From Planctomycetia bacterium (GTDB taxonomy: Bacteria > Planctomycetota > Planctomycetia > Pirellulales > S012-138), in assembly GCA_016177915.1 (NCBI GenBank), contig JACOUI010000384.1, positions 1 through 43,866 on the forward strand: 43,866 bases of DNA, given 5' to 3'. Within the stretch, counting starts at the first letter, position 1, and each line of letters starts with the position of its first letter. The position numbers were made by a program, and so were the translations under genes. The notes below the pieces were generated by a model. The model did not search any database and was not told the DNA's origin. It saw only the letters and a program-made list of their open reading frames with translations. Below, piece after piece: positions 1 through 43,866 of the stretch.

Positions 1-292
1 CGGCCGAGGGCATCCCTCGGTAATAGGCCCGGAACTTATCGCCGTCCTTGAGGATCGTCACGTAGGCGCAGAACAGGCCTTCCCAGGGCCGGTCGAACTT
101 GAAGGCGAGGCCTTCGTCGCGCGGCGTGTGCAGCCGCAGCGAGGCGCCTTGCAGACGTTCGATGAGGAAGTGATCGACAAACAGCTCGCGGCGGGCTCCA
201 AGGTCGATAGGTTCAGCCGCGGGTGCACGATCGACGACGGCCGCCATCCAAATGAGAATGGCAATGCCCAGGAGGTTCTGTAACAGCTTCAT
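1..292 (-). CDS. Secreted planctomycete-type hypothetical protein (N-terminal part; truncated by window edge)
   Basis: Reverse-frame reading from ATG at 292: MKLLQNLLGIAILIWMAAVVDRAPAAEPIDLGARRELFVDHFLIERLQG...FDRPWEGLFCAYVTILKDGDKFRAYYRG; signal peptide then 'LFVDxFLIxxL' style secreted-enzyme start; open to window start. Confidence 0.7.
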   Translation of the reverse strand, partial: MKLLQNLLGIAILIWMAAVVDRAPAAEPIDLGARRELFVDHFLIERLQGASLRLHTPRDEGLAFKFDRPWEGLFCAYVTILKDGDKFRAYYRGMPSA

Positions 293-446
293 GCAAACGC
301 TCCGCAAGCGGTCAGACAGGCCTTGAATTGCATCCACTCGACGCGGGTGCATCACAGGTCCATCACAATTCTGAGCGAGCGGTCGACGCGCGCCAGACTT
401 CGCCGCGTCGCGGAATGGGGAACGTCGCCATGGCCGAGGTTCCTGG

Positions 447-704
447 CTACTCGTCCTGAATTCCATCCCATTGTTGACGATCGACGTCTTCCCACTCGCG
501 ATTGAGGCCGCGCGATTCATCGCGCCGGGCAAGGATGGCGGCCTTAAGTTTCTCAGCGTCGAGTTCCTCCTCGTCTCGCACGGCCAGAACGCGTGCGACG
601 GGCCGCCCGCCCAACTCAAGCACCGAACCGTCGTCGTCGAGCGGCAACGAGAGCACGAATTGCTTGACGTTCTCGTGTTGTGTGTCAAGGCTCACGTGTT
701 TCAC
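447..704 (-). CDS. Small hypothetical protein (GTG start), possibly antitoxin-like
   Basis: 85-aa ORF MKHVSLDTQHENVKQFVLSLPLDDDGSVLELGGRPVARVLA...; soluble composition, no overlap with a better ORF. Confidence 0.55.
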   Translation of the reverse strand: MKHVSLDTQHENVKQFVLSLPLDDDGSVLELGGRPVARVLAVRDEEELDAEKLKAAILARRDESRGLNREWEDVDRQQWDGIQDE

Positions 705-821
705 GGACTATCTCCCAATCGAGGTTCGGCGGCTGCGCTTGGATTCTACCACGGCGGAGGCGTCAGGGCTTGGCGAATTTTGCCGCCATTCGATCCGGCG
801 ACGCTCCGAGTGAGCGAAGCG

Positions 822-1469
822 TCAATTCTGAGAGTCGGCCTTGAGATTCTCTTCCCGTGATCGAGAGCCAGTCGCTGCGGCTCGAATCGAAAGGGCTTGC
901 ACCACGCACGCGCACCAACCGCCCAGGTAAGCGATCATCCACAGCCAGATCGCCTGGCCTATGCTCGTGAACGCGGGGTAGGGCGGCTCGCTGGCGGCCG
1001 GCGGGTTGGCGCTGGCGAGCCCAAGCGCCTGAAGCGCGGAAGCCGTGTTGCTCGTGTCGGCGGGCGCCGTAGCGCTTTTTTTCAGATACAGGTAGCCCCT
1101 GGCCGCCAGGCGATTCTGATAGGCGAGCCATTCCAGCTCCCGCTGGGAGGCCGGCGGGACGTTTCGCTGCGCAAGGGGCCGCTGCACCTTGCCGTACAGC
1201 CAATCGACCGACCAGGTCGTCAGCAGCTTGGGCCGCAGGTCGGAAAACCACGGCGCATACAAAAGCAGCAGATAAACCCAGCCGAAGACGGCAAAGCCAA
1301 CGGCGAACGGCCGCCGAAATACCGCCGCCACGACGCTCGCCGAAAGCGCGATCAGCGTGGCCGTTAGCACGAGGCACTCCCAGGTGCTCGAAGCGCGGGT
1401 CAGCGCCGCGGCGGCCACGCCGGCCAGGAGCAGGACCGTGAGCAGGTGCAACAGGCTGTATTTCAGCAT
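822..1469 (-). CDS. Membrane protein, member 1 of three tandem paralogs
   Basis: Start at MLKYSLLHLLTVLLLAGVAAAALTRASSTWECLVLTATLIALS; shares TM layout and 'GFAVFGWVYLLL' with the two upstream genes. Confidence 0.75.
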   Translation of the reverse strand: MLKYSLLHLLTVLLLAGVAAAALTRASSTWECLVLTATLIALSASVVAAVFRRPFAVGFAVFGWVYLLLLYAPWFSDLRPKLLTTWSVDWLYGKVQRPLAQRNVPPASQRELEWLAYQNRLAARGYLYLKKSATAPADTSNTASALQALGLASANPPAASEPPYPAFTSIGQAIWLWMIAYLGGWCACVVQALSIRAAATGSRSREENLKADSQN

Positions 1470-2092
1470 GGGGGGACCTCTGCCTTGCTTTGCGATTGGC
1501 GGCGGGCGAGCCAGCCGTCGATGCGGCGGATGGACCAGGCTGCGCCGCCGCCGACCAGCCCCAGCACGATCGTCCACAGCGCCTGGCCGATGACAACGAG
1601 CGGCGCCGCCCGCTCGCCGCCGGGCGCGAGTCTCAGCCGGGCGCCGGTGGCAACCAGCTTGCCGTCGGGGCTGAAGGCGAGCGCGCGGGGGCGGCGCACG
1701 CTGGAATCGAGCAGCAAGGTCAGCCTCGCGCTGACGTATTGCGCGCTCGCCAACGTGCGGTCCCTTACCGAAAGGACCAACTCGGCGTCACCGTTTTCCG
1801 GTTTGGCGGCGGTCCCCTGCAGCGCAACCACGGCCCGCGTCGTCGGCAGGCTCGGCTGGCCCTCGCTCAGCGACGACGTGGCCACCAGCAGCAAATAGAG
1901 CCAGGCGAAGACGGCAAAGCCGATGCAAAACGTACGGCGCTGCACGGCCCCGAGCGTTGTCAGAGTGAGAATCGCGATCGTTGCCGTCAGGGCGATTCCC
2001 GCCCAAAGCTGTGACGCCCAAGCAAGCGCCGCCGCGCTGAGCGCAGCGGCGACGGGCACGGCGACGAGCACGACGATCAGCTTTGTGCGCAT
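1463..2092 (-). CDS. Membrane protein, member 2 of three tandem paralogs; contains WD40-like half motif 'RALAFSPDGKLVATGA'
   Basis: 209-aa ORF MRTKLIVVLVAVPVAAALSAAALAWASQLW...GFAVFAWLYLLL...IGQALWTIVLGLVGG; overlaps next gene start by 7 nt. Confidence 0.75.
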   Translation of the reverse strand: MRTKLIVVLVAVPVAAALSAAALAWASQLWAGIALTATIAILTLTTLGAVQRRTFCIGFAVFAWLYLLLVATSSLSEGQPSLPTTRAVVALQGTAAKPENGDAELVLSVRDRTLASAQYVSARLTLLLDSSVRRPRALAFSPDGKLVATGARLRLAPGGERAAPLVVIGQALWTIVLGLVGGGAAWSIRRIDGWLARRQSQSKAEVPPC

Positions 2093-2096
2093 GGCG

Positions 2097-2717
2097 TCAC
2101 CCCGTTTTCGCAGCCGCCGGCTCGGCCGAGTCGCTCGCCTTCACGCCCGGCGGCTGCGACTCAGCGGAGCGGTTGCGCCCCGCCGCCGCAAACAGCCCGC
2201 TTCCTGCCCAGCCGCCGACGAGCGCCCACAAAAACACCCACAGCGACTGGCCGATGCGCAGGAAGCGCTGCTGGGCCGCGCCGGGCGTGCCTGCGGTGAG
2301 TTGTTGTCCGGTCCTCACGTCCCACACTTGGACGGTGGCGCTGTCGCTGGCGTCGAGCCAGAATTCCGCCGGCTGCTCGCCTTCCGCCGGTTTGAGCTCT
2401 GGCACGAGATTCTTGGCGGCCAGCTTCGCGCCCACCCATTTCAGCGAGCGCGTGGTGAGCAGTTCTTCGCCGACCGTCGCGGCGAACGGCCCGGAGACGA
2501 GCAAAAAGTACGTCGCCCCGAAGACGGCAAACCCCGTGAAAAACGCACGGCGCGGCCCGCTGCTCACGAGCGCCGCCACAATCGCCACCATCAGCGCTAG
2601 CAACATGGCCGTGTAGAGCGACGTGGCCCACAGCTCGGTGGGGTGCGTGATCGCGGCCGCAGCCACGGCGGCAAAGAAGGTCAAAAGCAAGAGGTGGACG
2701 AGCGTGAATTTGAGCAT
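2097..2717 (-). CDS. Membrane protein, member 3 of three tandem paralogs; contains WD40-like half motif 'ATVQVWDVRTGQQL'
   Basis: 206-aa ORF MLKFTLVHLLLLTFFAAVAAAAITHPTELWATSLYTAMLLALM...GFAVFGATYFLLV...IGQSLWVFLWALVGG. Confidence 0.75.
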   Translation of the reverse strand: MLKFTLVHLLLLTFFAAVAAAAITHPTELWATSLYTAMLLALMVAIVAALVSSGPRRAFFTGFAVFGATYFLLVSGPFAATVGEELLTTRSLKWVGAKLAAKNLVPELKPAEGEQPAEFWLDASDSATVQVWDVRTGQQLTAGTPGAAQQRFLRIGQSLWVFLWALVGGWAGSGLFAAAGRNRSAESQPPGVKASDSAEPAAAKTG

Positions 2718-2955
2718 GGCGGCCAGCCGAGAGCGGAGGGACGCGTGGATTAGCTCCCTCGTTAAGTCGCCGGCAAGCCGTCATTGTACCGCCACATTCG
2801 CCGCCCCAGCAGCGCCGCGAGCGGAATCTCGCTGAACCGCGCGCTGGCCGCGGCTGTCCTTTCCGCAATATCGGCCGCAGGCTAAGATTTCTCGTCCCAC
2901 GCGCGTTTTCCGCCAAAGGCCCGGCGCGCTAGGTCTCCCTCCACGCCCGCCCTCC

Positions 2956-5757
2956 ATGAAAACCGACGAACTCCGCGAAAAATACCTGACCTTTTTCGAG
3001 ACCAAGGGCTGCGTCCGCCGGCCCAGCGACGTGCTCGTCCCCACCTGGGACCCGTCGGTGCTCTTCACGCCGGCCGGCATGAACCAGTTCAAGGACCATT
3101 TTCTCGGCCGCTGCAAATTGGAGTTCAAGCGGGCCACGACCTGCCAGAAGTGCCTCCGCACGAGCGACATCGAAAACGTCGGCCGCACGCCCTACCACCA
3201 CACGTTCTTCGAGATGCTGGGCAACTTCAGCTTCGGCGACTACTTCAAGCGCGAGGCGATCATCTGGGCCTGGGAGTTTTTGACCAGCAAGAAGTGGCTG
3301 GGGATCGATTCCAAGCGGCTGACGGCGTCCGTTTATCTCGATGACGACGAAGCGGCGGGCATCTGGGAGAAGGAAGTCGGACTGCCTACGTCAAAGGTCG
3401 CGCGGACGGGCGAGGACGACAACTTCTGGCCGGCCGGGGCGCCCAGCAAGGGACCCGACGGCGTCTGCGGCCCGTGCAGCGAAATCTTTTTTCACCCGGA
3501 TAGCGGCAAGGAAGTCGAAATCTGGAACCTCGTCTTCACGCAATTCAACCGCTCCGGCCCGCCGCCGAACAATCTCTCGCCGCTCCCCAGCAAGAATATC
3601 GACACCGGCATGGGCCTGGAGCGGACGGCCGCCACGCTGCAAGGCGTCGAGTCGAACTTCCACATCGACATCCTGCTGCCGATCGTCAAGGCCGCGGCCG
3701 AGGTCTGCGGAAAAACTTACGACCCGGCCTCGGACGACGGCCGGCGGCTGCGGCGGATCACCGACCACGTTCGGGCGAGCACCTTCGCGGTCCACGAGAA
3801 CGTTTATCCCGGCCCGAACGCCGAAAAATACGTCATCCGGCGTTTGATCCGCCGGGCGGTGCTCGACGGGCACCAGATGGGGATGCGCGAGCCGTTCCTC
3901 TATCGGCTCGTGCCGGTCGTGGTGCAGATGATGAAGTCGCCCTATCCGGAGCTGGTCGAGACGGCCGAGCGCGTGGGCAAGGTGATCCGGCAAGAGGAAG
4001 GGCGCTTTCTGGAGACGGTCGAGTCGGGCCTGGAACGGATCGAGCGGATCTTCGCCGACACGACGCGCCGCGGCACGCGCACGATTGCCGGCGACGACGT
4101 GTTCTTCATGTACGACACGCACGGTTTCCCGCCGGAGCTGTTTGAACAACTCGCCGGGGAGCGCGGGTTCCAGTTCGATTGGGAGGGTTACAAGAAGCTC
4201 AAGGAAGCCGCCGCGGGCACGGAAGGCCCGGTCGATATCTTCAAAAAAGGCCCGCTCGACGAGCTGAAGCAGAAGGTCAAGTCGTCGGAGTTCCTGGGGT
4301 ACACGACGACGGCCGCGCAGGGGCGCGTCGTGGGCATTATCGCCGGCGATGCGCTTCGTGAGTCGCTCTCGTCCGGCGGAAAAGAGCCGGCGACGGTCGT
4401 CCTCGATCGCACGCCCTTCTATGGCGAGGCGGGCGGGCAGGTGGGCGACATCGGCGAATTGGTCGCCGCGGGCGTGCGCTTCGAAGTGACCGACACGCAG
4501 AAAGACGGCGACCTGATTCTGCACGTTGGCCAGCTTCGGCGGGGCGAACTGCGCACGGGGATGACCGTCGAGGCCAAGGTCGATGGAAAGCGGCGGCAGG
4601 CCATTCGCCGCGCCCACTCGGCCACGCACATCCTGCACTACGCGCTGCAAAAGCACTTGGGCAAGCACGCCCAGCAGCAAGGCTCGAAGGTCGATGACGA
4701 CTGGCTGCGATTCGACTTCACGAACCTCGAGCCGGTGGGCGGCGAGCGGCTGACGCAGATCGCCCGCGAGGTCGAGGGCAAGGTGGCCGCTTCGGAGCCG
4801 GTAAGCTGGAAGACCGTCTCTTTGGCCGAGGCGCGGGTCGCCGGGGCCATGATGCTGTTTGGTGAAAAATACCCCGACCCCTGCCGGATGGTCTCGATGG
4901 GCGACTTCAGCCGCGAGCTGTGCGGCGGGACGCACCTGGACAACACGTCCGAGGTCGGGCCGTTCGAACTCGTCGGCGAAGAGGCGGTTTCGGCCGGCGT
5001 GCGGCGCGTGGTCGCGCTCACGGGCGAAAAGGCGAAAGAGCATTCGGCCAAGGTGACGTCGACCCTCGAGGAAACGGCGAAGCTGCTTTCGGCGCCGGTT
5101 CAGGAAGTGCCGTCTCGCGTTTCGCTGCTGACCAAGGAGCTGCGCGAGCTGAAGAAACAGCTTTCCGGCGGCGGGAAAGGGCAGCCGCCGGCGCCGCCCG
5201 CGAAAACACAGGCGGCGCCCACGGCCGCGCTGGATCGGGCGACGGCGAAAAACCTACTCGATCAGGCGGCGCGGGAGCTGAACGTCGGCATGTTTGATGT
5301 GCCCGCGCGCGTCTCAGCCATGTTGCGCGACATCGACCAGCTTCGGCGGCAAGTTTCGGAGGCGGCCGCGGCCCCGGCGGCGGAGCTTTCGGCCGACGAC
5401 CTGTTGGCCGGCGCGTTCGACGTGGGCGGCGCGAAGGTCGTCGTGGCCGAGGCGAAGGGCGCCAATCCCAACGTCATGCGGCAGCTCATCGACCAGGTGC
5501 GGAAGAAGGTCTCGCCGTCGGCGGTCCTGCTGGCCAGCGCCCAGGGCGACAAGGCGCTGCTTGTGGCGGGACTCAGCCGGGAGCTTGTCGCCAAGGGCGC
5601 CGACGCGGGCCGCTGGCTGAAGGAAACTGCGCCGGTCGTCGGCGGCAGCGGCGGCGGCAAGCCCGACCTGGCCCAAGCCGGCGGGAAAGAGCCGGCGAAG
5701 CTGCCCGAGGCGCTGGCGAAGGCGCGGGAGGTGATTCGGGAGATGCTGGCGGGGTAG
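2956..5757 (+). CDS. alaS: Alanyl-tRNA synthetase
   Basis: 933 aa; MKTDELREKYLTFFETKGCVRRPSDVLVPTWDPSVLFTPAGMNQFKDHFLG; HSATHILHYAL and CGGTH metal-binding motifs; C-terminal C-Ala region. Confidence 0.98.
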   Translation: MKTDELREKYLTFFETKGCVRRPSDVLVPTWDPSVLFTPAGMNQFKDHFLGRCKLEFKRATTCQKCLRTSDIENVGRTPYHHTFFEMLGNFSFGDYFKREAIIWAWEFLTSKKWLGIDSKRLTASVYLDDDEAAGIWEKEVGLPTSKVARTGEDDNFWPAGAPSKGPDGVCGPCSEIFFHPDSGKEVEIWNLVFTQFNRSGPPPNNLSPLPSKNIDTGMGLERTAATLQGVESNFHIDILLPIVKAAAEVCGKTYDPASDDGRRLRRITDHVRASTFAVHENVYPGPNAEKYVIRRLIRRAVLDGHQMGMREPFLYRLVPVVVQMMKSPYPELVETAERVGKVIRQEEGRFLETVESGLERIERIFADTTRRGTRTIAGDDVFFMYDTHGFPPELFEQLAGERGFQFDWEGYKKLKEAAAGTEGPVDIFKKGPLDELKQKVKSSEFLGYTTTAAQGRVVGIIAGDALRESLSSGGKEPATVVLDRTPFYGEAGGQVGDIGELVAAGVRFEVTDTQKDGDLILHVGQLRRGELRTGMTVEAKVDGKRRQAIRRAHSATHILHYALQKHLGKHAQQQGSKVDDDWLRFDFTNLEPVGGERLTQIAREVEGKVAASEPVSWKTVSLAEARVAGAMMLFGEKYPDPCRMVSMGDFSRELCGGTHLDNTSEVGPFELVGEEAVSAGVRRVVALTGEKAKEHSAKVTSTLEETAKLLSAPVQEVPSRVSLLTKELRELKKQLSGGGKGQPPAPPAKTQAAPTAALDRATAKNLLDQAARELNVGMFDVPARVSAMLRDIDQLRRQVSEAAAAPAAELSADDLLAGAFDVGGAKVVVAEAKGANPNVMRQLIDQVRKKVSPSAVLLASAQGDKALLVAGLSRELVAKGADAGRWLKETAPVVGGSGGGKPDLAQAGGKEPAKLPEALAKAREVIREMLAG

Positions 5758-5792
5758 CTGCTTTCAGCCGCGAAGCGGGCGGCATAGTGTCG

Positions 5793-5812
5793 CCGTGGGC
5801 GCGAGCCCACGG
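5793..5812. repeat. REP-like palindrome CCGTGGGC-GCGA-GCCCACGG between convergent alaS and thiL
   Basis: Perfect 8-bp stem, 4-nt loop. Confidence 0.6.
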
Positions 5813-5861
5813 AACGCCGCGCACCCCGAAATGGGGTTTTCCGTTTCGATTCTTCTGGTCG

Positions 5862-6788
5862 TCACTGCTGGCGGTGTAAATACCCGCGTGGCTCCAGCGG
5901 CTTGCGCTGGCCTGGCTCGTCGATTTGCCAAAGCCCGCGCTCGGCGACAAACTGCCCGATGTCCGTGAATCGCACGGGAAGCGGTTGATCGCGCACGAGC
6001 CGCGAAGCATCGTCGGGGGGAACGGCCAGAAGCAACTCGAAGTCCTCGCCGTCGGAGAGCGCGTGATCGAGCGGGGTTGAGCCGTCGTTGAGCTGCCCGG
6101 CAAGGCGCCGGGCGTCGTCGGAGATTGGCACCTTCGCCGTCTCGACGACCGCGCCGCAGCCGCTCTCGGCGCAGATACGCGACAGATCGAGCGCCAGGCC
6201 GTCGCTGATGTCGATCCCCGCGTGAAGCGCGTATTTCTCGTGCAGCAGCAGCGCCTCGTTCACGCGCGGCTCAAAGTCGAGGTGTTTCGCAAGGATGCTC
6301 CCGCCTAATTCGCCGGTGACGAGAATTCGGTCGCCCGGCCGGGCGCCGCTGCGCTTAAGCGGGCCGCGCGGGCCCGGCTCGCCGAGGACCGTGATGCTGA
6401 CGGCCAGCGGGTTGTCCCAGGTATTCACGTCGCCGCCGGCGATCGCCACGCAATACTTTTCGGCCAGCGGCAACATTCCTTCGTACAGCTTTTTTGCCAG
6501 CTCGAGCGCGCCCCGGCGCGGCAAGAGCAGCGCCACGACCGCCGCCAGCGGCCGGCCCGCCATGGCCGCGATATCGCTCAGGTTGACGGCCAGCGCCTTG
6601 CGGCCGGCCCGGGCGGCATCGATTTTTGTCAGGTCGAAATCGACGCCGTCGCAAACGAGGTCCACCGTGACGAGGCAGCCGCGACTCCCGGCCATGTCCA
6701 GGAGCGCCGCGTCGTCGCCGGGGCCCAAGAGCAATCTCGGGTGAGCCGGCAGGCGATGGCGGAGCCATTCGATGAACTGGAGTTCCAT
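5862..6788 (-). CDS. thiL: Thiamine-monophosphate kinase
   Basis: MELQFIEWLRHRLPAHPRLLLGPGDDAALL...VTVDLVCDGVDFD...ALAVNLSDIAAMAGRPLAAVVALLLP...AGGDVNTW...GIDISDGLALDLSRIC...HALSDGEDFELLLAV; ORF-track start at 7247 rejected as an extension. Confidence 0.93.
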   Translation of the reverse strand: MELQFIEWLRHRLPAHPRLLLGPGDDAALLDMAGSRGCLVTVDLVCDGVDFDLTKIDAARAGRKALAVNLSDIAAMAGRPLAAVVALLLPRRGALELAKKLYEGMLPLAEKYCVAIAGGDVNTWDNPLAVSITVLGEPGPRGPLKRSGARPGDRILVTGELGGSILAKHLDFEPRVNEALLLHEKYALHAGIDISDGLALDLSRICAESGCGAVVETAKVPISDDARRLAGQLNDGSTPLDHALSDGEDFELLLAVPPDDASRLVRDQPLPVRFTDIGQFVAERGLWQIDEPGQRKPLEPRGYLHRQQ

Positions 6789-6933
6789 GGGGGCCGGCGG
6801 GCGTGAAATTCTGGGGCGCTGCGGGCATTGACATGCTGCCGACATCGACCATTCTAGGGCGTGGCTGGACCGGCCGCGAGTCGGCGTTCTCGCCACACAT
6901 TCATTCATCCAACGGTTCGACGCGGACACTGTC

Positions 6934-7242
6934 ATGCCGAAGACTGTCATCAACGACAAGGTACTTTGCCGCACGCCCACTCCCGGCAAGAAGCCGACGC
7001 GGATCGACCGCTGGAAATTCGACGCCGTGCGCAAGGCGATCCTGAGGATTGTCCCCAAGCAGGGAAGAGGCGTGCTGTTCATGGAGCTGCCAAAGCTCGT
7101 CAAGGCAAAGGTCTCGGCAAAGGAGCGAGCGAAGCTGGGAAACTTTTCCTGGTACACGACGTCCGTCAAGCTGGAAATGGAGGTCCGCGGCGAGCTGCGC
7201 CGCGTGCCCGATGCGCAGCCCCAGCGGCTGCTCCGCGCCTGA
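6934..7242 (+). CDS. Small conserved hypothetical protein (possibly DUF6958-like)
   Basis: 102-aa ORF MPKTVINDKVLCRTPTPGKKPTRIDRWKFDAVRKAILRIVP...; family name from memory only. Confidence 0.65.
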   Translation: MPKTVINDKVLCRTPTPGKKPTRIDRWKFDAVRKAILRIVPKQGRGVLFMELPKLVKAKVSAKERAKLGNFSWYTTSVKLEMEVRGELRRVPDAQPQRLLRA

Positions 7243-7287
7243 TTCACTGGGATTCATCGCAGGCCAACCGGCAAGTACAATGCTTTC

Positions 7288-7397
7288 GTTTGTAGTGACC
7301 GCATTCATGCGGTCGGAGGCGCGCGGCGGCGTCACTGGGCGCGGCCGCGCAGATCAGGCACTTCGGGCCGGACCCGATGAATCGGGTCACTACAAAC
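7288..7397. repeat. REPIN-like pair: GTTTGTAGTGACCGCATTCATGCGGTC ... GACCCGATGAATCGGGTCACTACAAAC
   Basis: Two 27-nt inverted units (7288-7314; 7371-7397) with compensatory stem changes. Confidence 0.85.
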
Positions 7398-7436
7398 GGT
7401 TCGCGGCGCTTTCATTCGAGACATTCTGAGGTATTC

Positions 7437-8630
7437 ATGCACCGAGTGACATCATTGATTCGTCTCACGTTGCCGGCCGCGATCCTGATCGCACTCTCGA
7501 CGAACACCGGCGCGGCCGAAGATCTCTCCTCCGCCTTGAAAACCATCAAGGCCGTCGCCGCCGAAGGGGCGGGCAACGAACAGGCCCAGGCGGCCTGGAA
7601 GACGCTGGCCAAGGCCGAAGCCGCGCAGATTCCCGTTCTGCTGGCCGCGCTCGAAGACGCCAACCCGCTAGCCGCCAATTACATCCGCGCCGCGATCGAC
7701 GCCGTGGCCGAGCGGCAGTTGCAATCGGGCAAGCCGCTTCCGGCCGACGCGCTGGAGAAGTTCGCACTCGACACGAAAAGGAATGCCAGGGCGCGGCGGC
7801 TGGCCTACGAATGGCTGACGCGGGTTGACAAGACCGCCGCCGAGCGGCTCGTGCCGAAGTTTGCCGACGACCCGGCCGTCGAGTTCCGCCGCGACGCCGT
7901 CGCCCAATTGCTGGATGCGGCGGCCAAGATCGATTCATCGGACAAGGACACGGCGATCGACGCCTATCGCCAGGCCTTGGCCGCCGCCCGCGACCGCGAC
8001 CAGGTCGACAAGGCCGCCGCCGCCCTCTCCAAGCTCGGGCAGACGGTGGACCTGCCGGCGCATTTCGGCTTCATCCAGCACTGGAAAGTGATTGGCCCCT
8101 TCGACAACCACGAGGAGCGGGGCTACCCGATCGCCTATCCGCCGGAGAAGTCCATCGATTTCGATGCGAGTTACGACGACAAGACGGAGAAAGTGAAGTG
8201 GATGGACTTCGCCACTGCCGACAACTACGGCAACGTCGATTTGAACAAGGCGCTTGGCAAAACCCTGGGCGCCGTCGGCTACGCGGCCGTGGAGTTCGAA
8301 TCGGACCGAGACCGCGACGTCGAGCTGCGATTGGGCACGCGCTGCGCCTGGAAAATGTTCGTCAACGGCCAGCTTGCCGGCGCGTACGACTCCTACAACC
8401 CCAGCACGCTGCTGGACCAGCACATTGTGAAAGCGAAGCTGAAGAAGGGGAACAACGTGATCCTCGTCAAGTGCTGCCAAAACGAGCAAACGGTGCCCTG
8501 GGCGCAGCTCTGGCACTTCCAGCTCCGCGTGTGCGATGTCGCCGGCACGGCCGTGCTGGCCGCCAACCGCCCGCCGCGTCCCGCGGCGGAAGCGGACGCC
8601 GCAGCCGCCGCGCCCAGGAACTCCAAGTAA
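7437..8630 (+). CDS. Secreted hypothetical protein with helical-repeat N-terminus and PA14/carbohydrate-binding-like C-terminus
   Basis: Signal peptide MHRVTSLIRLTLPAAILIALSTNTGAAE; HEAT-like helical region; 'WKVIGPFDNHEERGY...VNGQLAGAYDSY'. Confidence 0.8.
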   Translation: MHRVTSLIRLTLPAAILIALSTNTGAAEDLSSALKTIKAVAAEGAGNEQAQAAWKTLAKAEAAQIPVLLAALEDANPLAANYIRAAIDAVAERQLQSGKPLPADALEKFALDTKRNARARRLAYEWLTRVDKTAAERLVPKFADDPAVEFRRDAVAQLLDAAAKIDSSDKDTAIDAYRQALAAARDRDQVDKAAAALSKLGQTVDLPAHFGFIQHWKVIGPFDNHEERGYPIAYPPEKSIDFDASYDDKTEKVKWMDFATADNYGNVDLNKALGKTLGAVGYAAVEFESDRDRDVELRLGTRCAWKMFVNGQLAGAYDSYNPSTLLDQHIVKAKLKKGNNVILVKCCQNEQTVPWAQLWHFQLRVCDVAGTAVLAANRPPRPAAEADAAAAAPRNSK

Positions 8631-8664
8631 GGGTCGAGCGAGAAATAACTTCCCGAATCGTCGC

Positions 8665-8704
8665 CTTTCGCTCCGCGAAAGGGCGTTCTTTCGCGGAGCG
8701 AAAG
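8665..8704. repeat. Perfect 17-bp inverted repeat CTTTCGCTCCGCGAAAG / CTTTCGCGGAGCGAAAG
   Basis: Arms 8665-8681 and 8688-8704; each arm is also self-palindromic. Confidence 0.8.
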
Positions 8705-8760
8705 ACGACATTGTTTTTCGTTCGACTCTGAGACACTACCCCTTGCAGACGAAGCTCACC

Positions 8761-9978
8761 ATGCGACTTTTGCAACTTCGCAGCCACCTCGTCCTGTTCG
8801 GCGCCGCGGTCTTGCTTCTCTCCGGCGGGGCCGATTGGCTGGCGTTCCGCGGCACAAACAACGATGGCAACGCCGGCAGCGAGACCGGCCCGGCGAAAAT
8901 CTCCACGGAAACGACGGCCTGGAAGGCGGCCCTTCCCGGCCGCGGGGCCTCCAGCCCGATCGTCGTCGGCGGAAAGATCATCGTCACGGCCGACAGCGGC
9001 TACAAGAGCGACAGACTGCACATCCTGGCGTTCGACGCGGCCTCGGGCACGCAGCTCTGGGAGCGGCAATTTTGGGCCACCGGCCGGACCTTCTGCCACG
9101 AAACCAGCGCCGTCGCCGCGCCCACTCCGGCCAGCGACGGCAAGTTCGTCTACGCCTTCTTCGGCTCCAACGACCTCGTCTGCCTGGACCTCGACGGCAA
9201 CCTGCAATGGCTGCGCGGCCTGACGCACGATTATCCCACGGCCGCGAACGACACCGGCATGGCGGCCTCGCCGGTCGTCAGCGGCGGGACGGTCGTCGCG
9301 CAGGTCGAGAGCGAAGGCGAGTCATTCGTGGCCGGCATCGACACGAGAACGGGGCTGACGCGGTGGCGGATGAACCGTCCGCGGGAGATGAACTGGACCT
9401 CGCCTTGCCTCCTGCGCGGAAAAACGGCGGACGAAGACCTGGTCGTCATTCAGGCCCGCGAGGGCGTCCGCGCGCTAAGGCCGCAGACGGGCGAGGAAGC
9501 GTGGAAATACGACACAGAGTGCCAGACGATCGCCTCGGCCACGCCGCACGAAAAGGGCGTGCTCGTCCCGGCCGAACAACTTCTATCGCTGGATTTCACG
9601 AGCGGATCGGCCGACGCGGCACAGTGGAAGCAGGTCAAGCTTTCTTCGTCCACCTCTAGCCCGATCGTGCGCGACGGCAAGGTCTATTCCATTCAGCGCA
9701 CCGTGCTGGCCTGCGGCGACGCGAAGACGGGCGAGTTTTTGTGGCAACTGCGATTGACCGGAACGAACGTCTGGTCCACGCCCGTCGTCGCCGGCGATTA
9801 CCTGTACGTCGCCAGCGAAGAGGGGGTCGTGCAGGTCGTGCGCACCGGCCTTTCCAAGGGCGAGGCCGTCAGCGAGCTGGCCTTGGAGGAGCGGGTGCTG
9901 GCGTCGCCGGCCGTGGTCGATGGGGCGCTCTATATTCGCAGCCTGGGGCACTTGTACAAGTTCGCCGAGAAGAATTGA
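8761..9978 (+). CDS. Secreted PQQ-like beta-propeller repeat protein
   Basis: MRLLQLRSHLVLFGAAVLLLSGGADWLAFRG...; repeated 'GKxxxxDAxSGTQLWE', 'DTRTGLTRWRM', 'DAKTGEFLWQL' propeller motifs. Confidence 0.88.
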   Translation: MRLLQLRSHLVLFGAAVLLLSGGADWLAFRGTNNDGNAGSETGPAKISTETTAWKAALPGRGASSPIVVGGKIIVTADSGYKSDRLHILAFDAASGTQLWERQFWATGRTFCHETSAVAAPTPASDGKFVYAFFGSNDLVCLDLDGNLQWLRGLTHDYPTAANDTGMAASPVVSGGTVVAQVESEGESFVAGIDTRTGLTRWRMNRPREMNWTSPCLLRGKTADEDLVVIQAREGVRALRPQTGEEAWKYDTECQTIASATPHEKGVLVPAEQLLSLDFTSGSADAAQWKQVKLSSSTSSPIVRDGKVYSIQRTVLACGDAKTGEFLWQLRLTGTNVWSTPVVAGDYLYVASEEGVVQVVRTGLSKGEAVSELALEERVLASPAVVDGALYIRSLGHLYKFAEKN

Positions 9979-9986
9979 TCTGGCGC

Positions 9987-11270
9987 GTGGTCGAGTCCAT
10001 TGCCATTTCGCCGTGCGGTCCGATCCGGGCGACGGTGCGGCCGCCCGGGTCGAAGAGCATCACCAACCGGGCGCTCGTCTGCGCGGCGCTGGCCGAGGGG
10101 CGCTCGACGCTGACGGGCGCACTGGCCAGCGACGACACGCGGGTGATGATCGAGTCGCTGCGGCGGATCGGCATCAACGTTGAGTCCCGCGACGATGGCA
10201 CGGTGCTCGTTGTGGAAGGCATGGGCGGCAAGTTTGCAGCGCCGCCTGCGGGGATTGAGCTTTTCGCTGGCAACAGCGGGACCACGGTCCGCTTCTTGAC
10301 GGCGATGCTGACGCTCGGCCGGGGGCGCTTTCGGATTGACGGCGTGCCGCGGATGCGCCAGCGCCCGATCGAGGACCTGCTCGATGCGCTGCGGCAGCTC
10401 GGCGCGAACGTCCGCAGTGAACTGGCCACAGGCTGCCCGCCGGTGGTCGTTGAGGCGGCCGGCCTGCCGGGTGGAACGGCCACGGTCCGTGGCGACGTTT
10501 CCAGCCAGTTCTTAAGCGCAGTTTTGATGGCGGCGCCGTACGCGCGGCAGCCCGTCGTTTTGCGGGTGGATGGCCCGCTCGTCTCGCAGCCCTACGTGCG
10601 GATGACGCTGCGCGTGATGGGCGCATTCAGCGTGCGCGTCGATGAATCGAACCTGCAAGAAATCCGCGTGCCGCTGGAAAAATACCAGCCGCGCACGTAC
10701 GCCATTGAGCCGGACGCCTCGGCGGCGAGCTACTTTTTCGCCGCGGCGGCGATCACCGGCGGAAGCGTCACCGTCGAAGGGCTTTCCCGCGACAGCCTCC
10801 AGGGCGACGTAGTGTTCGTCAACCTTCTGGAACGGATGGGCTGCGACGTGACCTATGGCGCCAATGCGATCACCGTCGAGGGCGGTCCGCTCGCCGGCAT
10901 CGTAGCCAACATGAACGCGCTCAGCGACACGGTCCAGACTCTGGCCGCCGTCGCGCTCTTCGCCGTGGGCCCAACGACGATCACCGGCGTGGCCCACATT
11001 CGCCATAAGGAAACCGACCGCATCGCCGCCCTGGCGACAGAGCTGCGCAAGCTGGGCGCGGCGGTCGAGGAGCGCCCGGACGGCCTCTGCATCACGCCAG
11101 GAGCGCTGCGCGGCGCGACGATCGCCACCTACGACGACCATCGCATGGCGATGAGTTTGGCGCTTGTGGGGTTGCGCGTGCCCGGCGTCGTGATCGAGAA
11201 CCCGTCCTGCGTCGCCAAGACCTATCCGCGGTTCTTTGCGGACCTGCGTTCGGCAACGCGCGGCGCGTAG
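9987..11270 (+). CDS. aroA: 3-phosphoshikimate 1-carboxyvinyltransferase (EPSP synthase)
   Basis: PPGSKSITNRALVCAALAEG; FAGNSGTTVRFLTAML; RQRPIEDLLDALRQLGA; DVSSQFLSAVLMAAPYA; HKETDRIAALATELRKLGA; DDHRMAMSLALVGL; GTG start inferred (TTG at 9975 also possible). Confidence 0.96.
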   Translation: MVESIAISPCGPIRATVRPPGSKSITNRALVCAALAEGRSTLTGALASDDTRVMIESLRRIGINVESRDDGTVLVVEGMGGKFAAPPAGIELFAGNSGTTVRFLTAMLTLGRGRFRIDGVPRMRQRPIEDLLDALRQLGANVRSELATGCPPVVVEAAGLPGGTATVRGDVSSQFLSAVLMAAPYARQPVVLRVDGPLVSQPYVRMTLRVMGAFSVRVDESNLQEIRVPLEKYQPRTYAIEPDASAASYFFAAAAITGGSVTVEGLSRDSLQGDVVFVNLLERMGCDVTYGANAITVEGGPLAGIVANMNALSDTVQTLAAVALFAVGPTTITGVAHIRHKETDRIAALATELRKLGAAVEERPDGLCITPGALRGATIATYDDHRMAMSLALVGLRVPGVVIENPSCVAKTYPRFFADLRSATRGA

Positions 11271-11275
11271 CGACT

Positions 11276-11355
11276 GTTGGAGTACCGCCTTTAGGCGGAT
11301 GTGTTGGGGTACCGCCTTTAGGCGGAACACCGCCAGCTAAAGCCGGTACTCCAAC
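11276..11355. repeat. Three REP-like units: two direct GTTGG(A/G)GTACCGCCTTTAGGCGG and one inverted CCAGCTAAAGCCGGTACTCCAAC
   Basis: 11276-11298, 11303-11325, 11333-11355 (inverted). Confidence 0.85.
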
Positions 11356-11419
11356 AATCTCGCCTCGCAGGCTAAAATCCGCGCGAACGACTTGGAGCGC
11401 CCCCAACCGACGGACATCA

Positions 11420-11932
11420 ATGTACCGCGGAATTGACGGCTTTCTGCCCTACAGCCGGGCCTCGATCATGCTCGACGTGGTCTTTGTGGCCATGTTCGTC
11501 GTCGTGCCCGCTCTGGCGGCGAGCATTTGCCTGGTCAAGTTCCGCCGCCGGTATGCGCTGCACAAGAAGATCCAGCTTGCGCTCGGCGCGACGCTCCTCG
11601 TCGCCGTGGCGCTGTTCGAGCTGGACATGCAGTTCGTCAGCGGCTGGCTGGACCGGGCCAAGGCCTCGCCCTATTTCGAGGTCCAGCGCGAGGCGGGCGA
11701 CGCGCTCGCTCCGGGCTTTTACACGCTCTACGTCCACCTGGCGATCGCGGTGACGACGGCCCTGCTGTGGATCGTCGTCATCGCCCAGGCGCTGCGAAAG
11801 TTCGGCCGCCCGCCGGCGCCGGGTCTGCACAGCCGCTGGCACGCGCGCCTGGGGACGGCCGCCGCCATCGGCATGTTCCTGACGGCCTTGACCGGCTGGA
11901 TCTTCTACTGGCAGGCGTTTGTGGCAACGTAG
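11420..11932 (+). CDS. DUF420 family membrane protein
   Basis: MYRGIDGFLPYSRASIMLDVVFVAMFVVVPALAASICLVKFRRRYALHKKIQLALG...HSRWHARLGTAAAIGMFLTALTGWIFYWQAFVAT. Confidence 0.75.
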   Translation: MYRGIDGFLPYSRASIMLDVVFVAMFVVVPALAASICLVKFRRRYALHKKIQLALGATLLVAVALFELDMQFVSGWLDRAKASPYFEVQREAGDALAPGFYTLYVHLAIAVTTALLWIVVIAQALRKFGRPPAPGLHSRWHARLGTAAAIGMFLTALTGWIFYWQAFVAT

Positions 11933-12019
11933 CGTTCACGCTCCTGGGAAATGTAGCCATCACGCTCCACGTGATGTGGCCCTTTGGCGAGCAAAGGCGT
12001 GTGGCCAAAGCACGTTACA
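11929..12019. repeat. REP-like hairpin cluster (GTAGCGTTCACGCTCC; GTAGCCATCACGCTCCACGTGATG; inverted CCTTTGGCGAGCAAAGG)
   Basis: GTAG followed by palindromic sequence; first GTAG contains the DUF420 stop codon. Confidence 0.65.
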
Positions 12020-12138
12020 TTTTCAGCGTTCTGTTGAACGCGACCTTCATGAACCAGTCCGCGACTCAGCCTGATGCGGACATGCATTTGGCGGCAATGC
12101 TGCAGCCGCCGGGCGGCCCATGTTCATGATTCACGCTA

Positions 12139-12163
12139 CCTCACGCGGAAGCGTGAGGGCTAC
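12139..12163. repeat. REP-like hairpin CCTCACGC-GGAA-GCGTGAGG with GTAG on minus strand
   Basis: Perfect 8-bp stem; CTAC at 12160-12163. Confidence 0.75.
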
Positions 12164-12753
12164 GTCGTTGCCCGCCGCGGCCAATCAGTCGCCGCTTCGC
12201 GCGCGGCCGATTCGTCCGCCGCTGCTTTGCGGCGGGGGGACGTGAGGGCGTCGTCTTGGGGGACGGAGGCCGCCGGCGGCTTCTTCGTCGAGCTCTCGCC
12301 GGCCGCCGGCTCGCGGACGCGGACCTTCGGCACGTTGCCGAGCTGAAAAACCTTCTCCGCCACGACTTCCCGCCCGTCGCGGAGGAACAACCGCACCCGC
12401 ACACACCAGGCCACCTTCACGATCGCCCCGTCGTAGCTCAAGGGCGAGTTGGGAAGCTGCGTTGCGAAGCGGGCCGTGCGGCGGTCGGCGGCCCCGTCAG
12501 CCTCCCTGACAGCCTCCCTGTCAGGGGCCACGCCGGCCGCGTCCGTGTCGGCGGGAACGTCGATCGAATCGAAGAAGTGGACGCCCAGGTCTTCGTCCCC
12601 CTTCCCTTCCGTGCGCCAGAGGACGGAAAGTTCGACCTTGGTCGCGGCGGCGGGCGGCTCGACGTCCCAGCCGTACTGCCCCGACAGGATCTCACCCGGC
12701 CGATAGATCCGGTGCTGGCCGTCGAGCTTGATGTTGACGCCCGGCACGCTCAT
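12160..12753 (-). CDS. Soluble arrestin/Spo0M-like-fold hypothetical protein (fold is an inference)
   Basis: 197-aa ORF MSVPGVNIKLDGQHRIYRPGEILSGQYGWDVEPPAAATKVELSVLWRTEGKGDEDLGVHFFD...LSYDGAIVKVAWCVRVRLFLRDGREVVAEKVFQLGNV; ATGA overlap with upstream gene. Confidence 0.75.
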   Translation of the reverse strand: MSVPGVNIKLDGQHRIYRPGEILSGQYGWDVEPPAAATKVELSVLWRTEGKGDEDLGVHFFDSIDVPADTDAAGVAPDREAVREADGAADRRTARFATQLPNSPLSYDGAIVKVAWCVRVRLFLRDGREVVAEKVFQLGNVPKVRVREPAAGESSTKKPPAASVPQDDALTSPRRKAAADESAAREAATDWPRRATT

Positions 12754-14072
12754 GCGGCCGACTCGCGCGGGGGATGGATGACGACGGGAAACGTCCGCTG
12801 GAATTCCGCCCAGCCCTCGGCCGATCCCTCGACGACCAGCCGCCAGGCGACCTCATTATGGGCGGAGCGGAAGGAATGCATAGCCCCGGAGGGCACGACA
12901 AGCTCGTGCTCCAGCTCGAAGGGTCCGGCTGGATCGACGGTGATATGGGACCGCGACAACAGCTCCTGCTCGTATACGCGGCGGCGCTCGCAGCGGGTGT
13001 TCGTGCCCTGCTGGAACGTCGCCTCCTCGTCGCACACGAGAAGCAGCCGAAGCTGCGGCATCGTCATCCGGCCGAACTGCGAAAGCAGGACGCGGCAGCT
13101 CTCGCCGGGATAGAGCGGATGGTCGGAAATCTCGATCAGCGTCCGGCCCACGCTGGCCCCCTGGCGCAGCATGGCCAGTGCGACCCTTACCAGCCAGATG
13201 CCAACGGCGGCGACGACAAGTCCCACGGCGGTCAGCAGCCATTGCGGCTCGCCGACGGCGAAGCTCCGCACGGCCAGCGTGAGGAACACCGACACCATGC
13301 CGTTCCAAACCAGCGACCCGACGACGACCGCGACCGTGGCCCAGTTCTCCTGCCCGGCGACGGGCAGGCGGTAGGCCAGCGTGGTTCCGGGGCTGTCCGT
13401 GAGGCGCGCGTCCTTGGGGACGGTGGGGAACTCCTCGAGGCGGGCCTTCTTGCCGGGTTTTCGGCCTCCGCCCGTTCGTTCGCCCATCGCCAGCCGCCGT
13501 TCGGCCGAGGCGTCGGAAGACCGCAGGTTGAACCACAGGCCGACGAAGCCCAGCACGATCAGCGGCAGCGGCAGGAAGGTCATCAGCCAGAGGTAGCTCG
13601 TGTAGCCGCGCACGACGACGACCCGCTGGGGGTCGCGCGGGTCGTACCAGCAGGGGCGCGTCTGGCCGACCTGAAATTCCGCCAGTGCGCTTTCGGCGCG
13701 CTCGCGGTCGTGCGAGTAAGCGCGCGTGATGTCGTAGGTCCAGCGCGGGTAGGCCATGCCGTCCACGACGTGGCGGACGAGGATGTCCGGGCGGTAGGTT
13801 TCGTGGTCGCCCGTCGTTGGCGTGCCGACGCGCTTGGCCAGCACGACGCACTCGTTCTCCTGGAAGAGGCGGTTGGATTGCCACTCGGCGAGAACGTAGG
13901 TGAGAATAACGCCCAGGAACCACCAGCCGACGAGCAGCGTCCCGGCCCAGAAGAGCATCATGCCGAAGCTGCCGAGCTGCTGCGAGCCGGTGCGGCGGTC
14001 GCCGCGCTTCTTGCCGAAGAGGCGGAAGCGCCTGGCGAGCCGGCGCAGGATGGCGTTGCCTTTGCCGATCAT
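12750..14072 (-). CDS. DUF3592 domain membrane protein with C-terminal arrestin-like region
   Basis: 440 aa; TM segment then 'ECVVLAKRVGTPTTGDHETYRPDILVRHVVDGMAYPRWTYDITRAYSHDRERAESALAEFQVGQTRPCWYDPRDPQRVVV' typical of DUF3592. Confidence 0.85.
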   Translation of the reverse strand: MIGKGNAILRRLARRFRLFGKKRGDRRTGSQQLGSFGMMLFWAGTLLVGWWFLGVILTYVLAEWQSNRLFQENECVVLAKRVGTPTTGDHETYRPDILVRHVVDGMAYPRWTYDITRAYSHDRERAESALAEFQVGQTRPCWYDPRDPQRVVVVRGYTSYLWLMTFLPLPLIVLGFVGLWFNLRSSDASAERRLAMGERTGGGRKPGKKARLEEFPTVPKDARLTDSPGTTLAYRLPVAGQENWATVAVVVGSLVWNGMVSVFLTLAVRSFAVGEPQWLLTAVGLVVAAVGIWLVRVALAMLRQGASVGRTLIEISDHPLYPGESCRVLLSQFGRMTMPQLRLLLVCDEEATFQQGTNTRCERRRVYEQELLSRSHITVDPAGPFELEHELVVPSGAMHSFRSAHNEVAWRLVVEGSAEGWAEFQRTFPVVIHPPRESAA

Positions 14073-14096
14073 GGTGGGGCACGCTTCCGTAGGGGG

Positions 14097-14627
14097 CTAG
14101 CCGAAGAGCATCCGGGCGGCCCATTGGATCAAGAGCGCCGCCACGAGCACGATCACAGTCCAGGTGGCCAGCCGCATGGGGAACTGCGTCCGGCGGCCGC
14201 GGCCGGCCCGCCAGGCCTGCACGCAGCGATAGGGCAATTGAAACAATACCGCCACGAACCAGAGGAAGCCCGCCGCGTTGAAGTGCCACGCCGCGGCGAG
14301 GTCTCCCCGCGCCAGGCAGAGAAAGCAGCGAGTCAGTCCGCACCCGGGACAGTTGATGCCCAGGAACCGCCGCACGTGACACAGGTCGGGCAGCGGCTCG
14401 CTCATTCCCGGCACGATGACTTTCGATTCCCCTTGCACGCGGAGGACGAAGCAGAGCGCGAGCACGGCCAGCGCGCCGGCCAAGATCGCGCCATGATAAA
14501 AGACCGCGCGGCCGCGGCGCTGGGGCGGCGGCGAGGGAACCGAACACCGCGGCGCGAACGGATGGGACGCAGCCGGCTCCGCGCCGTCTGTGGCTTGCGT
14601 CGTGGTGCCGGTCGTGACCGCGGACAT
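14097..14627 (-). CDS. DUF2752 domain membrane protein
   Basis: 'LCHVRRFLGINCPGCGLTRCFLCLARGDLAAAWHFNAAGFLW' (CPGCGLTR motif); start MSAVTT chosen, an upstream ATG at 14672 is possible. Confidence 0.85.
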   Translation of the reverse strand: MSAVTTGTTTQATDGAEPAASHPFAPRCSVPSPPPQRRGRAVFYHGAILAGALAVLALCFVLRVQGESKVIVPGMSEPLPDLCHVRRFLGINCPGCGLTRCFLCLARGDLAAAWHFNAAGFLWFVAVLFQLPYRCVQAWRAGRGRRTQFPMRLATWTVIVLVAALLIQWAARMLFG

Positions 14628-14629
14628 AT

Positions 14630-14670
14630 CTTCTGCTGGTAGTGGCCGCTCTTCTGCTGGTAGTGGCCGC
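14630..14670. repeat. Perfect 20-bp tandem direct repeat CTTCTGCTGGTAGTGGCCGC (x2, 21-bp period)
   Basis: 14630-14649 and 14651-14670. Confidence 0.85.
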
Positions 14671-14683
14671 ACTGCTGCGGTCC

Positions 14684-14805
14684 GTTGGGGTCCGCCTTCA
14701 GGCGGGGTGCTCGAGTCCCGCCTTCGGGCGGCTTGTTTTGGAGGCGGCTATCTGGAGACCCGCCTTCAGGCTTCGGGGCGGGTCGCCTGTAGGCGTGACT
14801 CCAGC
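14684..14805. repeat. Cluster of REP-like units of the G(T/C)TGGAGT-hairpin type, last one inverted
   Basis: GTTGGGGTCCGCCTTCAGGCGG; GCTCGAGTCCCGCCTTCGGGCGG; CTGGAGACCCGCCTTCAGG...; GCCTGTAGGCGTGACTCCAGC. Confidence 0.75.
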
Positions 14806-14806
14806 A

Positions 14807-16654
14807 TCACTGCGGCGCTTTGCCGTCCCGCAGCGCACGCCGGAAAAGGTCCAACTGACACCGCATTTGCTGCGAGGTCGGCTCGCGGTGCACCGCCAGC
14901 GTCTGGTAGCGCACGGCGTTCCGGTAATCGCCCAGCGCGAAATAGCACCGCCCGAGCGTGTCGAGGTAGGCCGACGTGTCGGGCTTGATTTCCAGCGAGC
15001 GGTGCGACATGCGGACCGCCTCGTCATAATCGCCTTCGGTGTTGCCCACGAGCCAGGCAAGCTGGTTGTGCGGCAGGGCTTCGTTCGGGTTGAGCTTGAT
15101 GTCCTGGCGGTAGGCATCGACCGCGTTGCGGATCAGTTGCAGGGTTTTCGCTTTTCGCTCGGGGGATGGGTTGGGGAGCCGGTAAAGCGCGATCAGCGCG
15201 TCGGCGTCGGTCGGGTCCGAATCGATCGACAGGTCCAGCTCGCGGAGGTGCGCCGCCAGGTCGCCCCGTCCCAGCTCGTGCATCGCCTGGTAATAGTGCC
15301 TCCGCGCTTTGATCGACTTGATGCGTTCCAGGTCCGTCAGGGGGCTGCGGCGGCCGTTTTCGATGGCGGCGTTGGCCTCCAGGCCCTCCACGGCCTTGAC
15401 CAGCAGCGCCGCGGCCTCTTCCTCGGCCTTCCGGTCGTGGAGGATTTCGGAAAGCTGCAGCCGGGCGAAGATGACGACGGTGTCGGAATCCGGCCGGCCG
15501 GCGATGACGTTACGGTGTTCCCGTTCCGAAGAGCGGATCAGCCCAAAGCGGTGCAGCTCCAGGGCCACGGCGAGCTGGATGTCCCCGCTGCCGTAGCTGG
15601 GCAGGTGCGAGGCCAGGTCGTCGGCGAGCTTCTCGTCTCCCATCGCCAAAGCGGCTTCCAGCATTTCGTACCACAGGCGGTAATCTTGCTCGAAAGCGGA
15701 GGCGAAGCGCTCCTGCACGGGCGGACGGAGCGGCCAGAGGAGCTTCTCCTCGCTCAAGAATCGAATCAGGGCCGTCAGCGACTCGCTGCTTCCCAGGTCG
15801 GACTCCACGAGCCGCCGCACGGCCGCCTGGGTTTCCTGCTCGCGCTTTAGACGCGTCACGAGCCGGACGTACTCGCGGAGCAACCCCGACAACAGCTCGC
15901 GCTGAAGCGTGTTATCTGAGCGGGCGGCGGTCTGGGCGTGTTCGGCCACGTGCTGCTCCCACTGCGCGGCGGCCTCGGCGAGCTTTTCGGCCGATTCGGC
16001 CCCAGCGGAGTCGGCTTGGCAGCCGGCGGCGTACGTTCGCAGCCAGCGCACCGCGGTCCGCCGGCTCGGTCCCAGGGCTGAAAGGAGCAGGCGCAGGCGG
16101 GACTCGGCCTCCAGCGCGTCCCAGGGCTTCTGCTCCACGATCGAAATCGCCGCGAACTTCGACAGTTCCGAGCTGCGCTCGTACCGCGCGACGCGGCACA
16201 GGGCCGCCAGCGCCGACGGGTCGTAGTCCAGAGAAAGTCGTTCGATCTTCGCGCGCCGCTCGTCGACGGCCAACTCGTCGTAGCCGCGGAAGAACTGCCG
16301 GATTTCCGGCGGATCGTCGGCGGCCGTCCAGTCGACGCGCATCTCCTGCAACAGGAACCGCGCCCGGGAGGCAATCTCCAGGCTGGCCGACGACTCGGCG
16401 TCGCAGAGGGCGTCGAACGCCTTCAAACCGAACTTCTTGAGGGCGGCCTGGGCGTGCTCCCGGGCGAAATAGTCCGCCACTCCGAGCTTTTCGATCCAGG
16501 CCTCGATCTGCCGGGGCTCGTCGGCCGTCGGCGTTTCGCCGACGGCGGCGGGGGCGGGGGCGGCTTCTCCCGGCCCGGCAGGGGTGGGCCGGGGCGCCGT
16601 CCAAAGCGCCGCACCGGCAAGGCAAAGGCCCAAAGCAACACGCGCTAGGCGCAT
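14807..16654 (-). CDS. Secreted TPR/helical-repeat protein
   Basis: Signal MRLARVALGLCLAGAALWTAPRPTPA; C-terminal TPR 'NEALPHNQLAWLVGNTEGDYDEAVRMSHRSLEIKPDTSAYLDTLGRCYFALGDYRNAVRYQTLAV'. Confidence 0.88.
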   Translation of the reverse strand: MRLARVALGLCLAGAALWTAPRPTPAGPGEAAPAPAAVGETPTADEPRQIEAWIEKLGVADYFAREHAQAALKKFGLKAFDALCDAESSASLEIASRARFLLQEMRVDWTAADDPPEIRQFFRGYDELAVDERRAKIERLSLDYDPSALAALCRVARYERSSELSKFAAISIVEQKPWDALEAESRLRLLLSALGPSRRTAVRWLRTYAAGCQADSAGAESAEKLAEAAAQWEQHVAEHAQTAARSDNTLQRELLSGLLREYVRLVTRLKREQETQAAVRRLVESDLGSSESLTALIRFLSEEKLLWPLRPPVQERFASAFEQDYRLWYEMLEAALAMGDEKLADDLASHLPSYGSGDIQLAVALELHRFGLIRSSEREHRNVIAGRPDSDTVVIFARLQLSEILHDRKAEEEAAALLVKAVEGLEANAAIENGRRSPLTDLERIKSIKARRHYYQAMHELGRGDLAAHLRELDLSIDSDPTDADALIALYRLPNPSPERKAKTLQLIRNAVDAYRQDIKLNPNEALPHNQLAWLVGNTEGDYDEAVRMSHRSLEIKPDTSAYLDTLGRCYFALGDYRNAVRYQTLAVHREPTSQQMRCQLDLFRRALRDGKAPQ

Positions 16655-17193
16655 AGATCCCTCGTTGCGCACGGAAATTCCTGCCCGGATCACGCAATCA
16701 TCCCTTCGGAGATTCTACTCGCACCCTGCCACAGGGAGCAATAACGCCCGCTTCGGGCAAATCGCAGGGTTTTGATCCGGGCGATGCCCGAGGGCGCCTC
16801 GCCAGGACGGAGTGGTTTCCTGTGCGAAACCTCACGACGCGGCTGGGGTTAGGTGTATAATGGGCACGACGCCACGCAACGTCGCATGCTCGGCGGGCCG
16901 TGTGGGGAATTCGGAGCGCCGGTTTTCCGGATCGCCTTCAAGGACTCCCCATTGCCCTGGGCGCGCGGCGTAATCTGCTGGCGTTGGGTCGGAAGTCCGC
17001 CTACAATCGGCTCATCGACCCACCGCGCCCTGCCAAAGGTCGTTCCTGCCTGATTCCGGCTGGGAATCCACAGCCGTCGGTTCCCGCCCTGCCAGTTTCG
17101 ATTCGTCACACGATGACTCGGGCCAGTCGCCGCGTCGCTCAACACCGCCGCCAATTTGGATCCCCCGCTCCACGAAGGATGGGAGGTCGTCGC

Positions 17194-19104
17194 ATGCACC
17201 TTGGATTTTTGCGTTCTTGGATGGGTCGTGTCGCCGTTTCGGGGAGCATGTTCGCCGTGCTGGCGCTCGTTGCCGGCTGCTCCGACAACGACGCCGCGTC
17301 GACGGAGTCTGCCCTGGAACACTCGGCGGCCAAGGCGGCCTTCCTCTTCGAAATCACCCAGCCGGGGCAGGTTGAAAGTGCCAAGAACGTCGAAGTCCGC
17401 TGCCAGGTACAGGCCCGCGGCGGGGCGGGCACGACGATTATCTCCCTCATTCCGGAAGGGACGGTCATCTCCAAGGACGAAGAGAAGGGGACCCTGTACA
17501 TCCAGAAGGAAGACGGCACGATCGAAGAGAACCCGGTGCTGTGCAAGATGGACTCGTCGGCCTTCGAGAACGAGCTGCGCCAGCAGCAGATCGTGGTGAG
17601 CAACAGCGAGGCCACGGTCATCCAGGCGAAAAGCGCGCACGAGGCGGCGAAGATCGCCCTACAGGAATATCTGGAGGGGACGTTCAAGCAGGAGGAGCAG
17701 TTGATCGAGGCCGAGGTCTTCGTGGCCCAGGAAAACCTGCGGCGGGCGCAGGACTACGCCGAGTACAGCGCCAAGCTGGCGCGGCGCGGTTACATCACTC
17801 CCGTGCAGCTCGAGGCCGACGAATTCGCCGTCGAGAAAGCCGAAAAGGACCTGGAGACGGCCCGCACGAAACTTCGCGTGCTGACGAACTACACCAAGAC
17901 CAAGATGGTCAAGCAGCTTGAAAGCGACATCAGCTCCACCGCGGCCCAGCTCCGCGCCACCGAAAAAAGCCACGACCTGGAGCTCACCAAGCTCAAGGAC
18001 ATCGAGAAGCAGATCGCCAACTGCACGATCATGGCCCCGTCGCCGGGCGAGGTCGTCTACGCGATCGAGCGCGACTGGCGCGGAAACGTGGAGGCCAACA
18101 TCGCCGAGGGCGTGCAAATCCGGGAAAAACAAACGCTGTTCCGAATTCCCGACCCCGCCTCGATGCGCGTCAAAGCCCGCGTGAACGAGTCGCGCATCTC
18201 GCTGGTCCGCGAGAAGATGCCCGCCACGATCCGTCTGGATGCCGACCGCAACAACGTTCTCCGCGGCACGGTCACCCGCGTCGACAGCTATCCCATTCCC
18301 AATCGCATGGGAGGCAACGTGACGGAGTACGGCGTGTATGTGGCCATCGACGGTTCGCCGCCGGGGTTGCGTCCTGGGCAGAACGCCGAGGTGAGCATCC
18401 TCGTCGACGAACGCGCCGGCGTGATCCGGCTGCCGGTCCAGGCCGTGATGGAGCATGGCGATCGCTTCTTCTGCGCCGTCAAGGAGGGCGGCCGCTACGT
18501 TCCCCGCGAAGTGGCCGTCCAGGCCGCCAGCGATGAGTTCGTGGCGCTGGAGGAGTTCAAGGACGTGACGGACGCCGCCGGCACTCGCAAAGTCGGAGTC
18601 AAGGAAGGCGAGCTTTACGTCCAAAACCCGCGCAAGTTCATCAAGGACACCGACCTGCCGAAGGTCGAGCGCAAGCAGAAGGACGCGCAACAGGTCTACG
18701 GTCGCGGCGCGCTGGCCGGTGGCGCTAACGGCAATGGCCAAAACGGCAATGGCGGCAACGTCGGTGCCGGTCGCGGAGCGCTGGCCGGCGGCGATCAGGG
18801 CGCCAATGGCGCGGGAACCACCGGAGGCGGGGCCGGGGCGCCGGGCGGCGGCGGACCGGGCGGCGGGGCCGGCCGCAGGGGCGGTGGGCGCGGCGGCTTT
18901 GACTTCGCGGCGGCGGACAAGGACAAAGACGGCAAGCTCTCGCGGGAGGAGGCGCCGCAATTGGAGGACAACTTCGCCGAGATGGACGCCAACAGCGACG
19001 GGGGCGTCGATCAGCAGGAAATGCGCACCTTCTTCCAGCGGCGCTTCGGCGGCGGCCGCAGGGCCGGCGGTGGCGAGGGCGCTTCCTCAGGTCCGGGAAC
19101 GTGA
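17194..19104 (+). CDS. HlyD/MacA-type efflux periplasmic adaptor lipoprotein with C-terminal EF-hand pair
   Basis: Lipobox 'ALVAGC'; coiled-coil hairpin; 'CTIMAPSPGEVVYAIERDWRGN'; Gly-rich linker; EF loops DKDKDGKLSREE and DANSDGGVDQQE. Confidence 0.9.
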   Translation: MHLGFLRSWMGRVAVSGSMFAVLALVAGCSDNDAASTESALEHSAAKAAFLFEITQPGQVESAKNVEVRCQVQARGGAGTTIISLIPEGTVISKDEEKGTLYIQKEDGTIEENPVLCKMDSSAFENELRQQQIVVSNSEATVIQAKSAHEAAKIALQEYLEGTFKQEEQLIEAEVFVAQENLRRAQDYAEYSAKLARRGYITPVQLEADEFAVEKAEKDLETARTKLRVLTNYTKTKMVKQLESDISSTAAQLRATEKSHDLELTKLKDIEKQIANCTIMAPSPGEVVYAIERDWRGNVEANIAEGVQIREKQTLFRIPDPASMRVKARVNESRISLVREKMPATIRLDADRNNVLRGTVTRVDSYPIPNRMGGNVTEYGVYVAIDGSPPGLRPGQNAEVSILVDERAGVIRLPVQAVMEHGDRFFCAVKEGGRYVPREVAVQAASDEFVALEEFKDVTDAAGTRKVGVKEGELYVQNPRKFIKDTDLPKVERKQKDAQQVYGRGALAGGANGNGQNGNGGNVGAGRGALAGGDQGANGAGTTGGGAGAPGGGGPGGGAGRRGGGRGGFDFAAADKDKDGKLSREEAPQLEDNFAEMDANSDGGVDQQEMRTFFQRRFGGGRRAGGGEGASSGPGT

Positions 19105-19113
19105 AGCCGGAAC

Positions 19114-19797
19114 ATGAAGCTCGCCGCCCGCCTCGACAACCTCGTCAAGGACTACGCCCTGCGCGGCGAGACCGTCCACGCCCTGCGCGGCGTCAGCTTC
19201 GACGTCCCGGAGGGCGACTACATCGCCATCATGGGACCCTCCGGCTCCGGCAAGTCGACCCTCCTCAACCTGCTCGGTTGCCTCGATAAGCCCACCGGCG
19301 GCAGCTTCTATCTCGGCGAGGACGATGTCGCCCAGATGAGCGACCGGCAGCTCTCCCGCATCCGCGCCACCCGCATCGGCTTCGTCTTCCAGTCGTACAA
19401 TCTGATCCCGCAGCTCACCGTCCTGGAGAACATTGAGGTCCCGCTCTATTACCAGGGGCGGATCACCGCCGCGCACCGGCGGCGCGTCCGCGAGCTGGCC
19501 GAGCTGGTGGGCCTGGGCGACCGGCTCAAGCACTGCCCCACGCAACTCTCCGGCGGACAGCAGCAGCGCGCGGCCATCGCCCGCAGCCTCATCAACGACC
19601 CCTACTTCGTCCTGGCCGACGAGCCGACGGGGAACCTCGACTCGGTGACGACCGAGGGCATCCTCAAGCTCCTGGATGAGCTGAACAAGTCGGGCAAGAC
19701 GATCATCCTGGTGACGCACGAGGAGGAAGTGTCCCGGCACACGCGCCGGGTGATCCGCCTCCGCGACGGCTTGATCCAGTCCGACGACCGACGATGA
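19114..19797 (+). CDS. MacB/LolD-type ABC transporter ATP-binding protein
   Basis: Walker [10 protein letters not shown], signature [15 protein letters not shown], Walker [13 protein letters not shown]. Confidence 0.96.
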
Positions 19798-21122
19798 ACC
19801 TGTTTACGCTGCGAACCTGGAAGCTGGGGCTCAAGAGCCTCACGCTGCACCCGATGCGGTCGCTCCTGACCGTGCTGGGCATTTTCGTCGGCGTCTCCAG
19901 CGTCATCTGGCTGCTTTCGATCGGCGAGGGCATCAGCGTCCGCGCCCAGGAGGAAATCGCCAGCCTGGGCGCCGACAATATCATCCTCCTGACCAAGAAG
20001 CCCCCCGAAAGCTCCGGCTCGGTCGCCAGTTTTTCGGCGGCGCAATACGGCCTGACGCGGGGCGATTACCAGCGGCTCGTCAACACCATCCCCACGATCC
20101 GCCAGGCCGTGCAGGTCAAGGACTATCGGGAGCGCATTTCCTTCGGCACGCAGTCGCTCGAGGGACGGGTCGTTGGCTGTACGCCTGAGTATGCGGAACT
20201 CAACCAGCTCGCCGTTGAAAAAGGGCGATTCCTCAATCCGGTTGACGTCCGGCAGGCCACGAATTACTGCGCGCTGGCGGCCGGGACTGCGCAGCAGCTT
20301 TTCGGATACGCGGACCCGCTGGGCAAGTCCGTGCGCATCGCCCAGCACTATTACATTGTCGCGGGGGTGATGAAGGATCGCGCTCCCGCGGCGGCCATCG
20401 GCGGGTCGCTGACGGCCCTGGACTATAGCCAGGACGTCTATGTCCCGATCAGTACGCTCCGCGTCTTCGTCGGCGATGTAGTGACACGGCGCACGACCGG
20501 CAGCTTCAACGCCGAGCAGGTCGAGCTGACCCAGATCACGCTCCGCATCAACGACGTCAACAACGTCCTGGACACGGCCGACCTCGTCAAGCAAACGCTC
20601 GCCAAGCACCATCGTGACAACGACTACGCCATCGTCATCCCCTACGAGCTGCTGGAACAAAAGAAAATGGTGGGCCTGTTGTTCATGGTCTTCATGGGCC
20701 TCATCGCCGCGATTTCGCTGGTCGTCGGCGGCATCGGCATCATGAACATCATGCTGGCCACGGTCACCGAGCGGACGCGCGAAATCGGCATCCGCCGCGC
20801 CCTGGGCGCCTCGCGCTCCGACATCATCATTCAGTTCCTGGTCGAGACGGTCGTGCTGTCCATCGGCGGCGGCGTGACCGGCATCCTGGCGGGCTTCGCC
20901 TGCCGCCCCGCGGTCAACGTGCTGCGGGCGATCCTGCAAAACGTGGCGGCCAAACAGTTCAACGCCCTGCCCGACGCCGTCCGCACCGTCGAGCCGATCC
21001 TTGTCCCCGAGTCGATTCCCCTGGCGTTCTGCATCAGCGCGGTGATTGGGATCGTGTTCGGCATCTACCCGGCGATCCGGGCCGCGCGGATGGACCCGGT
21101 CGAGGCCCTGCGGCACGAGTAG
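19794..21122 (+). CDS. MacB-like FtsX-family ABC transporter permease
   Basis: [48 protein letters not shown]...GGIGIMNIMLATVTERTREIGIRRALGASRSDIIIQFLVE; overlaps ATPase gene by 4 nt. Confidence 0.95.
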   Translation: MNLFTLRTWKLGLKSLTLHPMRSLLTVLGIFVGVSSVIWLLSIGEGISVRAQEEIASLGADNIILLTKKPPESSGSVASFSAAQYGLTRGDYQRLVNTIPTIRQAVQVKDYRERISFGTQSLEGRVVGCTPEYAELNQLAVEKGRFLNPVDVRQATNYCALAAGTAQQLFGYADPLGKSVRIAQHYYIVAGVMKDRAPAAAIGGSLTALDYSQDVYVPISTLRVFVGDVVTRRTTGSFNAEQVELTQITLRINDVNNVLDTADLVKQTLAKHHRDNDYAIVIPYELLEQKKMVGLLFMVFMGLIAAISLVVGGIGIMNIMLATVTERTREIGIRRALGASRSDIIIQFLVETVVLSIGGGVTGILAGFACRPAVNVLRAILQNVAAKQFNALPDAVRTVEPILVPESIPLAFCISAVIGIVFGIYPAIRAARMDPVEALRHE

Positions 21123-21284
21123 GAAGGCCAGGAGTTCGTAGGGTGGGCCAAGCTCGCGCGAAGCGAGTGTGGGCGTCGCAAGCCGATCGACGTTGAGCCG
21201 AGTGTGACTCGCAGGCATCGCTCGCCGCGAGCGAAGGCCCACCGCCGTGCTTGCTGCGCCCACCTCTGCAAAATGCGACCCACG

Positions 21285-22475
21285 CTACGTCGTGCCCATC
21301 GCCGCCTGGGCCGGATCGAAGGCCTTCTGCGCCGCTTCGTAAACTTCCTTTAGCGGCACGGCCTGCGCCTCGGCCGCCTTCCGGCAAGACTCATACTCGG
21401 GCGAGAAGCTCGGCGGCGAACCGGCGATGAAGGCCAGCTTGCCTTCGATCGGTCCCCACGGCGTCTGCACCGTGTGCGGCCGGCGATCCAACTTGTGGCG
21501 GCTCACCGGCCAGCGCCGGACGCCCAGCGTCGTCGTCTCCTGGAAGATGATCTTCTCCAGCTTCGGGATCGCCGGCGCGAAGCACAATACGCTGATCATC
21601 ACGCCCGGCCGGTTCTTCTTCATGCCGATGGCGGTCGTGTACACGTCGAGCGCTCCGGACTCCATCAGCTTCGCCGTGCAGTGGCCGATCAACTCGCCGC
21701 TCACGTCGTCGAGGTTGGTTTCCAGCACCCAGGCCTGGTCGGAAGCGACGGCACCGTCCGACTCGCCCACGAACAGCCGCAGCAAGTTCGCCTGCTCCGC
21801 CAGCTCCTTCGTCCCTGCGCCGTAGCCGATCCGCTCGATCCGCATGCCCGGCAAGGGTCCGAAGCTGTCGACCATCGTGGCCAGGATGGCGGCGCCCGTG
21901 GGCGTGGTCAGCTCGGCCTCGACGGGCGATTCCTGCAGCGGCACGCCGGTCAGTAGCTCGGCGGTGGCCGGCGCGGGCACGCTCACCCGGCCGTGTTCGA
22001 TGGTGATCACTCCGCGGCCCGTGGCGACGGGCGAGGCGACGATCCGATCGACGGCCAAGAGGTCCCAGCCGACGGCCGCCCCCACGATGTCGGCGATGGA
22101 ATCGACGGCCCCGACCTCGTGGAAGTGGACTTTGCGGATCGTCGTGCCGTGCACCTTGGCCTCGGCCTCGCCCAGGCGCGTGAAAATCCGCTTGGCGATG
22201 TCCTGCTGGCGGGGAGTGAGCCGGCTGCGCTCGATCATCTCCACGATGTGGTGCAAATGCCGGTGGGCGTGCTCCGGCTCGTGTTCGACCGTGATGTGCG
22301 TGCCGCGGAAGCCCTTCCGCTTGACCTCGCCGGCCGCCAGGCGACAGGCCAAGGGCAACCCCAGCGAATCGATGCCCGACTGTATGGCCGAAAGGCCGAC
22401 GCCGGCGTCGACGAGCGCGGCCAGGGTCATGTCGCCGCTGATGCCGCTGAGGCAGTCCAAATACGCGATCCGCAC
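21285..22475 (-). CDS. larC: Nickel-pincer cofactor biosynthesis protein LarC
   Basis: MRIAYLDCLSGISGDMTLAALVDAG...HFHEVGAVDSIADIVGAAVG...PSPVATGRG-type region...TPTGAAIL...IGMKKNRPGVMISVLC...TTLGVRR. Confidence 0.92.
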   Translation of the reverse strand: MRIAYLDCLSGISGDMTLAALVDAGVGLSAIQSGIDSLGLPLACRLAAGEVKRKGFRGTHITVEHEPEHAHRHLHHIVEMIERSRLTPRQQDIAKRIFTRLGEAEAKVHGTTIRKVHFHEVGAVDSIADIVGAAVGWDLLAVDRIVASPVATGRGVITIEHGRVSVPAPATAELLTGVPLQESPVEAELTTPTGAAILATMVDSFGPLPGMRIERIGYGAGTKELAEQANLLRLFVGESDGAVASDQAWVLETNLDDVSGELIGHCTAKLMESGALDVYTTAIGMKKNRPGVMISVLCFAPAIPKLEKIIFQETTTLGVRRWPVSRHKLDRRPHTVQTPWGPIEGKLAFIAGSPPSFSPEYESCRKAAEAQAVPLKEVYEAAQKAFDPAQAAMGTT

Positions 22476-22496
22476 GTGCGATTCTCTCCCGGCGAG

Positions 22497-22516
22497 CGGG
22501 GGGCGTCAGCCCCCCG
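22497..22516. repeat. Palindrome CGGGGGGC-GTCA-GCCCCCCG upstream of larC
   Basis: Perfect 8-bp stem. Confidence 0.7.
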
Positions 22517-22715
22517 GGTGCTTTCCATTGAGTTTTCCATCCCGCCGACAATGGTAGGGTGGGTGGAGCAAGCCGTCCGGCAGGCGGGTCATCGCTTGCG
22601 GTCAACTGGTGGCTATCCGTAAGAGCGTCGTTTGCTCGCACGATGGCTTGCGACGCCCACCATTGCCAGTCCCGCCGCAAAGATAGTGATAGATTCCCCG
22701 TGGGTGCAACGCAAT

Positions 22716-22738
22716 GACCGCATCAATGTGGTCACTAC
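22716..22738 (-). repeat. Single GTAGTGACC-type REP unit, same family as 7288-7397
   Basis: Minus strand GTAGTGACCACATTGATGCGGTC. Confidence 0.8.
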
Positions 22739-23199
22739 GAGTTGCTTGCCGGCCTGGCGACGCGCAGCCCCGCCGCGGCCACCAACAGCCAGCCGGCGAT
22801 CAACAGCAGGCCCCCGATCGGAACGATCGCCCCCAACATCCTCGGCCCCCCAAAGACAATCACGTACAACAGCCCGGAGAAAAGCACGTTTCCGGCCAGG
22901 AAGGCACCGCCGGCGGCCGCCGCCAAGCGCGAGGGCCGCACCGCCAAGAGCAGCCCGATGCCCAGCAGTGCCAGCGCGTGGTACATCCAATACCGCGTCG
23001 CGGCCTCGTAGTCGGCCAGCCTCTTCTCAAGAATGCGCGACGGGTTGGTCTCGTTCGCCCGCGCGTTGGCCGGATGTTCGGGCCTGTCGAGGCCTGCGGC
23101 CTGAAGGTGCTCCCTGAGCCCGTGGGCGCCGAAAGCGCCCAGCGTCACGCCGGCCGCCCCCACCAGTCCCGCCAGAACGATCCAAACTCGCGGCGTCAC
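22735..23199 (-). CDS. DUF423 family membrane protein
   Basis: MTPRVWIVLAGLVGAAGVTLGAFGAHGLREHL...YEAATRYWMYHALALLGIGLL...AGNVLFSGLLYVIVFGG...IVPIGGLLLIAGWLLVA. Confidence 0.9.
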   Translation of the reverse strand: MTPRVWIVLAGLVGAAGVTLGAFGAHGLREHLQAAGLDRPEHPANARANETNPSRILEKRLADYEAATRYWMYHALALLGIGLLLAVRPSRLAAAAGGAFLAGNVLFSGLLYVIVFGGPRMLGAIVPIGGLLLIAGWLLVAAAGLRVARPASNS

Positions 23200-23433
23200 A
23201 ACGGTTTCCCTTCGGCAAACGGGGATCGGCCACCCCGGATTGTTAAGACCGGCCGGTTTTCCGTTGACAGTGAGCGCCGGCCGGGGACATTGAGCTTCTT
23301 GGCGCAGCGGAAGCGGCAGCGCTCTGTGGTTTCCGCGCGCCGTCCCCGCCCTATTTTATAGTGCGGAAGGGATCGCGCCGGCAGGCGAGTTTTCCAGCGG
23401 CCGGACGAACGACAGGCATCGACGAGCATCGCC

Positions 23434-24141
23434 GTGCGGACCATCGCCATCGAAACGACCAGCCTGGGGGGCAGCCTCGCGGCCCTGGAGCACGCGCATC
23501 TCTTGGAGGAGGTGCTGCTCGACCCGGCCGCGCGCACCGCCCGCACGCTCGCGCCGGCCCTGCGCGATCTTCTCCGCCGGCACGGCTGGCGCCCGCAGGA
23601 CATCGAGTTGATCGCGGTGGCCAAGGGTCCCGGCTCGTTCACCGGCCTTAGGATCGGGGTGACGGCGGCCAAGACGCTGGCCTACGCGACCGGGACCGCC
23701 GTGCTGGGTGTCAACTCGCTGGAGGCGATCGCGGCCCGGGCGCCCGCCGATTGCCGCCGCCTGGAGGTGGCGATGGAGGCCCTGCGGAAGCAGGTGTTCG
23801 CCGCCTCGTTCGAGCGCGACGCGGCGGGGCACTACGTCTGGCGCTCCTCCACGCAGCTTGTGGACGACGAACTCTGGCTGGCGCGGCTTTCGCCCAGAAC
23901 TCTTGACGGCGCGGCCGTCTCCGGGCCCGTTCCGCGCCGTCTGCTGGACCGGCTGCCGCCGCACGTCGTGCTAGTGGCCGACGACCTTCGCACTCCGACG
24001 GCCGCCGCTGTCGGGGCGCTCGGCGGCCGGTTGTTTGCGGCCGGCCACCGCGACGACGTGTACCAGCTTGTCCCGGAGTATTTCCGCGCCAGCGCCGCCG
24101 AGGAAAAGCGGGCAGGCACGCCGGCACGCGACGCCGGGTGA
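23434..24141 (+). CDS. tsaB: tRNA threonylcarbamoyladenosine biosynthesis protein TsaB (GTG start)
   Basis: RTIAIETTSLGGSLAAL...IELIAVAKGPGSFTGLRIGVTAAKTLAYATGTAVLGVNSLEAIA. Confidence 0.93.
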   Translation: MRTIAIETTSLGGSLAALEHAHLLEEVLLDPAARTARTLAPALRDLLRRHGWRPQDIELIAVAKGPGSFTGLRIGVTAAKTLAYATGTAVLGVNSLEAIAARAPADCRRLEVAMEALRKQVFAASFERDAAGHYVWRSSTQLVDDELWLARLSPRTLDGAAVSGPVPRRLLDRLPPHVVLVADDLRTPTAAAVGALGGRLFAAGHRDDVYQLVPEYFRASAAEEKRAGTPARDAG

Positions 24142-24247
24142 TTTGCCCTGCGGCGCAGGCGCGCCGGTTCCTTTTCCCGCGGCCAAAGGATACACTGGCG
24201 TCCGCTTCGCGTCCTGTCGATCTCCTTGCATTGCCCTTTCGAGCGAC

Positions 24248-24811
24248 ATGAGCGACACCAGGCCATCCTCGGCATCGCCGGCATTCGATCCGTATACCAT
24301 CGCCCGCCCGGACCCGGCACTGCTCAAGTACTACGTGATCGTCTCGTTCCTGGCCGGCCCCGCGTTCATCGTTCCGCTGATCCCGCTGCTCTGCAAATAC
24401 TACACGCTCCGCTACCACTTCGACGACAAGGGCATCTCGATGAGCTGGGGCGTCTTGTTCCGGCGCGAGATCCTGCTGACCTACCGCCGCATTCAGGACA
24501 TCCACCTCACCCGCAACATCCTGCAGCGCTGGATGGGCCTGGCCAACGTGAGCATTCAGACGGCGTCGGGCGCGGCCTCGGCCGAAATGGCCATCGAGGG
24601 CATCCTCCAGGCCGAGGAGCTGCGCGACTTTCTGTATCACCAGATGCGCGGGGCGCGGGGATTGGCGCCGCTCGATGCGAAAGGGGCGGAGGGAACCACC
24701 GCGGGAACGGCGGGCGCTCCGTCGGCCGACGAGGACGAGGCGCTGCGGCTCCTGGGCGAGATTCGCGATACGCTCGTGCGCCTGGCCGCCAGGGAAAAAG
24801 GGCCGCCATGA
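24248..24811 (+). CDS. Bacterial PH-domain (YdbS-like) membrane protein
   Basis: YYTLRYHFDDKGISMSWGVLFRREILLTYRRIQDIHLTRNILQRWMGLANVSIQTASG. Confidence 0.88.
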   Translation: MSDTRPSSASPAFDPYTIARPDPALLKYYVIVSFLAGPAFIVPLIPLLCKYYTLRYHFDDKGISMSWGVLFRREILLTYRRIQDIHLTRNILQRWMGLANVSIQTASGAASAEMAIEGILQAEELRDFLYHQMRGARGLAPLDAKGAEGTTAGTAGAPSADEDEALRLLGEIRDTLVRLAAREKGPP

Positions 24812-25563
24812 AGGACCAGGTCGAACGAGCGAGCCGCTGGATTTACCGGGGCGTGTGGGCGGTGCTGGTCCGCTGGTTCCGCGTGCCGGAGAAGCCGCCG
24901 ACGCTCCCCACGCCGCCGGGCGAGGAGGCTGTCTCGTTCCGCCCTGCCGAGGGGTTTTTGCGCTACCTCAAGCTGAAATTCTGGATCGTGCTGACGCTCG
25001 TCGACGGCGCGGTGCTCGTGGGCTGGATCGTCGTGACGGCCGCGCTGCCTTGGCTGGGGGTCATCCTGGCGCTGCCCGCGTTGGTGATCGCGGTCTTTCC
25101 GGACATTTTGGCCTACATCGCGATCCACCTGCGCTACGACACGACCTGGTACGTGATCACGCGCCGGAGCCTGCGCATCCGCCGCGGCATTTGGATCATC
25201 CACGAGACGACGATCACGTTTGAGAACATTCAGAACATCACGGTCATGCAAGGCCCGATCGAGCGGTTTTTCGGCATCGCCAACGTGGTGGTGGAGACGG
25301 CCGGCGGCGGCGGGCGCGTCAAGGAGCAGCACGGCGGGCAGATCGTGTCCGGCCATACGGGGTTGATGGAGGGGGTGAGCAACGCCGCGGAGATCCGCGA
25401 CCTCATCCTGCGGCACGTCCGCCAGACGCAGACCGGGGGACTGGGCGACGAGATGGAGCACGCCGCGCGTCCCGCGCCGGCGGCCGCCTGGACGGCGGCG
25501 CATCTGGCGCTCTTGCGTGAAATCCGCGACGCGGCGCATGCCCTGGGAACTTCGTCAACTTAG
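24808..25563 (+). CDS. Bacterial PH-domain (YdbS/YdbT-like) membrane protein, second member
   Basis: TTWYVITRRSLRIRRGIWIIHETTITFENIQNITVMQGPIERFFGIANVVVETAGG; ATGA overlap with previous gene. Confidence 0.88.
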   Translation: MKDQVERASRWIYRGVWAVLVRWFRVPEKPPTLPTPPGEEAVSFRPAEGFLRYLKLKFWIVLTLVDGAVLVGWIVVTAALPWLGVILALPALVIAVFPDILAYIAIHLRYDTTWYVITRRSLRIRRGIWIIHETTITFENIQNITVMQGPIERFFGIANVVVETAGGGGRVKEQHGGQIVSGHTGLMEGVSNAAEIRDLILRHVRQTQTGGLGDEMEHAARPAPAAAWTAAHLALLREIRDAAHALGTSST

Positions 25564-26418
25564 AATCGCGCGAAGCCCTTCGCGATACGACGGATAGCGA
25601 AACGTGAAATCCAGCTCCGACGTCAGGCGCGCGCTGCTCACGCGGCGGCTGTCTTCCGACCGGCGGCCCTTGGCAGTGCCAGGGTCGGGCGCTGCGAACC
25701 GCGGCGGCGGCGCGTCGAGCAGCCGCGCCGCCTCGGCGTAAAACTCGCTGCGCCGCACGGGATTACCGTCCGCGACGACGTACATCCTCGGCGGGACCGC
25801 GCGATCAGCCACGGCCAGGACGGCTCGGGCCGCGTCGTCGACGTGGACAAGGTTCAAAAAGCCCTCCGGGTTGACGGCGATCGGGTCGCCGGACCGAAGC
25901 GCTTCGGCATTGGGCACGCGGCCGGGACCGTAGATTCCGGCCAGGCGCAGAATGATCGCGCGGGGACCCAACGCGTGCTGCTGCAAGAGTCGTTCCGCGT
26001 CGAGCATCGCCCCCGAGGTTTCGCGCGTCGGCCGGCAAGGGAAGTCCTCATTCACCCACTCGCCGCCGGCGTCGCCGAAAACTCCGGTCGTGCTGATGTA
26101 AATCACCTTGCCGGTTTCCGCCGGCAGCGCATCGAGGACGTTTCGCAGTCCTTCGACGCATACGTCGCGGACGGCTTGTCCCGGCGAGCGGTCGAAGCCC
26201 ACGGCAAAGAGCACCGTTTCGGGCGCGGGCAGGGCGCGGAGAGAGGCGAGCGTATCCTTGTCTGCGATATCGGCCACAAGCAGCTCAAGGCCGTTCTGCG
26301 CGAAAACTGCAGCCCGCTGCGGGGAGCGCGTCACGGCGCGGACGTTCTTGCCGGGGTCGAGCCACAAACGGGCGACGCGCTCGCCGAGGTAGCCGCAGCC
26401 GAAGATGAGGCGCGTCAT
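25555..26418 (-). CDS. NAD(P)-dependent epimerase/dehydratase (SDR) family protein
   Basis: MTRLIFGCGYLGERVARLWLDPGKNVRAVTRS...VIYISTTGVFGDAGGEWVNEDFPC...RLAGIYGPGRVP...NLVHVDDAARAVLA; overlaps convergent gene by 9 nt. Confidence 0.92.
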   Translation of the reverse strand: MTRLIFGCGYLGERVARLWLDPGKNVRAVTRSPQRAAVFAQNGLELLVADIADKDTLASLRALPAPETVLFAVGFDRSPGQAVRDVCVEGLRNVLDALPAETGKVIYISTTGVFGDAGGEWVNEDFPCRPTRETSGAMLDAERLLQQHALGPRAIILRLAGIYGPGRVPNAEALRSGDPIAVNPEGFLNLVHVDDAARAVLAVADRAVPPRMYVVADGNPVRRSEFYAEAARLLDAPPPRFAAPDPGTAKGRRSEDSRRVSSARLTSELDFTFRYPSYREGLRAILS

Positions 26419-26445
26419 CGTTGGAGTCCGTTGGGCATGTAGCAT

Positions 26446-26533
26446 GTAGGGTGAGCCGAGTTTTACGAGGCCCACCGATGCGCGCACCGTCGACCGACGC
26501 GCGGTGGGCCTCGTAAGACTCGGCCCACCCTAC
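26446..26533. repeat. 88-bp near-perfect inverted repeat GTAGGGTGAGCCGAGTTTTACGAGGCCCACCG.../...CGGTGGGCCTCGTAAGACTCGGCCCACCCTAC
   Basis: Arms pair over about 32 nt with GTAG/CTAC termini. Confidence 0.9.
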
Positions 26534-27492
26534 GAATCGCCTCGCTCGACGGCCTGCATCAGCCCGCGCATGTAGCCGAAGGCGAACAGCCGCCCGAGCA
26601 TCGTGTAGCCCGGCTCCCCCTGCTCTTCGCCGGCGAGCTGCGGCACGTGGTCCGGCCGCATCGGGCCGTCAAAGCCGATTTCGCGGTAGGCCCGCATGGC
26701 CGCCACCATGCCCGTCTGGCCGTTGTCGTGAAACGTCTCGACGAAATGCTCGCGCGTGCCGCGGACGTCGCGGAAGTGTACGTAGCGGATGTGCTTGCCC
26801 AGGCGGCGAATCGCGGCGGGAATGTCCACCCCCATCTCCGCAAAGGTCCCCTGGCAAAAGCAGATGGCGTTGCTGGGACTCTTAACGAGCGACACCAATC
26901 GCTCGAAGCCCTCCACGCTGTTCATGATCCGCGCCCGGCCGAGAAACTCATCGAGCGGCGGGTCGTCGGGGTGCATGGCCAGCACCACGCCCGACTGCTC
27001 CGCCACCGGCACGACCCGCTCCAGGAAACCCCGCAGGTTCTGCCACAGCTTTTCGGCGGCGATCGGCTCCTGGCGCAGCTTGCCTTCGGCGTATTGCAGC
27101 GACACGCCCTCGTGGGCCTTGTCGGCGTCGAACCGCGTGACGAGCGCCCCGCCGCGCTCCTTGGCGTCGACTTGCGTGCGCACCCAGTCGGTGCCGGCCA
27201 TGAAGTTGTAGCACAGGATCGGCACGCCGGCCCGGCCCATGTTCCGTACGAGTTCCTGCACCTCCTCGATTTCCGCGTCCCGCCGGTCGTTGCCAAGCTT
27301 GATGTTCTCGATGGGCAGGTAGCCCTCCACGACGGAAACGCGCAGCCCGTATCCGGCGATGCGGTCGCGCTCGGCCAGAAGCGCCGGCAGGCCGCGGCCG
27401 GGATAGCGGACGACGATGTCCGTCACGCCGCACTGGGCGGCGAGGCGCAGGTTTCGGTCGTCCGGCGGCGTGAGGACGGAGGCGATGCGCAT
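26530..27492 (-). CDS. uxuA: Mannonate dehydratase-like protein (UxuA family)
   Basis: ILCYNFMAGTDWVRT...VLAMHPDDPP...NAICFCQGTFAEMG...IRYVHFRDVRGTREHFVETFHDNGQTGMVAAMRAYREIGFDGPMRPDHVP. Confidence 0.9.
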   Translation of the reverse strand: MRIASVLTPPDDRNLRLAAQCGVTDIVVRYPGRGLPALLAERDRIAGYGLRVSVVEGYLPIENIKLGNDRRDAEIEEVQELVRNMGRAGVPILCYNFMAGTDWVRTQVDAKERGGALVTRFDADKAHEGVSLQYAEGKLRQEPIAAEKLWQNLRGFLERVVPVAEQSGVVLAMHPDDPPLDEFLGRARIMNSVEGFERLVSLVKSPSNAICFCQGTFAEMGVDIPAAIRRLGKHIRYVHFRDVRGTREHFVETFHDNGQTGMVAAMRAYREIGFDGPMRPDHVPQLAGEEQGEPGYTMLGRLFAFGYMRGLMQAVERGDS

Positions 27493-27508
27493 CGTTCGTT
27501 TTTTTTCT

Positions 27509-27627
27509 GTAGTGGCACACTCCCGTGTGCCATCGTGGGACGAGCGATGTTCGTCCCCGCGGTGAATCTTAGCTGCCGTTCGCAACGCCTCCCCGGAGAA
27601 GAACGGCACACGGAGTGTGCCTGCTAC
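27509..27627. repeat. REPIN-like pair GTAGTGGCACACTCCCGTGTGCC ... GGCACACGGAGTGTGCCTGCTAC
   Basis: Units at 27509-27531 and 27605-27627 (inverted). Confidence 0.88.
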
Positions 27628-30206
27628 TCCACTTTGATCGCCTGCAACAAGTCGAGCTGCGTCGCCCGGCGGGCAGGGAACCAGGCCGCGAATAGGATCA
27701 CCGCGAACGCCCCGGCGATGCAAATCGCAGCCATGAGTGGATGCCAACCGAATTTGATCGGATGTCCGAAGGTGCCCGCCATGGCCAGGCTCACGAACCA
27801 GGCCATGGCGAGGCCCGCCGCCAGTCCCGGCAAAATCCCGATCGCGCCGATCATCACGGCCTGGGAGAGGACCATCTTGCGGACCTGCCGGCGCGTCATG
27901 GCGACGATCCGCAAGAGGCCCAGCTCGCGGGTCTGCTCGAGGACGTTCATGGTGAGCGTGTTCACGATTCCGAGTGCGGCCACGACGAACCCCAGCAAGA
28001 GGATGACCCACAGGCTGGCGACGACGCCGCCCATGATCCCCTCGATGATCCGCCGCACGTCGGCGAACGTTTGAAACAGCACCTCGTGCTTGGCGCAGAG
28101 CTTCTTGAGCTCCTCCGCCACCTCGTTCTGCCTGCCCTGCGCGGCCTTGACGATATACGCGTCGGCGCCTCCGAATTGGAAGTACTGGCCGGCCACCTCG
28201 CGATACAGGTAGAGCGCCATGCCTCCGTGCGCGTATTCGTTAGTGATGCCGCAGATGTGGAATGGTTTCGGACCCGAGCGCGTGTCGAGCGTTACGTCAT
28301 CCCCCATTTTCAACCCTGCCCGCTCCGCCAGCACCGTCGACACGACGATGTTTCTCCCCTGCACCTGAGTGAGCTGGCGGCGGATTTCGGCCGGTTCCCC
28401 TTCGGTGACGGCCAGCTCCACGTGATCGGGGCTGAGGCTGAAATCGCGGATCACGATCGTCGCGGCGTTCTCCTTCACCGTCGTGTCGACGTTCGACACG
28501 CCGTCCAGCGCCTCAACACCATCGACTTGGCGGAGCGCCGCCACGAAGTCCGGCGGCAGCTCCGGCACGTCGTTCGACGTGAAGTCCGGCATCGCCGAAC
28601 GAATCAGGAAATCACCCGTGAGCGAGCGCTGGTACCAGTCACGGACGTCGTTGATGTTGTCCAGGACGAGGCTGGCCGTTCCAGTTCCCGTGCCGATGGC
28701 CACGAACAACACGCCCACCGTGAGCGAAGTGCGGGTGCGGCGGCGAACGATCTGCCCGTGCGCCAGCCGGCCCTCGATGCGCAACACCGGCGCCAGCAGC
28801 CGGGCCACGGCCCCGCTCACGGGACCCAGCACGCCGGGAATCAAGAGCACGACGCCCACCAGGAGCAGGATGGACGCCGCGGCCGAAACGTCGAACCCGA
28901 ACCAGTTCGTCAGGCTGGCGACCAAAAGGAACAGTGCGCCGGCGAGATCCAGCAGGGCCAGGATCGTCACCCAATAGGGCACCGGCTCGCGGTCTTCCTT
29001 GGCGACGTTGCCCATGCCCTCCAGCGGCGAGAGCTTACCGGCCTCGCGGGCCGGCCAGTAGCTGCCCAGGAGCGCCACGCCCACGCCGCAGCCGGCGCCT
29101 CCCAGCACGGCCAGCCAGCTAAACTCGAGGGCCGGAAGCGCGACGCGGAAGAAGCTCTCCATGACCCGCGTCAAATAATAGGCCCCCACCAACCCCAACC
29201 CGACGCCCAGCAACGTTCCGGCGAACCCCATCACCAGGCCCTCGGTGATGACCATCCGCGAAAGCTGCCCGCGCGTGGCGCCGATCGCCCGCATGATGGA
29301 GAGCTGCCGCCGGCGCTCGCCGACGTTCATCTTGAACGTGTTGAGGATCATGAAGAACGCCACGGCGATCGACAGCGCGGTCGCCATGCGCAGGCCCATT
29401 TCGCTGGCCAGGATGGTCTCTTCCGCCTGCTGCGAGCGATCCGGGGGGCGGCGAACGGCCAGGTCGGCGATGGCCTCCCCCTCCGCGGCCTCCGCCTTGA
29501 GCTTCTGAATGTGCGCCGCCATTTTCGACTGCAAGTCCTGCCGCACTTTTTCTTCGTTTGCGTCGTCGGACAGCACGATCTGCACGGAATCCACGCGCTG
29601 GCGCACGTTGGCAAGCTGCCGCGCCAACTTCATCGGCATCAGCACGAGGCCGCCGGCGCGAAAGCCCGCCGCCCCCTTGGCCCGCATCAGCCCGACGACC
29701 GGGACTTGGACCTCGCGGACGCGCAGCGTGACGCCCACCTCGTCGCCAATCTTCACGCCCAGCGTCTCGGCGAAGTTGGACTCCAGCACCAGGCCTCGCG
29801 TCGATGCATTCCATTCTTGTCCCTCAGGCAGCTCCAGCTCGTAATCGCGAACTTCCAAGTCGACGGCCGGGTCGATCCCCAGCACATTCACCCCCACGGT
29901 CTGCGATTCGCCGACGGTCATCTTCATGCGGCGCTGGAGCACGGGCACGGCAGCCTTCACGCCGGGTGCCTTGGCGGCCACGGGAATGGCCGACTCGTGC
30001 ACCATTCCGCCGCCGAGCGGACTGATCTCCAGTGCGGCCCGGCCGTTGATCGTGCGGAACATGTCGGCATAGGCCCGCCGGGTGACGCCGACGGACATCA
30101 TGACCGAGACGACCGTGGCCACGCCGATGACGATGGCGATCAGGGTCAGGATCGCCCGGCCGGGGCGTTTCTTGACTTCGCGGAGGCTGAATCTCCAGAG
30201 CGTCAT
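27624..30206 (-). CDS. Large FtsX-family ABC transporter permease (two FtsX domains)
   Basis: 860 aa; MTLWRFSLREVKKRPGRAILTLIAIVIGVATVVSVMMSVG...MRAIGATRGQLSRMVITEG...LLRIVAMTRRQVRKMVLSQAVMIG...ARRATQLDLLQAIKVE. Confidence 0.93.
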   Translation of the reverse strand: MTLWRFSLREVKKRPGRAILTLIAIVIGVATVVSVMMSVGVTRRAYADMFRTINGRAALEISPLGGGMVHESAIPVAAKAPGVKAAVPVLQRRMKMTVGESQTVGVNVLGIDPAVDLEVRDYELELPEGQEWNASTRGLVLESNFAETLGVKIGDEVGVTLRVREVQVPVVGLMRAKGAAGFRAGGLVLMPMKLARQLANVRQRVDSVQIVLSDDANEEKVRQDLQSKMAAHIQKLKAEAAEGEAIADLAVRRPPDRSQQAEETILASEMGLRMATALSIAVAFFMILNTFKMNVGERRRQLSIMRAIGATRGQLSRMVITEGLVMGFAGTLLGVGLGLVGAYYLTRVMESFFRVALPALEFSWLAVLGGAGCGVGVALLGSYWPAREAGKLSPLEGMGNVAKEDREPVPYWVTILALLDLAGALFLLVASLTNWFGFDVSAAASILLLVGVVLLIPGVLGPVSGAVARLLAPVLRIEGRLAHGQIVRRRTRTSLTVGVLFVAIGTGTGTASLVLDNINDVRDWYQRSLTGDFLIRSAMPDFTSNDVPELPPDFVAALRQVDGVEALDGVSNVDTTVKENAATIVIRDFSLSPDHVELAVTEGEPAEIRRQLTQVQGRNIVVSTVLAERAGLKMGDDVTLDTRSGPKPFHICGITNEYAHGGMALYLYREVAGQYFQFGGADAYIVKAAQGRQNEVAEELKKLCAKHEVLFQTFADVRRIIEGIMGGVVASLWVILLLGFVVAALGIVNTLTMNVLEQTRELGLLRIVAMTRRQVRKMVLSQAVMIGAIGILPGLAAGLAMAWFVSLAMAGTFGHPIKFGWHPLMAAICIAGAFAVILFAAWFPARRATQLDLLQAIKVE

Positions 30207-30228
30207 GAACGGCCCTCTAGGTGCTGGT

Positions 30229-30410
30229 GCCACGCCCTGAGGTACTCCGAAGGGCGGCGGCAAGTCGGTCTCGAGGACGATTATGACGGAGAGGAGGGTT
30301 TTGCGGGAGTAGCGGCATGCTGAACCGGGGTGGCACGCCCTGAGGTACTCCGAAGGGCGTGGTGCGCGAGGCCCGTAATGCACGCCCCTCGGAGTACCTC
30401 AGGGCGTGCC
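30229..30410. repeat. Three copies of ACGCCCTGAGGTACTCCGAAGGGCG-type REP (two direct, one inverted)
   Basis: 30229-30256, 30332-30359, 30383-30410 (inverted). Confidence 0.9.
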
Positions 30411-30468
30411 ACGCACGCTGAGGGCGTGCGTTGCGTTTTTGCAACGTAGGCTTTGGCGGAGACCGGCC

Positions 30469-30849
30469 ATGCCCCTTGCCGCCGTCCAGATCGAGCATTT
30501 CGTCCTCGTGGCAGGAATGATCCTGCTGTGCGCGATCCTCATTTACCGATCGCGCAAGCGGCTGGCGGCGTCCGCGGCCGCTCGGCCGCAGTCTCCCGTC
30601 GCTGCGCCTCCGGTCCCGAACCTGCTTGCGCTCAGGCGGCGATTGGACTCGCCGGAGATCGACCGCTACGAGGTCGAAATCCAGGACATGGTGCGCGACG
30701 TGCGCGCCGAAATCGACAGCAAGATGATCGCGCTAGCGCAGTTGATCCGCATGGCGGCCGAGGAAAGCGCGCGGCTCGAGGAGTTGTTGCAGCGGGCCGG
30801 CGAGTTGAGCGAAGTAGCCGTCTCGCTCCGCGAGACGAAGCCGGGGTAG
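30469..30849 (+). CDS. Small single-TM hypothetical protein; C-terminus encoded by a REP-like repeat
   Basis: MPLAAVQIEHFVLVAGMILLCAILIYRSRKRLAASAAARP...EIQDMVRDVRAEIDSKMIALAQLIRMAAEESARLEELLQRAGELSEVAVSLRETKPG. Confidence 0.75.
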   Translation: MPLAAVQIEHFVLVAGMILLCAILIYRSRKRLAASAAARPQSPVAAPPVPNLLALRRRLDSPEIDRYEVEIQDMVRDVRAEIDSKMIALAQLIRMAAEESARLEELLQRAGELSEVAVSLRETKPG

Positions 30850-30872
30850 CCGTCTCGCTTCGCGAGACGAAG
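30814..30872. repeat. Tandem GTAGCCGTCTCGCT(C/T)CGCGAGACGAAG (x2, 32-bp period) spanning a stop codon
   Basis: 30814-30840 inside CDS; 30846-30872 contains stop TAG 30847-30849. Confidence 0.92.
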
Positions 30873-30966
30873 GGCGCGGCTTTCACGGCCTCCATGCCCG
30901 ACGCGCACCCGCGTCACGCGCCATGGCAATTCTTTGCTCGCCGAAGCGCTGCCTCATGCGGAGTGT

Positions 30967-30998
30967 GAGGGCTCCTCTCGTGGGAGCGTGATGGCTAG
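30967..30998. repeat. REP-like element (minus strand CTAGCCATCACGCTCCCACGAGAGGAGCCCTCAC)
   Basis: Shares CCATCACGCTCC with the 11953 element; minus-strand stop TAG at 30995-30997. Confidence 0.6.
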
Positions 30999-32002
30999 GC
31001 CTCGCCTTCTTCCTTCGCCTTCGGCGCGGGCAGGCCGTGCTCCCGCAGGTATTCCGCGGTCGCGTCGGCGGCGCGGCGGCCGGGCTTGTAGTCGAACACG
31101 CGGGGATCGATCGGCCGGTTGAGCCGCACCTCGAACAACTCCAGCATCGCCAGCGGCCGATCCGGCGGAGCATCGTCCCGACGGTGCTCGATGCGATACG
31201 GGAAAAGGTCCGTCTTTCCCAAGTAGATGAGCACGTGGTCGGGGACGTGCCGCGGGGCCTTGCTCCAGTCGGGCGATTTTCCGCCACGGATGCGGTCGCG
31301 CTGGTCCGGGATAAGGTCCGACAGCGTCGAGGGATTCCAGCGGCCCTTGGCGACCCAGACGTCCACGTCGCCAAGCTGCTCAGAAAACACTTCTTTGAAC
31401 GTCATGTGCCGCGCCAGCGAATCGAGCAGCTCGGGGAGGCCGCCGATGGGCGGCGAGAGCGGCGCCGCCGGGTCCGCACTTGCGCCGGCAAGCCGCTGTC
31501 GATAGGCGGACAGCACGGTGTTGATATCGACGCTCGTGAGGCGGGGGCCGTCCAGGTTTTTGCGATACGTCCAGAGTGCCGCGCCGTCGCAGACCTGCTG
31601 CCAGTTCGCGGGACCTTCGGCCGTCTGCAGCTTCAGCTCGAAGCGGCTCAGGGAGACCCCCTCTGGGCCGGCCATCTGCGTGTAACTGCCGGTGCCGTTG
31701 AGCTGCTGACCGTAGAGATTCGCCACCTGGCGGGCCTTGGCAGCAATGCTGTGCTGGCTTTTCAGCTTGTCGATGGCGCGGGCCAGAAGCTCCGCTCCGC
31801 CGTCGTTTTCCGGCCGCATGGCCGCGTAGGCCGGCGATTCGCCAAGGATACCGGCGGCCGAGGAAGCCGTCTGGCGAGTGGCCGCCGACGGGCGCGATTC
31901 GCTTGTTTCCAGCGCGACGTCGCCTTGCCGCCAGTGGGCCACGAGGATCGCCACAGCGATCCCAAGTGCAATCCCCGGAAGAGTTGGCGACTTGTAGCTC
32001 AT
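30995..32002 (-). CDS. Exported/anchored protein, LolA-like by motif impression
   Basis: N-terminal TM/signal MSYKSPTLPGIALGIAVAILVAHW; 'FELKLQTAEGPANWQQVCDGAALWTYRKNLDGPRLTSVDINTVL'. Confidence 0.7.
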   Translation of the reverse strand: MSYKSPTLPGIALGIAVAILVAHWRQGDVALETSESRPSAATRQTASSAAGILGESPAYAAMRPENDGGAELLARAIDKLKSQHSIAAKARQVANLYGQQLNGTGSYTQMAGPEGVSLSRFELKLQTAEGPANWQQVCDGAALWTYRKNLDGPRLTSVDINTVLSAYRQRLAGASADPAAPLSPPIGGLPELLDSLARHMTFKEVFSEQLGDVDVWVAKGRWNPSTLSDLIPDQRDRIRGGKSPDWSKAPRHVPDHVLIYLGKTDLFPYRIEHRRDDAPPDRPLAMLELFEVRLNRPIDPRVFDYKPGRRAADATAEYLREHGLPAPKAKEEGEA

Positions 32003-32262
32003 GGTCTGGATTTGCGGGATTTACCAAAGAATCGCGTCGTAGCAGGCCGAATGGAAGCCACAGAGGCCCGCTCCAGGGCACAGCGCGCATTGGCAATTGC
32101 GCCGGCGCCTGCCCAGACGGGGCGGGATTGTAGCGCCGGACCGTGGCCCGGTCCACGCCAGAGTGGCCGGAGGCAGCAGCGGCCGGCGTCAATCGACCCA
32201 CGACAAACGTCATCCGATCTGAATCAGCCCAGCGGCGTTTTGAAAGACCTTGGGGGGACACG

Positions 32263-33405
32263 ATGAAAATCCACTTGGCGTTAGCTTTGGCGTGCTTGCT
32301 GGCAGCCCTGCCGGGTTGCCAGGTTCTCAGGTTCCGGCCGACACCCGGCGCCCCCGTCGGCTCCCCCATGGCCGACCAGGTGGCCACGAATCCTGGCCGC
32401 TACGGATTGGGGCCGCGGAACGGCGAGCCGCTCCAGCCGTACAACCTGCCGCCGGCGCAGATGCTGGCAGAGCCGGGACCGGGCGTGGGCGGCCCGGGAC
32501 CAGGCGTGATGATGCCACAGGTCCCCGCCATCCCCGTTCCGCCCCAGGCCTCGCAGGTCTACTTCGTCGGGCCGGACGGCATGATGGTGCAATGGAGCAC
32601 GACGCGCAGCGGCGCATTCGACTCGGAGCCGCTCGTCTGCCCAGGCAGCTACGACTTCCCGCAGGGCGCGATCTACCGCCTGAAGCTGTCGCACGTTCCG
32701 GGCCGCGGCGATGCGGAATTGTATCCCTCGCTGGAAATCGGCCCGACCACGCCGCGCACCGAGGCCTTCCTGGCCCACAACAAGATCCCCGTTCAGTTCA
32801 CCGAGGAGGACTTTGGTCAGGTGCTGTCCGGAAACTATGTGACCAAGGTCATCTACCTGCCCGATCCCGAGTTCCAGGAGCTGGCCGTGGCCGGGATCGA
32901 GGTGCTGGTGAGCACGCGTCTGGATCCGGGCGTGGACCCGATCGTGGAAGCCGACCGCCGCGGGGCGATCCTGGCGGTCATCCGCATCGGCAACAAGGAC
33001 CTGCAGCTCGGCGGCGGCGCCGCCGGCCCGATGCGTCCGGCCGGATTCATGCTCGACGCCCAGGGCCGCCCGATGGCCGAAGGCGCGGCCCCGACTCTGA
33101 CGCCGGGCTACATTTCCGGCGTGACGGTGCCGCAGTATGGGATGCCCTACGTCGGCACGCCGATCGGCCTGCCCGGCCCGCCGCACATTCCGCTCGGCGG
33201 TCCGGCCGGCCTGCAGCGGCACACGATCATCAATCACACGGACATGCACATTCCGGGTCCGACCGGCCAGGTGGACATCCACGTCAAGCAGTCGCCGGGC
33301 CTGAGCTATCCGCAGCCGGCCAACCGCGTGCTGATCAAGGAGCAGGTGACGCCCAGCACGGCCGGGCAGCCGGAGCAACTGCCGGTGCCGCAGCAGCAGC
33401 AGTAG
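32263..33405 (+). CDS. Lipoprotein of unknown function, paralog A
   Basis: MKIHLALALACLLAALPGC lipobox; 'IYRLKLSHVPGRGDAELYPSLEIGP...GNYVTKVIYLPDP...GAILAVIRIGNKDLQ'. Confidence 0.88.
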   Translation: MKIHLALALACLLAALPGCQVLRFRPTPGAPVGSPMADQVATNPGRYGLGPRNGEPLQPYNLPPAQMLAEPGPGVGGPGPGVMMPQVPAIPVPPQASQVYFVGPDGMMVQWSTTRSGAFDSEPLVCPGSYDFPQGAIYRLKLSHVPGRGDAELYPSLEIGPTTPRTEAFLAHNKIPVQFTEEDFGQVLSGNYVTKVIYLPDPEFQELAVAGIEVLVSTRLDPGVDPIVEADRRGAILAVIRIGNKDLQLGGGAAGPMRPAGFMLDAQGRPMAEGAAPTLTPGYISGVTVPQYGMPYVGTPIGLPGPPHIPLGGPAGLQRHTIINHTDMHIPGPTGQVDIHVKQSPGLSYPQPANRVLIKEQVTPSTAGQPEQLPVPQQQQ

Positions 33406-33424
33406 AGGTTGAGAAATGACAAAG

Positions 33425-33462
33425 GCGGCCCGGGTCTGAAGCAAGGCCCGGGCCGCTATTCT
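33425..33462 (+). terminator. Rho-independent-like terminator after lipoprotein paralog A
   Basis: GCGGCCCGGG (33425-33434) / CCCGGGCCGC (33447-33456) followed by TATTCTT. Confidence 0.65.
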
Positions 33463-33506
33463 TGAGCCGCCACCACGATTTCGCGCAACCGAAGTTGGCT
33501 ACGACA

Positions 33507-34313
33507 ATGGTTCTCCCGCTCCGTTGGATCACACCTGCCGCATCCACAGTCGCGGCGATGGCGTGGCTGCTTCTGGCCGGGACCCTCCCCACGGAGGGCC
33601 GCGCCCAGGGTCCGCAGCGACACCCTCTCTTCGACTCCCAGATGCCGCCGGGAGCGATTGGCCGCGTGCAGGTGATCCAACGGGGCGGGGCGTTTTCGGG
33701 CCATTATCAGGCCGTCGAAGTCCGCGCGCCCCAAGGCGGGGCGATCGCGCTGGCGGCCGATGGCCGGTTCGTCGAGCCGGCCTCGCCGGTTCGCGCGGCG
33801 GTGCTCCTCGGGGAAGTCTATCGCCTCCGCGTCAGCGGCATCCCGCAGCACGAGGGCGAAGAGCTCTATCCGACGATCGAGATCATCGACCGCACCTATC
33901 CGCCGCCGGGCCGCGAGGCGCAGTTCCCGATCATCGTCGAGCTGTCGCAGCGCGACATGGAGCTGGCCCTGGCCGGCCGGTACGTGACGCGCGTGATCTA
34001 CCTCGAGGACCCAACGAGCGCACTGGCCAACCGCAACGACCCCAAGGCGCAGGAATGGTTCGACGTCGGGAAGAAGGACCCGCTGCACGTGGCCGACGCG
34101 CTCGGCCGCCCCGTGGCGATCCTGCGGATAGGCTCGCGCGTGCCGCTGGACGCGGGCCATCCGGAGCTGAGCTTCCTCTACGGCTGCCCGCCGTTCCAGC
34201 CGCTCCCGGTGCTCGAGCAGCAGAACGGCGCCGCGCGGAAGGGCGACCGGCGGGCGTCGGGGTCGGGCCGCCGGCCCGCCGTCACCTCGCGCGGTCCCTG
34301 GGGTGCCCGGTAG
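33507..34313 (+). CDS. Secreted protein of unknown function, paralog B of the preceding lipoprotein
   Basis: Signal peptide; 'VYRLRVSGIPQHEGEELYPTIEIIDRTYP...GRYVTRVIYLEDP...PVAILRIGSRVPLD' aligns with paralog A. Confidence 0.88.
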   Translation: MVLPLRWITPAASTVAAMAWLLLAGTLPTEGRAQGPQRHPLFDSQMPPGAIGRVQVIQRGGAFSGHYQAVEVRAPQGGAIALAADGRFVEPASPVRAAVLLGEVYRLRVSGIPQHEGEELYPTIEIIDRTYPPPGREAQFPIIVELSQRDMELALAGRYVTRVIYLEDPTSALANRNDPKAQEWFDVGKKDPLHVADALGRPVAILRIGSRVPLDAGHPELSFLYGCPPFQPLPVLEQQNGAARKGDRRASGSGRRPAVTSRGPWGAR

Positions 34314-34373
34314 CGGGCGGAACCGCCAGCCACCGTCAAACAACGCACGCACGGAAGCAAAAGCCAACGCAAG

Positions 34374-35711
34374 ATGGACGGTGCCGCGATGGACAACCTC
34401 AGCGAGAGCGCCTGGCTGCGCTGGTGGCGGATCGCCGTGGTTGTGGCGGCGACCTTGATTCTTTGCTCGTGCCGCGCGCCGGGGATCGTGCCGGCGCTGC
34501 CGGAGGTGGGACCGGGCGCGGCCGCCGCGGTCTCGGACGGCGAACAGGCCAGCGCCTCGGTCGGCGATGAGGGGTCAATCGCTTCCGCCAGCGATCTTTC
34601 GACCATGCCGGCCGACGGCAACGTCGCCCTCGTTGGATACACGGAGGCCTACGACTTCGATCGCTCCGCCATTCGCGCCCCGACGCCCCTCGGCACGGCC
34701 ATGCAGCCGCCCGTCGTGGCGCCGCCGATGTTTGGCCCCCTTCCGCTGCCCGAACAGGTGATCGACCCGGCCTGGCAGCCGCACGGCATGCGAGCGCCCT
34801 GGCCGGAAGACGAGTACCTTGTGGACGGCGGCGACGCGCAGCCCCGCTCCAACGTGCTGCCGGATTGGACGCTGCGGGGCCTCGAGCAGGAAGACACGAT
34901 CGCGCATTACGACACGCTGGACGGGAGGACGGTGGTGGCGCCGTCGAACCGGGTCCACGTCTACGCCCCGCGGTTTTCGGCCGTGCGCAGCGTGACCCTA
35001 CCGGCTACCGCCTCACAGTCGGACGCCGTCGAGCACCACCATTTCAGCCGCCAGCTTGGCGAGAACCGAGAAGCCGCCGCCGCGACCGCCAGCACGCAAA
35101 ACCTGCAAGCCCGGGCGCAGGTCGGCGGCAAGCACGCCTCGGCCCTGCGGACGCGCGAGGGCGACGGGGTTGTGTCCAGTGCTCTCTTGCCAATCCAGTT
35201 CCAGAGCAAGCTCTTGCCGTACGAGGACCTCCAGGTCATCCGCACCGGCATCCACCAGCAGTGGGAGAAGCCCATGCTGGCCAAGGGCAAGAACGCCGCC
35301 GTCACGTGGTCGCACGACCTGGCCGTGGTGGCCCTCGTGCGCGGGCAGAGGGCGGCCGAGGTTTCCGGCGACCAGCGGGCCGAGGCGGTCTACACCTTCG
35401 ACACGCCGCCGGGCCGGCCCAAGCTGCGGATCGTGAAGGTCGCCTCGACGGACGCGGCCGCGCCGGGCGAAACGATCGACTTCACGCTGCGTTTCGACAA
35501 CGTGGGCGACCAGGCGGTCGGCAACGTGACGATCGCCGACAACCTGACGACGCGGCTGGAGTTCGTCGAGGGCAGCGCTCAGGCGAGCGTCAAGGCCGAC
35601 TTCTCGACGGAGGCCAACGAGGGCGGCTCGCTCGTCCTGCGGTGGGAAATCGCCGATCCGTTGGAGCCCGGCCAGGGCGGCGTCGTTCGGTTCCAGTGCC
35701 GCGTGCGGTAA
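34374..35711 (+). CDS. DUF11-domain lipoprotein
   Basis: N-terminal TM + 'LILCSC' lipobox; C-terminal 'KLRIVKVASTDAAAPGETIDFTLRFDNVGDQAVGNVTIADNLTTRLEFVEGSAQAS...LRWEIADPLEPGQGGVVRFQCRV'. Confidence 0.9.
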   Translation: MDGAAMDNLSESAWLRWWRIAVVVAATLILCSCRAPGIVPALPEVGPGAAAAVSDGEQASASVGDEGSIASASDLSTMPADGNVALVGYTEAYDFDRSAIRAPTPLGTAMQPPVVAPPMFGPLPLPEQVIDPAWQPHGMRAPWPEDEYLVDGGDAQPRSNVLPDWTLRGLEQEDTIAHYDTLDGRTVVAPSNRVHVYAPRFSAVRSVTLPATASQSDAVEHHHFSRQLGENREAAAATASTQNLQARAQVGGKHASALRTREGDGVVSSALLPIQFQSKLLPYEDLQVIRTGIHQQWEKPMLAKGKNAAVTWSHDLAVVALVRGQRAAEVSGDQRAEAVYTFDTPPGRPKLRIVKVASTDAAAPGETIDFTLRFDNVGDQAVGNVTIADNLTTRLEFVEGSAQASVKADFSTEANEGGSLVLRWEIADPLEPGQGGVVRFQCRVR

Positions 35712-35740
35712 TCTCCTTGACCGCCGTGACTGGGGTCGGT

Positions 35741-35768
35741 GGGGCACCCGGTACACCGGGTTCGCCCC
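35741..35768. terminator. Hairpin GGGGC-ACCCGG-TACA-CCGGGT-TC-GCCCC downstream of DUF11 gene (terminator or REP)
   Basis: Perfect inner 6-bp stem plus outer GGGGC/GCCCC; no clear T-tract. Confidence 0.4.
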
Positions 35769-35836
35769 CAGCGTCCCCGTCTCGCCGGTATCTTCGGCCG
35801 CGCAGTGGCGAATGCCTCCGCGCGATTCGCGACGCC

Positions 35837-36283
35837 TTATCTCGACGATCGCCCCTGACGCCGCTTGACGCGCCCGGGCGTCGCTCGCTTGCCTGCGCCA
35901 CCCGCCGGCTCCTCATCCGCCCCTTCCAGCTTTGCCACTGCCTTCCGCGGCGCGATCGCCCGGTAACTCTCGTCGACCGATTCCAAGAGCATCTCGAGCG
36001 GGACGGCGTCGCCCGGCTGGAACGTGGCCGAGACCCAGCCGCTTTTGCCCAGTCCGTAGCGCGTCGGAAAGGCGAAGGGGAGTTGCAGGGCCGCCTTGCC
36101 CGATTGCGGCAGCTTCACGGACAGGCCCAGCGTCTCCTTGTCCCAGCCCATGAACAAGAACACCTTGCCTTTGACCTTGAAGGCGCTGTGTTCCCAGGGG
36201 AAATCCTCGCGCGCGAGCGGGTACAAAAGCGCGTGCTTTCGGAGGGCGGATTCAACGCGGCGGAGGGGGTTGTTCCTGGGCAC
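35837..36283 (-). CDS. MmcQ/YjbR family protein
   Basis: 'ALRKHALLYPLAREDFPWEHSAFKVKGKVFLFMGWDKETLGLSVKLP'; GTG start at 36283 preferred over ATG 36337, which falls in the TA promoter. Confidence 0.8.
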   Translation of the reverse strand: MPRNNPLRRVESALRKHALLYPLAREDFPWEHSAFKVKGKVFLFMGWDKETLGLSVKLPQSGKAALQLPFAFPTRYGLGKSGWVSATFQPGDAVPLEMLLESVDESYRAIAPRKAVAKLEGADEEPAGGAGKRATPGRVKRRQGRSSR

Positions 36284-36315
36284 GAGTGAATCCGAGGGAG
36301 CTTGCTTGCCTGCGA

Positions 36316-36353
36316 TTGCCAACTGTCTGACAATCATGCTATAATGTCAGACA
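36316..36353 (+). promoter_or_regulatory. Putative sigma70-like promoter and operator palindrome for the RHH-PIN operon
   Basis: TTGCCA (36316-36321) - 18 bp - TATAAT (36340-36345); inverted repeat TGTCTGACA (36324-36332) / TGTCAGACA (36345-36353); AAGGAGG SD at 36353-36359. Confidence 0.75.
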
Positions 36354-36363
36354 AGGAGGCCCC

Positions 36364-36612
36364 ATGTCAACCGGCCGCATCACCCTTCGCGTTGACGAAG
36401 TGCTCCAGGAAAAGCTGGGGACGCTGGCTCAGGCTGCCGGCAAGTCAGAATCTCAGATCGTGCGCGAGGCGCTCGAAGACTACTTGTCGCGGCACACTGT
36501 GGTGACGTGCTACGACGTGGCCAAGAAGGCTGGCATTATCGGCTGTGTCAAGGGTGGCCCGAAGGACATGAGCACCAACCGAAAATACATGGAAGGGTTC
36601 GGGCGTGATTGA
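36364..36612 (+). CDS. Ribbon-helix-helix (CopG/VapB-type) antitoxin
   Basis: MSTGRITLRVDEVLQEKLGTLAQAAGKSESQIVREALEDYLSRH; upstream of PIN gene, 8-nt overlap. Confidence 0.88.
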   Translation: MSTGRITLRVDEVLQEKLGTLAQAAGKSESQIVREALEDYLSRHTVVTCYDVAKKAGIIGCVKGGPKDMSTNRKYMEGFGRD

Positions 36613-37042
36613 GGGCCGGCTCCACACGCGCGTGCTCGTCGACGCCGGTCCCTTGGTGGCCATCTTCCGCCGCGACGACCAACACCACGCCGCATGCCTG
36701 GACGCGCTCAGGACGATCGTGCCGCCGCTTCTCACCTCCTGGCCCGTCGTCACCGAGGCCGCCTGGCTGCTGCGCGGCTCACCGCCAGCGCTTCAAAAGC
36801 TGCTGAGCGGCCCCGCCGACGCGCTGTTTCAGTTCTTGCCGCTGGACGAAACCTCGCTGCCGGAACTGGCGACTTTGCTCGGCAAATACCGCAACCTGCA
36901 GGTGCAGCTTGCGGATGTGTCCCTGGTTCATCTGGCGGTGCGCGAAAAGATCGACACCGTCTTCACTCTCGACCGGCGCGATTTCTCCGTGATGCGCGGC
37001 GCGGGCAACCGGGCATTTCGGCTGCTGCCCGAGTTATCCTAA
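36605..37042 (+). CDS. PIN-domain (VapC-type) toxin
   Basis: 'VLVDAGPLVAIFRRDDQHHAACLDAL...LADVSLVHLAVREKIDTVFTLDRRDFSVMR' with conserved acidic PIN residues. Confidence 0.92.
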   Translation: MIEGRLHTRVLVDAGPLVAIFRRDDQHHAACLDALRTIVPPLLTSWPVVTEAAWLLRGSPPALQKLLSGPADALFQFLPLDETSLPELATLLGKYRNLQVQLADVSLVHLAVREKIDTVFTLDRRDFSVMRGAGNRAFRLLPELS

Positions 37043-37067
37043 CTCTCGATGGCGTGCCCGCCGCCTT

Positions 37068-37283
37068 TCAGGCGCCAGCGTTTTGCCGGCTGCGCCAGTC
37101 CTCCAGGTGCTTCCGCGCCGCGTCGAGAAGCTCTTCGTCCTCGACGTCCCAGATCGCCTCGTTCGTTGGGCCTTTGGCCAGGTACGAGACGTTGGCCACC
37201 AATTGGCCGAAGCGGACCTCGGGGCAGCAGGCGCAAAGCTCACTGAGAACGCGAAGCAGCTCTTGTCGGGTATTCATACTCAT
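37068..37283 (-). CDS. Small hypothetical protein
   Basis: 71 aa MSMNTRQELLRVLSELCACCPEVRFGQLVANVSYLAKGPTNEAIWDVEDEELLDAARKHLEDW. Confidence 0.7.
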   Translation of the reverse strand: MSMNTRQELLRVLSELCACCPEVRFGQLVANVSYLAKGPTNEAIWDVEDEELLDAARKHLEDWRSRQNAGA

Positions 37284-37306
37284 CGCAATCAGGCCTCCGA
37301 TACTTG

Positions 37307-38479
37307 CTACGGCGATTTGTCGGGATGAAAGATCCGCTCCAGCGCCGCGCGAGCGGCGTCAATCCTACCAGCCGCGATGTGTCGGTGCGCCAGATTGAGC
37401 GCTTCCACGTGACGCCGCAGGAAGGGGACTGCGTCGCAAGGCGAAGGAGCATCTCGGACAAGCCGCGCGACGATCGCGCGCTCCAGGTCCGCCAGGCCCT
37501 GGCGCGTGACGGCGCTCGTGGCGATGCCGGACGGCCGGTCCGCGGCGGGAGACGGCGGCAGGTCGCACTTCGTATGGACGACGAGCGGATCGGGGATTTC
37601 GCGGAGCAATTCGGCGTCGGCCGCAGTCCAGGGCTGGCTGGCGTCGCACAAAAGAAGCACCAGGTCGGCCGACTCGATCTGCTTCCGCGCGCGCTCGATC
37701 CCCTGTTGCTCGATGTCTCCCGCGGCGTCCCCCTCCATGCCTCCGTCCGCGGCCCGCAGGCCCGCCGTGTCGGAAAGCTCCACCGGCCAGCCGTCCAGGG
37801 CCACGAGCGCGGTGACGACGTCGCGGGTCGTGCCGGGCTGGTCGAAGACGATCGCCCGCTCGTAGCCGGCCAGTGCGTTCGTAAGGCTGCTTTTGCCGAC
37901 GTTGGGCCGGCCGGCGAGGACGACGCGAAAGGGGCTGGTCAGGTGCAGGCCGACGTGCTGGCGGAAGACGAGACGGACAATCGTGTCCATCGCGGTCGCG
38001 CCGTCGCCGCGACCCAGGGCATCGAGCGCGGCGCGGACCTCGCGCGACAGTGCCCCGGCAGCCTGATCGAGCAGGATCGCCGCCACGCGCTCCGTGGGCG
38101 CGCGGGCCAACTCGATGAGCGCTTCGACGCAGATCGCGTCGGGCGAGCGGGCCGCGATCCAATCGCTCCAGGACGCAATTCGGCAGCCGTGCCGCGAAAG
38201 CCATTCCAGGAGACTTCGCGCGGCGGCCGGTCCGCCGTGACAGTGAATCTCGACGGCGTCTCGATCGCGGCGGCAGACGACGACTTCCTCGCGGCCGTGC
38301 TCGAGCGGCCAATGTCCGAAATACACTCGGCCGCTTTCCAGCGGATCGGCGATTCGTGCCTGCGCCGGCTGGAATCCCATTCGCACGACGTCGCCAGCGC
38401 GGGACCCTTCGACGCGGATCGTGGCCAGCGCGCCGCGCCCGGCGGGGGTGAGGAGATAGGCTCGGGGCGGGCTGCTCAT
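37307..38479 (-). CDS. Divergent MnmE/TrmE-like GTPase
   Basis: 'DAVEIHCHGGPAAARSLLEWL'; G1 GRPNVGKSS, G2-like PGTTRDV, G3 DTAGLR, G4 TKCD; C-terminus ERIFHPDKSP lacks FCIGK. Confidence 0.88.
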   Translation of the reverse strand: MSSPPRAYLLTPAGRGALATIRVEGSRAGDVVRMGFQPAQARIADPLESGRVYFGHWPLEHGREEVVVCRRDRDAVEIHCHGGPAAARSLLEWLSRHGCRIASWSDWIAARSPDAICVEALIELARAPTERVAAILLDQAAGALSREVRAALDALGRGDGATAMDTIVRLVFRQHVGLHLTSPFRVVLAGRPNVGKSSLTNALAGYERAIVFDQPGTTRDVVTALVALDGWPVELSDTAGLRAADGGMEGDAAGDIEQQGIERARKQIESADLVLLLCDASQPWTAADAELLREIPDPLVVHTKCDLPPSPAADRPSGIATSAVTRQGLADLERAIVARLVRDAPSPCDAVPFLRRHVEALNLAHRHIAAGRIDAARAALERIFHPDKSP

Positions 38480-38495
38480 CGATCGTGCCTGCCCA

Positions 38496-38927
38496 CTACG
38501 GCTTCCGGTGCACCGCGATCTGCTGCTGAATCCACCGCTCCAGCTCGTCCCAGTCGACCGGCGGCAGCTTCGACAGGTCCGGCCGCAGCCGGGCCGCGTC
38601 GCGCAAATACACGTGCGCGATCTCCGTGTGCGACTTGTCCGTGTTCCAGTGAATCAAAACGCGGACGCACTTCGCAAGCGCGCCGGGCACGGCGATTTCG
38701 TGCCCGCACAAGAGGGCCTGGTCGATCCAGCCAAGCTGCCGGGCGGCCAGGGCGGGAAACTCGGCGTTGAGGTCGGGCGTGGTCGTGAACAGGGCGCTGG
38801 CGACGTCCTTGGCCTCGATGCCGTTGAGGCGGATCAAGAGCGCCAGCATCTGGCGCGTGGCGGCCAGGATTTCTTCGCGATCGTTTCTGTCCACGGACGT
38901 GGCGCCGCGGACGCCTCGGCACATCAT
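38496..38927 (-). CDS. aroH: Monofunctional chorismate mutase, AroH class
   Basis: [32 protein letters not shown]...[20 protein letters not shown]...[26 protein letters not shown]...[15 protein letters not shown]. Confidence 0.93.
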
Positions 38928-39109
38928 GGGACGACCCAATCTTTGTGACGACGCCGCACGCAGCGCCGTTTGCTCGATTATAGCACTTGGCGCTCGTGGG
39001 CGGCACCGTGCGATTGCATAGGCGACGACGCTCGAAGAGTGGGGCAAGGAGCGGTACGCTTCTGACGGCGCCGACGGCGTTTTCCAGCCCAAACTGCGGA
39101 GGAGGAAAC

Positions 39110-39592
39110 ATGACCATCGAAGTCACGAGCACGGCCTTTGCGGCCGGCCAGCCCGTCCCCAGAAAACACACCGGCGACGGAGTCGACCACTCGCCGCCGC
39201 TCTCCTGGTCGGCCGGGCCGGCGGGCACGAAAAGCTGGGCCCTGATCTGCGACGACCCGGACGCCCCGACGCCCGAGCCGTGGGTCCACTGGCTGATCTA
39301 CAATCTGCCTGCCGGCACCACTTCGCTGCCGGAGAACGTCGCCGCCACGCCGACGCTTGGCGCCCCGGCCGGCGCCGCCCAGGGAAAGAACTCCTGGGGC
39401 AGCGGGCGGACGAACGGCTACCGCGGCCCGGCCCCGCCGCCGGGGCACGGCGTTCATCACTACCACTTCAAAGTCTACGCGCTCGATGCGGAGCTGAACC
39501 TGAAGCCTGGACTCGACAAGAAGGCCCTGCTGGCGGCGATGAAGGGGCATGTGCTGGATGAGGGGGAGCTGGTGGGGACGTATCAAAGGTAG
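39110..39592 (+). CDS. YbhB/YbcL family (PEBP-like) protein
   Basis: [66 protein letters not shown]. Confidence 0.95.
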
Positions 39593-39646
39593 CGAGCGGA
39601 GTTCGGAGCGGCGGGTTTGGAGTTCGCGCTTTCTGGCGATGGAAAG

Positions 39647-39676
39647 AGCTGGGCGGAGTTACTCCGCCCAGCTTTT
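39647..39676. terminator. Bidirectional rho-independent terminator between convergent genes
   Basis: AAAG upstream; AGCTGGGCGGAG-TTA-CTCCGCCCAGCT perfect 12-bp stem, then TTT. Confidence 0.85.
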
Positions 39677-39695
39677 GCATGCGAGCGATGATAGG

Positions 39696-40010
39696 TTACC
39701 GTTCGCCGGTGCCGCCGCAGGTGGGGCAGAACTTGTAGCGCTGGCCCGATCCGCCGCAGCTTTGGCAGGTGTTGCCCGATTCGCTCACGCCGTCGCCGCC
39801 GCAGACGGCGCAGGACGAGAGCACCTGGCCGGAGCCGCCGCAGGTGCCGCATTTCTTGGGCTGGCTCGTGTCCCCGGCGACGAGCACCTGGCAGTCATGA
39901 CAAGAGCAAGCGCCGAAGGCATGCTTCCGTGCCAGGCCCGCGCCGGTCGCCACCGCGCCCAGCGTCAGACCCACGAGCAGCACACACGCGATCGACAAGA
40001 GCCTCTTCAT
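39696..40010 (-). CDS. Secreted/membrane-anchored DnaJ-type CxxCxGxG zinc-finger protein
   Basis: Signal MKRLLSIACVLLVGLTLGAVATGAG; CGTCGGSGQ, CAVCGGDGV, CQSCGGSGQ, CPTCGGTGE; no J domain. Confidence 0.85.
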   Translation of the reverse strand: MKRLLSIACVLLVGLTLGAVATGAGLARKHAFGACSCHDCQVLVAGDTSQPKKCGTCGGSGQVLSSCAVCGGDGVSESGNTCQSCGGSGQRYKFCPTCGGTGER

Positions 40011-40036
40011 GGTCGCACCTTTCTTTGTTGGGTCCT

Positions 40037-40091
40037 GTAGGGCGGCCTTTCCAGGCCGCCGCGCACAGACGGCCCGGAAGGGCCGTCCTAC
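40037..40091. repeat. REPIN-like pair GTAGGGCGGCCTTTCCAGGCCGCC ... GACGGCCCGGAAGGGCCGTCCTAC
   Basis: Inverted units with two compensatory stem pair changes. Confidence 0.9.
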
Positions 40092-40301
40092 GGGTTGATT
40101 TCCGTCCTCACCCTTAGAAACGACCGGCGGCAAGGCGATGTGACACCTGGCGCGAGAAAAAACGGGCCATCGGACGGCGGCGTGGACTGCACGTTGCGAC
40201 ATCTTGTTATCCCGCGTGACAGCCGCTACCGAGGCGCCTACCATGACGACGCCGCAATTCGTGTTTTGACACTTCCAGGGTTCCACAGTTCAGGTTCGAC
40301 C

Positions 40302-42338
40302 ATGGCTCGCCGAAATAAGGCATCCATCGTTCTCCTGGTCCTGCTCCTCGGAAGGCCGGCAGTTGCCGCTGCGCAGGTCTTCCCGGAACGGGACTGGCTG
40401 GCAGCCTCGCCCGAAAGCCAAGGAATGTCGAGCAAGGCCCTCGCGGCCGCGGCGGACTACGCACAGAAGCACGGCGGCCTCTCCGGCTGCGTCGTCCGGC
40501 ACGGCTATCTCATCCACGAGTGGGGCGACCCGAGAAAACTGGCCGACATCAAGTCGGCCACCAAGGGCAGCATCGGCGCCACGCTGCTGGGACTGGCGGT
40601 CGACGACGGGCTTTTGAAGCTCGACGACCTGGCACAGAAACACTATCCGAAGATCGGGACGGAAGAGCCCGAGGACCGCACGAAAGGCTGGCTGGAGCGG
40701 ATCACCGTTCGGCACCTGGCCACGATGACGGCCGGATTCGACGACGGCCGGCCGCCGCTTTTGGTCTACGAGCCAGGAAAGAAGGGCATCTACAGCAACG
40801 ACACCTCGAACATGCTGGCCGAGCTGCTCACCCTCAAGTTCGGCGAGGACTTGCGCGACGTGTTCAGGCGGCGCGTGATGGACTCCATCGGCGCGCCGGC
40901 GTCCGAATGGGCCTGGCGCGAAAACGCCTTTCGCCCCAAATCGATCGACGACGTGAAGAGCCGGGAGTTCGCCTCGGGCATCACGATCACGCACCGCACG
41001 TTGGCGCGGATCGGATACCTGTATCTGCGCGACGGAGAGTGGAACGGCCGGCGGATTCTCTCGAAGGAGTTTATCCGCGAGGCCACGCGGCCGACCGACC
41101 TGCCGTCGTTCGTTCCCTACTACGCCTTCTACTGGGGCAGCAACGCCAAAGGAACCTATGCCGACATGCCCAAGGACGCGTACTGGGCGCTGGGGCTGGG
41201 CGACAGCTTCGTCGTCGTCTGCCCGAGCCTCGACGTCGTCGCCGTGCGGCTCGGCGTGGGTTCGAACAAGTCGCGATTGCCCGGCGACGACGACGACACG
41301 AACTGGGGCAAGCGAGTGGAAGGATTTTTCAAGATCGTCGCACAGGCCGCAGGCGATCCCTACCCACAAAGCCCGGTGATCAAGGGCGTGACCTGGGCGC
41401 CGAAGGCGGAGATCGTCCGGCAGGCGAAGGGGAGCGACAACTGGCCGATGACCTGGGGCGACGACGACCGGCTCTACACGGCCTATGGCGACGGGAACGG
41501 CTTTGACCCGAAGGTGCCGGAGAAGCTGAGCCTGGGGCTGGCCTGGCTGGAAGGCTCGCCGCGGGACTTCAGCGGCACAAACCTCCGTTCGCCGACGGCC
41601 GAGCAGAAGGGCGACGGAAAAGCGGGAAAAAAGGCCAGCGGAATGCTGATGGTGGAGGGTGTGCTCCACGTGTGGGTGCGCAATGCGGGCAACTCGCAGC
41701 TTGCCTGGTCCGGCGACCACGGCAAAACGTGGACGTGGAGCGACTGGAAATTCACGACCAGCTTCGGCTGCCCGACGTTTCTCAACTTCGGGCGAGACTA
41801 CGCCGGGGCGCGGGACGAGTACGTCTACGTGTACTCGCCGGACTCCAATAGCGCCTACGAAGCGGCCGATCGCACGGTGCTGGCTCGCGTGCCGAAGCGA
41901 CGGATTCGCGACCGCGACGCTTACGAGTTCTTCTGTCAGCTCGACGGACGAGGCGAGCCGGTTTGGACGAAGGACATTGGCCAACGGGGGGCGGTCTTCG
42001 CTTACAAGGGCCGGTGCTACCGATCGACCGTGACCTATCATGCTGCGCTGCGGCGCTACTTGCTCGTGCAAGTTCGTGCCGACATCGACGGCCGGCCAGC
42101 GGACCCGCGCTTCGAGGGGGGCTTTGGCATTTACGATGCGCCGGAGCCTTGGGGCCCTTGGACGACGGCGTTTTTTACGGAGAAGTGGGACGTCGGCCCT
42201 GGCGAAACGGCGGGTTTTCCGACGAAATGGATGAGCTCGGACGGCGCGACGGCGCACCTGGTTTTCTCGGGGGACGATTGCTTCTCGGTGCGACGGGTCC
42301 AATTCGCGATTGATCGGACCTCGGTCAATGCCAAGTGA
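40302..42338 (+). CDS. Secreted serine hydrolase (beta-lactamase/PBP-like) fused to a C-terminal beta-propeller/DUF4185-like domain
   Basis: Signal peptide; SxxK 'SATKGSIGATLLGLAVDDGLLKLDD', 'YSN'; C-terminal 'LAWSGDHGKTWTWSDWKFTTSFGCPTFLNFGRDY' propeller-like. Confidence 0.87.
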   Translation: MARRNKASIVLLVLLLGRPAVAAAQVFPERDWLAASPESQGMSSKALAAAADYAQKHGGLSGCVVRHGYLIHEWGDPRKLADIKSATKGSIGATLLGLAVDDGLLKLDDLAQKHYPKIGTEEPEDRTKGWLERITVRHLATMTAGFDDGRPPLLVYEPGKKGIYSNDTSNMLAELLTLKFGEDLRDVFRRRVMDSIGAPASEWAWRENAFRPKSIDDVKSREFASGITITHRTLARIGYLYLRDGEWNGRRILSKEFIREATRPTDLPSFVPYYAFYWGSNAKGTYADMPKDAYWALGLGDSFVVVCPSLDVVAVRLGVGSNKSRLPGDDDDTNWGKRVEGFFKIVAQAAGDPYPQSPVIKGVTWAPKAEIVRQAKGSDNWPMTWGDDDRLYTAYGDGNGFDPKVPEKLSLGLAWLEGSPRDFSGTNLRSPTAEQKGDGKAGKKASGMLMVEGVLHVWVRNAGNSQLAWSGDHGKTWTWSDWKFTTSFGCPTFLNFGRDYAGARDEYVYVYSPDSNSAYEAADRTVLARVPKRRIRDRDAYEFFCQLDGRGEPVWTKDIGQRGAVFAYKGRCYRSTVTYHAALRRYLLVQVRADIDGRPADPRFEGGFGIYDAPEPWGPWTTAFFTEKWDVGPGETAGFPTKWMSSDGATAHLVFSGDDCFSVRRVQFAIDRTSVNAK

Positions 42339-42358
42339 GACGGCGGCAGGCGCCAATC

Positions 42359-43866
42359 TCACCGCGTGTCCCAGGGCTGCAACAGCGTCGGCTGGCGGGA
42401 GTAGCGCTTCATCGTCAGCTTCAAACGCCCGCCGCAGCCCGGCTCGAGATGGACCCGCAAAGTTGGGCCGCCAACCGCGACGTCTTGCGAGAGACCGAGT
42501 TTCATGTCGATCGGCTGGTCGAGGGAGGCCCGAACGATCGTGTGCTCCGCATACGCCCCGGCCTGAACAATCACGTCGGCCGGATCGAGCTGGTTGAGGT
42601 TCACGAGCACGAGCGTCGTCGTGGCGTCGTCGAGCCTTTCGACCAAGGCAGCCACGTCCGGCGGCAGCCCGGCCCGGCGCGCCTTGGGGTCGAAGTACCG
42701 CACGCGGCAGTGCAAAGGCGCCCCTTCCTTGCGCGGATGGATGCCGCCCAGCATAAGGTGAATCAGCGACTCGACCGTGCACGGGTTGAGGCGCAAAGGG
42801 TCGTCGGCCAGGCGCGTGTCGGGCGTGGTCGTGTCGGCGCGGATCGCTTGCACCTTGGCGCGGATCGTCGCCAGATCGGCCCGCAGCGTCGAGACCGGGA
42901 ACTCCTGATCCTTGCCAGACAAGAACGCGGTCCAGCCCGTCTGCGGCAGCCGGTCGAAATCCTCCCGGCGCATCGACCAGTACCAGATATCCTCGTTGCG
43001 GGGGCCGTACGGCTCCGGCCTGAAATCGTACCAGCCCTCGTCGCCGTACATGTGCGGGTAGACGAGCTTGCCGTCGACCGTCTTGGCGTTCTTGTTGACG
43101 AGTTCCACCTGCCGCCGCCAGACATCGACGTATTTCTGGTCGCCGGTCAGCAAGAGCGCGTTGCCGAAGCCCGTCATGCCGGCCGCATGGCTGTTGCGGT
43201 GGACCATTCTCCCGGAGACGGGATCGCGGACGGTGAAGCCCCAGCCGTAGACGCCGCCGTACCACTTGCCGCCGGCGGCCGAGCCGATTTGGCCGTCGAG
43301 TCCCACGTTCGTGGGGATGATGCCGCCGTTTTCGTCGATCCGGCCGTGCCAGGCGTCGACGTAATCCAGCAGCCACTTCTTGTACTTCTCCTCGCCGGTG
43401 AGCAGGTAGGCGTTCAGGGCCAGCGACGTGGCCAGCAGATTGAGCGGGTGGTCGCCGACGACGTCGTTGTAGTCCTTAAAATGGTCGAGCATCTCCTGGT
43501 AGTTGCGTTCGCCGTGGCCGGGCTTGAAGCGGTGCTCGACGTCGATCGGGTCGCCGGCCCAATCCAGCGCGGTGGCCTTCCGCAACAGCGGCCCGCGGCT
43601 GCCGTTCATCATGCTGCGGATGATCTTGTGCTTGGGGTCGTAGTTTTTGGCCTGCGGGTCCTCGTCCATGTAGAAGCCGGCGTAGCGGCGGACGCGCTTT
43701 TCGAAGAGGCGGTCGTGCGGGTCGGACAGGCCTTGCAGGTTGAAGACGACCAGCCCCTCGCCGTTGTGGAGCCAGTCGAACGTGACGGGGAACTCCTTGT
43801 AGTACATCCCGTCGCGCGCCATGGGCACGTCCTTGGTTTTGGCGAGGGTGAACTGGCGCAGGTGCC
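42359..43866 (-). CDS. Secreted/glycoside-hydrolase-like alpha/alpha-toroid protein (partial, runs off window)
   Basis: 'NYQEMLDHFKDYNDVVGDHPLNLLATSLALNAYLLTGEEKYKKWLLDYVDAWHGRIDENGGIIPTNVGLDGQIG...'; frame stays open to 43866. Confidence 0.82.
   Translation of the reverse strand, partial: HLRQFTLAKTKDVPMARDGMYYKEFPVTFDWLHNGEGLVVFNLQGLSDPHDRLFEKRVRRYAGFYMDEDPQAKNYDPKHKIIRSMMNGSRGPLLRKATALDWAGDPIDVEHRFKPGHGERNYQEMLDHFKDYNDVVGDHPLNLLATSLALNAYLLTGEEKYKKWLLDYVDAWHGRIDENGGIIPTNVGLDGQIGSAAGGKWYGGVYGWGFTVRDPVSGRMVHRNSHAAGMTGFGNALLLTGDQKYVDVWRRQVELVNKNAKTVDGKLVYPHMYGDEGWYDFRPEPYGPRNEDIWYWSMRREDFDRLPQTGWTAFLSGKDQEFPVSTLRADLATIRAKVQAIRADTTTPDTRLADDPLRLNPCTVESLIHLMLGGIHPRKEGAPLHCRVRYFDPKARRAGLPPDVAALVERLDDATTTLVLVNLNQLDPADVIVQAGAYAEHTIVRASLDQPIDMKLGLSQDVAVGGPTLRVHLEPGCGGRLKLTMKRYSRQPTLLQPWDTR

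Follow-up and report, generated by a model that had tools for sequence, protein, structure and literature searches.

A GTAG-headed repetitive extragenic palindrome as predicted protein tail and as stop codon in a planctomycete genome

Repetitive extragenic palindromes (REPs) of the GTAG type, which consist of a short-looped hairpin with a 5-13-bp stem and an unpaired GTAG flanking it on one side, have been reported in Planctomycetes together with an association to RAYT genes (Di Nocera et al. 2013, PMC3733652). Both stop codons supplied by GTAG REPs and intragenic REPs are already published (PMC3733652), and the same is true for a C-terminus coded by a GTAG-REP-containing element: in Coxiella burnetii strain Dugway, QMITE2 codes for the last 33 residues of EnhC (PMC5896051). 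The case described here is a further example of these known effects. It was found in a window of 43,866 nucleotides, i.e. the whole stretch of DNA analysed, from a Planctomycetia bacterium of the Pirellulales (GCA_016177915.1, contig JACOUI010000384.1). The features needed in the following are:

30469-30849, forward strand: gene of a 126-aa protein; an open frame that ends in the REP pair
30814-30840, forward strand: REP copy 1, comprising GTAG, an 8-bp hairpin and AAG; the copy has its TAG outside the reading frame and is predicted to be translated as residues 116-124, VAVSLRETK
30841-30845, forward strand: 5-bp spacer CCGGG between the tandem copies; it codes for P125 and, together with the initial G of copy 2, for G126
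30846-30872, forward strand: REP copy 2; the 126-aa gene stops at its TAG (30847-30849)
30971-30998, reverse strand: decayed inverse REP (CTAGCCATCACGCTCCCACGAGAGG), aligned with intact copies; it is the outer member of the pair and supplies the convergent gene with its stop TAG
30995-32002, reverse strand: convergent gene of 335 aa that matches neither a Pfam nor an NCBIfam family; it stops at the TAG 30995-30997 in the inverse REP
C212:13546-13776, on contig C212 of the genome: Y1_Tnp gene (candidate RAYT), above the cut-off of Pfam Y1_Tnp

The two 27-bp copies differ by a single mismatch and follow each other with a period of 32 bp; no match was obtained in 100 dinucleotide shuffles. Codon 116 begins at 30814, where GTA GCC GTC TCG CTC CGC GAG ACG AAG reads VAVSLRETK, and CCG GGG (P125 and G126) directly precedes the TAG in copy 2. 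The TAG of copy 1 (30815-30817) lies out of the frame of the open reading frame; since the period corresponds to 2 mod 3, the TAG of the next copy falls in frame. An earlier note on this DNA had described two near-identical copies at these positions and in these frames, with the first TAG read through and the second used as stop, and the open reading frame 30469-30849 bears this out. As single-stranded DNA, both copies are predicted to form a hairpin of -9.2 kcal/mol (z of -4.0 for copy 1).

The unit can be written as GTAG-C-CGTCTCGC-TCC-GCGAGACG, comprising the unpaired GTAG head, one nucleotide, an 8-bp stem and a loop of 3-4 nucleotides. The suggestion of the earlier note that the 27-bp unit is of a mobile type is supported, and the unit recurs in the genome: it was found at 76 places with at most 3 mismatches (reversed-pattern control: 0) and at 156 places with a stem-relaxed pattern (reversed control: 1). 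Across the 99 loci retrieved, 166 different copies were identified that retain the GTAG and in which no more than one of the 8 stem pairs is broken. Their main paired arm types, CCTCACGC/GCGTGAGG (52), CGTCTCGC/GCGAGACG (46), CATCACGC/GCGTGATG (37) and CGTCACGC/GCGTGACG (10), differ by matching, compensatory changes on both sides of the stem, and the stem covariation score amounted to 0.258 compared to 0.066 in shuffles (12 rows). Most REPs of this family lie outside genes, and most form head-outward pairs as REPINs: among the close pairs, 45 have the GTAG outside, 19 are direct (mostly 30-33 bp) and one has the GTAG inside. In four other genomes among 97 relatives the exact repeat type (at most 2 mismatches) is present, with at most 9 copies each.

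Thus a headed hairpin, many dispersed copies, complementary stem variants, head-out dimers and a REP-flanked candidate RAYT gene were all found, and as a REP with a GTAG head the 27-bp unit fits the published description (PMC3733652). The likeness to the GTAG REPs described there extends to the head, the short perfect hairpin, the complementary stem variants, the head-outward dimers and the RAYT association; the placement here is at the level of the superfamily, above the 24 families of that study. As in the REPINs of Pseudomonas fluorescens (PMC3116915), the apparent unit of the family is an inverted doublet of REPs and the genome contains a RAYT, here a candidate one, but stem, loop and spacing differ, and in the window two direct copies face one decayed inverse copy. 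QMITE2 resembles the present case as a GTAG-REP-containing element at the 3' ends of genes; in contrast, it is a MITE of 150-190 bp whose effect was seen by comparison of two strains, whereas the window case has no known empty allele (PMC5896051). The palindromic elements of Rickettsia are likewise palindromic repeats translated in frame within genes, but they are of the CGTC type or longer and have no dedicated transposase (as cited in PMC3733652).

The REP-flanked gene is the Y1_Tnp gene on contig C212. It is enclosed on both sides by head-out REP pairs of the window's family and itself stops at a REP-borne TAG. With the NCBIfam model REP_Tyr_transpos it scored 59.4 against a model cut-off of 80. 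The flanking REPs belong to the CATCACGC/CCTCACGC subtypes, and the exact CGTCTCGC subtype is not found at that gene. Altogether, the genome holds 12 Y1_Tnp-like genes (contigs C135, C56, C5 and others), of which this is the one located between two head-out pairs of the family. GTAG hairpins lie near only three of the 12 (L009, L012 and L016), and these hairpins largely belong to other families. Presumably, a RAYT mobilised the REP copies of the window.

In the window, the two direct copies and the decayed inverse copy form a REPIN-like cluster (30814-30998) between convergent genes. Since both genes stop in REP TAGs, the REP cluster that makes up the intergenic region terminates them both. 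Other palindromic repeats were observed as well. A second one (ACGCCCTGAGGTACTCCGAAGGGCGT), present at 8 places in the genome, lies upstream of the 126-aa gene at 30232-30257, 30335-30360 and 30382-30407. Four more head-out pairs of GTAG hairpins from several families are located at 7292/7393, 11953/12163, 27509/27627 and 40037/40091, and the reverse-strand genes ending at 12163 and 27627 have a REP TAG as stop.

The 126-aa protein comprises a hydrophobic N-terminal segment followed by a charged, coiled-coil-like body and had no match to a Pfam or NCBIfam family that passed the cut-off. The open reading frame is a real gene, since homologues occur in 40 of 97 Pirellulales relatives (E of at most 0.001, itself not counted) and a six-frame codon model gave a coding posterior of 1.0, with the codon signal positive up to the REP. 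A scan of named genomes with the single protein gave no relative; an alignment scan gave 7 homologues, all of them distant (Pirellulales/Planctomycetota). No conserved synteny was detected within 1.5 kb of the homologues, so that their orthology is judged by sequence alone. The alignments reach about residues 104-118. Several families contain short homologues, whose ends lie between 11 residues before and a few residues after the stop of the 126-aa gene, which supports the reading of the earlier note. The VAVSLRETKPG tail is present in none of the aligned homologues, and a tail conserved with other codons in distant species, which the note had named as the case against its reading, was not seen among them.

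Many homologues other than the short ones run 34-112 residues further into a DUF6115/DUF2802-like C-terminal segment that is absent from the 126-aa protein. Pirellulales homologues (L022, L023, L037, L038, L044 and others) share the C-terminal motif GEVELILxLR, which resembles DUF6115/DUF2802 below the Pfam cut-offs. The homologue read from within the own family (L044 in genome G003) is of this long form. Since most homologues have the segment, the C-terminus of the 126-aa protein appears to have changed by more than the gain of a tail. Among the relatives compared, neither a close relative free of the REP nor an allele with an empty site was found; the nearest are other genera of the same family, which lack this repeat and differ in the C-terminus where the homologue was read.

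Judged by its sequence, the VAVSLRETKPG tail is REP-derived, since homologues lack it and its DNA is the repeat unit. The GTAG head carries a ready-made TAG, by which a REP in that frame ends a protein at once; the other two frames of the unit are open and add residues. Copy 1 would have landed out of frame and be read as VAVSLRETK, and by the 32-bp period the TAG of copy 2 comes in frame and ends the protein two residues later. More generally, a tandem period of 31 or 32 bp shifts the frame with each further copy, such that the second or third copy gives the stop. For the opposite gene, it is the inverse copy whose TAG acts as stop. It is assumed that the cluster was inserted after the 126-aa gene existed and that the REP-coded tail has little effect on the protein. 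A second translated case was observed at L101, where an open reading frame similar to phosphatidylinositol-phosphate synthase reads VAVSLRETK and inverse-REP peptides in frame (cluster at L101:1301-1460), and the coding signal resumes after the cluster.

We consider it extremely improbable that selection maintains the tail as a normal portion of the protein, with the REP match being secondary. The frame is open and the codon signal extends to the REP, as would be expected for such a part, but no homologue shares the tail, and its DNA is a 24-27-bp unit with more than 150 copies, mostly outside genes, whose palindrome is kept by compensatory changes; the current data largely refute this explanation. 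A more serious alternative, which we consider possible although somewhat doubtful, is that the REP insertion truncated a longer gene, i.e. that the cluster replaced or cut off the DUF6115/DUF2802-like (helix-turn-helix-like) segment and the tail is the scar. A truncation is favoured by the presence of the extra segment in the majority of homologues, among them the one sampled within the own family. Against it, a search of all downstream frames gave no remnant of the segment (best tblastn E of 0.024 over 18 residues, 401-base target), and short homologues occur in several other families, so that the short form may predate the REPs. A gain of the tail, as proposed in the earlier note under the term exonisation, is the best reading for the 126-aa gene and probably correct. 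The repeat-coded tail and its absence from homologues support this part of the claim, whereas the insertion event behind it is deduced, most homologues carry the extra segment, and read-through of REPs is rare (3/87, see below). Altogether, we consider it very probable that the unit is a GTAG REP of a RAYT-mobilised family, with copy 1 translated as the predicted tail, the TAG of copy 2 acting as stop, and the inverse copy ending the opposite gene.

With genes called by a six-frame codon model trained on the own genome, 87 of the 166 REPs have a gene of the same strand just upstream. In 26 of these 87, the gene stops precisely at the TAG within GTAG; in 58 the REP lies downstream of the stop, at a distance of 3 to 211 bases, and in 3 it is called as read through: copy 1 of the window, L101, which is solid, and L148, which may be a miscalled open reading frame. 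A Pfam domain was found in the predicted frame of 21 of the 26 REP-stopped genes and is often complete to a few residues before the stop. Thus REPs in this genome commonly supply the stop, and the translation of a REP is a rare exception. Gene ends were also called in some 444 kb of the own genome (L208-L227 and the window) that had not been picked by REP position, which gave 356 ends. A G precedes 97 of 142 TAG stops compared to 87 of 214 other stops (p = 3e-7), the effect size being approximate because the sample was drawn from contigs known to carry REPs; in smaller samples from four relatives the difference was not significant. A hairpin of at least 7 bp directly follows 15 of 97 GTAG stops compared to 8 of 255 others. 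The enrichment of G together with these hairpins indicates that several GTAG REP families of the genome supply stops. A rise of TAG usage by REPs was unsupported, with TAG at 40% here and at 40-42% in three of four sampled relatives.

The coincidence with stops could originate from site-specific insertion of the element at TAG or GTAG, as opposed to random insertion with the other insertions weeded out; we regard this as a tentative explanation with somewhat less than even support. Compared to the 26 exact stops, the density of REPs over the offsets -3 to -30 is about 1.6 per base, and native ends are kept in ManC (offset 0 in 11 of 11 orthologues), GlgC (median offset 0) and a class-III aminotransferase (-3 to +1). 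In a tested RAYT, GTAG guides the choice of the cleavage site, but the cleavage by TnpAREP is reported at CT or CA and not at TAG (PMC8266576); this biochemistry neither proves nor excludes a preference of REPs for stop codons. Orthologues of FAA hydrolase (0 to +2), RpiB (median +3) and the nearer ZnuA (+2 to +6) are usually 0-6 residues longer than the REP-stopped genes, which fits an insertion few codons early with subsequent selection, and the enrichment of G before TAG is not expected from a pure targeting of existing GTAG. Hence target choice and selection against read-through each fit part of the data. The stricter form, in which an insertion rule puts the GTAG REPs of this lineage on native stops, so that their TAG replaces or coincides with the own stop and the protein is unchanged, seems unlikely to us.

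The site in the window displays both effects that a REP can have on a gene end, being translated, as predicted for copy 1, and stopping translation. On the scale of the genome, the counts point out that REP-supplied stops are common and tolerated and that translated REPs are rare. If target choice underlies the coincidence with stops, this is relevant to the way in which RAYTs insert REPs. Should the stricter insertion rule hold, the TAG in the GTAG head would be part of the target choice, and stop codons would be a safe harbour for the spread of REPs.
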